Shown one piece after another: positions 1-56,034 of a DNA stretch of 56,034 nucleotides. The notes under the pieces were generated by a model. The model was not told where the DNA came from, searched no databases, and saw nothing but the letters and a program-made list of their open reading frames with translations. The position numbers and the translations under genes were made by a program. Each line of letters begins with the position of its first letter. The first letter of the stretch is position 1. Origin of the DNA: Planktothrix sp. PCC 11201 (GTDB taxonomy: Bacteria; Cyanobacteriota; Cyanobacteriia; Cyanobacteriales; Microcoleaceae); assembly GCF_900009135.1 (NCBI RefSeq), contig NZ_LT797699.1:1-56034 (forward strand), in the 5' to 3' direction.

Positions 1-56
1 TTTCTTGCTTCTTTTAACTGTTCGATTAATAATTGTTTCCAATCTTGATTATCCAT
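1..56 (-). CDS. N-terminal fragment of an unidentified gene leaving the window
   Basis: An ATG on the minus strand at 54-56 opens a frame that stays open to the window edge and reads MDNQDWKQLLIEQLKEAR. The peptide is charged and helical and matches no family I recognise. It is divergent from the gene starting at 92, so the 35 bp between them would have to hold both promoters. No strong Shine-Dalgarno sequence precedes the ATG. Only 18 codons are visible, so this is a tentative call. Confidence 0.4.
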   Translation of the reverse strand, partial: MDNQDWKQLLIEQLKEAR

Positions 57-91
57 ATGTAATAATTTAGAAAGAGTTTAGAAGATATCCC

Positions 92-364
92 ATGAATATA
101 AATTATAATCTATTATTTTTATTTGTTAGCAATATTATCGCTTTAGGTTTAGCTGTATGGAGATTATCTCAATGGGAAGAAAGATTACAGCATCAAATTA
201 ATGAAAATAAAAAAGATATTAATTGTGGGTTAGAATCTTTGCGCTCCGAAATGCGTAGACGAGATTATTTAATGGGAATTAAACTTAATACCCTTATTAA
301 GTTTATTGAAAAAACGAGTGATTACCAACCACCTACTATGGATGATTTCGATATTAAGGATTAA
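92..364 (+). CDS. small membrane-anchored coiled-coil protein, unknown function
   Basis: This 90-residue protein has one hydrophobic N-terminal segment (about residues 6-24). A charged, probably coiled-coil stretch (about 26-58) follows, and then an acidic C-terminus. The layout suggests a membrane anchor with a cytoplasmic helical tail, similar to small single-pass proteins common in cyanobacteria. A weak AGAAG ribosome-binding site lies 10 bp before the ATG. I recognise no family. It may belong to the mobile element or to cargo near its left end, which is not in the window. Confidence 0.55.
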   Translation: MNINYNLLFLFVSNIIALGLAVWRLSQWEERLQHQINENKKDINCGLESLRSEMRRRDYLMGIKLNTLIKFIEKTSDYQPPTMDDFDIKD

Positions 365-409
365 TTGAAAATGGTACAATAAAGGGTTATTTGTTTTGGA
401 GTGAGTTTT

Positions 410-592
410 ATGGCTGGAAAAGGTGGAAATACCAAGAGCGATATTGATTTTCGGTTAAGCTGTCCTACTGTAAGAATCCCCAAGCCCTATCATCGCGCTT
501 GCCAGGAATATGCTAAGGAGCTAGAAAACCGAGATGTTGAATCAGGAAAAGTGTATCAAGCCGATGATGGAAAATGGTATTACCGCGATTAA
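410..592 (+). CDS. small hypothetical protein (60 aa)
   Basis: I chose the ATG at 410 because GGAG (398-401) sits 8 bp upstream. A GTG at 401 in the same frame would overlap that ribosome-binding site. The product is about 60 residues, polar, with a basic and aromatic C-terminal end (YQADDGKWYYRD). No domain is recognised. A clear terminator follows at 661-687, so the gene ends its own short transcript. Its function cannot be inferred from the sequence. Confidence 0.55.
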   Translation: MAGKGGNTKSDIDFRLSCPTVRIPKPYHRACQEYAKELENRDVESGKVYQADDGKWYYRD

Positions 593-660
593 TCCAAGTA
601 TTGTTATAAGCTATTGACTTAAACCCATACTTAATAATCTTTCGTAATATTACTTTACAG

Positions 661-687
661 GAATCCTATTGACGGATTCTTTTTTTT
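661..687 (+). terminator. rho-independent terminator
   Basis: GAATCC (661-666) pairs with GGATTC (674-679) around a 7-nt loop and is followed directly by eight T (680-687). It lies 69 bp after the stop codon at 592 and separates that gene from the next transcription unit. Confidence 0.8.
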
Positions 688-709
688 GTTGCTACTGTAG
701 GTTTATTGG

Positions 710-742
710 TGAAACATCAATTGCTATAGATGAAACATCAAT
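710..742 (+). promoter_or_regulatory. two direct repeats 21 bp apart, probable operator
   Basis: TGAAACATCAAT occurs at 710-721 and again at 731-742. The 21-bp start-to-start spacing equals two helical turns, which places both copies on the same face of the DNA. They sit 38 bp upstream of the ATG at 780, the usual place for a repressor or activator site. The binding protein is unknown; the ribbon-helix-helix protein at 4983 is one candidate within the element. Confidence 0.5.
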
Positions 743-779
743 AAAGTTAAGTAAACAATGAGCGCATAAGGAAAACAAA

Positions 780-1088
780 ATGCCTAGACATAAAAAGACC
801 GTTAGCTTAACAACTGCTAATGACGCAGAGTTAACAAAAGTAATTCCCCATTTGACTCAATTGATTATGTCGATTAGTCCATTATATCCAGGGTTTCCAG
901 CTTTAACTTTGCACGATAAATTACAAAACGACAATTGGGATTTAAGCCCCCATGAACAACAATTTTTGTACGCAGGGATTGAGATGTTATCCATTCTGAG
1001 TAACGAGTTAAGACTCAATAACACATCTAGTTTTAAGTCAAAAATTGAGCAGAAAATTGAGTTGGCTCAAGCCCAAAATTCTCTCTAG
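780..1088 (+). CDS. hypothetical protein of the mobile element (102 aa)
   Basis: This 102-residue protein has a basic N-terminus (MPRHKKTVSLTTANDAE). The rest looks mainly helical, with the segment LSPHEQQFLYAGIEMLSILS in the middle. A purine-rich AAGGAAA precedes the ATG. No family is recognised. It is the first gene after the 21-bp-spaced direct repeats and is followed at 1094 by the first copy of the element's hairpin repeat, so it probably forms a single-gene transcription unit. The basic start and the operator-like repeats would fit an early regulator, but that is only a guess. Confidence 0.55.
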   Translation: MPRHKKTVSLTTANDAELTKVIPHLTQLIMSISPLYPGFPALTLHDKLQNDNWDLSPHEQQFLYAGIEMLSILSNELRLNNTSSFKSKIEQKIELAQAQNSL

Positions 1089-1093
1089 TTGAC

Positions 1094-1151
1094 CTCTAAT
1101 TATTTTCTATAGCCGCAATGGATAGCGGCTATAGACAGAAAACCTAACCAC
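1094..1151 (+). repeat. 58-bp hairpin leader repeat, copy 1
   Basis: This block is identical over all 58 bp to 2999-3056. It contains a perfect 10-bp palindrome, CTATAGCCGC (1107-1116) and GCGGCTATAG (1125-1134), around the loop AATGGATA. No T-run follows on either strand, so it is not a standard terminator. It lies 7 bp before the ATG at 1159, in the leader of that gene. See the finding on the three copies. Confidence 0.85.
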
Positions 1152-1158
1152 TAACACG

Positions 1159-1458
1159 ATGGATAATGACATCTACGACTGGACAGAAGTGATGGGAAAC
1201 AACATGATCACCCCTACACCCAGAATGGTTTATCTAAAACATCACATTCTTACCCGTAAAACCCGATTAAAAAGGGAAGGTAAGGACGGGATTGTTAGAC
1301 CTTTAAGGGTTAAGCATGATATTCACTTTGTAGTTTGGAGAATCGCTAACGTTTTAAAAGACTTTAAGTCATGTGATGAAGAAAAACTAAGAGAGGTTTT
1401 TGAATTAGTGATCCACGAAATTAATTCCAGGGGTGATGCTAATGAAGTATCAGAATAG
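1159..1458 (+). CDS. hypothetical basic protein of the mobile element (99 aa)
   Basis: This 99-residue protein has a basic central segment (about residues 29-52, rich in K and R) and a helical, more acidic C-terminal half. It is not recognised. Translation would start at the ATG right after hairpin repeat copy 1, without a clear Shine-Dalgarno sequence, so its leader may be controlled by the hairpin. Its 3' end overlaps the next gene by 17 bp, which implies translational coupling with the nuclease gene. The basic patch allows nucleic-acid binding as a guess. Confidence 0.55.
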   Translation: MDNDIYDWTEVMGNNMITPTPRMVYLKHHILTRKTRLKREGKDGIVRPLRVKHDIHFVVWRIANVLKDFKSCDEEKLREVFELVIHEINSRGDANEVSE

Positions 1459-1858
1459 TCCTGTAATAATGTACGGGATACAGTTTGATTCTAAGTGGGA
1501 GTGTGAAGTTTATAGACTTATCAAGTCTATAATTCCCCCAAGCTATATTTCTGTTCACGAAAGAGTGTTAATCAAGCCTACGACTAAAAATTATCGTGCG
1601 AGATATTGGAATTGTGACTTCATTATCAAAGATGATTTTGATAACCCCCTGCTACTAGTTGAAGCGAAGGGTATGCCTACAAGAGAATTTTTGAGGCAAC
1701 TACAGTTGTTAGATGCCTTTGAACCTACATTGATTGGCAAAATCAGAATCGTTCAACAGCAATCAACAAAAATTGATGAATGCTTTACCTCTCTTAATCC
1801 AACACAATTACAGGCGGAATTAAAGATTGTTTCAAAACAACTAAAAGGTGATTCATGA
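1442..1858 (+). CDS. PD-(D/E)XK nuclease-like protein (DUF1064/phage endonuclease type)
   Basis: The protein of about 138 residues carries the layout of small phage PD-(D/E)XK endonucleases. An N-terminal Glu lies in DSKWECEVYRL, followed by a basic segment, then Asp in WNCDFII and the E-x-K pair in LLLVEAKG. These residues form the metal-dependent phosphodiester-cleavage site in that superfamily. DUF1064-type proteins of phages have similar length and order. I chose the ATG at 1442 because AGGGG lies 8 bp upstream; GTG 1433 and ATG 1436 crowd that site. It overlaps the preceding gene by 17 bp and the next one by ATGA (1855-1858), so it is in an operon. A junction-resolving or DNA-processing role in element replication is an inference. 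Confidence 0.65.
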   Translation: MKYQNSPVIMYGIQFDSKWECEVYRLIKSIIPPSYISVHERVLIKPTTKNYRARYWNCDFIIKDDFDNPLLLVEAKGMPTREFLRQLQLLDAFEPTLIGKIRIVQQQSTKIDECFTSLNPTQLQAELKIVSKQLKGDS

Positions 1859-2106
1859 ACATTACAGATACCGACACTCAAACCCTAACAGATGAGCAAT
1901 TCATTAACTTGTTAGCATTTGCTTTTTTAATTTTGGTCAATGAAGTTACTGATGATGAAACCCGAAATGAGGTGAGTTCTTTAGTTGCAGAACAAGCTGT
2001 TCACATGACCGGTAATATGGAACCCGAGGATCTTAAACTGTTAGTTGATGCAGCAAGAAAGGCGTTCACTGCTGACTGGTATTTCTATCAGAACAACAAA
2101 AATTAA
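1855..2106 (+). CDS. small acidic helical protein, unknown function
   Basis: This 83-residue acidic protein starts in the ATGA overlap with the nuclease gene, so the two are translationally coupled. Most of the chain is predicted helical, with a hydrophobic stretch (FINLLAFAFLILVNEV) that is too amphipathic to be a safe membrane segment. The acidity and the coupling make a partner or inhibitor of the nuclease conceivable, but nothing in the sequence proves it. No family is recognised. Confidence 0.55.
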   Translation: MNITDTDTQTLTDEQFINLLAFAFLILVNEVTDDETRNEVSSLVAEQAVHMTGNMEPEDLKLLVDAARKAFTADWYFYQNNKN

Positions 2107-2184
2107 TTGCTTGACCGAAACGTCGTTAAACTACCCATCAGTTATTAGTTATCAGGATTAAAACTTTAGTAAGTAGGTGAGAGT

Positions 2185-2988
2185 ATGTATCGCTACAATA
2201 AAATCAGTGAAAAACTGAGTAAGTTAACTTTTGATAGCTATAATCGTCAGGATAGTGAGTTAACTTTCTTGGAAGCAAAGATTGTTAAAACCGAAAATTT
2301 TCTAACGATTTACGGTGCAATTTTGCCGGGAATATCTGGAAAATTTACTAACATAACAAAAGCAAAAAAACTGGATGACGGTAAATGGGGTAACGACCCT
2401 GACTTTAAGTTTCCAGTAGAAGGATTAGAAGCTAACCCCATGCCGTTAGTAATGATTCAAATACCTATCAAGGCATTCACTAACGATAAAGGTAAGGATA
2501 TCAAACCTTCTGTGAGTGAAGAATTTATTGCCAAAAAGTTGTTAGAAGATTTTGGCAATGGTGGAATGTTTGAGGGAATGTTGGATCTCGGTGTCGATAA
2601 AACAAGGATAGCTAAGTATGAGGAGTACATCGGATATGGTGACGCAGGATTATCCCGTGCGGTCGGAGTCTTAAAGGAGTTTTATAACGTATCGAAAATT
2701 GACGCTTTGACAACGATAACCGATGACGTTTTAAGTCAGGACACTAATGGAGCCAAAGGTAACGGGTACGGTGGGAAAAATTTTGTCCCTAAAGAGACAG
2801 AATCAGAGCGACTCAATGCCCGTGCCGAGTTCGCTAAACGATTCTTAGCTGATGACTGGGACAAAACCAAAGATTTCTCTGTGATTACATTTGATAGTTG
2901 CTTAACCCTCTGGGATGGACGCTCTCACGACTTAGGACAAAGTGGATGTCAGTATATGACAGACATTCTTAAAAATATCCTTTCTTAG
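2185..2988 (+). CDS. unknown protein next to the element ATPase (267 aa)
   Basis: This is a soluble 267-residue protein without recognised domains. The N-terminal two-thirds alternate short strand-like segments (LTIYGAILPGISGKF, PLVMIQIPI). A glycine- and asparagine-rich linker (about residues 188-200) separates them from a C-terminal part ending YMTDILKNIL. GTGAG lies just before the ATG. The gene is followed directly by hairpin repeat copy 2 and then the AAA+ ATPase. In small mobile replicons the gene beside the replicative helicase is often an initiator, primase or single-strand-binding protein, so such a role is possible, but I see no catalytic motif supporting it. Confidence 0.6.
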   Translation: MYRYNKISEKLSKLTFDSYNRQDSELTFLEAKIVKTENFLTIYGAILPGISGKFTNITKAKKLDDGKWGNDPDFKFPVEGLEANPMPLVMIQIPIKAFTNDKGKDIKPSVSEEFIAKKLLEDFGNGGMFEGMLDLGVDKTRIAKYEEYIGYGDAGLSRAVGVLKEFYNVSKIDALTTITDDVLSQDTNGAKGNGYGGKNFVPKETESERLNARAEFAKRFLADDWDKTKDFSVITFDSCLTLWDGRSHDLGQSGCQYMTDILKNILS

Positions 2989-2998
2989 TAGTAACAAG

Positions 2999-3056
2999 CT
3001 CTAATTATTTTCTATAGCCGCAATGGATAGCGGCTATAGACAGAAAACCTAACCAC
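2999..3056 (+). repeat. 58-bp hairpin leader repeat, copy 2
   Basis: Identical over 58 bp to copy 1 at 1094-1151. The palindrome arms are at 3012-3021 and 3030-3039. The repeat lies 11 bp before the ATG of the ATPase gene at 3068, and the ribosome-binding site (AAGGA) follows it immediately. It again acts as the leader of a downstream gene. Confidence 0.85.
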
Positions 3057-3067
3057 ACGAAAGGAAT

Positions 3068-4240
3068 ATGGAACATTTAGACTTTGTTGATTATCGACTT
3101 GACAGAGAGGAGGACGGCATAGATTATCGTGACCTCTGCGATCCAAAAGATAATTTTTATTCAAGAATCGACTCCCTTCTGTCTCAGATAGTGATTTTAC
3201 CGTCCAGTGACTTGCAGACAATCCCGTTAATCTCGTTCCTGTTAACACCGAGTGCAATGTCAAATAACTTACCCATAGGGGTGCTATACGGTGCAAGCGG
3301 TAGCGGCAAAAGTGAGACAGCAAAATTTATCGCAACATTACACAACACCCCTATGCAGACCGCAGCGAGTACGTTCGCGAGTATCCGTAACCTGATTTCA
3401 AATAGCCGCTATTATGATAGCGATAAAGAGTTTGAGAAAAATTTTTTATTGGTTTGGGATGATATCAACGAAAAGGTTTTTACCGATTCAGAACAAATGT
3501 TTTCAATGTTTAAAAGCGGTATTAATCGAAAATCAGTTATCACTATTGCTGACAAGATGGGGATAAACATGGAGTTTTACCCGTTCTCGCCAAAGCTGGT
3601 TAGTACCGTTAATCCGTTCTGGGATAACCCTAAGCTAACTGAATTAAAACGCCGTTTAATACCGTTTTTATTCTCTAAAATCCAAGATTATTCAAGTGTA
3701 GAAGTTAACCTACTCTCTGTAGAAGATATTAACTTCAATGGATTAAATAGCGAATTTGAACAATTCTGGCACATCCAAGAAAATAGAACGAGCTTTAACC
3801 AAAAAAAACGGGGGCTTGCCCGATTGAAAAGTGAAATAATCCCGTTAGAAGTTTTTCGACTGTATCAAGATAATATGGCTGCGTGTTGCGTATTACTTGA
3901 TATTCCACTTAAAGAAGCATTAACGCTTTGGGAAAAATACTTCCAATTCATAAACGAAAAGATATTTGATACTAATGTTGGTATCAAGCGAATTTTTGAA
4001 GATTATATCGATAGAGAGGAGAATGAAGTTTTAGAGATAATGGAAATTCAGAATAAATTATCTGAGAGAATCTTCATTAAACCCCTAACAATCTTTGATT
4101 ATTTAGATGGTTGTTACTCTAACGGTGAGATATCTCAAAAACCAGATAGAGCGATTATTGAGGGTTTGTTAGTAGGTTGTGGATATCAAAAGACCAAAAC
4201 AAAGATTGGTTATCAGTGGACTAAAACATTAAATCTGTAA
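3068..4240 (+). CDS. AAA+/SF3-helicase-like ATPase of the mobile element
   Basis: This 390-residue protein has a complete ATPase core. Walker A is GASGSGKS (residues 75-82), Walker B is FLLVWDD (126-132), a sensor-1 polar residue lies in LVSTVN (about 177-182), and paired arginines in TELKRRLIPF (195-196) could be the arginine finger. The spacing fits phage and plasmid superfamily-3 helicases or closely related AAA+ replication ATPases. The N-terminal 65 residues are too short for a primase, so any priming activity would have to come from another gene such as the one at 2185. The C-terminal part (about 330-390) may be a winged-helix domain. I infer that it unwinds or remodels the element's origin. 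Confidence 0.65.
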   Translation: MEHLDFVDYRLDREEDGIDYRDLCDPKDNFYSRIDSLLSQIVILPSSDLQTIPLISFLLTPSAMSNNLPIGVLYGASGSGKSETAKFIATLHNTPMQTAASTFASIRNLISNSRYYDSDKEFEKNFLLVWDDINEKVFTDSEQMFSMFKSGINRKSVITIADKMGINMEFYPFSPKLVSTVNPFWDNPKLTELKRRLIPFLFSKIQDYSSVEVNLLSVEDINFNGLNSEFEQFWHIQENRTSFNQKKRGLARLKSEIIPLEVFRLYQDNMAACCVLLDIPLKEALTLWEKYFQFINEKIFDTNVGIKRIFEDYIDREENEVLEIMEIQNKLSERIFIKPLTIFDYLDGCYSNGEISQKPDRAIIEGLLVGCGYQKTKTKIGYQWTKTLNL

Positions 4241-4298
4241 ATAATCAGTCATCAGTTATCAGTTTTAACCAAATCTATCAGGATTGAGGATTAAACCA

Positions 4299-4712
4299 AT
4301 GAAAATTAGAACAATCAAACTCAAACATTGTGATTTATGGTCAGTCAGTCTTTCAAGGGATATTAACTTGTGTTTGAGTTTCTTTTCGTTAAAAGCATTA
4401 ATCATTAAGCCGGAATTTTTCACTAAAGGAATAATGGGGTCACAAATAACAACCTTTAATCTTTTCACCCTTTCAATTCAATTAATCACCCCTAGATTAT
4501 TCTTTTGGGTTAATGACAATAAACTAATTAATCTAGCGGTAAATATCCTACATGACAGGGCTTTAGAATTACAGGATTATCAAGTTGATTACCTACTCGG
4601 GAATATTGAGTACAACGCTGAAAAAATGGCAGACTGCAACGCAGAATCAAGTGTTTTATGGAATTTAATCAATTTTTATGGAGTTAATAAAGAGGTAATA
4701 CTGAAGCGATGA
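4299..4712 (+). CDS. hypothetical protein of the mobile element (137 aa)
   Basis: I place the start at the ATG at 4299, with GAGG (4286-4289) 9 bp upstream; a TTG at 4284 in frame would overlap that site. The product of about 137 residues has a basic N-terminal half rich in hydrophobic strands (LCLSFFSLKALIIK, LFTLSIQLITPRLFFWV) and an acidic helical C-terminal half with two Cys-containing segments. It shares ATGA (4709-4712) with the next gene, so the two are coupled. No family is recognised. Confidence 0.5.
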   Translation: MKIRTIKLKHCDLWSVSLSRDINLCLSFFSLKALIIKPEFFTKGIMGSQITTFNLFTLSIQLITPRLFFWVNDNKLINLAVNILHDRALELQDYQVDYLLGNIEYNAEKMADCNAESSVLWNLINFYGVNKEVILKR

Positions 4713-4909
4713 AATATTTACTTGAATTTAAGACGGAGGACGACTACGAAATTAAGGAAATAGAGTTTGACACGATACAGGAGGTTTGTGAATTTGTCAT
4801 CAAAAACAGAACCGATATGTGGGAATACTGGTTACTCTATGATCCTAAAGGTAATTGGATTGCAGACAATTGGACAGGTCTTAATAGTAGTTGGCTGATT
4901 GACCTCTAA
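4709..4909 (+). CDS. small acidic protein, unknown function (66 aa)
   Basis: This 66-residue acidic protein is rich in aromatic residues (five Trp). It starts within the stop codon of the preceding gene (ATGA overlap). The pattern MKYLLEFKTEDDYEIKEIEF suggests an alternating beta-strand start. No family is recognised. Its last codons run into the left flank of hairpin repeat copy 3, so the repeat's TTGACCTCTAAT flank is partly coding here. Confidence 0.5.
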   Translation: MKYLLEFKTEDDYEIKEIEFDTIQEVCEFVIKNRTDMWEYWLLYDPKGNWIADNWTGLNSSWLIDL

Positions 4910-4955
4910 TTTCCTTTTATAGCCGCTATCCATTGCGGCTATAGAAAATAATTAG
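4899..4955 (+). repeat. hairpin leader repeat, copy 3, core inverted
   Basis: The left flank TTGACCTCTAATT (4899-4911) is the same as at copy 1 (1089-1101). The palindrome (about 4917-4944) is in the opposite orientation, since its loop reads TATCCATT instead of AATGGATA. The right flank AAAATAATTAG (4945-4955) is the reverse complement of the left flank of copies 1 and 2. The core and one flank have therefore been inverted while the outer left flank kept its orientation. It precedes the ribbon-helix-helix gene. Confidence 0.8.
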
Positions 4956-4982
4956 CTACACATAGAAGGAATGCTGGACATT

Positions 4983-5225
4983 ATGGGCAAAATTGACAAC
5001 CTAGAAAAAGGTAGGCAAAAAATATTTAATGATGATTTGGAAAAGGTACGAACCACGCTAACCCTATCTAAATCATCCCGTGAGTTTCTAAGTAATAGGG
5101 GTAATAAGATGAGCGAAACTATAGAAGCGTTGGTCTGGTTAGCATCTAACGGCAAGTCGGGGTATTTAAGCCAAAGATTTGAACTATGGAAGGAGTTGCC
5201 ACCGGGTAAATTTAAACATCGGTAA
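4983..5225 (+). CDS. ribbon-helix-helix (CopG/Arc-like) DNA-binding protein
   Basis: The protein of about 80 residues contains a segment typical of ribbon-helix-helix repressors: a beta-strand, RTTLTLS, then helix A (KSSREFLSNRGN) and helix B starting at MSETIEALVWLA. Such proteins dimerise and insert the strand pair into the major groove. I prefer the ATG at 4983, because the ATG at 4971 directly abuts the AGAAGGA site with no spacer; 4971 remains possible. The gene directly follows hairpin repeat copy 3, so autoregulation through that palindrome is an obvious but untested idea. It is the best regulator candidate in the element. Confidence 0.6.
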   Translation: MGKIDNLEKGRQKIFNDDLEKVRTTLTLSKSSREFLSNRGNKMSETIEALVWLASNGKSGYLSQRFELWKELPPGKFKHR

Positions 5226-5261
5226 TTTATTTTGTGCAACTACTTATTAGGAGATTAAACA

Positions 5262-5528
5262 ATGAATCATCAAATCAAACCATTTTCTAGGTATATATGG
5301 CAGATAACTTATCAATTTGGAGAATATGCCACTTATACCGAAACACTAAAAGAAGCAATGAATAATAGTTGTTTTCTTAATTATGCTGACCATGATGTAG
5401 AATGTGGGTTCTGGACATGGGATTCCATCGAAAAACACTGTAAAAAATACGGCTATGCCAGAGGGAGTTATGATGTAAAAAAAGATGATTATTGGTGGGA
5501 AGTTAAAAAAGTAAAACAATTTTCGTAA
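5262..5528 (+). CDS. hypothetical protein of the mobile element (88 aa)
   Basis: This 88-residue protein is rich in Tyr, Trp and Lys, with no recognised domain. A good ribosome-binding site (AGGAG) lies about 8 bp before the ATG. The gene is the last plus-strand gene of the element, and its stop codon abuts the large nested palindrome at 5529-5665. The palindrome could act as a 3' end structure for this transcript, although it has no T-run. Confidence 0.55.
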   Translation: MNHQIKPFSRYIWQITYQFGEYATYTETLKEAMNNSCFLNYADHDVECGFWTWDSIEKHCKKYGYARGSYDVKKDDYWWEVKKVKQFS

Positions 5529-5665
5529 AAACAGTATCCCCCCCAACCGGACAAAACCTCTTAAATGAAGCGTAGTAAAGTTGTCAAGAGGTACTCAGTG
5601 AAACGTCTCTTGACAAGTGAACAAGCGAAATAAAATAGAGGTTGACGGTTAGGGGGGGGATACTG
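5529..5665. repeat. 137-bp nested three-level palindrome
   Basis: Three inverted repeats are nested. The outer arms are ACAGTAT-C7-AACCG (5531-5549) against CGGTTA-G8-ATACTGT (5645-5665). The middle arms are AACCTCT (5555-5561) and AGAGGTT (5637-5643). The inner arms are TTGTCAAGAG (5581-5590) and CTCTTGACAA (5607-5616), around a 16-nt loop. About 36 base pairs could form. The inner right arm contains a consensus -35 hexamer TTGACA (5610-5615) with TAAAAT 15 bp further on. Possible identities are a structured RNA, a replication or transfer origin, or a MITE whose terminal inverted repeats are the outer arms. No partner gene allows a choice. Confidence 0.75.
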
Positions 5666-5720
5666 TTAATATAAGTTTGAGCTTGAGTTTAGTAAATCTC
5701 GCTTCTTAAAAAAATCAAAA

Positions 5721-5796
5721 CTACTATTAACCCTCCTGAACAGATACCCGGTTGCAACTTAATGGAAATCGGTAGTAGGTAATCCAGGGGGGTTTT
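5721..5796 (+). other. pseudoknot-like RNA segment, candidate
   Basis: AACCCTCCTG (5729-5738) can pair with CAGGGGGGTT (5785-5794) over 10 bp including one G-U pair. CTACTA (5721-5726), lying outside that stem, can pair with TAGTAG (5773-5778) inside its loop, the topology of an H-type pseudoknot. It lies in the 434-bp gene-free stretch between 5529 and 5962. Apart from the nested palindrome, this segment and the integrase terminator, I see nothing there. The pairing could arise by chance. Confidence 0.3.
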
Positions 5797-5906
5797 AAGT
5801 GTCTACTTTTTTACGGTTCTGTAGAAATATTTTCTATCTTCCCTTTATACATACCTTGGGAAGATTCACACTCAACACTCCCAATCCCTACCGACACAGC
5901 CCCAAT

Positions 5907-5935
5907 AAAAAAGCAACCCTGGTTAGAGGTTGCTT
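5907..5935 (-). terminator. terminator of the integrase gene
   Basis: Read on the minus strand, AAGCAACC and GGTTGCTT (5911-5918 and 5928-5935 on plus) form an 8-bp stem followed by a run of six T (5907-5912, overlapping the stem base). It lies 28 bp after the integrase stop codon. Confidence 0.8.
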
Positions 5936-5962
5936 GATAGATTTTTAATTTTGTCTTAGGCT

Positions 5963-7453
5963 CTAATCGTCTAATTGATAGATGATTCGCAGAATTGCTT
6001 TAACCGATGGATCGTCTAAGTTAAAGCCAGAGGATTCTAGTTCTCCTATGGCTACCTGATAGGGTAGCGGGTATTTTGTCGCTTGTTCTGCTAAATCATT
6101 AGCGGTCGCCATTGTTTGACGGTTATAAAACTGTTCACTAGCCAACTCTGTATGCCCCATATTTTTGGCGATAACTCCTATGGGTAGCCCTGACAACAAA
6201 CCCATCATCTTCCCTAGGTGTCTAAATGAGTACCCTTGAGTTGTTGGACATTTCCAGTCTTGTAGTTTGTCACCAAGTTCATTAGAAAATCCACCCGCTA
6301 TTGTTCTTGGTTTACTATTGGCGTTTGGAGTATATTCTGGTAACTGAACGGGAATATTCTGTAATTTTAAGTAATTTAAAATTACTTTGTTTTGACAGGG
6401 AGGGTAGCAAAATCTCCCACCAGTTTTATTGGTAATAAAGTGTTTTTTACCAGATGTATCAGTAACCTCAAATCCGTTGCCCAAAATTAACAACATTTTG
6501 GGATTGTTAACCTTATCATTAAATGCGGGGTTAATGCCTTTAGAGTCGGCGTACTTTTTTCCTTTTTCGCCCCATAGTTTTTTAACTTCATTATTGCTAA
6601 TTGGTTTAAACAAATTAATGGCACTCATAATTTCAGCAGGTCTTAACCCGTAGGCTACACACATTTTAAAAATCCATAACCATCCCTCCCTTGCCATTGC
6701 TTGCTTTTCTGGCATTTCTTGGACTAACTTCTCTTGAGATTGCAACCATTCAAAGAATTGCTCCCAATCAATGGCTTTAGTATTCTCCCCTCGTTTTTTT
6801 TCAACCTTAATTCTGTTAAGTTTTGGCAATATTTCCTTTTTTGTTAATTCAGGACAATAGGAGATGATTTTTTTAATCTTTCCTAACGCTTCATACTGAC
6901 AGGTATTTTCTGGGAAGCGTTCCCAGAATGCTTTGGCGTTATCCCAATCAGGGTACTCATCCCAGTTAAGACATTTTACAAAATAATCTGTATATGTCCT
7001 CTGAAAAGATGATTGACAACTAACTGACTCTCTTGACCGCTTCTCACCCGTAAATTTATGCCGTCCTTGATAGTATTCATTTTCGATAATCTCGAAAATT
7101 TGACGGTAGGTTAGACGGTCATCGCTCCCTAACTTGTTGCTGGGTAGGATATTCTTAAGCCACAAATCCCATTCACTAGCGTTAATTCCCTCCCGTTTAG
7201 CTTCATTTAGTTTTGTTCTTAACTTGATACACTTTTCCAAAAAGTCATTAATACCCGCAATACTCCATTCACACCCTGATCCTAGTAATTTTTGCTTACC
7301 TCCCTGATAAGGTTCTGTGAATTTAAAGTTAAGTCGGGTTTCAACCCTTTGGGCTACCCCTTTAGGGATTAGCGGCTCAATAGCCAACCAATGTTTTAGA
7401 ACGTCTCCATACGTTCCAAAACCCTCTACAGTGACGTTATCCAATCTATCCAT
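5963..7453 (-). CDS. tyrosine recombinase (element integrase)
   Basis: This 496-residue site-specific recombinase catalyses element integration and excision. The catalytic pattern is visible: first Arg in GLRPAEI (R271), a Y-S-F-R box (408-411) replacing the usual H-x-x-R, His in NMGH (H434) and the nucleophile Tyr in QFYNR (Y443). Tyr instead of the first His also occurs in other cyanobacterial integrases, from memory. The N-terminal 250 residues would hold the arm- and core-binding domains. The gene reads toward the element interior and its start lies 80 bp from the tRNA-fragment junction, the usual layout of tRNA-targeting integrases. Direct repeats of CTATCCATT overlap its start codon and suggest autoregulation. 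Confidence 0.9.
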   Translation of the reverse strand: MDRLDNVTVEGFGTYGDVLKHWLAIEPLIPKGVAQRVETRLNFKFTEPYQGGKQKLLGSGCEWSIAGINDFLEKCIKLRTKLNEAKREGINASEWDLWLKNILPSNKLGSDDRLTYRQIFEIIENEYYQGRHKFTGEKRSRESVSCQSSFQRTYTDYFVKCLNWDEYPDWDNAKAFWERFPENTCQYEALGKIKKIISYCPELTKKEILPKLNRIKVEKKRGENTKAIDWEQFFEWLQSQEKLVQEMPEKQAMAREGWLWIFKMCVAYGLRPAEIMSAINLFKPISNNEVKKLWGEKGKKYADSKGINPAFNDKVNNPKMLLILGNGFEVTDTSGKKHFITNKTGGRFCYPPCQNKVILNYLKLQNIPVQLPEYTPNANSKPRTIAGGFSNELGDKLQDWKCPTTQGYSFRHLGKMMGLLSGLPIGVIAKNMGHTELASEQFYNRQTMATANDLAEQATKYPLPYQVAIGELESSGFNLDDPSVKAILRIIYQLDD

Positions 7454-7492
7454 TTTCTATCCATTCCAAAATTAATCACTTATTTTGGATAG
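7446..7492 (-). promoter_or_regulatory. phased repeats over the integrase start
   Basis: CTATCCATT occurs at 7446-7454, where it includes the start codon, and again at 7457-7465, exactly 11 bp apart. An inverted half (TGGATAG) lies at 7486-7492, and CCAAAAT/ATTTTGG also forms a local palindrome. One-turn phasing points to cooperative protein binding, either arm-type recombinase sites or a repressor operator. Confidence 0.45.
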
Positions 7493-7532
7493 ACTACTGA
7501 ACGATAGAATCAGTGTTTGAACGTTATTCGGG

Positions 7533-7554
7533 AGTTCGAGTCTCGCCATCCGCA
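7533..7554 (+). other. attachment site: 3' end of a tRNA gene (probably tRNA-Leu)
   Basis: AGTTCGAGTCTCGCCATCCGCA is the end of a tRNA: half a T-stem, the TTCGAGT loop, the returning stem CTCGC, the acceptor strand CATCCGC and discriminator A. The tRNA body is missing to the left. The T-stem fails at G7531 (G opposite G), as expected if everything left of the 22-bp core is element DNA. From memory, the sequence and A73 resemble cyanobacterial tRNA-Leu, but the isotype is not proven. The complete tRNA should lie left of the window. Confidence 0.75.
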
Positions 7555-7560
7555 TTAGTT

Positions 7561-8475
7561 TTAAACCTGATCAGTACCTTGCTGTATATATTTCAAAAGA
7601 GTAGAGGCGACAAAAAAAGCCAAATTAACAGGAACAGAGTTTCCAATCATTTGTTCTAAATTGGTTTTTGTTCCTATAAATTTAAAAGAATCGGGGAAGG
7701 TTTGAATATAACTCCGTTCAATTGTTGATAAAGGTCTGATTGTGGTTAGATCAATATCTTGCGGATCACCCCTATGGAGTTTATAGTTGGGTGGGATCGG
7801 ACGATTAACCCCTCTGATGGTGGGACTGGGTTCATCAATAGAAAATATCCCTCGTCGCGCGTAGCTTCTGGGATGTCTATAATAATATTGGAGATTCAAT
7901 CTATCCCCAAGATAATCTCTAACTGTCATTGGTTTTTTTGATAAACCCAACTTCAATAAATCTACCAAAGCATTATATTTCCCCCCCAGTTCACCAATCA
8001 GAAAAAAGCGAGATCTCGATTGGGGTGTATGACAAAAAGACGCATTTAAAACAATTGCAGATAAACCATAACCATTGCTCAAAAACTGCTCAGATATTTG
8101 CTTCAAAATAGGACTTTTAGTTATTCTTGGTACATTTTCCATAACAAACCATTGAGGCTGAATAGCACAAACAATATTAGCAAAGTTATAAGTTAAATTA
8201 GCGCGATCGCCGTTTAAATCTCGCTTTCCCGCACTAGAAAAATCTTGACAGGGCGGGCCACCAATAATCATTTCAGGATCAAGTTTTTGAATAATTTTGA
8301 TAGCTGCAACTTCATCCGTGAGATCTTGTAAAATTGCCAAATGATCAAAATTAGCTTGATAGACCTCTAGGGATGGATTCCAGTTGTCAATAGCTGCCAA
8401 TATCTCAATTCCCGCTTGCTTAAACCCAAGGGATAAACCACCACAACCACAAAATAAATCAACCGCAGTAATCAT
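7561..8475 (-). CDS. DNA (cytosine-5-)-methyltransferase
   Basis: This 304-residue enzyme transfers a methyl group from S-adenosylmethionine to C5 of cytosine in a specific sequence. Motif I is DLFCGCGGLSLGF (residues 6-18), motif IV holds the catalytic Cys in GGPPCQDFS (C76), motif VI is ENV (113-115), motif VIII is QSRSR (152-156) and the C-terminal motif is IGNSVP (about 281-286). The variable target-recognition region lies between about 170 and 260 and is short. No cognate endonuclease is adjacent, so it is an orphan here. Its stop codon lies 6 bp from the end of the att core. The gene contains HIP1 octamers and therefore looks like host DNA. Its target site cannot be read from sequence. 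Confidence 0.9.
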   Translation of the reverse strand: MITAVDLFCGCGGLSLGFKQAGIEILAAIDNWNPSLEVYQANFDHLAILQDLTDEVAAIKIIQKLDPEMIIGGPPCQDFSSAGKRDLNGDRANLTYNFANIVCAIQPQWFVMENVPRITKSPILKQISEQFLSNGYGLSAIVLNASFCHTPQSRSRFFLIGELGGKYNALVDLLKLGLSKKPMTVRDYLGDRLNLQYYYRHPRSYARRGIFSIDEPSPTIRGVNRPIPPNYKLHRGDPQDIDLTTIRPLSTIERSYIQTFPDSFKFIGTKTNLEQMIGNSVPVNLAFFVASTLLKYIQQGTDQV

Positions 8476-8505
8476 GAAAACAATGTGATTAATGATTCGA
8501 GACTG

Positions 8506-9231
8506 TTAAAATCGTTCTCCCATTAACCGTTGTCGCATACCCTCGGCAATTTTTTGGCCAAGATATTCAGGAATCAAACTTTCATTCGGCCCCAATAAAT
8601 ATAAAATTAATCGGGTGCGTCCTCGCCAGACTAACAAATTAGCATTGACCACCAATAAATCCTCCTGCCAGATAGCATACATAACCTTATAAAACAATCC
8701 GGGCTGGTTATCCGCCTCAATTAATAACGCCGGGAGATGAAATACCGGGTCAACATAAAATTCCGTGGCCACATCCTCTAACCCGGCATCCAGGTTAAAT
8801 TCCACCGCCAACATTTCTTCCACCTCAAAATGTCCTGCTAAGGCTTCCCGCACGGCCCGACAAACATTTTCTGAGGTTTTATCCGTGAGGGCTTTTCCCC
8901 CGCGAGAAACCACTAACTTAATAAACACCAACATCGGCGGATAAATTTGGCCATACAAACTCAGACTATGAATCGTCAGGCCATAGGCTGCCAAAACCCC
9001 AAAAATATCGCTGAGTAAAAATGATTGATTTCGATAGGCAAAATGGAGAGCACTTTTGTTCCCATCCGGCTCAATTTCAATAACAGCCTGCTTAGTTTGG
9101 TAAACTTGATAGGCCAGTTTAAGATTTTGCAGTTGAATTTCACTACTGACAAATTGCTCATAAAACTGTGGAAACGCCCGATTGAAGCGTTTTAGGAGTT
9201 CTAAAGTTGAGGATTTTAAGCCCGGAGCCAT
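8506..9231 (-). CDS. ACT-domain protein (tandem ACT, GlnD-like)
   Basis: This 241-residue cyanobacterial protein seems to contain two ACT-type regulatory modules. One lies around residues 70-110 ([20 protein letters not shown]) and the second around 165-215 ([20 protein letters not shown]). ACT modules bind amino acids or other small ligands, and tandem forms occur in uridylyltransferase GlnD and stand-alone regulators. No catalytic domain is visible. The gene lies 30 bp upstream of the methyltransferase on the same strand and may be co-transcribed, though no functional link is evident. Ligand unknown. Confidence 0.65.
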
Positions 9232-9304
9232 AATTGAGGTGAAGGTACGGGAGATATACTATCTAATAAGGTCATTGAAAATCTATTACCTTAACTACGC
9301 CTGC

Positions 9305-9856
9305 ATGGGTTTTTGGAAAAACTTGTTTAGCAGTTCAGATTCCTCCGCCTCGTCCTCCTGCCAAGTGGAGTATGAGGGGTATGAGGGAGGAAGCGAGGAG
9401 TCAGTATCCCTAAACTCTCGCCCGTCATCGAGCAATAATGGTCGCATTTTTTTTAGTACGGATCGGGACATTGATTTATATGAATTGGAAGAACTTTGCA
9501 ATGCAGTGGGCTGGTCTCGGCGACCCCTGCGGAAAGTAAAAAAAGCCATTCAGTATAGTTTCCTTGTAGTTTCTATGTGGCAAATTCGAGGGAATCAGCG
9601 ACGGCTGATTGGTTTTGCTAGGGCCACATCCGATCATGCTTTTAATGCTACGCTCTGGGATGTGGTTGTTCACCCAGATTTCCAGAATAAGGGTATGGGT
9701 AAAGCCTTGATGAAATTTATCATCAAAAAACTCCGTAGCGATGATATCAGCAACATTACTCTATTTGCCGACCCTCATGTTGTAGATTTTTACCGAAATT
9801 TGGGTTTTATGTCCGATCCAGAGGGGATCAAAGGAATGTTCTGGTATCCAGATTAG
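9305..9856 (+). CDS. GNAT N-acetyltransferase, Ycf52-like
   Basis: This protein of about 183 residues has the GNAT fold. The acetyl-CoA loop is visible as [20 protein letters not shown], and a substrate-side end reads VDFYRNLGF. The arrangement, including the serine-rich N-terminus and [11 protein letters not shown], matches the cyanobacterial/plastid Ycf52 family, to which plastid serotonin/lysine acetyltransferases belong. I chose the ATG at 9305, since an in-frame codon at 9182 would run through the start of the divergent ACT gene. The natural substrate in cyanobacteria is not settled, so it is named only as an acetyltransferase. Confidence 0.75.
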
Positions 9857-9902
9857 GCTTGGGTTGGCGGTTGAGGTGTTGAGGTATGGAGGTGTGAACA
9901 AA

Positions 9903-9930
9903 TAACCGATAACCGACAACAGACAACCGA
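9903..9930. repeat. heptamer tandem repeat
   Basis: Four 7-bp units (TAACCGA, TAACCGA, CAACAGA, CAACCGA) follow one another. Such short tandem heptamers are common in intergenic DNA of filamentous cyanobacteria. It lies between the GNAT gene and tRNA-Pro. Confidence 0.6.
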
Positions 9931-9989
9931 CTCCTAGCTTCTTATGAATCAATTTTGCAATTTTTAATCAGATTTGTGTAAACTTAGGG

Positions 9990-9995
9990 TATACT
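9990..9995 (+). promoter_or_regulatory. likely -10 box of tRNA-Pro
   Basis: TATACT lies 14 bp upstream of the mature 5' end of tRNA-Pro, a suitable place for a sigma-70 -10 element. No good -35 box at 16-18 bp is visible, so the call is weak. Confidence 0.35.
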
Positions 9996-10009
9996 CAGAA
10001 AAGATTAAA

Positions 10010-10083
10010 CGGGATGTAGCGCAGCTTGGTAGCGCGCCTGCTTTGGGAGCAGGATGCCGCAGGTTCGAATCCTGTCATCCCGA
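10010..10083 (+). tRNA. tRNA-Pro (anticodon UGG)
   Basis: The 74-nt cloverleaf is complete. The acceptor is CGGGATG/CATCCCG with discriminator A. The D-arm begins with TAGCGCAGC, the anticodon stem is CCTGC/GCAGG around TTTGGGA with anticodon TGG, and the T-arm is CAGG-TTCGAAT-CCTG. CCA is not encoded. Confidence 0.95.
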
Positions 10084-10405
10084 TTCTGGATTTTAACTTG
10101 ATTAGTGCCGATTCTTTTTGTCCATCCTCTGATCGGTGTGTTACGATGGGTCATGTTTTAAATTGAGTATAACTACACAACTTTAAAACTTAACGGGACA
10201 GGCTGACTTGGGTTAAAACTTTCTCCTGGTGACAATTTCCTCAGATTTTGGGGAGAAAAACAACTCCCTGATCGTCAGTGCAATCTATCAGTGGTCAACA
10301 CGACCCGGGTTCTCTGTTTAGCGTTACTCCTACTGTATCCCCCTGGGTTCAGTGGTACATACTGCATCTGCAATCTAAAAAATATTTAATTCAAAATTTG
10401 GAAAC
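10084..10405. other. 322-bp intergenic region, no gene seen
   Basis: No open frame or RNA gene is recognisable between tRNA-Pro and tic22. The middle (about 10195-10340) is more GC-rich and can form short local stems, which may reflect a long 5' leader of tic22, but I found no match to a riboswitch, 6S RNA or Yfr1 motif. Confidence 0.5.
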
Positions 10406-11200
10406 ATGATCAGATCAATTGTTCGTTTGGGCGCGGTATTGGGAGTTGTGGGCGGTACGTTTTTACTAAGTCCTGATTCGGGATTGCGTGTATTCAACTT
10501 TATTCCGGTGGGAACTGAGCCAGCCTATGCCATTCCAGAAAGCCAAATTCTGGAAAAACTCCGTTCAATTCCGGTGTTCACGATTACCGATACCCAGGGC
10601 GCGCCTTTAGTTGCGACTGTACCCCAGGGAGATAAAAAAGCGGCGGTGGCGGGTGTGTTTATCAGTCGCACCGATGCTGTGGCTTTTGTCGATCGCTTAA
10701 AAAGTCGTGACCCAAAATTGGCTTCGACCATTCAAGTGACCACGGTTTCTCTGGGTGAAGTATACCGCATGAGCCAGCAAGGTCAGGGTTCGGCGGAGGA
10801 AGTGCAGTTTGCCTATGTCCCGGTGCAAAAACAGGTGGATTTGGCAAAAACGGTTCTCAAGGAAAATGGGCAAACTGTCAGCGATTTTAACGGTGTTCCG
10901 CTATTTATTGCTAAGGGTGGGCCGGATAATGGCTATCTGACGATTCAAAATGGCAATGAACAGGTGATCCCGATGTTCTTCTACAAAGAGGATCTGCAAA
11001 GTATGTTGACTCAATTTAAAAGTCAACAGCCTGATTTAATCTCTAACGTTAAGATTGATGTGGTTAACCTGGAAGGGTTGTTGGATGCTTTGAAAAAGGA
11101 TAATGATCAATTCTTAAATCGGGTTGTGTTGATTCCGCCCCGTGAAACTTTGGAGTATTTACAAAAAAATCAACCCTCCCCCGCCCCCGCCCCCCGTTAA
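10406..11200 (+). CDS. tic22: Tic22-family protein
   Basis: This 264-residue protein has an N-terminal hydrophobic export segment (about residues 5-22) and an alanine-type cleavage region near AYA (about 40-42). The body carries the duplicated Tic22 layout: PVFTITDTQGAPLV... followed by VAGVFISRTDAVAFVDRLK, and again GVPLFIAK... followed by VIPMFFYKEDLQSML. Plastid Tic22 is an import chaperone of the intermembrane space. The cyanobacterial homologue is periplasmic/thylakoid-lumenal and aids outer-membrane protein biogenesis. The C-terminus is proline-rich. It precedes prmC by 24 bp on the same strand, so the two may be co-transcribed. Confidence 0.8.
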   Translation: MIRSIVRLGAVLGVVGGTFLLSPDSGLRVFNFIPVGTEPAYAIPESQILEKLRSIPVFTITDTQGAPLVATVPQGDKKAAVAGVFISRTDAVAFVDRLKSRDPKLASTIQVTTVSLGEVYRMSQQGQGSAEEVQFAYVPVQKQVDLAKTVLKENGQTVSDFNGVPLFIAKGGPDNGYLTIQNGNEQVIPMFFYKEDLQSMLTQFKSQQPDLISNVKIDVVNLEGLLDALKKDNDQFLNRVVLIPPRETLEYLQKNQPSPAPAPR

Positions 11201-11224
11201 TTGAATCAATCCTAGGAAACTATC

Positions 11225-12112
11225 ATGGGGGAAATGATATCGGGTTGGCAACTGGAACAGTGGATGGAACAGGCTGATGCTGAATGTACCGCCCTGGGGA
11301 TTTCTCCGAGTGAAATCCACTGGTTTCTCCAGGAGTTGGGAGGTTTAGACCGATTAACGCTACGTTTACAAACCTTCAAACAACAACCTGCAATTCCCCT
11401 GGGAGTTCCTTGGTCGGAATTGACCCAACTTTGGCAACGACGCCTAACGGAGCGTATCCCTTTGCAATACCTGTTGGGGAGAACTTACTGGCGCGATTTT
11501 GCGTTAAAGGTGTCTTCTGGGGTGCTGATTCCCCGTCCTGAAACGGAATTAATCATTGATTTAGCCGTATCTGCTATTGAGGATATTAATAATAATGGGG
11601 TTTGGGTGGATTTGGGTACCGGAAGCGGGGCGATCGCCCTGGGTTTAGCCGATAGTTTTCCAATGGCCGAAATTCATGGGGTAGATACCAGTTTAGAAGC
11701 CTTGGCGATCGCTGAATATAACGCTCAAACCACAGGTTTAGCTGATCGCATCCAATTCCATCACGGGTCTTGGTGGGAACCCCTAGAATTCCTACAAGGA
11801 AAACTAACCGGAATGGTTTCTAACCCTCCCTATATTCCTTCTGATATTATTCCAACTCTGCAACCAGAAGTAGCCCAACATGAACCCCTGTTAGCTTTAG
11901 ATGGCGGTGATGATGGTTTGGATTCTATTCGCTATTTGGTTGAAACAGCCCCCCGTTATTTGCGCCCTGGAGGGGTTTGGATTGTGGAAATGATGGCAGG
12001 ACAAGGAGAAGCGGTTGCCGGGTTGTTAGAGGCTCAAGGAAGTTACTCTGGGATTAAAATTATCCCTGACTTAGCGGGATTTGATCGTTTTGTTATAGCT
12101 TATTTGAATTGA
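11225..12112 (+). CDS. prmC: release factor glutamine methyltransferase PrmC (HemK)
   Basis: This 295-residue methyltransferase modifies the Gln of the GGQ motif of peptide chain release factors using S-adenosylmethionine. The family order is intact: an N-terminal helical domain, RIPLQYLLGRTYWRDF before the catalytic domain, PRPETE, the AdoMet-binding DLGTGSGAIAL, and the diagnostic SNPPYIPSD (N200). Length and motifs match PrmC. The start at 11225 follows CTAGGAAA closely. A 16-bp more distal start is not supported. It sits between tic22 and an 86-bp tandem duplication. Confidence 0.92.
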   Translation: MGEMISGWQLEQWMEQADAECTALGISPSEIHWFLQELGGLDRLTLRLQTFKQQPAIPLGVPWSELTQLWQRRLTERIPLQYLLGRTYWRDFALKVSSGVLIPRPETELIIDLAVSAIEDINNNGVWVDLGTGSGAIALGLADSFPMAEIHGVDTSLEALAIAEYNAQTTGLADRIQFHHGSWWEPLEFLQGKLTGMVSNPPYIPSDIIPTLQPEVAQHEPLLALDGGDDGLDSIRYLVETAPRYLRPGGVWIVEMMAGQGEAVAGLLEAQGSYSGIKIIPDLAGFDRFVIAYLN

Positions 12113-12118
12113 CTAAAG

Positions 12119-12290
12119 ATCCAGCGGTTGAAACCGTGGCTACACAAACAAAAACCGCCTGCGCGGGTTTTAAACCTGCTTTTTGAGTTAACGCTATGGT
12201 TCAAATCCAGCGGTTGAAACCGTGGCTACACAAACAAAACCCGCCTGCGCGGGTTTTAAACCTGCTTTTTGAGTTAACGCTATGGTTCAA
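12119..12290 (+). repeat. 86-bp tandem duplication reaching into the next gene
   Basis: 12119-12204 and 12205-12290 are the same 86 bp with one difference (an A to C change inside the hairpin). Each unit contains a small palindrome (CGGTTGAAACCG) and a stem AAAACCCGC/GCGGGTTTT that is perfect only in the second copy. Each unit ends with ATGGTTCAA, the first three codons of the gene at 12282. The first copy therefore carries a duplicate start codon at 12196. Confidence 0.9.
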
Positions 12291-12875
12291 GTCTCTATTG
12301 ATACTCTAATTGATATGGCAATTTCGGGTGAGGCGGTGGTGAGTTTCCCGACGGATACTGTCCCCGCTTTAGCTACCCGTCCTGATCGGGCGGAATTGAT
12401 TTTTCAGACCAAACAACGTAGTCCAGATAAACCCTTAATCTTAATGGCCGCCACACCGGAAGCGTTATGGCCCTATGTGCAGGGGACGCTGGAAGAATTA
12501 TCCGTTTGGCAAAAGACTGCCCAGAAATATTGGCCTGGCGGCTTAACTTTGGTATTACCCGCTTCTGAGCAAGTTCCTCCGGCCATGAATCCGGCTGATC
12601 CGTCTACGATTGGGGTAAGGGTTCCCGATTGTGCGATCGCTCAATCTATTTTAGCCCGCACTGGCCCGATGGCAACCACGAGCGCCAATTTATCAGGACA
12701 ACCGCCCCTGTTAACCATGGCTGAAATTAATCATCAATTTCCCAAGGTTTTGACGTTATTTTCGTCAGACTTTGATCCAATTATCCCTCAATCTACCTTA
12801 CCTTCAACGGTGGCAAAATGGGAAAGCAATGGTCAATGGACAATCTTACGACATGGTAATTTATTAATCAGTTAA
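12282..12875 (+). CDS. tsaC: L-threonylcarbamoyladenylate synthase (TsaC/Sua5/YrdC family)
   Basis: This 197-residue protein of the YrdC fold makes threonylcarbamoyl-AMP from threonine, bicarbonate and ATP, the first step in t6A formation on tRNAs reading ANN codons. Visible family signatures are VSFPTDTVPALA near the N-terminus, KQRSPDKPLILM, YWPGGLTLVLP, TIGVRVPDC and TTSANLSGQPP. It lacks the C-terminal Sua5 domain, so it is the short TsaC form. The start is within the second unit of the tandem duplication. No good ribosome-binding site is seen because the upstream duplicated hairpin occupies that place. Confidence 0.85.
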   Translation: MVQVSIDTLIDMAISGEAVVSFPTDTVPALATRPDRAELIFQTKQRSPDKPLILMAATPEALWPYVQGTLEELSVWQKTAQKYWPGGLTLVLPASEQVPPAMNPADPSTIGVRVPDCAIAQSILARTGPMATTSANLSGQPPLLTMAEINHQFPKVLTLFSSDFDPIIPQSTLPSTVAKWESNGQWTILRHGNLLIS

Positions 12876-13061
12876 CAGTTATCAGTTAACAGTTATCCGT
12901 AAATAAATAATACCAATCTGTTGATAAACTTCGAGCTTACAAACCGTTATTCAACTCTTGCACTAATAACTAATAAATGTTAACTAATAACTGATTCGGT
13001 GTTGACCAATAACTGATCAACTCTTACACTGATAACTGATCACTGATTACTGATAACTGAA
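12870..13061. repeat. degenerate AACTGAT/AGTTATC simple repeats
   Basis: Most of this spacer is made of variants of TAACTGATAACTGAT and AGTTAACAGTTATC. Comparable tracts occur near 4240-4265 and 49418-49450 and before 49645. They look like short repeats scattered in the genome; I see no gene or terminator. Confidence 0.6.
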
Positions 13062-13979
13062 ATGGGTTGGAGCGAATTTTTATATTTCGGTTTTGGGTTA
13101 GGGTTAGGGGTTAGCCTAAATCAGCTATGGCGGGGAAAAGGAACAAAATCGCCCGACCCGGTTGGGACAGAAGACCGCTCCAAAGAGGTTGATTATCAAC
13201 AGCAGGTGCAAACCCTCTCTTATCAATTGAAACAAACTCAACTTGCCTATCATTCGGCGGCGGAATTGAGTTTATTTAAAGCGGGGTTTTTGGCGCGGAC
13301 GTCCCATGAGTTGCGATCGCCTTTGAGTAGCATGATTGGTACGTTACAACTAATTATCTCCGATCTGTGCGAAAACCCAGAGGAGGAGCGAGAATTTATC
13401 AATCTCGCCCACACATCGGCGTTAAAAATGGTGGGATTATTAGATCAAGTGATTTTTGTATCTAAAACCGAATATGGCACAGACACAATGGATATTCATG
13501 CCATTGAGTTAGCAAAAGTCATGGATGAGGTAGAAGATTTAACTTGTATGCAGGCGGCAAATCGTAGTATTAGATTAAACATTGATCCTCCTGATCAAGA
13601 TATTTATGTGATGGCAGATTTACCCCGACTGCGACAAGTTTTAGTCAGTTTAGTTGATACTGCGATCGCTCAAATGAAAGAGGGAAGTGTGAATGTTTCT
13701 GCCCATCCTTCTCCCGAAACAGGATTTGTGCATATTTGGGTTGATGATCAACGTCCTATTAGTGCTTGGAGTGAGTCTTGGGATTTATTAAAATCTACAT
13801 TAGATATTGATCAACCTCCATTTGAGCAAGGGACTTTATCCCCAGGAATGCGGCTGTTGATGAATCAAACTTTATTGAGTTTAATGAAGGGTCGTTTAGA
13901 AATTTTAGCGATTCCTTCTGAGGGAGAAGATTCTAATTTTAATCGGACTCAATGTTCGATTCCCTTAGCAAAACCCTAA
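13062..13979 (+). CDS. histidine-kinase-like protein with a degenerate ATPase domain
   Basis: This 305-residue protein has a short N-terminal hydrophobic segment (LYFGFGLGLGVSLNQL), a coiled-coil linker and a normal H-box, [12 protein letters not shown], with H82. Where the ATP-binding domain should be, the N-box is SLVDTAIAQ without the usual Asn pair, and the G1 position reads VDDQRP instead of D-x-G-x-G. A C-terminal LLMNQTLLSLMKGRLEI still resembles the end of a HATPase domain. I infer that it does not bind ATP normally. It could dimerise, be phosphorylated by another kinase or dephosphorylate a regulator. No response regulator is adjacent. Confidence 0.75.
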   Translation: MGWSEFLYFGFGLGLGVSLNQLWRGKGTKSPDPVGTEDRSKEVDYQQQVQTLSYQLKQTQLAYHSAAELSLFKAGFLARTSHELRSPLSSMIGTLQLIISDLCENPEEEREFINLAHTSALKMVGLLDQVIFVSKTEYGTDTMDIHAIELAKVMDEVEDLTCMQAANRSIRLNIDPPDQDIYVMADLPRLRQVLVSLVDTAIAQMKEGSVNVSAHPSPETGFVHIWVDDQRPISAWSESWDLLKSTLDIDQPPFEQGTLSPGMRLLMNQTLLSLMKGRLEILAIPSEGEDSNFNRTQCSIPLAKP

Positions 13980-14047
13980 CGCAGTATTTTAGACAGTTTA
14001 AGCTCTAATTAAGTTATAATATTGGCAAACTCTAATCGTAACCTAAT

Positions 14048-14254
14048 ATGACTAAAACTCTTGATGTTACTGGCTTAACTTCTGAACAAATCGAGCAGAT
14101 TTATGTAATCATAGACACATTCAGAGCTATTAATAAACAGCAAAACCCATTGACAGAAGATCAACTATCAGAATTTGATCTAACTCCGTTGTTTTTTGAA
14201 AGTGAAATCCTTCAGCCATTTAATCGAAGTCTGCTTTATGGCAACAGAATCTAA
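14048..14254 (+). CDS. probable VapB-type antitoxin
   Basis: This 68-residue acidic protein precedes a PIN-domain toxin gene and overlaps it by 17 bp. It begins MTKTLDVTGLTSEQIEQIYVI, a short strand followed by a helical segment, similar to small cyanobacterial antitoxins paired with PIN toxins. No clear ribbon-helix-helix or AbrB motif can be defined. The call rests mostly on gene order and overlap, which give co-translation of the pair. A TATAAT-like sequence (TTATAATATT) lies 26 bp upstream. Confidence 0.6.
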   Translation: MTKTLDVTGLTSEQIEQIYVIIDTFRAINKQQNPLTEDQLSEFDLTPLFFESEILQPFNRSLLYGNRI

Positions 14255-14687
14255 ACGAATTTATCTTGATACCAACATTCTCGCTTATGTTGCTAATACC
14301 AAAGCACCTCAACACAAGACTGCATTAGAAATATTTCGACCCTGTGAAACAGAAATTCTCTGCGTTTCATCACAAGTTTTAGCAGAATTTTATTCCTATA
14401 TTACAAATCCTGCTATCTTAGCAAAACCCTTAGAACCAACAGAAGCTATTAAGCGCATTCAACGAATTTGTCAAATGCCTCATGTCCGCTTGCTCTCAAC
14501 TCCTTTCGATCTTTTTGAAGGTTGGATGAGGTTATTGGAAGAACAACCTGTGACCAATGGAGGGATTTTTGACTTACTTCATATTGCCATTATGTTATCT
14601 CATCAAGTCACCAGTATTTACACTTTTAATGTCAAGGATTTTTCTTGGTGTTCCCAAATTAAAGTTATTGATCCTAGTCATCTTTAA
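14238..14687 (+). CDS. vapC: PIN-domain ribonuclease toxin (VapC family)
   Basis: This 149-residue protein has the four acidic residues of PIN-domain RNases: D11 in YLDTNIL, E50 in LAEFYSY, D112 in GIFDLLHIAIM and D134 in NVKDF. VapC toxins use such a site with magnesium to cut tRNA or rRNA. I chose the ATG at 14238; an upstream in-frame codon at 14196 would overlap the antitoxin by 59 bp. The 17-bp overlap with the antitoxin gene is typical of type II modules. All active-site residues are intact, so it is probably functional. Confidence 0.8.
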   Translation: MATESKRIYLDTNILAYVANTKAPQHKTALEIFRPCETEILCVSSQVLAEFYSYITNPAILAKPLEPTEAIKRIQRICQMPHVRLLSTPFDLFEGWMRLLEEQPVTNGGIFDLLHIAIMLSHQVTSIYTFNVKDFSWCSQIKVIDPSHL

Positions 14688-14739
14688 AAAGTCCAAATAA
14701 ATACTGGAATACTTAACCGAAAATACCTTTAAAAATTCA

Positions 14740-14767
14740 GTAGAGACGCTGCATTCAACGCCTCTAC
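14740..14767. repeat. dispersed hairpin between convergent genes
   Basis: GTAGAGACG (14740-14748) and CGCCTCTAC (14759-14767) form a stem with one A-C mismatch. It lies between vapC (plus) and thrC (minus) and could terminate both. The GTAGAGACG...CTCTAC palindrome is a familiar scattered repeat in cyanobacterial genomes. Confidence 0.55.
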
Positions 14768-14777
14768 AAACAACAAA

Positions 14778-15869
14778 TTAAAATCCCATGACTGTTGCAA
14801 CAGCTTCCATTTCTGGTGCAATTCCGGCTTTGAATTTATTGTTGCTGTGAGTAATAGCCGTATCGGGATCTTTTAACCCATTTCCAGTTAACACACAAAC
14901 AATTTTAATCCCCTCTGGAACCTGATCTTTCACTTTCAATAATCCGGCAACGGAGGCGGCACTAGCAGGCTCACAGAAAATTCCCTCCCCAGAAGCTAAC
15001 AACCGATAGGCGTCGAGAATTTCGGCATCGGTGACAGCGTTAAAACTACCTTGACTGGCATCTTTAGCCGCCACCGCAAAGTCCCAACTCGCCGGATTTC
15101 CAATTCTAATTGCTGTTGCTAAGGTTTCGGGGTTTTCCACCGGATGGCCTAATACTAACGGTGCGGCTCCGGCGGCTTGAAATCCCATCATTTGGGGTAA
15201 ACGAGAACATTTCCCAACAGAATGATATTGACAAAATCCCATCCAATAGGCACTAATATTCCCGGCATTGCCCACCGGAATACATAACCAGTCGGGGGCA
15301 TCTCCCAGGGCATCTACCACCTCAAAGGCGGCGGTTTTTTGGCCTTCTAAACGATAGGGATTAACAGAATTAACTAAAGTAATCGGATAATGTTCGGCCA
15401 TCTCCCGCACAATATTTAGTGCCTGATCAAAATTACCCTTAATCGCTAAGACTTCTGCCCCATATAATAACGCTTGGGCCAGTTTCCCTAACGCCACATA
15501 ACCATCGGGAATTAAGACAAAGGCTTTCATCCCGGCTCGACGGGCATAGGCGGCGGCTGCTGCTGAAGTATTTCCGGTACTGGCACAGATGACGGCTTTG
15601 CTGCCTTCCTCTTTGGCTTTGGAAATCGCCATGGTCATGCCTCGGTCTTTGAAACTACCTGTGGGGTTGAGTCCGTCATATTTCACATAGACTTGCACCT
15701 GTTTGCCAATGATTTCGGCAATGGTTGGGGCCGGAATCAGGGGCGTGTTGCCTTCTTGTAGGGTGATAACGGGTGTCGATTCAGAAACAGGTAAATAGTT
15801 GCGGTAGGCTTCAATCAGACCAGGCCAGCACTTCAATGAGGACTGGGTTGTAGGCAAAGTCAACGTCAT
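14778..15869 (-). CDS. thrC: threonine synthase
   Basis: This 363-residue pyridoxal-phosphate enzyme converts O-phosphohomoserine to threonine, the last step of threonine synthesis. It shows [10 protein letters not shown], the PLP lysine in GSFKDRGM, the Ser/Thr-rich [14 protein letters not shown], the glycine loop PVGNAGN and the end [11 protein letters not shown] take the ATG at 15869 ([10 protein letters not shown]) as start; the frame continues upstream only through a TTG at 15915-15917 without a ribosome-binding site. Length agrees with cyanobacterial ThrC of the short, bacterial type. Confidence 0.92.
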
Positions 15870-16130
15870 CTCGGTAGTAGTTAATAAACGAAAAATAATC
15901 CGGTTAAGGATTGACAAATAGACGGATTTATGATACTCAGGAATGCTCTTGACGGTTGGAATCTATAAACTTTATCAGTTGACAGGATCAGCCGTTGGGT
16001 GTATTCCTTAATTTAGTTTACCTTCTCGTTTACATTCCGTGAAAAAACTAATCAATTTTGATGTTTTTTTCTATGGGAGTAAACGTTCAGGGTAAAATAT
16101 AGTTAAGATTTGTTGAGCTAACATTTTTAG

Positions 16131-16385
16131 ATGTCAAATCAACTGCTGATGCCCACTCGTTCATCCACCGTATCTGGGACTCAAACCTTAGATGCCCCTT
16201 CAAGCCGGACTTCCGGTTCTGTTATGTCTAAGCCACTGACGATTGATACGATGAAAAATCTGTACAACGCCGATCAGCAAGTGAAGTTTCTGCATTTGCA
16301 CGCTGAAGTTGAAACCTTGCTCCTAGAATTGCAAACTGTCAAGCAACAGCGCCAAGAAACAACCTCACCCGCAAAGACTTGTTGA
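16131..16385 (+). CDS. small conserved-looking protein, unknown function (84 aa)
   Basis: This 84-residue protein has a Ser/Thr-rich, probably disordered N-terminal half and a helical C-terminal half (about residues 38-75) with a heptad-like Leu pattern (VKFLHLHAEVETLLLELQTV). It resembles small cyanobacterial proteins without assigned function. TTGAGC and TAAAATATAG upstream (about 16083-16118) could contribute to a promoter. A hairpin at 16420-16456 follows. Not recognised beyond this. Confidence 0.55.
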   Translation: MSNQLLMPTRSSTVSGTQTLDAPSSRTSGSVMSKPLTIDTMKNLYNADQQVKFLHLHAEVETLLLELQTVKQQRQETTSPAKTC

Positions 16386-16419
16386 GTTGTCCTCTAAGTT
16401 CCACTCCCCCGATCATCAC

Positions 16420-16456
16420 TAGCTGGGTTTAGCAAAAACCGCTAAACACCCTAGCT
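16420..16456 (+). terminator. imperfect hairpin, possible terminator
   Basis: GTTTAGC and GCTAAAC pair across AAAAACC, extended by CTAG on both sides through an internal loop, and are followed by TTTTG. It is 35 bp after the gene ending at 16385. The T-run is short, so efficiency is doubtful. Confidence 0.4.
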
Positions 16457-16664
16457 TTTGATGGACTCCGTTTAGAGGCGGTTACCATCGGAGTCGGAGT
16501 TACATGGATAGATGGAAAGTGCCTGTTTGTCCCATGCAGGTCGGATTTTTCGTGTCAAATTAAGTAATTGATCAGACTACCCAAAAATTGGGAAGATAAA
16601 ACCACACAACCTTAGTATTACCCTAGCCCCCAGTGCTGAGGGATTTGAAAGTTTAAAAAATTCT

Positions 16665-17711
16665 ATGACATTATCCTCTGTTCAACCTCAAACCCTAGCA
16701 TCTTCTGCTAGTTTTCCCTCGGATTTACGTTTAAAAGACATTATCAAAAGTCTCCCTCGGGAAGTTTTTCTTAAAGATCAGAAAAAAGCTTGGCTGACTG
16801 TTGTTGTTAGTGTTCTTCTGGTGGTTGCGGGCTATTTTGCGATTGCTTACTCTCCCTGGTTTCTTTTACCCTTGGCTTGGGTTTTTACCGGGACAGCTTT
16901 AACGGGTTTTTTCGTCATTGGTCATGACTGTGGACATCGTTCTTTTTCTGACCGTCGTTGGGTAAATGATTTAGTCGGTCATTTGACATTTCTTCCTTTA
17001 ATTTATCCCTTTCATGGTTGGCGTTTAGGACATAATCACCATCATAAACATACTAATAAACTGACTGAAGATAATGCTTGGGAACCCTGGAAAATCGAAA
17101 ATTATGAAGCATCCCCTAAAATTGTACAAATTGCTTATAAATTAACCCGAGCTAGACTGTGGTGGTTAGGTTCAATTTTGCATTGGGCAATTGTTAACTT
17201 TGATTGGCGCAAGTTTGAAGGGAAAGGAGAAGAACAGGTTAAATTTTCTGCCTTATTTGTGATTGGATGTGCGGCGATCGCCTTTCCTACGATAATTTTT
17301 ACTCTCGGAATTTGGGGCTTTGTTAAATTCTGGTTAATGCCTTGGTTAGTATACCATTTCTGGATGAGTACCTTCACTATTGTTCACCATACTGCCCCCG
17401 ATATTAAGTTTCAAGAACCCGAGGATTGGAATGAAGCCCTAGCCCAATTATCGGGAACAGTTCACTGCAATTATCCCGCTTGGGTTGAGTTTTTCTGTCA
17501 CGATATTAATGTTCACATTCCTCACCATATTTCTACGGCTATTCCTTCCTACAATTTACGGAAAGCCTATAAAATTATTCAAGACAATTGGGGTGAATAT
17601 CTCTATCCTGAATGTGATTTTTCCTGGTCTTTAATGACTCATATCGTAGATCAGTGTCATTTATATGATGCTGAAAATGCTTATGTTTCCTTTAAGGAAT
17701 ACAAGCAGTAA
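16665..17711 (+). CDS. desA: delta-12 (omega-6) fatty acid desaturase
   Basis: This 348-residue membrane di-iron enzyme introduces the delta-12 double bond into oleoyl lipids. The three histidine boxes are intact: HDCGH (87-91), HNHHH (123-127) and HIPHH (284-288). Hydrophobic segments lie at about 45-85 and 205-240. The sequence, including GHDCGHRSFSDRRWVNDLVG and FHGWRLGHNHHHKHTNK, is typical of cyanobacterial DesA. In cyanobacteria desA is usually induced by cold. The leader before it (16457-16664) is long enough for such control, but I see no proven element. Confidence 0.92.
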   Translation: MTLSSVQPQTLASSASFPSDLRLKDIIKSLPREVFLKDQKKAWLTVVVSVLLVVAGYFAIAYSPWFLLPLAWVFTGTALTGFFVIGHDCGHRSFSDRRWVNDLVGHLTFLPLIYPFHGWRLGHNHHHKHTNKLTEDNAWEPWKIENYEASPKIVQIAYKLTRARLWWLGSILHWAIVNFDWRKFEGKGEEQVKFSALFVIGCAAIAFPTIIFTLGIWGFVKFWLMPWLVYHFWMSTFTIVHHTAPDIKFQEPEDWNEALAQLSGTVHCNYPAWVEFFCHDINVHIPHHISTAIPSYNLRKAYKIIQDNWGEYLYPECDFSWSLMTHIVDQCHLYDAENAYVSFKEYKQ

Positions 17712-17720
17712 TTAGATTTA

Positions 17721-17771
17721 GTAGTGAGTCCTAAAAAACTCAAATATAGAGAGTCCTGAAGGACTCACTAC
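17721..17771. repeat. bidirectional hairpin with two alternative folds
   Basis: GTAGTGAGTCC (17721-17731) pairs with GGACTCACTAC (17761-17771) over 11 bp. The same right arm can also form GAGTCC-TGAA-GGACTC (17751-17766). The hairpin sits between convergent desA and the HslJ-like gene and probably terminates transcription from one or both sides. It looks like a dispersed repeat. Confidence 0.6.
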
Positions 17772-17774
17772 GGG

Positions 17775-18209
17775 TTATTCGGGTTGATTTGGGGTGAATA
17801 TCATTACCCCAGATCCTTGATTTGTTTTATAGTTAATTTGTAGTTTACCTTCAGCATTAATCTGAAAAGTTCGACTTTTTTCTAAAGCTGAGAGAAATTG
17901 ATCTTCTTGCTTCATAATTTCTTCAGGACAGGCCATTTTAGTTCTCCCGGCTACACCAAATTTTAATTGCTCATCCTTGAGGGTGTAGGAGGCAAAATAA
18001 CGGTTACAACTCGATGAACCACTAATTTGATTATTTTCAAATTGTAGGGTGATTTCCGTTTCTTTTAGGGGCGTTTTGGTGGATTTTTCATTCCCCCAGG
18101 ATACTAATTTCCAAGAGGTTCCACTGAGAGCATCAGAAGCTATAGAGGGGTTAATCATAGACAAAATGGATAGACTAGCAACGGATAGGGATAGGAGTAG
18201 TTTTTTCAT
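17775..18209 (-). CDS. exported META/HslJ-domain protein
   Basis: This 144-residue protein has a signal peptide (KK, hydrophobic residues 4-20, cleavage near SIA-SD). The META domain follows: LSGTSWKLVSW, then ITLQFENNQISGSSSCNRYFASY, then MACPEEIMKQEDQFLSALE. The two Cys in SSSCNRY and MACPEE are the usual conserved ones. HslJ-like proteins are heat-inducible envelope proteins linked to resistance to small molecules, but the exact role is unknown. The start lies 10 bp from the end of the next minus-strand gene (18220), so the two are probably co-transcribed. Confidence 0.8.
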   Translation of the reverse strand: MKKLLLSLSVASLSILSMINPSIASDALSGTSWKLVSWGNEKSTKTPLKETEITLQFENNQISGSSSCNRYFASYTLKDEQLKFGVAGRTKMACPEEIMKQEDQFLSALEKSRTFQINAEGKLQINYKTNQGSGVMIFTPNQPE

Positions 18210-18219
18210 AGGGGTCGGT

Positions 18220-19875
18220 TTATTTTTTAATTGTCCACAAGGGTAATTGTTGAGTTAATTGTAAACGAATATTGTCAATCCCGTTTTGAGCAAAAACATA
18301 GGTTTTATCTTGCCAAAGGGGAATATAAGGCACATCTTCGGCGAGCAGTTCTTGAATTTCCTGAAAGATTAATTTGCGAGTTTCTGGATTTTGTTCCTGC
18401 CGCTGTTGAGCAATTAATTGATTCATGCGATCGCTATAATAAAAAGAACCCTGATATTGACTAGAACCCTTGACACATCCAGTTTCAACGGAACCTTGAC
18501 TACATTCTAAAAAGGGTTGAATATAGTTATCCGCATCAAGAAAATCCGCATACCAATCTAAGACAAAAGTGGGATAAATCCCCTCCTCTAAATATTTAAA
18601 GGCTGTAGTCGATTCTACACTATTAAGTTGTAATTTTAGTAACCCGCCTAAATCCCTATCTGCTAAGGCTTTTAAGGTTAATCCTAAAAACCCTTTATTA
18701 GATGAATTAGACGCATACCAAAGCTCAACGATGGCTGGATTTTCTGGCGTATATCCAGCTTGGGTTAAAAGTTGTTTGGCTTTTTCAATATTACCATCCC
18801 CGTACTTTAAATAAAAGGTGGGTTGATAATCGCTAAAGGTGGTAGGAATTAAACTAAACAGTTCTTCTCCTTGATTTTGTAATACCCGTTCATTAATAAT
18901 AGAACGATTGATTAAAGCGGCTAGGGCTTGTCTAACTTCTATCCGATTTAATGGTTCTGATTTAACATTAATCAGGAGATAATTAATCGTATTTCCATTA
19001 GCAGAAATCACTTGCCAATTTCCCGCTTCTGCTCCTTTTTGTAAACTCGAAATTTGATCGGGATTTAAGGATAAATAGGCAATATCAACTGCACTACTTC
19101 TAAAAGCATTAAATAAATTAGAGGAACTGGAAAAACGTTGAATATCAACTCCGGCATTGGCGGGTTTTTCTCCCCAATATTGGTCAAAAGCATCGAGGCG
19201 AATGACATCAATTCCTAAAGACTTTAATTGATAAGGCCCGGTTCCGACAAATTCATTGGGTTTAAATTTACCTTCTCCAATTTCATAAAATTCGGGAGAA
19301 ACTGCCGTAATTCCTGAAAATGCTAGGAGGGAAGGAAAGGCGGCAAAGGGTTTTTTAAGTTTAATCGTTAATTCATATTCTCCTATTGCTTGAACTGTAT
19401 CTATTGTATCTGCTAATAAGGAGGAGGGAGACCCGGCATTTTGAATAAATCTTTTAATAGAAAACTCCATCGCGGCGGCGTTAAAAGGGGTTTGATCATG
19501 AAACAAAACGCCCTTTCTGATCGGAATAGTATAGGTTAATCCATCGGCACTCAGGGTGGGTAAAGCGGTGGCTAGTTTGGGTACAAGTTGATTGGTTCCT
19601 AGTTTATAATCATAGAGGCGATCGCCTAAATTATACAGGATATTTCCTGACATAACTTCATAGGCATCAGCCGGATCTAAGGTGCGGAGTTTTAAGGTTG
19701 TTCCAATAGTAATTCGTCCATTACCCGATGAGGATGAAGAGGAAGAATTAATCGTTTGATGAGAAGTACAACTAACAAGAATTAGACAAAATAAGCAAAA
19801 TAAACTAATCCATTGGGTGAAAAATTTTCGGGAAAATAGATGCGGATTTTGTAATTGATTCCACAGGTTTACCAT
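18220..19875 (-). CDS. ABC transporter solute-binding lipoprotein, family 5
   Basis: This 551-residue protein is a periplasmic substrate-binding component of the peptide/nickel class. It begins with a long N-terminal extension, a hydrophobic segment and a lipobox-like LVSC with C36. A Ser-rich linker and the family-5 signature follow, for example LRTLDPADAYEV, LATALPTLSADGLTYTIPIRKG and GTGPYQLKS. No permease or ATPase genes are next to it, so it probably serves a transporter encoded elsewhere. The ligand is probably an oligopeptide, which cannot be read from sequence. Confidence 0.85.
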   Translation of the reverse strand: MVNLWNQLQNPHLFSRKFFTQWISLFCLFCLILVSCTSHQTINSSSSSSSGNGRITIGTTLKLRTLDPADAYEVMSGNILYNLGDRLYDYKLGTNQLVPKLATALPTLSADGLTYTIPIRKGVLFHDQTPFNAAAMEFSIKRFIQNAGSPSSLLADTIDTVQAIGEYELTIKLKKPFAAFPSLLAFSGITAVSPEFYEIGEGKFKPNEFVGTGPYQLKSLGIDVIRLDAFDQYWGEKPANAGVDIQRFSSSSNLFNAFRSSAVDIAYLSLNPDQISSLQKGAEAGNWQVISANGNTINYLLINVKSEPLNRIEVRQALAALINRSIINERVLQNQGEELFSLIPTTFSDYQPTFYLKYGDGNIEKAKQLLTQAGYTPENPAIVELWYASNSSNKGFLGLTLKALADRDLGGLLKLQLNSVESTTAFKYLEEGIYPTFVLDWYADFLDADNYIQPFLECSQGSVETGCVKGSSQYQGSFYYSDRMNQLIAQQRQEQNPETRKLIFQEIQELLAEDVPYIPLWQDKTYVFAQNGIDNIRLQLTQQLPLWTIKK

Positions 19876-19940
19876 CGGTTAAAAATATTAAGGATAAATC
19901 TAATCTTTGATCATAGCATTTTGCAACCCCATAAGCGAGA

Positions 19941-19970
19941 TGCAGTGCGAGCGTCCTCGCTCGCTAAGTT
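19941..19970. repeat. dispersed GCGAGCG/CGCTCGC hairpin element
   Basis: GCGAGCG (19947-19953) and CGCTCGC (19958-19964) flank TCCT. The same sequence, in opposite orientation and slightly diverged, occurs at 49551-49576, so it is a repeated intergenic element. Confidence 0.6.
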
Positions 19971-20090
19971 TTAGAATACTGCTAAGTACCTAAACAAAAT
20001 TAATTACAAATCCTCTAACCTGTTCCCTGTTCCCTCTCCCAACTAGGTAATTTATTTTGCACAAGCACTTATATTTTATTGAATTACCCG

Positions 20091-21620
20091 TCAAGTTTCC
20101 GAATCCGAATTTTTATCTTTTTCTTCCTCAATAATCACCATTCCAGGTTGTAGGGGGATATCGGTTGGAGGAATTACTAAGGTATCACCCACTTTCAAAC
20201 CGGATTTAACTTCAACTTTAGTTAAATCTTTTAGTCCCAGGGTTACGGGTTGTTTTTGAACTTGATTATTTGCGTCTAATTTCCAGACAAAAGACGATTT
20301 TCCTTGGGATTGAATTAATTCTGTATTGACCGCAATCACATCTTTTTGTTGTTCTAAAATGATCTCAACACTCACCTGACCCCCTGGAATTAATGCCTGG
20401 GTTGGTTGATCCAATCTTACCGTAGCAGGAACGGTGACTTGACCGGATGAACTGCTAGATTGGCTGCTATTCGTATTTTCAGAGACCGCTTGTCGATTGA
20501 CCCGTTCGACCCGCCCGGAAAATGGTTTTGAATCAGGGCCAATAATTGTAATTCGAGCGACTTGATTCGGTTTAACTTGAGCCGCATTCAGGGTCGATAA
20601 CCGAAGTAGAACCAGTTCTTGATTTGGATCTCCAATTGTAATTAAATCACTTCCTCGAATAATTCCATCCCCTGGTTTAATATTAATATTTAGTACGACT
20701 CCATCCAAGGGAGAAATGACAAGATTATTCTGTAAATTTGATTCTTGTTCTTTATATTCTACTTTGAGTCGCTGAAGTTCACTTAAACTTTTTTGAAATT
20801 CAGATTGAACTTGTTGGAGTTCGATTTTAGCAGTTAAGATATCATTGGTGGGATCTGTGATTGGTTCAAATTTATTTTTACTGGTTTCCAGGTCAAGAAT
20901 CGCATTTTTCAAGGCTAATTGTTCATTTTTTAAACTTGCTTCTTTTGACCGAATATCTGCTTTCTTTCCATCTAATTCTGTTTCTGGAATAAACCCTTTT
21001 TCCAAGAGATTATTTGATTTATTTAACTCCGCTTCTGCGACGGTTAAATCTTCTTTTGCTTCAATAACTTTCTGTTGTTGACGTTCCAATTGCGCTTGGT
21101 TCTTTTGAATTTCAATCCTTTGAGTGATTTGTTGAGATTTAACTTGCTTTCGATACTTCTCTAACTCATCTTTATAATTAATTTCGGAGTTTTTTAATTT
21201 GATTTTTGCTTCTTCTACTTTTTGGCGATTTCGTTCTATTTCAAGTTCTTGTTGCTGAATCCCTAATTGTTTTTGCAGTAAGGAATTTTCCCCGGCGGTA
21301 GATCTCAACAGAATTAAATTTTGCCCCCGAATAATCGGATCGCCTACCTTAACAAAAATCTGCTCCACCGCACTATCAGCAGGGGATTTAATTGTTCGTT
21401 GCCCACCTAATTCAACGGTTCCCCCTTCACTAATTTTGTTTTCAACCGTTCCCAATTCCACTTTTTGTAACTCAGCTGGAACCGCTTCTGCATCCTTTTT
21501 TTGTAGTTTATAATACAAAGCAATACCCGCTAAACTGACTCCAGTTAATAGAGTCATCACCACTAACCATTTAACTCCCCGTTGATAGGCTCTTTTTGCT
21601 TGGTAATCTAGGGTTGACAC
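20091..21620 (-). CDS. HlyD/MacA-type membrane fusion protein
   Basis: This 509-residue periplasmic adaptor has a cytoplasmic N-terminus, one membrane segment (about residues 18-36), a lipoyl-like half motif (GTVELGGQRTIKSPADSAVEQ) and a long coiled coil (about 115-300). The second lipoyl half follows (LVISPLDGVVLNINIKPGD), and then beta-barrel and membrane-proximal domains. Such proteins link an inner-membrane ABC or RND pump to an outer-membrane channel. The coiled coil is longer than in MacA and has a hairpin break near ITDPTND. No pump gene is adjacent. The Ser-rich stretch NSSQSSSSSGQ is an odd insertion. Confidence 0.85.
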   Translation of the reverse strand: MSTLDYQAKRAYQRGVKWLVVMTLLTGVSLAGIALYYKLQKKDAEAVPAELQKVELGTVENKISEGGTVELGGQRTIKSPADSAVEQIFVKVGDPIIRGQNLILLRSTAGENSLLQKQLGIQQQELEIERNRQKVEEAKIKLKNSEINYKDELEKYRKQVKSQQITQRIEIQKNQAQLERQQQKVIEAKEDLTVAEAELNKSNNLLEKGFIPETELDGKKADIRSKEASLKNEQLALKNAILDLETSKNKFEPITDPTNDILTAKIELQQVQSEFQKSLSELQRLKVEYKEQESNLQNNLVISPLDGVVLNINIKPGDGIIRGSDLITIGDPNQELVLLRLSTLNAAQVKPNQVARITIIGPDSKPFSGRVERVNRQAVSENTNSSQSSSSSGQVTVPATVRLDQPTQALIPGGQVSVEIILEQQKDVIAVNTELIQSQGKSSFVWKLDANNQVQKQPVTLGLKDLTKVEVKSGLKVGDTLVIPPTDIPLQPGMVIIEEEKDKNSDSET

Positions 21621-21895
21621 AGATTTCTAACATCCTCCTTATAAGTTGAAACAGGGGACACCATCATTATATCCTAAAAGGATGAATAGGTTTGTTTTAG
21701 ACGGACAATTAATCGTTAATTTTTATTGTGTATCGTGAAGATTTATATAATTTAATCAAGTGATTATAAAACAAGAAAAAACTTAGTTTTAGGTGGGATA
21801 TAATCAATCAATACGATAGGTCAATGCCACCAAAACAGTTTATTCTAAAATCTGCCTAATGTTCATAAATTAGAGAATAAAATGGAGAAGTCAAG

Positions 21896-22303
21896 ATGTA
21901 TACATCTGTAAAATCTCAGAGTACAGTTCTCGCTGTCGATGATAGCATTCCTGTGCAAAAACTGGTTAAACGGATTTTGGAAAAACACTATCAGCTAGTT
22001 TTTGCAAACAATACCACTGAGGCTTTAGCGGTACTCCATCAGCAGTCCATTGACTTAATGCTTTTAGATATCTCTATGCCCGGAATGGATGGTTTAGAAC
22101 TGTGTCGAGTTTTGCGAGGATTACCCAATTTTAATCATCTCCCGATTGTGATGCTCACATCCCGGAATGGGGCTCAGGATCGGGTGGAGGGTCGGTTATC
22201 CGGGGCAACGGAATATTTGACTAAACCTTTCTCTGAAGAAGAACTGCTGCATACGATTGAAAAAATTTTGAATCAGACAGTCAGTCTAATGTCTGAATTC
22301 TAA
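21896..22303 (+). CDS. single-domain response regulator (CheY-like)
   Basis: This 135-residue receiver domain has no output domain. The acidic pair D15-D16, phospho-acceptor D58 in LLDISMPGMDG, Thr in MLTSRNG and Lys in YLTKPF are all present, so it should be phosphorylated. It is followed 101 bp later by a large histidine kinase on the same strand, its likely partner. GGAG precedes the ATG. With no DNA-binding domain, it probably acts through protein contacts, as in phosphorelays or motility systems. Confidence 0.88.
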   Translation: MYTSVKSQSTVLAVDDSIPVQKLVKRILEKHYQLVFANNTTEALAVLHQQSIDLMLLDISMPGMDGLELCRVLRGLPNFNHLPIVMLTSRNGAQDRVEGRLSGATEYLTKPFSEEELLHTIEKILNQTVSLMSEF

Positions 22304-22404
22304 TGGATTTTGGGAATATTTAGATTAGTTACTATAACACTCGAGAATCGGAAAACCCAAAGAAACGATATAATTTCTTTAGGTTTTCCGATGCGCCTTT
22401 AACG

Positions 22405-25176
22405 ATGACAAGCATAATTCCACAGGGTGAGCAGAATCAAGTAGATCTGCATCAGATCGCCGATAATTTGCCGGGAGTGATTTATCAATCGTTGCTACAC
22501 CCTGATGGTGCTCAAGAGTATTTATATATTAGTCCTAGTTGCCGAAGAATTTACGAGCGAGAACCCGATGAAATTCAGCATAATGCCGCTTTAATGTGGG
22601 GATGGATGAATGATCGGGATCAATGGGTTTTTACTCAATCCCTTGTAACCTGTGCTCAAAAATTAATTCCCTGGCAACGACAATGGCAATATCAAACTCC
22701 ATCGGGACAGATCAAATATTTATCTGCGATCGCCCAACCTTGTCCTCAACCCAATGGCGATCTAATTTTTGATGGATTAATTTTAGAAATTCCACCCCCA
22801 ACCCTTGATAATTGTTGTCCCTGTTATCCTAAAACCTGCGAGATTGAACCTATTACAACCCATGAAATTGAACAAGTTTTAACTTGGTTTGACCCCTCAG
22901 ATCATTTAATAGAACCGGAAAAAACTGAAGCAGTTGTAGAAGAACAAGAGGAATTTTTAAGAAATATTTATAACGGCGTAGAACAGGTTATTTTTGTTGT
23001 TGCAGTTTTTCATGAAAAGAACTTTCGATGTTTAGGTTGGAATCCCAAAACCGAACAAATAACGGGACGGAAATCTGCTGAGGTTTATGGAAAAACCTTT
23101 ACAGAAATTTTCGGTTTGGTGGAAGGGGAAAAAGTTCTACAACATTATCGAGATTGTGTTCAGGCTAAAACCTCAATTCAATATGAAGAAGAAATTTGGT
23201 TTGAAGAAAAACAAACCTTTTCTTTAACCACCCTCAATCCCATTTTAGATCCCAGAGGAAAAATCTATCGAATTATCGGGACTTCTTTGGATATCACCGC
23301 CAGAAAAAACGCAGAAATAGCATTACAAAAGTCACAAATCCGCTTCCAACAATTAGCAGAAAATGTCCCCGGTGTTACCTATCAATATCATCAATATAAT
23401 CATCAAGGACAGGGCTGTTTTACCTATTTAAGCCCGAAATGTTTAGAATTAACTGAAATTAGACCCGAAGTTATTTTAAAAAATGCTGATTTCTTGTGGA
23501 AACTGATTCATCCTGATGATCTAAATAGCTTTGTAGATTCCATGGCCCAAGCTGTAGATACGGGAAAACCTTGGCAACATCAATACCGTTTAATTACTCC
23601 TTCGGGTAAGATTAAGTGGATTCAAGCCGGAGGCAGTTTAGGGAAACAACCGGATGGATCAATTGTTTGGGATGGTTTGCTTTTAGATATTAGCGATCGC
23701 AAACAAACTGAAGCAGCTTGGCAAAATTCAGAACAACAATTGCGGGAATTAGCCGAACGAGAAAAGATGCAAAATTGCATCGGTAATTTGATTAGAAATT
23801 CCCTAGATTGGAATACAATTTTAGAAACAACAGTACAAGAAATTCGTCAATTATTAGGAATTGATCGCTGTTATTTTGTTGGATATCACTCCGAATTAGA
23901 TCCTCCAGAATGGGAAATCCTCAAGGAATCCAAAGCCTCGAATTTAGTCAGTATTTCTGAAATGTATCCCGGGGATGCCCTACACCCGATTAGTGAGATG
24001 GTTTTACAGGGAAAAATGATCCAAATTGATCAAGTAATTACCTGTGAGATTTCATCTATTAGGAATTTTTTAATGGTTTTAGAATTGGAATCGGTTTTAA
24101 TTTTCCCGTTAAAAATTCAATCTGGTGATATTGGAGCTTTAGTATTAGCCCATTCTCAGGAGCCTCGACCTTGGAAACCTCAAGAAGTCGAACTTTTGCG
24201 CTCTGTTATCAATCAATTAGAAATCGCAATTAATCAAGCAAAACTCTATACAAAATCTCAAGAATCTGCTATAATTGCAACAGCAAAAACCCAAGAATTA
24301 GAACAAACAGTTTCTAAATTGCAACAAGCTCAAATGCAATTAGTTCATTCAGAAAAAATGTCAAGTTTAGGACAAATGGTTGCCGGAATTGCCCACGAAA
24401 TTAATAACCCTGTGAGCTTTATTTTTGGGAATCTCACCTATGCTAAAGAATATCTGGATGATTTATTTTCCGTGATTAAACTATATCAAAAACACTATCC
24501 CCATCCTGACTTAGAAATAGAAGAAAAATTAGAAGCAGTCGAACTAGATTTTATTGCAGAAGATCTCCCCCAATTATTAAATTCAATGAAAACTGGGGCG
24601 GAGCGAATTAGAGATATTGTTAAATCCTTGAGAATTTTTTCTCGTTTAGATGAATCAGAACTAAAAAATATTGATTTACATGAAAACTTAGACAGTACCT
24701 TAATGTTGTTAGAAAGTCGTCTCAAAGAACAACCCCATCATCCGGCAATTCAAGTGATTAAACAATATGGAAACTTACCTTTTGTTGAATGCTATGCCGG
24801 GGAACTAAATCAAGTTTTTATGAATTTATTGGCTAATGCCATTGACGCTGTAGAACAACGCAATAAACAGCGATCATTAAAGGAAATTATTGCTGATCCG
24901 GGTGTAATTTGGATTACGACCTCATTAACAGATTCCCAGCGCGTACAAATTAGAATTGCTGATAATGGAATTGGAATGTCCGCCGAGGTTTTAGCGAAAA
25001 TTTTTGATCCATTTTTCACCACTAAAGATGTGGGTTTAGGAACGGGTTTAGGACTATCTACCAGTTATAAAATTATTGTTGAAAAACATAGAGGTCAATT
25101 ATCCTGTATTTCAGAAGTGGGGTTAGGGACAGAATTTGTCATCGAGATCCCTACAGCACAATCTATGACTGACTAA
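22405..25176 (+). CDS. PAS/GAF sensor histidine kinase
   Basis: This 923-residue soluble kinase has three PAS-like domains (about 10-130, 190-305, 315-435), of which the first and third share the phrase PGV-Y-Q. A GAF domain follows (about 460-610), a short coiled coil, an H-box ([15 protein letters not shown]664), and a complete ATPase domain with N-box ([10 protein letters not shown]), G1 (DNGIGM), F-box (FDPFFTTK) and G2 (GLGTGLGLS). No membrane segment is seen, so it should sense a cytoplasmic or membrane-diffusing signal. It follows the CheY-like gene at 21896, its probable partner. Ligands are unknown. Confidence 0.9.
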
Positions 25177-25229
25177 CGGGCTGAGAATTTTGTGTTAATG
25201 GGACGCTTTAAAACAGGGAGAATTTTGTT

Positions 25230-25322
25230 ATGTTCTTAACTGTCGGCAAATGGGAAAATCCTCCTTACGGGTTCAAACGTCTCACCTTTGCCCTTTTAGG
25301 GGTAACAACTCCTTTCAAATAA
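25230..25322 (+). CDS. possible 30-aa small protein
   Basis: An ATG at 25230 opens a 30-codon frame ending at 25322, with GGGAG 10 bp upstream. The peptide starts MFLTVGKWENPPYGFKRLTF and has a hydrophobic C-terminal part. It sits between the kinase (plus) and cbiX (minus). I do not recognise it; it may be a chance frame or a gene remnant. Confidence 0.25.
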   Translation: MFLTVGKWENPPYGFKRLTFALLGVTTPFK

Positions 25323-25328
25323 TTCCTC

Positions 25329-26036
25329 TTATCTCAATAAATCCTCAATTAAAGTTACTAAATTATCATCGATTTCTAAAGGTGAAATTAACTCAAATTC
25401 AACGGTGGGGAATTCTTGAGAAAATTTTTGCAGGGATTGGGTGATCGCATCTTTTATTCCACCAGAAAACATAAAATAAGGGATAATTCCAATTCGGTGA
25501 ACTCCCGATGCAGTTAATGCTTGAATTTGAGTTTCTAAATTCAAAGAAACTGACCAATAGGCAGGAATTGCCCCGATTTGAGTTGCTAACTGTTCAATGG
25601 GTTGATTCCCCCCAGGATGGCGACTTCCATGGGCTATTAAAATCCAATTTTCGATCTCAACCCTTGCCATTTTTGTTGCGATCCAATCGGCTAAAAGGTT
25701 GATTTGAGAACCGAAATAAGGTAATAAATTCAGTTGAATTTCTGCTCCGAGTTGTTCCTGAGCAATCGCAACTTCTTCGGGTAAATCGGTGTTAACATGA
25801 ACGCCTGACGAGAGAAATAACGGCAAAATTTGAACTTGAGAATATCCCCAAGATTGACTTAACTTGGCAAAGTTTTGAATCTGTTGATGCAGAGGAAGGG
25901 GAGCTAATTCTAAAGTTGCAGTTCCAACGGAAGAACAACCTGAACGTTCCCCTAAGCGTTTAGCCAATTGATTTAAGGCTTCTTGGGGACGGGGATCACG
26001 GCTACCGTGAGCAACGAGCAAAGATGTGGATAGCAA
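25329..26036 (-). CDS. CbiX/SirB-type sirohydrochlorin chelatase
   Basis: This 235-residue protein has two related halves, each starting with an AHGSR motif: LLVAHGSRDPR (about residues 6-16) and ILIAHGSRHPGG (about 132-143). The His residues bind the metal and the tetrapyrrole. The double-length form inserts Co or Fe into sirohydrochlorin for cobalamin or siroheme. LPLFLSSGVHVNTDLPEEV is also typical. It lacks the His-rich tail or Fe-S cluster motif of some CbiX proteins, so which metal is used remains open. It stands alone. Confidence 0.85.
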   Translation of the reverse strand: MLSTSLLVAHGSRDPRPQEALNQLAKRLGERSGCSSVGTATLELAPLPLHQQIQNFAKLSQSWGYSQVQILPLFLSSGVHVNTDLPEEVAIAQEQLGAEIQLNLLPYFGSQINLLADWIATKMARVEIENWILIAHGSRHPGGNQPIEQLATQIGAIPAYWSVSLNLETQIQALTASGVHRIGIIPYFMFSGGIKDAITQSLQKFSQEFPTVEFELISPLEIDDNLVTLIEDLLR

Positions 26037-26184
26037 GGGTTAGGATCAATCCTGAATGTGCAGTTAACGATTGATATTGTATCGAAAATTGATCAACTTC
26101 AGGAGTTTGGGAATAGAAAACACAAACCAAAATAAATTTTTTTTAAAAAAGTTGCTGATAATTTTGTGATTCCAAAACAATCAA

Positions 26185-26379
26185 CTACATATCAACTAAT
26201 TTCACCCAACCGCGGCGGACATTGTAAAGTAGTCGATTAATAATTGCTTGTTCGTCTTCAGTTAAACTATCCCCTAAAATGGCGGATCTTAGATGTTGGC
26301 GATCGCTACGGGTCACCACACTAGAAAACATAATTTGACCAAAAAGCTCCTCAAGGGGTACGGGACAGTATGCCATCAT
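26185..26379 (-). CDS. small conserved cyanobacterial protein (64 aa)
   Basis: This 64-residue protein contains the run TRSDRQHLRSAILGDSLTEDEQ followed by INRLLYNVRRGWVKLVD. From memory this pattern recurs in many short cyanobacterial proteins without known function. Either of the first two Met codons could be the start; GAGGTGATCC precedes them. It is monocistronic as far as can be seen. No catalytic motif. Confidence 0.6.
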   Translation of the reverse strand: MMAYCPVPLEELFGQIMFSSVVTRSDRQHLRSAILGDSLTEDEQAIINRLLYNVRRGWVKLVDM

Positions 26380-26533
26380 GGATCACCTCTACTTAGAATG
26401 GCTTGCTCAAAGATGAAAGTTCGTGAGCTTGTATAGATTAATTATGAACTTTTTGTACAGAATATTAAGTGATTCAAAGCTATGTAAATTTGTGATTAAT
26501 CTGGATAACTGTTGTGATTTGAGTCAATGTGCA

Positions 26534-26573
26534 TCCAAACCCAGCCATAAAGAGGGTTTGGAGACCAAACCCC
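26534..26573. repeat. dispersed hairpin repeat with two alternative folds
   Basis: TCCAAACCC (26534-26542) pairs with GGGTTTGGA (26554-26562). The right arm can instead pair with CCAAACCC (26565-26572) around a 3-nt loop. It lies 20 bp after the stop of the deacetylase-like gene (minus) and may end that transcript. Confidence 0.55.
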
Positions 26574-26592
26574 TACGATAAAATACTACAAC

Positions 26593-27513
26593 CTACAAAC
26601 ATTTTTCTAAGGTAGCCACCACCGATTGGGATAAACTCGGCAAATCATAGCCCCCCTCAAGTCCAAAGACAATTTTAGAAGTAAGTTGTAGACAATATTC
26701 GGTAAATATTCCATAGTCTTCAGGTTGTAGAGAAATACTAGCTAAGGGATCATCTCGGTTAGCATCGTACCCCGCACTCACGATCAGCAGATCCGGCTCA
26801 AACTGCCGTAAAAAGGGCATAATATAACCTTCAAAAGCAGGTTTATATAACCCCATTGTGCTGCCCGGAGACATGGGAATATTCAGAACATTGTTGTGAG
26901 AGCCACGTTCATCAGCATATCCCGTCCCCGGATAACAGGGAGATTGATGTAAAGAACAGTAAGCAATCCGAGGATTATCTTCCACTAACTCTTGAGTTCC
27001 ATTGCCGTGATGGACGTCCCAATCTAAAATTGCCACTTTCTCAATTCCTGGCTTTTTGAGCGCGTAATAAGCCGCGATCGCCGCATTCGACAATAAACAA
27101 AATCCCATACCCCGATCCGATTCAGCATGATGTCCGGGGGGACGAGCTAAAACAAAAACCGGACGTCCCCTATCCAAAACCCGATCCACCCCATCCAACC
27201 AAGCACTCACCGCCAAAAGTGCCACATCATAACTTTCCGCCGACATGGGGGTGTCCCCATCTAAATATCCCCCTCCCTGATCTGAGATCGCTTTCACCTG
27301 CTGAATATGGGCGGGAGTATGTACTGTTTCCAAAAGCTTGATTAAAGATTCCAGGCGATCGGCTACCGGAGTCGGCTGTTCCCACCGTAACTGTTCTGTC
27401 CAAGGTACGGATTTGAGGGCGTTTACAATTGCCGTTAAACGTTCTGGCCGTTCGGGATGGAACAATCCCGTCTTATGGTTGAGGAATTCGTCAGAATAAA
27501 TAACTGTTAGCAT
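26593..27513 (-). CDS. histone deacetylase-family hydrolase
   Basis: This 306-residue zinc hydrolase belongs to the arginase/deacetylase fold. The family order is visible: FHPERPERL, the pair of catalytic His in RPPGHHAE, ILDWDVHHGNGTQ with the metal-binding Asp and His, SLHQSPCYPGTG, and LIVSAGYDANRDDP with the second metal Asp. Bacterial members deacetylate polyamines, acetoin-related or protein lysine substrates; which one applies here is not known. GLEGGYDL near the C-terminus supplies the usual Gly-rich loop. All catalytic residues look intact. Confidence 0.88.
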   Translation of the reverse strand: MLTVIYSDEFLNHKTGLFHPERPERLTAIVNALKSVPWTEQLRWEQPTPVADRLESLIKLLETVHTPAHIQQVKAISDQGGGYLDGDTPMSAESYDVALLAVSAWLDGVDRVLDRGRPVFVLARPPGHHAESDRGMGFCLLSNAAIAAYYALKKPGIEKVAILDWDVHHGNGTQELVEDNPRIAYCSLHQSPCYPGTGYADERGSHNNVLNIPMSPGSTMGLYKPAFEGYIMPFLRQFEPDLLIVSAGYDANRDDPLASISLQPEDYGIFTEYCLQLTSKIVFGLEGGYDLPSLSQSVVATLEKCL

Positions 27514-27692
27514 TTGTCAAGAGTTTTTTCAATTTTAAATCCCAGATTTTACCCCCAATCAGAAGGCAAATTATGGTAGAATTTTAGGCATTAGTCACTG
27601 ATTTTAGAACCCCCACCGAAAGGGATTTTTTTTCTATTAATATTTTCGGTTAAATGTGACTAATTTTAAATTGTAATGGAGTTTTTGAAGGT

Positions 27693-30383
27693 ATGAGTAC
27701 CTCTGAGTCGAGAATTGTCCCGACGGATCTGAGAAATGAAATGCAGCAGTCCTACCTGGAATACGCCATGAGCGTGATTGTAGGGCGAGCGCTGCCAGAT
27801 GCACGGGATGGTTTGAAACCCGTTCACCGTCGGATCTTGTACGCGATGAACGAACTGGGCTTAACCCCCGATCGGCCCTTCCGTAAATGCGCCCGTGTGG
27901 TGGGGGAGGTACTCGGTAAATATCACCCCCATGGGGATGTGGCCGTTTATGACGCCTTGGTGCGGATGGCACAGGACTTTTCCATGCGATCGCCCTTAAT
28001 CAACGGCCATGGTAACTTTGGCTCGGTTGATAACGATCCCCCAGCGGCTATGCGGTATACCGAATGCCGTCTACAGGCCCTCACCAGTGATTCCCTCCTG
28101 CGAGATATCGATTCAGAAACCGTTGCCTTTGGCGATAACTTTGATGGATCTCAACAGGAACCCTTAGTTTTACCCGCACGAATTCCCCAATTACTATTAA
28201 ATGGATCTTCGGGAATTGCTGTGGGAATGGCGACCAATATTCCCCCTCACAATTTAGGAGAATTAATCGATGGTTTAGTGGCATTAATTCATAATCCTGA
28301 GATTACCATTACCGAATTAATGCGCCATATTCCCGGCCCAGATTTTCCCACCGGAGCACAAATTTTAGGGACATCGGGCATTAAAGAAGCCTATAATGAT
28401 GGTCGAGGTTCGATTACCATGCGCGGCATTGCTACCATTGAAACCATCGAACATAAAGGTAGACCCGATCGAGAAGCAATTATTGTTACCCAACTGCCTT
28501 ATCAAACCAATAAAGCGGCGATGATTGAACGCATTGCCGAAATGGTGAATGATAAGAAATTAGAGGGAATTTCCGATATTCGGGATGAAAGCGATCGGGA
28601 TGGAATGCGGATCGTGATTGAACTGAAACGGGATGCTTACCCCAGAGTTATCCTCAATAACCTCTACAAACAAACGCCCCTACAAACCAATTTTGGGGCG
28701 AATATGTTAGCTCTGGTTAATGGTCGTCCCGAAATTCTCACCCTGAAACGCTTCTTAGAAGTATTCCTGCATTTCCGAGAACAAACTATCCGCAAACGCA
28801 CGGAATATGAACTGAGAAAAGCCCAAGAACGGGATCATCTTTTACTGGGTTTATTAATTGCCTTAGACAATTTAGACGCAATTATTGCCTTGATTCGTCA
28901 TGCGGCGGATATTCCCATCGCCAAACAAGAATTAATGACCAACTATGGCTTATCTGAACAACAAGCCGATGCAATTTTACAAATGCAATTGCGACGGTTG
29001 ACCGCTTTAGAATCCCAAAAAATTGACCAAGAACACCAAGAATTACAAATCAAAATTACTGATTTAGAGGATATTTTAGCCCGACGAGAAAGAATTTTAG
29101 TAATCGTTGAAGATGAAGCCCTAGAAATCAAACAAAAGTTTAATACCCCCCGCCGTACTATTATTGAACATACCGAGGGAGAGTTAGAAGATACGGATTT
29201 AATCGCCAATGAAAAAGCATTGATTCTATTAACAGAACAGGGCTATATGAAGCGAATGCCTGTTAATACCTTTGCCGCCCAAAGTCGAGCCACAAAAGGC
29301 AAACAAGGCACAAAAATGAAAGAGGATGATGGGGTTGAACACTTTATCACCTGTTGCGACCATGACACGGTTTTATTCTTTAGTAATCGTGGGGTAGTTT
29401 ACAGTATTAGAGCCTATCAAATCCCTGCTTCATCCCGCACGGCGCGAGGAGTTCCCATTATTCAAATGTTACCCATTCCCAAGGAAGAACGGATCACATC
29501 TATTGTTCACGTTAGCGAATTTAGCGATGATGAATACTTAGTGATGTTAACTAAAGGCGGATTTATTAAGAAAACTCAACTCTCCGCCTTTAGTAATATT
29601 AGAACTAATGGTTTAATCGCCATTTCCTTAGAGGAAGGAGACGAATTACGCTGGGTCAGACGGGCAAAAGTTGACGATGGTATTATCATTGGTTCCCGTC
29701 ACGGCATGGCGATTCATTTTAAAGCTAATAATAAACAATTGCGACCCTTGGGACGGGCAACCAGGGGGGTTAAATCCATGAAATTGAAAGGGGATGATAC
29801 CTTAATCAGTATGGATATTTTGCCTAGTGCAATTATTTCTAATTTTGTTGAAGCGGAGGGAGAAGAAATTGAAACCGATGACGAGTTAGTGCTCACAACG
29901 GTAGAAACCACCGAGGAAGAAAACGAACTCACACCCGCAGAAACCACCGAAGAAAATGAAACAGAAACTGAAGTTGTAGCGGAGGTCAATTCTCTGGGAC
30001 TATCGGTTTTAGTCATAACTGCTAGTGGTTATGGAAAACGGGTTCCGGTGTCCCAATTCCGCCTCCAAAATCGCGCAGGAAAGGGGATTATTGCCACCAA
30101 GTTTAAACCCCATGCTAAAAAGGATGAAGTTGTGGCTTTAAAAGTCGTGGATGAAACCCACGAATTAATGTTAATTAGTAGTCGAGGGATTATTATTCGT
30201 CAAGTCGTGAATGCCATTCCCCTGCAATCTCGAAGTGCTACCGGGGTTCGGGTTCAACGATTATACGAGGAAGATTCCATTGCTGCGGTGGCCATTGTTC
30301 CCGCTTCTGGGGAAGAAGACGTGGAAAGTCTATCCAATGCTGAAGAATCTGGAGAATCTGGGGAGTCTGGAGAAGAAGAATAA
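27693..30383 (+). CDS. gyrA: DNA gyrase subunit A
   Basis: This 896-residue protein is the breakage-reunion subunit of a type IIA topoisomerase. The catalytic Tyr is Y122 in [10 protein letters not shown], so its numbering agrees exactly with E. coli GyrA. The tower and coiled-coil parts follow, then a beta-pinwheel C-terminal domain with repeated [12 protein letters not shown]-like blades. Position 83 is Val. The GyrA-box position reads QSRATKG rather than QRRGGKG. An acidic insertion (about residues 720-766) and an acidic Ser/Gly/Glu tail are present. Topoisomerase IV subunit A is the alternative, but length and N-terminus favour GyrA. A strong terminator lies at 30475. Confidence 0.88.
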
Positions 30384-30416
30384 AAAATAACCCCCTTTCC
30401 CTCCGAAACCTCCCGT

Positions 30417-30464
30417 CTGGGGGGGCAGGGGAGGCAGGGGGAGCAGGGGGAGCAGAGCCCTGCT
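30417..30464 (+). repeat. G-rich GGGGAGGCA-type repeat
   Basis: A tract of G4-G7 runs separated by CA, AGCA or AGGCA follows gyrA, about 35 bp after its stop codon. The same unit fills the right end of the window (55949-56034). It is a dispersed G-rich repeat able to form G-quadruplexes on the plus strand. Confidence 0.75.
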
Positions 30465-30474
30465 AATATAAATG

Positions 30475-30518
30475 TTTTCCAGGTAAGTTAACTAAAAAAG
30501 TTCACCTTACCTGAAAAA
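30475..30518. terminator. bidirectional terminator between gyrA and tRNA-Arg
   Basis: CAGGTAAG (30480-30487) pairs with CTTACCTG (30506-30513), extended inward by AACT/AGTT around five A. TTTT precedes and AAAAA follows the stem, so T-runs are present in both directions. Confidence 0.7.
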
Positions 30519-30538
30519 CCAGATATTAAGTAATCTAA

Positions 30539-30613
30539 CGGGCTAGGAGGGATTCGAACCCCCGACACCGTGGTCCGTAGCCACGTGCTCTAGTCCACTG
30601 AGCTACAAGCCCC
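30539..30613 (-). tRNA. tRNA-Arg (anticodon ACG)
   Basis: On the minus strand the gene runs from GGGCTTG to CTAGCCC plus discriminator G. The D-arm begins TAGCTCAG, the anticodon stem is CGTGG/CCACG around CTACGGA with anticodon ACG, and the T-arm is GGGGG-TTCGAAT-CCCTC. One acceptor pair (position 6-67) appears to be U-U. CCA is not encoded. Confidence 0.93.
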
Positions 30614-30686
30614 CGTCAGTTCAGCACAACAATCTCAAAAATTAGCTTTTTTTGACTGCTTTATTAGCATAACACATTTTTTCCAA

Positions 30687-31208
30687 ATGGCAAACATTTT
30701 TTTTTCAGAATCCGCCGATCTCCTTTCCCACCTGGATGAAACCGGAGAAGCAAGGATGGTGGATGTGTCCGAGAAGGAGGTTACTCGTCGTCAGGCGATC
30801 GCAGGGGGACAAGTCAGGATGTTAAGCACCACCTTTGACGCCATTGAAGCCGGAAACGCACCCAAAGGGGATGTTTTAAGCACAGCAAAACTGGCGGGAA
30901 TCATGGCGGCCAAACAAACGGCCCAATTAATCCCCCTGTGTCATCCCTTACCCCTGGGCAAAATTGATGTCCAAATTATTCCCGATCCCGAATTACCCGG
31001 GTATCAAATTCGAGCCCAAGTGATTACCAAAGCAGAAACCGGGGTAGAAATGGAAGCCTTAACCGCCGTTTCCGTGGCGGCTTTGACCCTCTATGACATG
31101 GCCAAAGCCTTGGAAAAATCCATTGTGATTGAGTCAATTCGCCTGTTGAGTAAAACCGGAGGAAAATCCGGGGACTACCAACAACAGATAGAAGTCAATC
31201 CCAGTTAA
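30687..31208 (+). CDS. moaC: cyclic pyranopterin monophosphate synthase MoaC
   Basis: This 173-residue enzyme converts the MoaA product to cyclic pyranopterin monophosphate in molybdenum cofactor synthesis. Family motifs are [37 protein letters not shown], and [20 protein letters not shown], followed by KSGG-type KTGGKSGDY. Length is normal. No other moa gene is adjacent. tRNA-Arg lies upstream on the opposite strand with 73 bp between them. Confidence 0.93.
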
Positions 31209-31247
31209 GCCTAAAATGGAATAGAAATGCTTGGGAATTAATTGTCT

Positions 31248-31502
31248 ATGCCTCCTCGTTGGCCCCGTCAACCTGACCGGAAAGATCCAGACTATCGTCG
31301 TTTGGATGATCGGGTGAATTTTGCCACCCATGTTGCTATTTTTGCCACGATTAATTCGGGTTTATGGTTTTTCCATAATCTGCAATCCACGGACTGGTCT
31401 TGGTTAACTGGATTTACTCTAATTTGGTTATCTGCGATCGCCCTTCATGGTCTTTATATTTTTGCGATCGCCGACTATTCTCCCGTCACCCCCGATCAAT
31501 AA
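31248..31502 (+). CDS. 2TM-domain membrane protein
   Basis: This 84-residue protein has a basic, Pro-rich N-terminus (MPPRWPRQPDRKDPDYRRL) and two hydrophobic helices (about residues 28-45 and 52-72), the plan of the 2TM domain family of small bacterial membrane proteins. I chose the ATG at 31248; a TTG at 31242 is in frame. It follows moaC by 39 bp on the same strand and may share its transcript. Function unknown. Confidence 0.65.
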   Translation: MPPRWPRQPDRKDPDYRRLDDRVNFATHVAIFATINSGLWFFHNLQSTDWSWLTGFTLIWLSAIALHGLYIFAIADYSPVTPDQ

Positions 31503-31553
31503 CATTTGAGTTAACCATTAATCGTTAACCCTTAACTATTTAGGAGTTTAATC

Positions 31554-31859
31554 ATGTCTGTTTTAGATACCAAAACCCTGGAAAAATTAGCCGCTGAAAT
31601 TGGAGAAAATATCTATATTGATATTGCTAAATGGCATCTGTATTTATCGGATGCCCATTTGCATACACAATTAGCCGAACAACTTTATCCCCTCTTGGAG
31701 CAGGGAGACTTTACCGAAAGTGAAGTTCAACAGGTCTTGCAAAAAGTTTATGTCAATTTAGGGGGCGGAAAACAGACGACCTCCTTAGTGAATTTAATTC
31801 CCAATGCAGGAATTCAAGACCTGGTAAGAATTTTAAAAGACTTCCAAGAAGACCTGTAA
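31554..31859 (+). CDS. DUF3181 family protein
   Basis: This 101-residue soluble helical protein matches, from memory, the cyanobacterial DUF3181 family, with phrases such as LAAEIGENIYIDIAKWHLYL, LHTQLAEQLYPLLE and KVYVNLGGGK. AGGAG lies 9 bp before the ATG. The family has no known function. It is probably the last gene of the moaC unit, followed by a GAGGCG-TTCA-CGCCTC hairpin at 31870. Confidence 0.75.
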   Translation: MSVLDTKTLEKLAAEIGENIYIDIAKWHLYLSDAHLHTQLAEQLYPLLEQGDFTESEVQQVLQKVYVNLGGGKQTTSLVNLIPNAGIQDLVRILKDFQEDL

Positions 31860-31869
31860 ACTTTGTTGT

Positions 31870-31885
31870 GAGGCGTTCACGCCTC
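31870..31885. terminator. small perfect hairpin
   Basis: GAGGCG-TTCA-CGCCTC forms a 6-bp stem 10 bp after the DUF3181 stop codon. There is no T-run, so it is a weak terminator or a dispersed repeat. Confidence 0.4.
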
Positions 31886-31923
31886 CCTCAAATTCCCATG
31901 ATCTACACTTATTATCAGTTTGA

Positions 31924-32133
31924 TTGAACTTTACTACTGGTGTTCCCTTTGAACAACAACAGCAAAATTTAGAAGATTTTCCCCACTTAAAAGCTTGGTT
32001 TAATCGAATTCAGTCCCGTCCAGCAGTGATCCGGGCTTATGAAAAAGGAAAAGCCTATGCTTCCGGTAAAAAAATGACCGATGAAGCTAAAAAAATCCTG
32101 TTGGGTCAAAGTGCAAAAACCCTGGAAAATTAG
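31924..32133 (+). pseudogene. C-terminal remnant of a glutathione S-transferase
   Basis: About 69 codons encode the C-terminal end of a glutathione S-transferase: DFPHLKAWFNRIQSRPAVIRA followed by a Lys-rich tail, a standard ending of bacterial GST helical domains. The N-terminal thioredoxin-like domain with the glutathione site is missing. The only possible start is a TTG with no ribosome-binding site. A 9-codon ATG frame (MIYTYYQFD) ending at 31925 could be leftover N-terminus, implying a large internal deletion. The reading frame is still open, so decay is recent or a short product is kept. Confidence 0.7.
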
Positions 32134-32211
32134 GATTCAAAAAATTAGAAAAACCGGGTTTTGAAAGTTAATAAACCCGGCTTTTAAACGAGTAAAAAAC
32201 ACCGCTATCAA

Positions 32212-32889
32212 CTAACGCAATAGGGTTTTAAAGAGTTTAATGCCATCGGTATTTCCTAACATGGGATCGGAGGCTCTTTCGGGATGGGGCATCATACCTA
32301 AAACGTTACCTTGACGGTTACAGATTCCCGCAATATTATTTAAAGATCCATTAGGATTTTCTTCGGGTTTGGGAGTTTTATCAGTTCCATAACGGAATAA
32401 AACCTGGTGATTTGCTTCTAATTCTTCTAGGGTTTTTTCATCGGCATAATAACAGCCTTCCCCGTGGGCAATGGGTAAATTAATCACTTCTCCCACTTCA
32501 TATTCAGAAGTCCAGGGAATATTCTGATTAATTACTGTTAAAGGGGCAGACTCACAAATAAAGTGTAAATCCCGATTTCTGACTAATGCTCCGGGTAATA
32601 ATCCCGCTTCAGTTAATACCTGAAATCCATTACAAATTCCCAGAACAAATTTCCCTTGGTTGGCGTGTTCAATTGTTGAACGCATGATCGGAGAAAAACG
32701 CGCGATCGCCCCACAGCGCAAGTAATCCCCGTAACTAAATCCCCCCGGAATTACTACCACATCAATATCCGATAAATCCGTATCTTCATGCCAAATCATC
32801 CGGGTTGGTTGTCCTAATAATCCTTGAGTGACCCAAGCCACATCTCGATCGCAATTAGAACCCGGAAAAACAATAACCCCAAATTTCAT
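32212..32889 (-). CDS. purQ: phosphoribosylformylglycinamidine synthase subunit PurQ
   Basis: This 225-residue glutaminase supplies ammonia for FGAM synthesis in purine biosynthesis, in complex with PurS and PurL. The class I amidotransferase triad is visible: Cys86 in GICNGFQ, and His and Glu in [20 protein letters not shown] at the start is diagnostic. It lies 89 bp after purS on the same strand, so the two are co-oriented as usual; purL is not in the window. Length is normal. Confidence 0.94.
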
Positions 32890-32978
32890 AGTGTATTTAT
32901 GTAGTAAATTAGTGATAGAAAGAAGTTGATCAAAAAATGTTTTTAGTTAATTTTTGATCAACCCAAATGTTCATCAAC

Positions 32979-33251
32979 TTAACGAGTAACAGCCACAACT
33001 TCCGTCAGATCAAATCGATAAATTTCAATCACGGGATTAGCTAGTAACTGATCACAAATCTGGTCAAGTTGACTTTTTGCTTCGGTTTCATCCGTTGCTG
33101 AAAGGGTCATTTCAATATATTTACCAATCCGCACCTGTTCAACATTGTCATATCCCAGATGTTGAATACCAGATTTCACCGCCACGCCTTGAGGATCAAG
33201 AACAGAAGGACGGAGGGTAATATAAATTCTAGCTTGGTAGTGATGGGTCAC
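32979..33251 (-). CDS. purS: phosphoribosylformylglycinamidine synthase subunit PurS
   Basis: This 90-residue protein is the small bridging subunit of the PurLQS complex. Signatures are ITLRPSVLDPQGVAV, GIQHLGYDNVEQVRIGKYIE and QLLANPVIEIYRF. It is upstream of purQ in the same direction. Length and sequence are ordinary for the family. Confidence 0.92.
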   Translation of the reverse strand: MTHHYQARIYITLRPSVLDPQGVAVKSGIQHLGYDNVEQVRIGKYIEMTLSATDETEAKSQLDQICDQLLANPVIEIYRFDLTEVVAVTR

Positions 33252-33375
33252 AACAATCCCTACTTTAATGGCACAGTATTAATTATCCCTCAAAGATTGA
33301 AAAAAAGAACCTGTAAGTCTAATTTTCCGTCAGTATGGTTTGAATGGAGTGCATTAATTGTAGGAGAAACTTAAA

Positions 33376-33792
33376 ATGAAATTACGCCATGTAACATTGA
33401 TGGGATGGGTTTTCAGCCTGGTTTTAGCCCTTGCGCCCAGTGCTGGAGCGAATCTACAGCAAATCAGCCCCGGAGCTCCTGTCTCCCTCTCAGGAACCTC
33501 TGGGGGGCCTGTGAATAGTCAGGACTGTGGGTTTATTGCCCAAACTCCGAATCACGTTATTCAGGTTACTGATGATTTACCCTACTGGCGAATTATGGTG
33601 ACCACATCGGGCTCACCGACCCTATTAATTGATGGCCCCACCGGACGTTATTGTATGTTACCCGAAGGTTCTGCCAATAGCGGTGTTTTACAGTATTCGG
33701 GTTATGGAGTTAAGGGAAATTATAACATTTATATTGGCGATCGTCAACAGGGTCAAAACCCTTATCGACTATCAATTTCTGATCAAAAATAA
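33376..33792 (+). CDS. exported protein of unknown function (138 aa)
   Basis: This 138-residue protein has a clear signal peptide (MKLRH, hydrophobic 7-21, AGA cleavage near 24-26). The mature part is beta-rich with two Cys (in QDCGFIA and RYCMLP) that may form a disulphide. Its plan (a ligand-like CGFIAQTPNHVIQV, then YNIYIGD near the end) is similar to pre-peptidase C-terminal type beta-sandwiches. AGGAG precedes the ATG at good distance. It is divergent from purS. Function unknown. Confidence 0.65.
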   Translation: MKLRHVTLMGWVFSLVLALAPSAGANLQQISPGAPVSLSGTSGGPVNSQDCGFIAQTPNHVIQVTDDLPYWRIMVTTSGSPTLLIDGPTGRYCMLPEGSANSGVLQYSGYGVKGNYNIYIGDRQQGQNPYRLSISDQK

Positions 33793-33826
33793 TAGTTGAG
33801 ATTGGGATAAATTAATCGAATTTTGA

Positions 33827-34330
33827 TTAATTTATCGGAATTTGTACTTCACTATATTTGAGGTTCTCAGGTGTCATGGGAGAATTATAAAACAACCGTC
33901 GGGGAGAACCCACAATTTCGTATTCAGGATGTTGTTTTAACCAATTTTTTAACCGTTGTAAATTAACTTGATAACTCTCCCAACTATAAGCTCCTTGAAT
34001 TCCAATACTCAGGACTTTCATGGTAGGAGTATCCGTTATATTGACATCGGATTGTATTTGTTGAGGGGTAATTTCAGGATGGGAATAGAGAAAAGAAACC
34101 TCGGCTTGATTCTGACAATCAGATTCCTGTAAATACCGAGCTTCCACCGGAGTTGTCATGGCAATATTATTACTGCTAATATGTTGAAATAGGGGATTAA
34201 ATGCCTGGCGAGTGGCTTGAGTTAAATCCCCTTGATGGACATAGGTTACCCCTCGATAGGCGGGATATTGTTTAACTTCAATTACCCCAATGGGAGTCGG
34301 TGGTGGAAATCCTTCTGGAAAAGTAGCCAT
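33827..34330 (-). CDS. SOUL-family heme-binding protein
   Basis: This 167-residue protein has the SOUL/HBP plan: IEVKQYPAYRGV near the start, the core NNIAMTTPVEARY (about residues 54-66), and a terminal RRLFYNSPMTPENLKYSEVQIPI. SOUL proteins bind heme or other tetrapyrroles, and in photosynthetic organisms may carry or store them. No signal peptide is seen, so it is cytoplasmic. A heptamer repeat tract lies just upstream of the start. Confidence 0.82.
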   Translation of the reverse strand: MATFPEGFPPPTPIGVIEVKQYPAYRGVTYVHQGDLTQATRQAFNPLFQHISSNNIAMTTPVEARYLQESDCQNQAEVSFLYSHPEITPQQIQSDVNITDTPTMKVLSIGIQGAYSWESYQVNLQRLKNWLKQHPEYEIVGSPRRLFYNSPMTPENLKYSEVQIPIN

Positions 34331-34342
34331 AGATTAGGGAAG

Positions 34343-34391
34343 GGGTAGTGGGTAATAGGTAATGGGTAAGGGGTAAGGGGTAATAGGTAAT
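34343..34391. repeat. tandem heptamer repeat, seven units
   Basis: Seven consecutive 7-bp units of the type GGGTAAT (GGGTAGT, GGGTAAT, AGGTAAT, GGGTAAG, GGGTAAG, GGGTAAT, AGGTAAT). It fills the whole gap between the SOUL start and the stop of the FMN-reductase gene, and is typical of short tandem repeats in filamentous cyanobacteria. Confidence 0.85.
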
Positions 34392-34393
34392 AT

Positions 34394-34975
34394 TTAAGAG
34401 GAAAGTTTGATCAATAAACTGGCAACTTTTGCTCCTAAACTTTCTACATCCTGCTGTTGTTTGGGATCTTTCAAACTGCCATCGGGATTAAACACTTCAA
34501 AGGCTTGGGAAATAGACTTTTGTTGAGGAATAACTAACACCCCAATACTTTCTAAAATAGCCCGAACATGAACTAACCCGCGCATTCCTCCAAACCCTCC
34601 AGGGGAGGTGCTCATAATTGCTGCAATTTTATTATTAAAACAGGCTAATCCGGGTAAATTAGGTTCGGGACGAGATGCCCAATCAATGGCATTTTTTAAT
34701 AACGGTGTAATCGAACTATTATACTCAGGACAGGCAATTAATAATCCTTGATGGGCTAACATTAAATCTTTAAATTCACGAACAGCCGCCGGAATTCCCT
34801 GTTGAGCTTCTAAATCTTCATCAAATAAGGGCATCGGGAAATCCCGTAAATCAATATAGGTGACTTCCGCCCCGGCTGTTTTGGCCCCGGCGGCGGCGAT
34901 TTGGACTAACTTTTTATTAAAGGATGCTTCCTTTGCACTTCCAGCAAAGGCGAGAATTTTGGGGGAATTTGCCAT
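34394..34975 (-). CDS. NAD(P)H-dependent FMN reductase
   Basis: This 193-residue flavodoxin-like reductase shows the SsuE/ChrR class layout: ILAFAGSAKEASFNKKLV, PMPLFDEDLEAQQGIP, the strong LIACPEYNSSITPLLKNAIDW and AAIMSTSPGGFGGMRG. Such enzymes transfer electrons from NAD(P)H to FMN or quinones. It lies 14 bp downstream of the nuclease-like gene at 34990 on the same strand, so the two are probably co-transcribed. The specific substrate is not evident. Confidence 0.85.
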   Translation of the reverse strand: MANSPKILAFAGSAKEASFNKKLVQIAAAGAKTAGAEVTYIDLRDFPMPLFDEDLEAQQGIPAAVREFKDLMLAHQGLLIACPEYNSSITPLLKNAIDWASRPEPNLPGLACFNNKIAAIMSTSPGGFGGMRGLVHVRAILESIGVLVIPQQKSISQAFEVFNPDGSLKDPKQQQDVESLGAKVASLLIKLSS

Positions 34976-34989
34976 GATGGTATCGGTGA

Positions 34990-35940
34990 TTATTTCTGAG
35001 TATTATTATAAGTTAAAGCCGGGGAATTTGTCGAACTTGCTCCTGGAAAAACCGGGCAAAAATCCGATAATTGTTGCAGATGAGTTAGGGTAATTTCGGG
35101 TTTATCTCGGTACATGGTCACCTGTCCACTAATATAAACATAGCCCCGTCCTAACCCCGTATATCGTTTATTAATTAAATGAACGATAGGAGCATATTTA
35201 TTATCACTAGCTTCAGGAATCCATAATTTCAAACTCCGGTCTTTTGTTCCCGTATGAATAATCCCACTATTCCCAATCCATTTAGTAATTCCCTCCTGTA
35301 AATCACAAAAAATAGTAATGGATTGTTGCTTCATCGCGGCTAATAATATTTTAGGATAATCTAAACGTACGGATAACACGCCATTCGGTTGTCCATAGCG
35401 ACGAAAATCATCCACAATCGAAGCTCGTAACGACCACCAAGGCATTAGAATTGTATAGTTTCTAAACGCACTACTTTCGTTAGTTTGGCGATTCCAAATC
35501 ATGCGATTATGGGCTTGAGCTTCCGCTTCAGCCAGCATCATTTCTTGATGATATAATCGAGATGATCCATATTTAATAAAATAAGGACTCCAACCTTCCT
35601 TAATTAATTTTAAATTATAATTTTCTCCTTGTTTATGAACACAACAAATTAATCGTCCGTGATGATCTCGATATTTTTCTAAGCATACTTCTACAGGTTC
35701 ATTGCTATCAAATTCAATATCGACTTTTGTTAAAAAACCATGTTCATTCATAAAATATTGCCGCGCCATTTCTGATGCCGCAATTCCCGCATTGGTTCGA
35801 GGTTTAGAATCATGGTTAAGTATTTCTTCGGTGTCCACACAATCGAGTCTTAAAAATTCCCGCTTATCATTGAGTAACACCTTGATTGTGTCCCCATCCA
35901 CAACTCTTGTGACTTGTAAGTTCTTAATCCGAGTTCCCAC
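34990..35940 (-). CDS. SNase-like (thermonuclease) protein with C-terminal domain
   Basis: This 316-residue protein begins with a staphylococcal-nuclease-type domain (about residues 1-150): RVVDGDTIKVLL, FLRLDCVDTEE with the Arg and Glu of the active site, and HGRLICCV with the second Arg. A second part (about 190-300) looks like an OB-fold domain (GRGYVYISGQVTMYRDKPEITL). There is no signal peptide, so it is probably cytoplasmic, which is unusual for a thermonuclease. It probably cleaves or binds single-stranded nucleic acid. It is upstream of the FMN reductase gene. Confidence 0.78.
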   Translation of the reverse strand: MGTRIKNLQVTRVVDGDTIKVLLNDKREFLRLDCVDTEEILNHDSKPRTNAGIAASEMARQYFMNEHGFLTKVDIEFDSNEPVEVCLEKYRDHHGRLICCVHKQGENYNLKLIKEGWSPYFIKYGSSRLYHQEMMLAEAEAQAHNRMIWNRQTNESSAFRNYTILMPWWSLRASIVDDFRRYGQPNGVLSVRLDYPKILLAAMKQQSITIFCDLQEGITKWIGNSGIIHTGTKDRSLKLWIPEASDNKYAPIVHLINKRYTGLGRGYVYISGQVTMYRDKPEITLTHLQQLSDFCPVFPGASSTNSPALTYNNTQK

Positions 35941-36045
35941 AATATTTGATTGTCCTTTTCGTGATAAATGATACCGTTTATTTTGATACTGGCATTAATC
36001 GTCGTCGCCATAATACCATAGTGGGTTAAAATTGCATCCTAAACA

Positions 36046-36075
36046 TTGATTAAGATGGAACTTATTAGGTATAAT
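36046..36075 (+). promoter_or_regulatory. sigma-70-like promoter facing no gene
   Basis: TTGATT (36046-36051), an 18-bp spacer and a consensus TATAAT (36070-36075) face right on the plus strand. No plus-strand gene follows; a terminator-like hairpin does, about 20 bp later. Confidence 0.4.
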
Positions 36076-36095
36076 TATTAAAGATGAATAATCCT

Positions 36096-36120
36096 AACCT
36101 GATTTTACAGGTTGTTTTTT
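36096..36120 (+). terminator. hairpin plus T-run without an upstream gene
   Basis: AACCTG (36096-36101) and CAGGTT (36108-36113) flank ATTTTA and are followed by G and six T. On the plus strand this is a good terminator, but the nearest genes on both sides are on the minus strand. It may end a short RNA starting near 36082. Confidence 0.5.
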
Positions 36121-36226
36121 ACAAATCTGAAGAAGAAGGAATATTATCATAATTAGGTAAAAAATTCAACTTTTAATTTTTTTTAGAATCCCATAAATAA
36201 TAGTGATAGCCAATTAATTAAAGCGA

Positions 36227-39200
36227 CTATTTTTGTTTTAAAACCACTAATGTGATATCATCAAATACCTTCTGATTGCCAATAAATTGTCGAAGATCAT
36301 CAATCACAGACTGACGAATATCTGGGGCAGAAAGATGTCGATTTTTGACCACAATTTGACAGATTTTTTCTAACCCATATAGCTCTTGATTAATATTTTC
36401 GGCTTCCGTAATTCCATCGGTATATAAAATGATAATATCTTGGCTATTTAATTGGACTGTTGTTTGAGCAATAAAATCAGCGATTTCTGCATCTAAACCA
36501 ATGGGAAATCCTAAATCAATCGTATCAAATTTTTCCACAACACCATCGGCTCGCACGACAATCATTTCCTCATGTTGTCCGCTTAATTTCACCACACCAT
36601 CAGCATAATCTATAATGGCTAAGGTCATATTTTTATCGGAGTTCATCCGTTCAATATTACCATAAAGGGTGCGGTTGAGGATATCTAAAAAGCGCACTGG
36701 ATCGGTTTCGTTACTTTCTTTTAGAGCGCGTACTGCGGTTTGTGCCATTAGCATTAATACACCACTTTCTAAACCGTGTCCTGTGACATCACCGATCGCG
36801 ATCTTCACCCCATGCTCACTCAATAAAACATCATAATAATCGCCCCCTACTTCATCGGCTGGTTCCATATATCCAGCAATATCTAAACCCTCGATCGCGT
36901 CTAATTCTGCGGGTTTGGGTAACACCATTTCTTGTAATTTTTTCGCCACATCTAACTCCGCACTCAGGCGCAAATTTTCCTCTTGCAATTTTTCGTTAAG
37001 GGCACTAATTTCTTGATTAGCTTCGGCTAATTGGGCGGTGCGTTCGACCACTTTATTTTCTAAGGTTTGGTAGAGACGGGCATTTTCTAGCGCGATCGCG
37101 GCTTGTCCTGATAATAATTTAATCACTTCTAATCGGTCGGGTGTAAAAGCTCCAGTCGTGAGGTTATTTTCCAGATAAACAATGCCAATTAATTGACCTT
37201 GATTGAGCAAAGGGGTACATAAAATTGATTGAGGTTGATGGGTGATAATATAAGGATCATTAACAAAATTACCCTCTTTGGTGGCATCTTTTAAAACCAC
37301 ATCTTCCTTCAGTCTGGCTACATAATTGACGAGGGTAACAGGTAAGTGATTTTCCAGGGGAATTGATTGTAATGCTGTGATGTTATCATCATTGACAACT
37401 CCCGAGGCTTCAATCAGTAATTGTCCCTGAGTTTCTAAGACTAAATAACCTGATTGAGCTCCGGCATTTTGGATGATAATTTTCATCAAAGATACCAGTA
37501 ATTGATCTAAGACAATTTCCCCAGAAATGGCTTGAGATGCTTTCATCACTGTCGCTAAATCTAAAGTATCGCCGGAGTCAACCCCACTTGATTTGCGGGT
37601 AGTTCTTGTTCCTTTAATCAGGGGAGTAGTTGACGTTAAAGTTAATAATTGCGGGTATTTTTTCTCTAAGTCTTTAACTTTAGCCGTAGCACCCCAGAGA
37701 GTATACGCGTAGTGGGCTGACTGCATATAATCTTTGGCAATTTTTTCTTTGCCCCAATTTAGGTAAAATTTAGCCGCGAGTTCATTAGCCAGTGCTTCTT
37801 CTTGGATAAATTGATTTTCTTTAGCTCCTGAGATAGCGCGATCGTAAAGATCCATTGCTTCTAATTTTTGTCTAAAAACCCGACATTTTTCTGCTTCCAC
37901 TAAATCAAATTTATGCTGAAAATTCATCGGAGCATGATTCGCCCATTTTTGCATTTTTTCCTGATTAGCTTGCACTTTATTCAACAGACAATCTTGTTCT
38001 GCATTCGGAACAAATGGATATATGATTAACCGCACCAAAGAATCATAGAAATGGAACACGGATTCCACTAAAAATGCTGTCACTCCATCTAAATAGTTGG
38101 CCGCGTCCATCGTATGTTCTAAAGCTTGCTGATCATCTCCAAACAAATAACAGAGGATGAGTTTATTGACATAAAAATAGTGCAATCCCGTTCGATCATT
38201 CGCTTGCTTAAGCATTGGTAAAGATGTCTGCTCATTATATGCTGCACCCAGTAAATAACAAGGATTGTTAGAAGTTTCCAACAAATTAAGAACTGTCTGC
38301 TGAAATATTTGATTCCAAATTAAAGCATTATTTTGCTTAAGTTGGGCCAGGGAATGACTTGTGATTGCCATTTCCCTCGCAAGTTCTGTCAGTTCCTGAC
38401 CGATAAAATATGAATATTGGCCTTTTTGCATGGCAGCATAGCCACCATATTCCAAGTGTCCATTTTCCAGTCCGCTTTGATATCCTTCTGATAAAAGAGA
38501 TAGGGTTTCTTTTGCATGAACTTTGCCATGAACTGTACAAGAACCAGCTATAAAATTAATTTCAGTTTTAAATTCTAAAGCATTTAATTTATTTACCAAA
38601 ATTAAAGCTAAATTTCCAAAATTATAACCCGAATCAATCTCTAACAATACTCCCTTTAGGATGACTCCATAAGAGGCATAACCATAAGGAGAAAACAAAG
38701 AATTACCATGTTTAACAGATAGAGTAACCAGTGATAATACAATCAAAGGAAACAGTGTAGGAGCTGCTTGATAGGTAGAAGAACCCATACTTGATAAGAT
38801 ACGCATAATTGCTAAGTGATCGGGATCTGTTGCTAAAGGAAGATTGAGTAAATCATCTATAGTTTTCCCATTTAAACAAGTATTTGTTTCTAAAAGTGCT
38901 TGCTGAATATCCAACGGTGTCGGAGATTTAGGCAAACTAATTCCCATTAAATTTAGCACTTCTAGCCCAACTTTTACGGCTTCTAATTGTTGGGATTTAG
39001 CCATACTAGTTTGAATTTTTACCTCATAAATTTTTACTTTTTCAAGCATAGTTTTTGCCTGTTTAAGCACAACTTCTGCCCATTTTTCCATCTCCTCATA
39101 ATTGCCGTTAAGGTATGCTGCTTCTACCGCTTCTGAGTACAAGGATAGAGTGAGGTGATACTGACTCTGCCAACTATCTGCACTTAGGAGTTTTATCCCC

Positions 39201-41545
39201 AAATTTAAGTATTCAACTGCGGCATTATAAGCTGTAGCAATCTTAGCTTTTTTACCTGCTAATAGATTCAATTTAGCTAGGGCATCTCTCTCGGATTTTG
39301 TGGTAATTAGCTCCTTCCCTAAATTCAGATTATTGACAATCTCAAATATTTTTTCTTCTCTCTGTTGTTCAGACAATTTTTCTAATAGTTGTTTACCAAT
39401 TTTTAAATGTGTTTCCGGTTTTTCTAATTCAGGAATCAAGGTATATGCCGCTTGTTGGACGCGATCGTGAATAAATTTATAGTTCGGTAATTCATAATTA
39501 GGAGTTTTTAATAAAGCTAATTCGATATTTTCTCTCGTATCTAATGGCATGACCAAATTCTCTGAGACAGCCCTATCAAGACTATCAATAATATTTCTTA
39601 ACCCGGTTGACTCAACTGCGCTCACCAGAGGTAAATCGAATTGATTACCGATCGCGGCTCCTATTTTTAAAATATCTTGAGTTTCTGGGGGCAATCTTTT
39701 GATTTTACCTGTCATTAATTCTACGACATTATCGGTAAAATCTCGCTTTTCAATATCATCTAAATCCCAATCCCAACTCAAAGATATGCGATTGAATTTC
39801 AACAATTCTTCTGTATAAAGTGATCGCAAAAACTCATTAATAAAAAACGGATTACCCCCCGTTTTTAACAAGACTAATTGCGCTAAAGATTTAACCTTTT
39901 CTGGAGTAGTTTTTAGCGCATCCCTGATCAATTCTGAAATGGTCACTAAATCTAAAGGTGAGAGGAAAACCCGCTCAATAATCGCCCCATTTTTGGCAAT
40001 TTCATCTAGGGTTAATATTAAGGGATGGGCGGGAGAAACCTCATTATCTCGATAGGCTCCCATTAAAAATAATCCCTGTACATCACCACTCATTAATAAT
40101 TGTATTAATTTTAATGATGCACCATCAGCCCATTGTAAATCATCTAAAAATAAGGCTAAAGGATGTTCGGGTTGAGTAAAAACTTTAATAAAGTTCTGAA
40201 AGACAAAATTAAAACGGTTTTGGGATTCATTCGCCCCTAATTCGGGTACCGCAGGCTGTTTACCAATGATTAATTCTAGTTCGGGAATGACATCAATAAT
40301 AACTTTACCATTTACTCCTAAACTAGCTAGTATTTTTGCTTGCCATTTATTCAGTTCTACTTCTGTTTCAGTTAACAAGTTTCTGATTAATTCTCCTAAT
40401 GCTTTAACTACCGCACTATAGGGAATATTTCGCTGAAATTGGTCAAATTTTCCGGCAATAAAATAACCTCTTTTTTCTGTAATCGGTTTATAAATTTCTT
40501 TCACTAAAGCTGTTTTTCCGATGCCAGAATATCCAGCAATTAATATTAATTCAGAACCCCTAAAGTCTTTATTAGCAAGGAGTGAAGATGGACTACTAAC
40601 TCGCTCAAAAGCTGTTAATAAAGTTGTGATCTCGAATTCTCTCCCATATAATTTTTGAGGGATTTGAAATTTATCGGAAATATCTTGAGTCGCTAAAGTA
40701 AAATTATCTATATTTCCCGTGGATTGTAATTTTTGTAAACAATTTTCTAAATCTGCTTTTAATCCCCAAGCACTTTGATAGCGATCTTCGGCATTTTTCG
40801 CCATTAATTTCATCACAATATTGGCTAGTACCGGAGGAATTAATGGGTTAATTTCTGAGGGTAATATAGGTTGTTTCGCAATATGACAATGGACTAATTC
40901 TAAATCATCCTCTGTTTCAAAAGGCAGTTTTCCAGTTAACATTTCATAAAACGTGACTCCCAAGGAATAAAAGTCAGTACGATAGTCTAAACTTCGGTTC
41001 ATCCGCCCGGTTTGTTCAGGAGAAATATAGGGTAACGTTCCCTCTAATACGTTGGGATTTCTTAAGGTGGGATTTTCTCTAGTTAAGCGCGTAGAAATCC
41101 CTAAATCAATAATTTTTAATTGTTGGGTTTGGGGGTTAAGTACGATATTGGCAGGGTTAATATCTTTATGGATAATATTGGCAAAGTGAATTTGTCCTAA
41201 ACTTGTAGAAATTTTAATCGCAATTGACAGAAATTCTCCTAAACTAAACTGATGATGTTGTCTCAATATTTTCAAAGATTCGCCCCCGAAATCTTCGACA
41301 AACATGACAAAAGCATTCTGATATTTTTCTAAACCGTAGGCTTTAACGACACCTTCCTGGTTCAGAGTGCGAGTCAGTTCATATTCTTGTTTATAGCGAG
41401 TCAGTTCCGCAGGGGTAGGATAATCTTGTTTGAGGACTTTGAGGATCACTCTTTGGTTATCAGTCTCGCGAATAGCGCGATAGACTGCTGAATTAGCACT
41501 TTCATAGATTGCAGTGAAAGTCTGGTAGCCATCAATTTTTAGCAT
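36227..41545 (-). CDS. Ser/Thr kinase-ATPase-GAF-SpoIIE phosphatase fusion protein
   Basis: This is a 1772-residue signalling protein. Order of parts: Ser/Thr protein kinase (about 1-270, with HKDINPANIVL and the DLG magnesium loop), AAA-type ATPase (Walker A GYSGIGKT near residue 340), and a long helical repeat region (about 700-1300). A GAF domain (about 1338-1480), a coiled coil and a PP2C/SpoIIE phosphatase (about 1560-1770, GGDYYDVLL and GDVTGHGLESGVL with metal-binding Asp) complete it. Cyanobacterial relatives often end in a histidine kinase; here the end is a phosphatase. It is the last gene of an apparent three-gene minus-strand operon with two hybrid kinases. The phosphatase probably acts on an anti-sigma antagonist. 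Confidence 0.88.
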   Translation of the reverse strand: MLKIDGYQTFTAIYESANSAVYRAIRETDNQRVILKVLKQDYPTPAELTRYKQEYELTRTLNQEGVVKAYGLEKYQNAFVMFVEDFGGESLKILRQHHQFSLGEFLSIAIKISTSLGQIHFANIIHKDINPANIVLNPQTQQLKIIDLGISTRLTRENPTLRNPNVLEGTLPYISPEQTGRMNRSLDYRTDFYSLGVTFYEMLTGKLPFETEDDLELVHCHIAKQPILPSEINPLIPPVLANIVMKLMAKNAEDRYQSAWGLKADLENCLQKLQSTGNIDNFTLATQDISDKFQIPQKLYGREFEITTLLTAFERVSSPSSLLANKDFRGSELILIAGYSGIGKTALVKEIYKPITEKRGYFIAGKFDQFQRNIPYSAVVKALGELIRNLLTETEVELNKWQAKILASLGVNGKVIIDVIPELELIIGKQPAVPELGANESQNRFNFVFQNFIKVFTQPEHPLALFLDDLQWADGASLKLIQLLMSGDVQGLFLMGAYRDNEVSPAHPLILTLDEIAKNGAIIERVFLSPLDLVTISELIRDALKTTPEKVKSLAQLVLLKTGGNPFFINEFLRSLYTEELLKFNRISLSWDWDLDDIEKRDFTDNVVELMTGKIKRLPPETQDILKIGAAIGNQFDLPLVSAVESTGLRNIIDSLDRAVSENLVMPLDTRENIELALLKTPNYELPNYKFIHDRVQQAAYTLIPELEKPETHLKIGKQLLEKLSEQQREEKIFEIVNNLNLGKELITTKSERDALAKLNLLAGKKAKIATAYNAAVEYLNLGIKLLSADSWQSQYHLTLSLYSEAVEAAYLNGNYEEMEKWAEVVLKQAKTMLEKVKIYEVKIQTSMAKSQQLEAVKVGLEVLNLMGISLPKSPTPLDIQQALLETNTCLNGKTIDDLLNLPLATDPDHLAIMRILSSMGSSTYQAAPTLFPLIVLSLVTLSVKHGNSLFSPYGYASYGVILKGVLLEIDSGYNFGNLALILVNKLNALEFKTEINFIAGSCTVHGKVHAKETLSLLSEGYQSGLENGHLEYGGYAAMQKGQYSYFIGQELTELAREMAITSHSLAQLKQNNALIWNQIFQQTVLNLLETSNNPCYLLGAAYNEQTSLPMLKQANDRTGLHYFYVNKLILCYLFGDDQQALEHTMDAANYLDGVTAFLVESVFHFYDSLVRLIIYPFVPNAEQDCLLNKVQANQEKMQKWANHAPMNFQHKFDLVEAEKCRVFRQKLEAMDLYDRAISGAKENQFIQEEALANELAAKFYLNWGKEKIAKDYMQSAHYAYTLWGATAKVKDLEKKYPQLLTLTSTTPLIKGTRTTRKSSGVDSGDTLDLATVMKASQAISGEIVLDQLLVSLMKIIIQNAGAQSGYLVLETQGQLLIEASGVVNDDNITALQSIPLENHLPVTLVNYVARLKEDVVLKDATKEGNFVNDPYIITHQPQSILCTPLLNQGQLIGIVYLENNLTTGAFTPDRLEVIKLLSGQAAIALENARLYQTLENKVVERTAQLAEANQEISALNEKLQEENLRLSAELDVAKKLQEMVLPKPAELDAIEGLDIAGYMEPADEVGGDYYDVLLSEHGVKIAIGDVTGHGLESGVLMLMAQTAVRALKESNETDPVRFLDILNRTLYGNIERMNSDKNMTLAIIDYADGVVKLSGQHEEMIVVRADGVVEKFDTIDLGFPIGLDAEIADFIAQTTVQLNSQDIIILYTDGITEAENINQELYGLEKICQIVVKNRHLSAPDIRQSVIDDLRQFIGNQKVFDDITLVVLKQK

Positions 41546-41586
41546 TTTTGGTTTTTCCCCTTAACGGATAACTAATAACGATCTAA

Positions 41587-44403
41587 TTAATTATAATCCC
41601 TAACCAGAGGTTCTATTAAATCAATAATTTGCTCAAATTGAAATTGACGCACCATTTTAGTTAAGATTTTAGCGAAAGAAGTTTCTGTTTCGGGAATTTC
41701 TGGGATTAATCTCATAATTTGCTGATCATCTGCTTCCAGAACGGCTTGATATAATTTGAGTAGCCATTCTTGGGGCATGATTTGGAATTGTTCTGTAGTT
41801 AGTTGGGATAATTCATTTATTTCTTCTCCTGTTTGGCTATTTCCATCTGTCATATCTTCATAAATATATTTAACTCCTAAATGCTTTCTTAATATTTCAA
41901 AAATTGTATATTCTTTAAAGGGTTTTCTCATAAAATCATCACATCCTGCTGATAAAGTGATCGCTTTTTCTTCTTCTAAGACACTGGCAGTTAAAGCAAT
42001 AATCGCGGTAGTATTACCTTGAGTCGTTGACTTAATATATTTAGTGGCTTCATAACCATCCATAACAGGCATTCTCATATCCATAAAAATTAAGTGAGGT
42101 TGCCATTGCTCCCAAATAGTAATAGCTTCTTGTCCATTACTTGCTTCTTTCACATCAAATCCTAAAGGTAAAAGTAACTTTATTAATAATTGGCAATTAA
42201 TCGCTTTATCATCTACCGTCAAGATTTTGTAAGTCGGTTGTTCGGGTGCTAGTTTTAATACTTTTTGCTGTGAAATATTCTGATTATTAATAGTTTCTTG
42301 ACCTAATTTTACGTTAATCAAAAATTGAAAAGTTGTGCCTTTTCCTAATTCACTTTCTACCGTAATATCTCCCCCCATTAACTGCACAAATTGACGACTA
42401 ATTACTAATCCTAATCCTGTTCCTTCTTGGGCTTCTCGTCCCGATTCTGTTTGCGAAAATGCCTCGAATAAGTTAGTTAATTCTGCTTCAGAAATTCCTG
42501 TTCCTGTGTCGCTAATTGTAAAATTTAAAATATAATTTTGATTGTCTTGATTTTCCTGTCTATTAACCATTAAAATTACTTCACCTTTCTGAGTAAATTT
42601 AATGGCATTCCCTAATAAATTTAATAAAACTTGACGTAATTTTACCCCATCAGCATAAAGATAACGAGGTAGCTTTTCTCCCCGCACAAAAATTAATTCT
42701 AAACCCGCATTAAACGCCCTTAAATGTAACATATCTTCCAAATCATCTAATAATTGATAGAGGTCAAAATCCTTTTGATTCAGAGTCGTTTTTTGAGCTT
42801 CAATTTTAGAAAAATCCAACACATTATTAATTAATGTTAATAAATATTCTCCACTACGATGAATAATACCAGCATTTTCATAGTGTTCAGAGGGTATGTT
42901 TTTTGTGCGTAAAATTAATTGGGAAAAACCAAGAATTGCGTTTAATGGACTCCGCAATTCATGGCTCATATTGGCAATAAATGTACTTTTTGCTTGATTG
43001 GCTATTTCCGCCTTTTCCTTAGCAATAACTAACTCTGCTGTGCGTTCTTCTACTCGATTTTCTAAAGTTTCAAAAGATGTTTGTAACTGAATTGCCATAC
43101 TATTAAATGAATTGGCAAGAGTTGATATTTCTGTAATACTTTTAGTTTCTATTAGATCATTTTTTTGATCAGAATTTTTCCATTCTCCTAATGCTAAAGT
43201 CTTACTTGCTTGACTTAATTGTAAAATTGGTTTAGTAATCCATCGAGCCGTGAGGATACCAATTATTGTAGCAACAACAAGAGTTAGACCACAAAATACA
43301 ATTGTCAAATAGGCATTTTCCTGAATATGTTCTATAAAGTCAGATTCAGGAACAACAATAACTGTGAGCCAGTTTAAATTTTGTTTGTTCACTGGAAGAA
43401 CCTGCACAAAATATTTCTGACCCTCCACTAATAAATTAAATTTTTGATTTTTTTGAATGTCTTGTAGTTTAAAGTGATCTGTTAAATATTGGGAGGTTAA
43501 TCGAATGAGTTTATTTTTACTAGCTGTTGCTTTTAAGCGGCGGGAACTAACATTAAGATTTTGAGATAACTCACTTTTAGCAGTAGTTATAAATGGTACT
43601 TCATTAATGGAATTGGCAATCATTTGTCCTTGTTTATCTATTAAAAATGCTTGTCCTGTGTTCCCAATTTTTAGATGTTGGAGAAAATCCCCAAACTGAA
43701 TCAGATATAGAATTGAAGCAAGTATCCCTTGAAATTCTCCCTCGTTATTATAAAATGGGAGATGATAGCCAATACCCAAAATTGGGTGGTCTTTTCCCCG
43801 TGATAAACTGACAAAAATTTGCCAATTTCCAGTTTTAGCCTTCTTTGCTTCACCATACCAAGGCTTACCTTTAGGGGGGTCATTATGAGGATTATAGTCA
43901 GTTCTAATCTGTAGTAACTGATGAGTTTTACCTGTAAGATCTGCTCGGTAACGATAGAAGTTTTTGCTTTTTGAACCATTCAAAATTCTCACGGTAAGTT
44001 CAGTAGATGTATGTCGTGAAACTTCTAAAAAGTCTTTCTGTTCGTTAGCAATCATCAGACCCCTGACTCTCGGAAAAATTTGTAATTGCTGGGCAAAATG
44101 TGTTTGTACTCTTGGTAAATTTTGGTAATCTAAAATTCCTTGACGGATGAGAGAAGCATTAGTTTGAACAACTTGTTCGGGTGCATCGAGATAGCTGTTT
44201 AAGTTTTGTTCAATGCGATCGCCGATTTCTGACATCAAAGATGTTGCCATATCTTCCACCGCTTTTTGTCCACTGCGATAGGAGAGAAAACCGACTAATC
44301 CTACTGCGCCCACAATTTGCAAAACAAAAGGGACAATTAGTAATAATCTCAGGGGAATTTGTCGAGATTTTGGGGTTTTATGGGCGCGATCGCTATTAAT
44401 CAT
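41587..44403 (-). CDS. hybrid sensor histidine kinase (dCACHE-HAMP-HK-REC), paralog A
   Basis: This 938-residue membrane kinase has a first membrane helix (about 20-42), a periplasmic sensor of dCACHE type (about 45-350), and a second helix (about 365-387). HAMP and coiled coil follow, then an H-box ([15 protein letters not shown]481), ATPase domain ([23 protein letters not shown]), a receiver ([13 protein letters not shown]) and a C-terminal helical tail. All catalytic residues are present. It is closely similar throughout to the gene upstream (44471-47305), from which it is separated by 67 bp. The gap to the kinase-phosphatase gene downstream is 41 bp. Confidence 0.9.
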
Positions 44404-44470
44404 TCAGTAATCAGGAATATTATTTATAAAAATTATCAATTATCACTTGTCCATTGTCAATTGTCCACTG

Positions 44471-47305
44471 TTATGTTAAAGGTTCTATTAAATCAATAAT
44501 TTGCTCAAATTGAAATTGACGCACCATTTTAGTCAAGCTTTTAGCAAAAGAAGCTTCTGTTTCGGGAATTTCTGAGATTAATCTCCTGATTTGCTGATCA
44601 TCTGCTTCGAGAACTGCTTGATATAATCTGAGCACCCATTCTTGGGGCATTACTTGTAATTGTTCTGTAGTTAGTCGGGGTAATTCATTAATTTCTCCTC
44701 CTATTTTACTATTTCCCTCGGTCATATTTTCATAAATATATTTGACTCCTAAATGCTTTGTTAATCTTTCAAAGATTGTAGATTCTTTAAAGGGTTTACG
44801 CATAAAATCGTCACATCCAGCCGACAAAGTAATCGCTTTTTCTTCTTCTAAGACACTGGCAGTTAAAGCAATAATCGCGGTCGCATTACCTTGAGTCGTT
44901 GACTTAATATATTTAGTCGCTTCATAACCATCCATGACAGGCATTCTCATATCCATGAATATTAAGTGAGGTTGCCATTCTTGCCAAATCGCTATAGCTT
45001 CAATTCCATTACTCGCTTGTTTCACTTCAAATCCTAAAGGTGAAAGTAATTTTATTAATAATTGGCAATTAATCGCTTTATCATCTACCGTCAAGATTTT
45101 ATAAGTCGGTTGTTCGGGTGCTAGTGCTAATACCCGTCGGGGATTAATTTGTTCAATTTGAGTTGATTCTTGACCTAATTGTACCGGAATTGAAAATTGA
45201 AAATTTGTGCCTTTTCCTAATTCACTCTCTACTGTAATATCTCCCCCCATTAACTGCACAAATTGACGACTAATTACTAATCCTAATCCGGTTCCTTCTT
45301 GGGTTTCTCGTCCTGATTCGGTTTGCGAAAATGCCTGGAATAAGTTAGTTAATTCTGCTGATGAAATGCCCTTTCCTGTATCTTTGACAGTAAATTTTAA
45401 AGAGTGATTCCCCTTAATCTCCTCTTGCTCCCCCTTTACTAAGGGGGGTTGGGGGGGATCGTATCCAACACTTAAAATAACTTCACCTTTTGATGTAAAT
45501 TTAATCGCATTCCCTAATAAATTTAATAAAACTTGACGTAATTTGACGCTATCACTGTAAATATAACGAGGTAGATTTTCTCCCCGCACAAAAATCAATT
45601 CTAATCCCGCATTAAACGCCATTAAATGTAACATATCTTCTAAATCATCGAGCAATTGATAGAGATCAAAATCCTTTTGATTAAGGGTAGTTTTTTGGGC
45701 TTCAATTTTCGCAAAATCCAGTACATTATTAATTAAAGTCAACAAATATTCCCCACTGCGATGAATAATCCCCGCATTTTCTGACTGTTCCTGCGGTAAA
45801 TTTTTATTCCGTAACATTAATTGGGAAAATCCTAAAATAGCATTGAGGGGCGATCGCAATTCGTGACTCATATTAGCAATAAATGAACTTTTTGCCTGAT
45901 TAGCAACTTCCGCTTTTTCTTTGGCAATGACTAACTCTGCTGTGCGTTCTTCTACCCGATGTTCTAAAGTTTCAAAAGATTCTTGTAACTGACTTGCCAT
46001 AATATTAAATGAATGGGCAAGAGTTGATATTTCTGTAATATTTTTAGTTCTTATTAAATCATTTTCTTGATCAGACTTTTGCCATTCTCCTAATGCTAAA
46101 GCCTGACTTGCTTGACTTAATTGTAAAATTGGTTTAGTAATCCATCGAGCAGTAAGAATACCAATTATTGTGGCAACAACAAGAGTTAGACCACACAAGA
46201 CAATTGTTAAATGGGCATTTTCCTGAATATGTTCTATGAAGTCATTCTCAGGAATGACAATAACTGTTAGCCAGTTTAAATTTTGTTTGTTCACAGGAAG
46301 AACCTGCACAAAATATTTCTGACCATCCACTGATAAATTAAATTTTTGAAATTTTTGAATATCTTGTAGTTTAAAGTGATCTGTTAAATATTGGGAGGTT
46401 AATCGAATGAGTTTATTTGTACTAGCTGTTGCTTTTAAGCGGCGGGAACTAGCATTAACATTTTGAGATAATTCACTTTTCGCAGTAGCTATAAATGGTA
46501 CTTCATTAACAGAATTAGCAATCATTTGTCCTTGTTGATCGATCAAAAATGCTTGCCCTGTGTTCCCAATTTTTAGACCTTGGAGAAAGTCTCCAAACAG
46601 AGGTAGATATAGATTAGAACCAAGTACCCCTTGAAATTGTCCCTGTGCATCTTGAAATGGCAAATGATAAGTTGCAGACAGAAGCGGGTGATTTTTTCCC
46701 TGTGATAAATTGACAAAAATGCCCCAAGTTCCGATCTTGGCTTCCCTTGCCTCACCATACCAAGGCTTCCCTCCGGGGGGGTCATTATGGGGATTATAGT
46801 CAGTTCTAATCTGTAGTAATTGATGAATTTTACCTGTGAGATCTGCTCGGTAACGATAGAAGTTTTTGCTTTTTGAAGTATCTAAGATTCTTACATTAAG
46901 TTGATCAGATCTGTATCGTGAAACTTCTATATAGTCTTTTGTTTCATTAGCAATTTTCACCGTACTCACACTAGAAAAAATTTGCAATTGCTGGGCAAAG
47001 TGTATTTGTAGTCTTGGTAAATTTTGGTAATCTAAAATTCTTTGCCGGATGAGAGAAGCATTAGTTTGAACAACTTGTTCGGGTGCTTTGAGATAGCTAT
47101 TTAAGTTTTGTTCAATGCGATCGCCGATTTCTGCCATTAAAGATGTTGCTATATCTTCTACGGCTTCTTGTCCACTACGATAGGAAAGATAACCGACTAA
47201 TCCTACTGCGCCCACAATTTGCAAAACAAAAGGGACAATTAGTAATAATCTTAGGGGAATTTGTTGAGATTTTTGGGATTTTGAGGTGCGATCGCTACTC
47301 ATCAT
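44471..47305 (-). CDS. hybrid sensor histidine kinase (dCACHE-HAMP-HK-REC), paralog B
   Basis: This 944-residue kinase has the same domain order as its neighbour and H481 at the identical position ([10 protein letters not shown]). Identity is high over the membrane, HAMP, kinase and receiver parts. It is lower in the sensor segment around residues 95-140 and 195-220, which may reflect different ligands. It carries an in-frame insertion (about residues 615-630, DPPQPPLVKGEQEEIKG) inside the ATPase domain, encoded by a dispersed C/G-rich repeat. It is the first gene of the apparent operon, and a terminator-like hairpin lies just 23 bp before its start. Confidence 0.9.
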   Translation of the reverse strand: MMSSDRTSKSQKSQQIPLRLLLIVPFVLQIVGAVGLVGYLSYRSGQEAVEDIATSLMAEIGDRIEQNLNSYLKAPEQVVQTNASLIRQRILDYQNLPRLQIHFAQQLQIFSSVSTVKIANETKDYIEVSRYRSDQLNVRILDTSKSKNFYRYRADLTGKIHQLLQIRTDYNPHNDPPGGKPWYGEAREAKIGTWGIFVNLSQGKNHPLLSATYHLPFQDAQGQFQGVLGSNLYLPLFGDFLQGLKIGNTGQAFLIDQQGQMIANSVNEVPFIATAKSELSQNVNASSRRLKATASTNKLIRLTSQYLTDHFKLQDIQKFQKFNLSVDGQKYFVQVLPVNKQNLNWLTVIVIPENDFIEHIQENAHLTIVLCGLTLVVATIIGILTARWITKPILQLSQASQALALGEWQKSDQENDLIRTKNITEISTLAHSFNIMASQLQESFETLEHRVEERTAELVIAKEKAEVANQAKSSFIANMSHELRSPLNAILGFSQLMLRNKNLPQEQSENAGIIHRSGEYLLTLINNVLDFAKIEAQKTTLNQKDFDLYQLLDDLEDMLHLMAFNAGLELIFVRGENLPRYIYSDSVKLRQVLLNLLGNAIKFTSKGEVILSVGYDPPQPPLVKGEQEEIKGNHSLKFTVKDTGKGISSAELTNLFQAFSQTESGRETQEGTGLGLVISRQFVQLMGGDITVESELGKGTNFQFSIPVQLGQESTQIEQINPRRVLALAPEQPTYKILTVDDKAINCQLLIKLLSPLGFEVKQASNGIEAIAIWQEWQPHLIFMDMRMPVMDGYEATKYIKSTTQGNATAIIALTASVLEEEKAITLSAGCDDFMRKPFKESTIFERLTKHLGVKYIYENMTEGNSKIGGEINELPRLTTEQLQVMPQEWVLRLYQAVLEADDQQIRRLISEIPETEASFAKSLTKMVRQFQFEQIIDLIEPLT
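45425..45465 (-). repeat. dispersed C/G-rich repeat inserted in a coding region
   Basis: CCCCCTTTACTAAGGGGGG followed by TTGGGGGGG lies in paralog B but not at the corresponding place of paralog A. On the minus strand it encodes DPPQPPLVKGEQ. Its inner part is a palindrome (CCCCTT/AAGGGG). Similar sequences are known, from memory, as scattered repeats in cyanobacterial intergenic DNA. Confidence 0.75.
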
Positions 47306-47327
47306 TTTGATAAATTTTAAATATAAT

Positions 47328-47351
47328 AAAAAATCCCTGGTTTACCAGGGA
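47328..47351 (-). terminator. hairpin with T-run between acs and the kinase operon
   Basis: TCCCTGG-TTTA-CCAGGGA forms a 7-bp stem; on the minus strand it is followed by six T (47333-47328). It terminates acs. Since the next minus-strand gene starts only 23 bp further on, it could also work as an attenuator in that gene's leader. Confidence 0.75.
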
Positions 47352-47382
47352 AGATCACAAAATTAACACTGATCACTGGTAC

Positions 47383-47436
47383 GGGCGGGTTCTTTTATAT
47401 CTGTTGTTAATCACCTAAATCTCGATGAACCCGCCC
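47383..47436. repeat. GGGCGGGTTC palindromic repeat element
   Basis: GGGCGGGTTC (47383-47392) and GAACCCGCCC (47427-47436) are 10-bp terminal inverted repeats around a 34-bp AT-rich centre, with TAC flanks continuing the pairing after one mismatch. It is MITE-like in layout and lies between acs and its terminator. Confidence 0.65.
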
Positions 47437-47446
47437 CTACAAATGA

Positions 47447-49414
47447 TTACGCCCCACCGCGCAATTTTTCTAATACACTCCGATCCTGTAACGTAGAGGT
47501 ATCTCCGGTAATTTCCTGACCCGACGCCAGCGATCGCAATAACCGCCGCATAATCTTCCCAGACCGGGTTTTGGGTAAATCATCCGTAAACCGAATTTCC
47601 CCGGGACGGGCTAAGGCCCCAATTTCACCGACAACGTGCTTTTTCAATTCCTTGGCCAACTCCTCCGAGGCTTCCTTGCCTTCCTCCAAAGTAACAAAAG
47701 CCACAATCTCCTCACCCTTAATCTCATCAGGTTTTCCAACCACCGCCGCCTCAGCCACCGCCGGATGGGACACCAAAGCTGACTCAATTTCCATCGTCCC
47801 TAAACGGTGTCCTGACACATTGATCACGTCATCCACCCGACCCATGACCCAGAAATATCCATCCCGGTCTTGATGGGCTCCATCCCCGGCAAAATAGAGG
47901 GGTATACCGTCTTTGGGTTTCAAATATTCCCAATAGGTGCGCCGGAAGCGGTCGGGATCACCATATATCGTCCGCATCATTCCTGGCCAGGGATAGCGCA
48001 CCACCAAATACCCGCCACTGTCATCGGTCACGGGTTGACCTTCGGTGTCCACCACATCCGCTAAAATCCCAGGGAAGGGTAAGGTGGCCGAACCAGGTTT
48101 GGTGGGGGTCGCCCCGGGTAAGGGGGTAATCATAAATCCGCCCGTTTCTGTTTGCCACCAAGTATCGACAATCGGGCATTGACCGTTCCCAATCACCCGT
48201 TGATACCACATCCAAGCTTCCGGGTTAATGGGTTCTCCCACGGTTCCTAAGAGCCGTAGAGACGATAAATTGCGGGACTTGGGATGATGTTCTCCCATTT
48301 TCATAAATGACCGAATGGCGGTGGGGGCGGTATAGAAAATCGTTACCCCGTATTTTTCCACCACATCCCAGAAACAACCTGGGTTAGAGGCCCTCGGAGC
48401 CCCCTCATACATGAGGGTTGTCGCCCCATTGGATAACGGCCCATAGACAATATAACTGTGTCCGGTGATCCAACCGACATCGGCCGTACACCAATAGACA
48501 TCGGTATCCTGTAAGTCGAAGGCCCATTTATTGGTAATGTGGGTGTAGAGGTTATACCCGCCCGTGGTGTGAACAACGCCCTTGGGTTTGCCCGTTGTCC
48601 CACTGGTATACAGGATGAACAGCATATCCTCACTATCCATCGGCTCGGCGGGACAGTCGGCGGAAACCCCCTGTCTGAGATCATGCCACCAATGATCCCG
48701 TCCCGGTTCCATATTAATTTTTTGGTTAGTTCTCTGTACCACTAAAACGTTATCAACGCAGGTCGCCCCCGCTTCAATGGCCTTATCCACCTGTTCTTTT
48801 AAGGGGACAATGGCATCTTTGCGCCATCCCCCATCGGCGGTAATTACTAATTTAGCTTCCGCATCCACTAACCGATCTTTTAAGGCTTCTCCACTAAACC
48901 CGCCAAAGACAACGGTATGGGGCGCGCCAATGCGGGCACAGGCTAACATGGCAATGGCGGCTTCGGGTATCATGGGCATATAGATGCCAATGCGATCGCC
49001 TTTTTGCACTCCTAACTGTTTGAGAACGTTTGCCATTTGACAGACTTCTCGATGCAGTTGGAAGTAAGTTAAAGTTCGGGTATCGCCAGGTTCTCCTTCC
49101 CAAATTAAGGCGGCTTTATTTTTCCGCCAAGTGGTTAAATGCCGATCTAAACAATTATAGGAAATATTAATTTTGCCATTCACAAACCATTTGGCAAAAG
49201 GGGGTTGCCAGTCTAAAACCTGATCCCATTTTTGAAACCAATGGAGTTCTGTTTCCGCTAGTTCTGCCCAAAATGCTTCGGGGTTAGCTTTGGCTTTTTC
49301 ATAGAGTTGTTTGTACTCCTCTAAACTTTTAATATGAGCATTCTGGGAAAACTCTGGTGTGGGTTGAAACAACCGATTTTCTTGCAGAATCGATTCTATC
49401 GTAGGTTGTGACAT
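47447..49414 (-). CDS. acs: acetyl-CoA synthetase
   Basis: This 655-residue AMP-forming enzyme activates acetate to acetyl-CoA. Motifs in order: [17 protein letters not shown] near the start, the phosphate loop [57 protein letters not shown], and the acetylatable Lys in [13 protein letters not shown] near the C-terminus. Length is typical. That lysine suggests control by reversible acetylation as in other Acs enzymes; no cognate acetyltransferase or deacetylase is adjacent. It is a single gene with its own terminator at 47328. Confidence 0.95.
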
Positions 49415-49550
49415 AATCAGTAATCAGTCATCAGGGATCAGTTATCAGTGTAAGAGTTAAGAGTTAAGGGTTAAGAATAGGCTTGATAATTCTTAACTTT
49501 ATTGATTACTGATTAGGCTGCATAGGCATTTATAGCTTATAATTTAGCGA

Positions 49551-49576
49551 ACGAGGACGCTGGCACTGCTTATATA
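49551..49576. repeat. dispersed element, opposite copy of the 19941 repeat
   Basis: AGCGAACGAGGACGCTGGCA, read on the other strand, matches the element at 19941-19970 with few differences (a common core is GCGTCCTCG). It lies in the 230-bp spacer between acs and the Ser/Thr kinase. The rest of that spacer holds AACTGAT-type simple repeats. Confidence 0.55.
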
Positions 49577-49644
49577 TAAAGATTTTTCAATCATAAACTT
49601 AGACGCTTAACCGCTTACTGATTACTGTTTACTGATTACTAATT

Positions 49645-51834
49645 ATGGAAATGATTGGTCAACTCTTAGATCGAAGATACCGAATTGTTCAAGTCCTTAG
49701 TTCAGGAGCTTTTGGACAAACCTATTTGGCTGCGGATACCCGACGTCCGGGTCATCCCCAATGTGTGGTGAAACAATTGCGACCGCCTAATAATAATTCT
49801 AATACTTTAAAGACGGCATTGCGATTATTTCGCCAAGAAGCAGAAATTTTAGAACGGTTAGGAAAACATGATCAAATTCCGCAGTTGTTGGCTTATTTTG
49901 AGGATCATGATCAATTTTATTTAATTGAAGAATTTGTGAGTGGACAGCCTTTAATGAAAGAGTTAGTCCCTGGGGTTCCTTGGTCAGAAGAACAGGTGAT
50001 TTTATTAATCGAAGATATTTTAGAAATTTTAGTATTTGTGCATGAGAATCAAGTTATTCATCGGGATGTCAACCCCTCTAATTTAATCCGTCGTAAATCC
50101 GATCAAAAATTAGTATTAATTGATTTTGGTTCCGTCAAAGAAGTCAGTAGCAGACTAGCTGATGGTAATGGTCAAGGATTACGAACCATTGCCACGGGAA
50201 CCCCTTTTTATATGCCGATTGAACAGTTCCAAGGTCATCCCCAATATAATAGTGATATTTATGCGGTGGGGATGATTGCGATTCAAGCAATTACCGGGTT
50301 AGAAGCCTCGGATTTACCGAAGTTACAAGACCCGAGTTTATCGAGTACCGGGGAACCGAGTTGGCGCAATTATAGCAAAGCTAGTCCAGGGTTAGCCCAG
50401 GTTATTGATCAGATGGTACATCCTTATTATAGCAAACGCTATCTGACTGTAATTGATGTCTTAGATGATTTAAGAAAGGCAACTGGACGTTCAGGATTTA
50501 ATATTAATAAGTTAAAAAATTTTCCTATTTATCAAGAAGAAAAAACTCCGATTTCCTGGCCTAAAATAGTAGCAATTACCACAACTGGATTAGTCGGTTT
50601 AATCGTGATTTTTGGATTGCTGCAAGTTTTAAATCGTCCCGATCCCATCAAAGCCGAAAATTCTTTAAAAAGAGGTGTAGAAAAAGTCAATCAAGGTGAT
50701 CCAAAAGGTGCAATTCGAGCCTTTAATCAATCCATTAAATTTAATCCCAATAATCCCGAGGCCTATCATAAACGCGCCAATGCTCACTATGATTTGAAGG
50801 AATATAAAGAAGCCTTGGCCGATTATACCAAAGCCATCGAACTCAATCCTAACTATGTTAATGCTTATTTTAACCGGGGTTTAACCCGTTATGATACCTC
50901 GGATTTATCGGGGGCTTTAGCTGATTTTAACCAAGTCTTAAAACAAGAACCACAGGACGGAGAGGCTTTCTATAAACGCGGTTTAATCCATTATGACCTA
51001 GAAGATTATACCGCCGCTATTGGAGATTATAATACGGTTTTACGACTACAACCCAAACAAGCCAAAGTCTATCGCGCTAGAGGGACTGCATTGGTGAAAT
51101 CAGGGGATTTACAATCAGGAATGGCCGATTATACCGAAGCGATTCACCTAGAACCTAAGAACCCGATCGGATATTATGATCGAGGTCGGGCTAGATTTCA
51201 TTTAGGGGATTATCAAGGGGCTTTAGCGGATTATAATACCGTCTTGCAACTTGATCCGAATAATTCGGAAGCCTATGCTAATCGTTGTAGCGTTTATATT
51301 AATTTATGGGACTATAATCAAGCGATTAAAGATTGCACGGAAGCGATTAATAGAACTCCCAATGAAGTCGCCTATAATAATCGTTGTATTGCTAATTTGA
51401 ATTTAAAAGATTATCCCAAAGCGATTGCAGATTGCTCAAAAGCTATTGAAATTAAAGGAGATGATTATAAAGCTTATGGTAATCGAGGATTAGCCCGTTC
51501 ATCCGCCCAGGATTATCAAGGGGCAATTGCCGACTATACCCAAGGAATTAATATTAATCCCAATGATGCTGAAGCCTACGGAAATCGCGCCCAAGTCCAT
51601 GTTACCATGAAGAATTATGATAAAGCGATCGCCGATTATGCCCAAGCAATTCGTCTGAAACCAAACTATGCGGCGGCCTATTATGGACGGGGATTAATTA
51701 GAATTGAAATCGGCGATAAAAGCGGTGCAATTAGTGATTTTGAACAGGCGGGAAAACTCTATTTGGAACAAGGCTTAACCGGGGGTTATAAAGATGCCCA
51801 GTTCCAAATTAAACGCCTACAATCCGGGGGGTAA
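49645..51834 (+). CDS. Ser/Thr protein kinase with C-terminal TPR repeats
   Basis: This 729-residue membrane protein starts with a Ser/Thr kinase domain (about 10-275; glycine loop SGAFGQTYLA, catalytic HRDVNPSN with D141, DFGSVKE). One membrane helix (about 308-331) and about ten tetratricopeptide repeats (about 340-725) follow, with the A-Y-x-x-R-A/G pattern recurring every 34 residues. The kinase should be cytoplasmic and the TPR part periplasmic, or the reverse, depending on topology. TPRs imply binding of a partner protein. This type is common in filamentous cyanobacteria. The gene is monocistronic. Confidence 0.88.
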   Translation: MEMIGQLLDRRYRIVQVLSSGAFGQTYLAADTRRPGHPQCVVKQLRPPNNNSNTLKTALRLFRQEAEILERLGKHDQIPQLLAYFEDHDQFYLIEEFVSGQPLMKELVPGVPWSEEQVILLIEDILEILVFVHENQVIHRDVNPSNLIRRKSDQKLVLIDFGSVKEVSSRLADGNGQGLRTIATGTPFYMPIEQFQGHPQYNSDIYAVGMIAIQAITGLEASDLPKLQDPSLSSTGEPSWRNYSKASPGLAQVIDQMVHPYYSKRYLTVIDVLDDLRKATGRSGFNINKLKNFPIYQEEKTPISWPKIVAITTTGLVGLIVIFGLLQVLNRPDPIKAENSLKRGVEKVNQGDPKGAIRAFNQSIKFNPNNPEAYHKRANAHYDLKEYKEALADYTKAIELNPNYVNAYFNRGLTRYDTSDLSGALADFNQVLKQEPQDGEAFYKRGLIHYDLEDYTAAIGDYNTVLRLQPKQAKVYRARGTALVKSGDLQSGMADYTEAIHLEPKNPIGYYDRGRARFHLGDYQGALADYNTVLQLDPNNSEAYANRCSVYINLWDYNQAIKDCTEAINRTPNEVAYNNRCIANLNLKDYPKAIADCSKAIEIKGDDYKAYGNRGLARSSAQDYQGAIADYTQGININPNDAEAYGNRAQVHVTMKNYDKAIADYAQAIRLKPNYAAAYYGRGLIRIEIGDKSGAISDFEQAGKLYLEQGLTGGYKDAQFQIKRLQSGG

Positions 51835-51840
51835 TTGAGT

Positions 51841-52272
51841 TTATCTGCCAATTCTATTTTTAAAACCAGAGGCTTTAAATTGTTTGAGTTGCAGGGGAGG
51901 TTCCAGATTAGAAGGAATCGAGATTCTAAATTCAAAATCACTAATTCCAGGAGGAACTGTATCAATATTGCCTAACCTTCCTCGATTTTGCATCACGGGG
52001 TTGTTAGTCGCATCATAAATCCGACCAAAAATATCCGCATCCACAACAACTTTTCCCGATGTATTATTCGCTTTTCCGGTAATAATAAAACAGTTGGCAT
52101 CTTGACTAGAACCACTCGATACCGCCCCTTCAGATAATTCAGGAGGACAGTCTTTGTAACTTAAATCTTGCAGTTGAATCGGAATTAATGCCCAAGCTGG
52201 GGGAGTCCAAAAACTTGTAATTAAAACCCAGAAACAAGCGCAAACAATAACGGGTAAAATTCTAAATTTCAT
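51841..52272 (-). CDS. exported protein of unknown function (143 aa)
   Basis: This 143-residue protein has a signal peptide (hydrophobic residues 6-22, AWA cleavage near 26-28). The mature part is beta-rich with two Cys (in YKDCPPEL and DANCFIITG) and the phrase CFIITGKANNTSGKVVVDADIFGRIYD, similar to FxLYD/DUF-type envelope beta-sandwiches. It begins 12 bp after aroE's stop on the same strand and may be translated from the aroE transcript. Function unknown. Confidence 0.6.
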   Translation of the reverse strand: MKFRILPVIVCACFWVLITSFWTPPAWALIPIQLQDLSYKDCPPELSEGAVSSGSSQDANCFIITGKANNTSGKVVVDADIFGRIYDATNNPVMQNRGRLGNIDTVPPGISDFEFRISIPSNLEPPLQLKQFKASGFKNRIGR

Positions 52273-52284
52273 GGAAATTTTGAG

Positions 52285-53148
52285 TTATTTTATATGTAGA
52301 TATTGTTGGAGAGACTGACCCATGATCTCAATCGGAGCAGGTTGCTTTAACCACAATTCTAAGGCGGCGGCTCCCTGCTGCACTAACATGGGCAGTCCAT
52401 TTAAAATCATCGCACCTCTGGCAGCCGCTAAAGTCAAAAATTGGGTGGTTTCAGGAACATAAATTAAATCATAGGCGATCGCACCTAGTTTAATTTTGTC
52501 CATCACCGACACCTCCACGGGAGACTCTCCAACATTCGGGTACATTCCCACAGGGGTTGTATTCACCAGGAGGTCAGCTTGGGGAAGGAGACTCGATAAT
52601 TGCTCCCAGGTACAGGTTTTGACCGCTACCGAGAGGGGGGACTTGATCCAACTCTGTTGAAACGTTGCTAATTTCTGGGGGTCACGACCGACCACATAAA
52701 TTTCCCCGATCCCTAACTGGGCACATCCAGCCACCACCGCCCGCGCCGCCCCGCCATATCCCAAAATCACAGCCACCTGATCATCCCAGTTTCGATGATA
52801 CACCTCTAAGGGAGTCAGAAAGCCCACCACATCGGTATTGGTACCGCTCCAACCCTTCTGAGTCCGCCAGACAGTATTCACCGCCCCGACGGACTGAGCC
52901 AGGGTGGTCACCTCCGATAAAAAGGGTAAAATTGCTTGTTTGTGGGGAATAGTAATATTAAATCCCTGAACTCCAATAGCCGCAAATCCCTCCATAGCGA
53001 CCTTTAAATCTTGGGGAGAAATGGCAAAGGGGAGGTAAACATAATCTACTCCCAAATGGGCGATCGCGGCATTGTGCATCACTGGTGAAAGGGAATGTTC
53101 AATCGGATCACCGATTACTCCTAATAGTTTGGTTGTTCCTTTAATCAT
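52285..53148 (-). CDS. aroE: shikimate dehydrogenase
   Basis: This 287-residue enzyme reduces 3-dehydroshikimate with NADPH in the aromatic amino acid pathway. Visible are GDPIEHSLSPVMHNAAI, the catalytic Lys in NITIPHKQAI (K70), the Rossmann motif ILGYGGAARAV and NTTPVGMYP. Its start overlaps the stop of the DUF3122 gene by ATGA (53145-53148), which gives translational coupling. Length and motifs are ordinary. Confidence 0.93.
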   Translation of the reverse strand: MIKGTTKLLGVIGDPIEHSLSPVMHNAAIAHLGVDYVYLPFAISPQDLKVAMEGFAAIGVQGFNITIPHKQAILPFLSEVTTLAQSVGAVNTVWRTQKGWSGTNTDVVGFLTPLEVYHRNWDDQVAVILGYGGAARAVVAGCAQLGIGEIYVVGRDPQKLATFQQSWIKSPLSVAVKTCTWEQLSSLLPQADLLVNTTPVGMYPNVGESPVEVSVMDKIKLGAIAYDLIYVPETTQFLTLAAARGAMILNGLPMLVQQGAAALELWLKQPAPIEIMGQSLQQYLHIK

Positions 53149-53660
53149 CTTTTCTCCTGTTTAATCAATTCTTGCCATTCTAAAATGATAGGAGAAGGAA
53201 GAATTAGAGTGTGTTTTTTACCCTCTAATGGTAAATGTAGCTTCACCTGTTCTGTTGAGGAGAGTTGAGGCAAAACTTCCTTGAGGTTATATTCACCAAC
53301 ATTAGGGGCAGGTGCGTTTTTAGCTAATTGATCCTCAGCTTGAAATAGTCTTCCTTGACGAGTCATAATTTCTAACCCTTGAGGATGAAGAAATGCAGCC
53401 TGATTCGGAAATCCCACTAAACGTAAATTAATGGTGTCAATCTGATCATTCTTGACTCGTTTAAACAGAACAACTTGCCAAGCACTCCCTGTTTCATCTC
53501 GTAAGCTATGACGGGATTGATACAACATTTGTCCGGGGGCTTCTTGTTGTTGCCCGATAGTCGCGTTGGCTGGTTCTAGGATGAAAAATTGGCTTCCTAA
53601 GATTAAGAACAACAAAGTCATCGGGATGACTACGATTTTGGTTAATAATCTCAACATCAT
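53145..53660 (-). CDS. DUF3122 family exported protein
   Basis: This 171-residue protein has a signal peptide (about residues 1-33, ANA cleavage). The body begins QEAPGQMLYQSRHSLRDETGSAWQVVLFKR, which from memory is the signature of the cyanobacterial DUF3122 family. The two first Met codons are both possible starts. It is coupled to aroE by a 4-bp overlap, a conserved-looking but functionally unexplained arrangement. It should be an envelope or lumenal protein. Confidence 0.75.
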   Translation of the reverse strand: MMLRLLTKIVVIPMTLLFLILGSQFFILEPANATIGQQQEAPGQMLYQSRHSLRDETGSAWQVVLFKRVKNDQIDTINLRLVGFPNQAAFLHPQGLEIMTRQGRLFQAEDQLAKNAPAPNVGEYNLKEVLPQLSSTEQVKLHLPLEGKKHTLILPSPIILEWQELIKQEKR

Positions 53661-53751
53661 TCCTCTCCTTGCAAATCATTAAAAATCAAAAATAGCTAGA
53701 CAAAGCCCAGCTAAAATTCGTACAATCGGTTTAATCCATCTAAATCCGCGA

Positions 53752-55098
53752 TCAAAATTCCTGAGCCTCTGCCAAAATCGGGTTAATATCATACCAAAAA
53801 TGTTGGGCTTGGTGATATTCAAACACCCATAAACTTCTTAATAGGGTTTGATATTCCATTTGACCACTTAATTTTTTAGTCAGTGCTACTTGACGTAACA
53901 TTTCTCTTTCATCGGCTTCAATAGCTAAGGTTAATTGATGGCGACGTTGTAAAATCACTTCCTCTAAGGATTGTCTAGTTAATGGAGGATCTTCTCTTTG
54001 TAAACAGCTATATAACAAAATTAGTAAACTCCGAACATGACCGCCACTAATTGTACAAAGTCGATCTAAAGTGTCAGGAGTGTCAAAAATACTTGTTACT
54101 AAGTCTGGATATTCTTTCGGATCAATACCCGGAAAAGCTCGAGCCATTACCATTTGGCGTAATAGTTCAATTCCTGGTTCACAGGGTGTACCGTCTTCAA
54201 ATTTTACCGTAACCATGGGTAAGGTTTTCGGATCGCTCCCAAAGCGATTCATTAGTTGTCCTAAATTATTAGAAAAAATTAAACCGAGGGGAATAGTATA
54301 AACAACATGACAATTTAGTTTATTTAGTTGTTCACCCCGATCAATAAATAAATATTCCGGTTGCGGGCGTCCGGTACTATTTTGGGTATCAAGAATCCGG
54401 TCTAAATTATCAACAATGACGACTAATCCCTTTTTTCCCATTTGTTTCAATTGTTGGATTGATGGTTCCAATAATTCTTTATTTATCGCCTCTAAAATAT
54501 TATTAGTTCGAGGTTCTAAATATTGACGCAATAAAGACCTTAAATCTCGACTATCTTTGGTTTTAGCCGTAATATTTCCAATTCCCATTGACAGGGAAAA
54601 CTCCCCTTCCGTACTGGCAGCTAACGTCCCAATTCCGGGGACATTAATATCTCCTTTTAAATCAATTTCTGTATTTAAAACTCCGATCACTCCACTGAGT
54701 AAACTTTTAAAGCCTTTAGGTTGTAATTTAATTTTCAGTAGTTCAATACTTTCACTAACTTGACGGGCGATCGCTAATAAAATATCGGTAATATCCACAT
54801 CCGCCATATCTAAATCCTTACTCGACTCAAAATAAACGACATGGAATCCTTCTTGTTTGAGTTGAGCTTGAAGTCGGAGTAATTCCGTTGACTTTCCCGA
54901 TCCAACATGACCTGTAAACAGTTGACAAGTGGGGCGATCGGGTGATAAACGAGTAATCGTTCGAGCAATTTGCTCAATCAGTTTCCCACCGCGTGCAGGA
55001 GAAAAATCGATATAATATTGTTTATCTTCTGGGTTTTCTACATTTAGCGTTAAAACCGGATTAGAAGCGTTAAAAAAACGAGATAAATCAAGTTCCAT
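53752..55098 (-). CDS. P-loop ATPase of STAND/KAP-like type
   Basis: This 448-residue protein has Walker A GHVGSGKS (residues 63-70), Walker B GLVVIVDNLD (D230), and a STAND-like HLR region with SGGHVRSLLIL (about 370-380). A central insertion (about 125-180) rich in Gly and small residues (DINVPGIGTLAAST) lies between the two motifs. Similar ATPases are conserved in cyanobacteria, but their role is unknown. The gene precedes the DUF3122 pair by 91 bp on the same strand. It might sense or remodel a partner protein; nothing adjacent indicates which. Confidence 0.65.
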   Translation of the reverse strand: MELDLSRFFNASNPVLTLNVENPEDKQYYIDFSPARGGKLIEQIARTITRLSPDRPTCQLFTGHVGSGKSTELLRLQAQLKQEGFHVVYFESSKDLDMADVDITDILLAIARQVSESIELLKIKLQPKGFKSLLSGVIGVLNTEIDLKGDINVPGIGTLAASTEGEFSLSMGIGNITAKTKDSRDLRSLLRQYLEPRTNNILEAINKELLEPSIQQLKQMGKKGLVVIVDNLDRILDTQNSTGRPQPEYLFIDRGEQLNKLNCHVVYTIPLGLIFSNNLGQLMNRFGSDPKTLPMVTVKFEDGTPCEPGIELLRQMVMARAFPGIDPKEYPDLVTSIFDTPDTLDRLCTISGGHVRSLLILLYSCLQREDPPLTRQSLEEVILQRRHQLTLAIEADEREMLRQVALTKKLSGQMEYQTLLRSLWVFEYHQAQHFWYDINPILAEAQEF

Positions 55099-55212
55099 TG
55101 TTGTTAAATGAGTTTGAATTTTGACAGGATCTCTATTACCTTAAGACTTGACATCGATGTTTCGATGTTCCCTATTTTCTGCGATTCAATATAAATCTTT
55201 AGTTTGCCAGGA

Positions 55213-55929
55213 TTAGTAGGCTAACCACAACCCAAAACTAAAACCGAGACCGGAAGCAATCCCCAAAATCAAAAAGGTATAAAACCCATTGTACGACGCA
55301 AGTAATTTTTCTCCTGCTACCATTTGCGCCACGACCCCAGCAACCAAGGCGATCGCACCCCAAGCAGCAATAATAACCTCTGGCTGTATTTGTTCAATCA
55401 CCCGCATCATAGCTTTTTGACCCGCCCCAATCCCAGCCCCAATCCATCCTCCTAATAGTAATCCAAATAGGCTCCCCGTTCCCAGTTTGGCTCTTGATTG
55501 AAATATTGCATCTAAAATAATCCCTAACATCAATCCCATAATTACCCCAAAACCCCCACCGAAAATCGCACCTAACCAGTTTCCTCGACGTGTTCCAGCA
55601 ATTAGCCCGGCAATAGCAGCAATGCCCATCACCGTCAACAGTCCAATTATCGATTTAGAGGCCGTTTCTGAGCCAGCGATCGCCCCTAATCCCATGCCGA
55701 CCATCCCCCATACCGTTGCTGTAATCATCCCGCCAGCTTCCTTTCCTAGCACCCAACCAGCGATCGCCCCAGCAAACATCAACGATATTAACCAAGGTTG
55801 AGACGAATCCGAATCTTCACTGGCGACTAAGGTAATAGTAAACCAAGCAATTAGACCAAATATCCAAACCCAGAAGGGAATCTTCAAAGTTATTAAAATC
55901 CAAGCTATCAGCGTATAACAAACAAACAC
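55213..55929 (-). CDS. polytopic Gly-rich membrane protein, unknown function
   Basis: This 238-residue protein has about six to seven hydrophobic segments rich in Gly, Ala and Ile, with pairs such as GGGFGVIMGLMLGIILDAIF and LLLGGWIGAGIGAG. That is reminiscent of glycine-zipper membrane domains. The start is the GTG at 55927-55929; the frame remains open upstream into the C-rich repeat, so the real start is uncertain. It lies 114 bp upstream of the ATPase gene on the same strand and may be linked to it. No family is recognised. Confidence 0.55.
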   Translation of the reverse strand: MFVCYTLIAWILITLKIPFWVWIFGLIAWFTITLVASEDSDSSQPWLISLMFAGAIAGWVLGKEAGGMITATVWGMVGMGLGAIAGSETASKSIIGLLTVMGIAAIAGLIAGTRRGNWLGAIFGGGFGVIMGLMLGIILDAIFQSRAKLGTGSLFGLLLGGWIGAGIGAGQKAMMRVIEQIQPEVIIAAWGAIALVAGVVAQMVAGEKLLASYNGFYTFLILGIASGLGFSFGLWLAY

Positions 55930-55948
55930 CCCCGTGAGCCAGCCTAGG

Positions 55949-56034
55949 GGGATAGCAGGGGAGGCAGGGGAGGCAGGGGAGGCAGGGGGGGTTGGGGGAG
56001 CAGGGGAGGCAGGGGAGGCAGGGGGAGCAGGGGA
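55949..56034 (+). repeat. GGGGAGGCA tandem G-rich repeat, window edge
   Basis: More than eight units of GGGGAGGCA or GGGGGAGCA follow one another to the end of the window, interrupted by G7TTG5. The same type of tract follows gyrA at 30417. It is able to form G-quadruplexes and is likely to vary in length. Confidence 0.85.

What the first reader, a model, noticed from the sequence alone, without database searches (positions are those of the whole stretch)
1..7554. Small integrated element with an unrecognised gene set
Seen: tyrosine integrase beside a tRNA 3' fragment, an AAA+/SF3-like ATPase, a PD-(D/E)XK nuclease, a ribbon-helix-helix protein and about eight short orphan genes, all on the plus strand, with no structural, lysis or conjugation genes. 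Inference: an integrative plasmid or phage satellite of cyanobacteria whose core (unknown 267-aa protein plus ATPase) may be a new replication module. The left end is outside the window, so cargo or a helper-dependent module could be missing.
Basis: partly seen in the sequence, partly recalled or inferred. Interest (0 to 1): 0.75.

Follow-up and report, generated by a model that had tools for sequence, protein, structure and literature searches.

The report
Dark integrated element in cyanobacterial tRNA genes
A filamentous cyanobacterium carries a mobile element, probably about 18,000 letters long, inserted in a transfer-RNA gene; most of its genes resemble nothing known, it has relatives in other cyanobacteria, and it may be an undescribed kind of virus.

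Summary
The element is real and precisely integrated. A 37-bp direct repeat links the end of contig C18 (intact tRNA-Leu(GAG)) to window 7532-7568; two of nine other same-genus genomes carry the flanks uninterrupted. The window holds only the right ~7.5 kb; the left arm is probably contig C9 (9,951 bp). A close copy lies at tRNA-Arg(CCG) on C21 and a diverged one in another genome of the genus (L194). The left arm holds ten proteins conserved between C21 and L194 under purifying selection, without convincing matches in the libraries scanned. So 'no structural genes' reflects the contig end. The replication block (p99, DUF1064 nuclease, p267, AAA+ ATPase) recurs in several cyanobacteria; Arthrospira PCC 9108 has 26 ATPase loci, nine with a tRNA gene in the fetched stretch. 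In L194 a VapE-like primase-helicase replaces the ATPase, supporting a replication role. Six IMG/VR scans, and ATPase searches of phage and plasmid records, found no relative. Best reading: a family of integrative elements, most likely proviruses of an undescribed lineage. A capsid is not shown: AlphaFold failed and capsid-candidate homology is weak.

The parts
1..56 (-). First codons of the leftward-arm gene c400 (400 aa in the C21 copy), cut by the contig end
   Evidence: window 1-1864 = L019:6910-8773 at 99.7%; c400 is L019:5763-6965, minus strand
92..364 (+). 90-aa protein with an N-terminal hydrophobic segment (residues 3-26)
   Evidence: homologue in L194 (72% identity)
401..592 (+). 63-aa orphan
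   Evidence: copy in C21
780..1088 (+). 102-aa orphan
   Evidence: copy in C21
1108..1133 (.). 26-bp intergenic palindrome; other window copies at 3013-3038 and 4918-4943
   Evidence: 15 sites in the genome (C9 3, C17 3, C21 7, C24 2)
1159..1458 (+). p99, first gene of the conserved replication block
   Evidence: Family F3
1433..1858 (+). DUF1064 nuclease, Holliday-junction-resolvase-like
   Evidence: family F2
1855..2106 (+). 83-aa orphan
   Evidence: relative in C21
2185..2988 (+). p267, conserved unknown protein of the replication block
   Evidence: Family F4; no useful match in Pfam, PHROGs, NCBIfam; weak AlphaFold model, pLDDT 51
3068..4240 (+). 390-aa AAA+ type ATPase, probable replication helicase
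   Evidence: Invariant Walker A residues and R195 R196 in six sequences; a VapE-like protein is present instead in L194
4284..4909 (+). Two orphan ORFs, 142 aa (4284-4712) and 66 aa (4709-4909)
4971..5225 (+). 84-aa small protein (RHH-like by eye only)
   Evidence: no Pfam match
5262..5528 (+). 88-aa orphan
5531..5665 (.). Long hairpin, also in Arthrospira elements; candidate origin or processing site
   Evidence: Folds at -63 kcal/mol; similar architecture in Arthrospira elements
5963..7453 (-). Divergent tyrosine recombinase (integrase), 496 aa
   Evidence: A6 invariant R271, K343, R411, H434, Y443, with Y408 in place of the first H of HxxR (motif knowledge recalled)
7501..7523 (+). Possible arm-type sequence next to attR
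   Evidence: By eye only, limited to 6 mismatches, did not list it, but listed related motifs beside the integrases in L019, L182, L187 and L194
7532..7568 (+). attR: 37-bp copy of the tRNA-Leu(GAG) 3' end (23 bp) plus 14 bp

Best explanation
The window holds the right part of an integrative element of probably ~18 kb, most likely a provirus of an undescribed virus lineage of filamentous cyanobacteria. Shown: integration by a 37-bp att repeat into tRNA-Leu(GAG); a two-arm layout in a close copy and in a relative; a recurring replication block; exchange of the replication gene and of a cassette of arm genes; tRNA-gene sites in several relatives. Inferred: the divergent tyrosine recombinase excises a circle by recombining attL and attR. 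The ATPase works as replicative helicase with p267 and the nuclease, perhaps at the hairpin (5531-5665). The leftward arm (c400, c219, c88, c143, c164, c118, c120, c312, c316, c753, c80, c121, with c352 in the other direction) encodes a particle or other transfer machine.
For: att repeat and empty site. Copy between two tRNA-Arg(CCG) att cores, C21:70023 and 87428. Same arm without any N in another genome of the genus. Purifying selection: dN/dS 0.07-0.21 for six arm pairs (dS 1.1-2.5, so rough); four others with saturated dS have pN/pS 0.30-0.48. Replication block in the same order in relatives. A VapE-like/DUF3854 protein stands in the ATPase's place in L194 (7e-74) and a similar one beside the C24 integrase. 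Different proteins in the c219-c143 slot of C9 and C21. Spread within one genome.
Against: No capsid, portal, terminase or packaging ATPase was recognised among the proteins scanned. AlphaFold of the candidate capsid failed (pLDDT 37). Homology of the ~200-aa first-arm proteins across genera is not established: hhalign probabilities 0.4-3.7%; five of 21 pairs exceed all 12 shuffles, only two of them with more than 40 aligned columns, best probability 6.6%. No relative in IMG/VR by six queries or, for the ATPase, in phage records, which is odd for an active virus. No read evidence of excision. C21 and C9 are imperfectly assembled repeats.
Confidence: 0.5

Rival explanations
1. A non-viral integrative element (integrative plasmid): the right arm replicates the excised circle and the left arm encodes cell-surface or other proteins that benefit the element; transfer is passive or by unknown means.
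For: No virion gene recognised; c753 and its L194 relative have proline-repeat stretches (Pfam PARP match 6.8e-5, far below cut-off), as some surface proteins do.
Against: Ten collinear arm genes under purifying selection; exchange of a gene cassette at the start of the arm looks like viral module exchange. Signal peptides were judged by eye only.
Confidence: 0.25
2. A helper-dependent phage satellite that is packaged in the capsid of another cyanophage.
For: Small size, tRNA site and a replication module suit satellites (recalled).
Against: No capsid-size, terminase or packaging homologue found among scanned proteins; the left arm is larger than I would expect of a satellite. A helper was not searched for.
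Confidence: 0.1
3. A transposon-like element that multiplies inside genomes with a relaxed integrase, horizontal transfer being secondary.
For: Arthrospira PCC 9108: 57 left-end and 66 right-end motif matches, 0 for the reversed-pattern control; cores range from different tRNA 3' ends to short non-tRNA sites (30 of each inspected); integrases 84-91% identical to one reference lie beside different cores.
Against: In the window's genome the two well-resolved copies sit at tRNA genes; many Arthrospira copies are broken.
Confidence: 0.1
4. Decayed remnant of an ordinary tailed prophage.
For: The nuclease resembles a phage Holliday junction resolvase.
Against: No tailed-phage structural match in the arm proteins scanned, in arms under selection.
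Confidence: 0.03

Closest known systems
Tycheposons of Prochlorococcus (passages of PMC10872708; original paper recalled, not read)
   Same: Tyrosine recombinase, tRNA gene at one border
   Different: Tycheposons are described there as cargo carriers of 4-200 kb; here probably ~18 kb, no metabolic match among scanned proteins, a conserved dark arm, and relatives at many different tRNAs
Picocyanobacterial elements with a novel tyrosine integrase, PMC10187409 (passages)
   Same: Divergent integrase missed by standard models, next to tRNA genes, in cyanobacteria
   Different: That integrase lies near tRNA-Phe or tRNA-Cys in variable islands, often with a small serine recombinase; homology to the present integrase was not tested
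Elements with a VapE-like/DUF3854 primase-helicase
   Same: Same integrase family and, in L194, the same left arm
   Different: The replication gene is a different family from the window's 390-aa ATPase
Tailless bacterial viruses such as Varidnaviria and Finnlakeviridae (search listing with abstract starts only)
   Same: Genome in the size range I recall for them; no tail genes seen
   Different: No jelly-roll capsid or packaging ATPase demonstrated here

Membership tests
tRNA-integrated element with tyrosine recombinase | Integrase gene beside att; direct repeat containing the tRNA 3' end; empty site in relatives | tested here: met
   recombinase by motif, not by Pfam
Tailed-phage prophage (Caudoviricetes) | Terminase, portal, HK97-type capsid, tail genes | tested here: not met
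   No match among proteins scanned (Pfam; PHROGs). c80 and c121 were not scanned; c753 and c316 were scanned in Pfam only through their L194 relatives. Weak PHROG hits: c164 to a baseplate wedge subunit E 0.031, Okeania 740 aa to a major head protein E 0.1
[quoted passage not shown]
   AlphaFold of the Arthrospira 213-aa candidate pLDDT 37; c118 to the STIV penton Pfam model only E 0.086
Jelly-roll capsid tailless virus | FtsK/HerA-type packaging ATPase | tested here: inconclusive
   No such Pfam match among proteins scanned; c80 and c121 not scanned
Tycheposon | Metabolic or nutrient cargo with tRNA and tyrosine recombinase | tested here: not met
   No metabolic match among element proteins scanned; recombinase kinship to tycheposons not tested
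Integrative conjugative or mobilisable element | Relaxase or type IV secretion genes | tested here: not met
   No match among element proteins scanned
Phage satellite | Packaging by a helper phage | not testable with these tools
   Needs induction with a helper
SF3 helicase | Walker A and B, motif C, arginine finger in an AAA+ fold | tested here: inconclusive
   Motifs seen in A1 (assignment by eye and recall); PF00910 only E 0.03; hhalign to VapE aligns Walker A only, to a D5/DUF5906 protein nothing useful

The most novel reading that the evidence does not exclude
The family is a new lineage of temperate, probably tailless, cyanobacterial viruses with a capsid module unrelated in sequence to any known one, an integrase able to use the T-arm of many different tRNA genes, and interchangeable replication modules, and it has filled one Arthrospira genome with 26 loci, many of them broken.
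Probability: 0.4. Interest if true: 0.88.

Novelty: new variant of a known kind. Interest (0 to 1): 0.72.

Why it matters
If the left arm makes particles, this is a virus group of bloom-forming and cultivated cyanobacteria that the virus collections searched here do not contain, with capsid genes that the sequence methods used here cannot recognise. If not, it is still a mobile element family with relatives in several cyanobacterial genera whose integrase uses the best-conserved part of tRNA genes and so can occupy many of them. Either way the window's host and Arthrospira PCC 9108 offer direct tests: excision PCR, particle purification and proteomics.

Tried and rejected
Chance att: rejected by the 37-bp identity, the single other match to the tRNA core and the empty site. 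C21 ATPase as pseudogene: the break lies at a single N (C21:84776), so probably an assembly joint. Candidate capsid fold: AlphaFold failed. p267 fold: pLDDT 51, no PDB match at E<=0.001. Wider hairpin search: only the own genome among 386 cyanobacteria; G018 and G023, which have it, are not in that list. Homology of the ~200-aa first-arm proteins: weak. Defence island: the ATPase matches AbiLi weakly (3e-4); rejected because the gene sits in a recurring replication block. PDB profile searches with the integrase, c219 and c352 families gave nothing useful. Literature: six searches (titles and abstract starts seen) and passages of PMC10187409 and PMC10872708; no description of this element appeared in the rows listed.
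Full report
SETTING. The window is bases 1-56034 of contig C17 (200,479 bp) of a 5.99-Mb, 103-contig genome. Its family contains Arthrospira sp. PCC 9108, Okeania sp. SIO2B3, Kamptonema sp. UHCC 0994 and Oscillatoriales USR001, as matching contig lengths show. I believe the genus is Planktothrix, but that is recall. Window base 1 is a contig end.

THE ELEMENT IS INTEGRATED. The tRNA fragment at 7530-7553 has one other match in the genome (up to two mismatches), C18:196141-196164, ending 52 bases before the end of that contig. There it lies in an intact tRNA-Leu(GAG), L020:8085-8166. The shared stretch is 37 bp, window 7532-7568 = L020:8144-8180: 23 bp of tRNA and 14 bp beyond. A 500-base query joining the C18 flank to the bases right of 7568 aligns over 485-489 bases at 92-93% in two of the nine other same-genus genomes searched, G001 and G009. 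The other seven match the two sides in separate places or only one side. G001 and G009 have no match to the ATPase or the integrase. So C18 and C17 flank one inserted element, and an empty site exists.

THE MISSING LEFT ARM. A copy on C21 lies between att cores of tRNA-Arg(CCG) at C21:70023 and C21:87428. Window 1-1864 matches it at 99.7%, other parts at 90% and 82%, which probably explains why the assembly stopped at window base 1. To the left it continues as a leftward arm: c400, c219, c88, c143, c164, c118, c120, c312, c316, c753, c80, c121, with c352 in the opposite direction. C21 has three single Ns; at one of them about 1 kb (window 3876-4878, from the ATPase's 3' part on) is missing. 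A host flank with tRNA-Arg occurs twice with the same ORFs; I cannot tell a tandem from a scaffolding fault. A 26-bp palindrome found three times in the window has 15 sites in the genome, and this led to contig C9 (9,951 bp, no N). C9 carries another left arm: 7,667 bases at 99.0% and 469 bases at 99.8% to C21, with a different cassette between them. By C21 coordinates C9 ends 46 bases before the position of window base 1. The simplest reading is C18 - C9 - C17, about 18 kb in all; this is inference.

THE ARM IS REAL AND SELECTED. Another genome of the genus (G002, locus L194, no N) has the same arm in one piece next to an integrase of the same family. Ten arm proteins are 48-88% identical to those of C21; dN/dS is 0.07-0.21 for the six with unsaturated dS (dS itself 1.1-2.5, so rough), and pN/pS 0.30-0.48 for the other four. 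No arm protein scanned has a convincing match: Pfam and PHROGs for nine C21 arm proteins, relatives in Arthrospira, USR001, Okeania and L194, NCBIfam for a few, PADLOC for five C21 arm proteins and one from L194. c80 and c121 were not scanned. Weak hits below the curated cut-offs: Trypan_PARP 6.8e-5 (proline repeats, L194 697 aa) and TPR_Rlf 0.0083 (L194 219 aa). c118, c120 and c80 are not among the ORFs listed for L194 (not searched further), and in C9 a 237-aa and a 118-aa protein stand where C21 has c219 to c143: variable parts.

REPLICATION. p99, the DUF1064 nuclease, p267 and the ATPase lie in this order in the window, C21, G018, one Arthrospira copy (Arth40), USR001, Kamptonema, G235 and G343; in another Arthrospira copy (Arth42) only p267 and the ATPase were linked, in G181 p99, nuclease and ATPase, in Okeania nuclease and ATPase. 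The ATPase keeps Walker A and an Arg-Arg pair in six sequences. In L194 the arm and p267 are kept, but one search found no such ATPase in G002, and an 805-aa VapE-like/DUF3854 protein is there (7e-74). This is the best evidence that the ATPase serves replication. Its SF3 nature stays unproven. A ~135-bp hairpin just downstream (5531-5665) has a similar nested architecture in Arthrospira elements; on seven sequences 47 pairs are predicted and five have a two-sided change, but the covariation term is slightly unfavourable (+1.74), so covariation does not prove the fold.

INTEGRASE AND TARGETS. The integrase is missed by Pfam PF00589 (one search lists no match on C17). In four sequences R271, K343, R411, H434 and Y443 are invariant, a plausible catalytic set, with Y408 where most tyrosine recombinases have H (motif knowledge recalled). 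The profile finds matches in 34 of 98 genomes, own included, some of them weak; eight in the own genome, on C17, C21 (2), C24 (2), C19 (2 pieces) and C6. Family elements lie at tRNA-Leu, tRNA-Arg and, in USR001, tRNA-Gly. Of the 29 loci found by the ATPase alignment in the collection of 84,980 species genomes, 26 lie in Arthrospira sp. PCC 9108 (the scan used one peptide pattern); nine of the 26 have a tRNA gene in the fetched stretch, of Met, Leu (three anticodons), Phe, Pro, Asp, Gln and His type, seven of which I saw to abut an element end. That genome has 57 left-end and 66 right-end motif matches, none for the reversed control; I inspected 30 of each. Integrases 84-91% identical to one reference lie beside different cores; a second group is 37-39% identical. 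The tRNA-type cores I read begin at the T-loop.

DISTRIBUTION. ATPase: 8 of 59 genomes, own included; 16 of 386 cyanobacteria by profile, of which five, own included, score above 130 bits and eleven below 27 bits. IMG/VR: no relative with p267, ATPase, candidate capsid, c400, c312 or integrase; these scans need conserved peptide patterns, so distant relatives can be missed. Plasmid and phage records: none with the ATPase; other proteins were not tried there.

VERDICT. Integrative element: near certain. Two-arm design: well supported. Provirus: likely but unproven; the capsid candidate could not be modelled, and homology of the ~200-aa first-arm proteins across genera is weak (in one search five of 21 pairs exceed 12 shuffles, two with more than 40 aligned columns).

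Noticed in passing
Arthrospira loci L096-L155 and L042: The integrase cassette (mostly about 1.6 kb) is flanked by inverted right-end motifs and the element body (about 1.8-19 kb by my pairing of coordinates) by inverted left-end motifs, with a full att-like site between them: integrase and body might move separately. In some copies the inner core differs from the outer one, as if recording an earlier site.
   Followed up: partly
window 1108-1133, 3013-3038, 4918-4943: 26-bp palindrome between genes, 15 sites in the genome; those on C9, C17 and C21 lie in elements of this family, of the two on C24 one (174452) is unresolved; perhaps terminators.
   Followed up: partly
window 7561-8475: A C5 cytosine methyltransferase gene (Pfam 8e-66) ends inside the attR repeat.
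   Followed up: no
L031:7493-9305 and 14231-16043: Host flank with tRNA-Arg twice on C21, with the same ORFs: tandem or scaffolding fault.
   Followed up: no
L156:15442-16580 (C6): Remnant with an integrase N-terminus and a tRNA-Arg-type attR core near a tRNA-Thr.
   Followed up: partly
L182:14585-19926 and L183:3727-3798 (C24): Two further integrase genes, a 746-aa VapE-like protein and a tRNA-Thr(TGT): another element, possibly tandem.
   Followed up: partly
Arthrospira loci among L040-L068: Many Arthrospira copies have p267 or the 213-aa gene split; true decay and sequencing errors could not be told apart.
   Followed up: no
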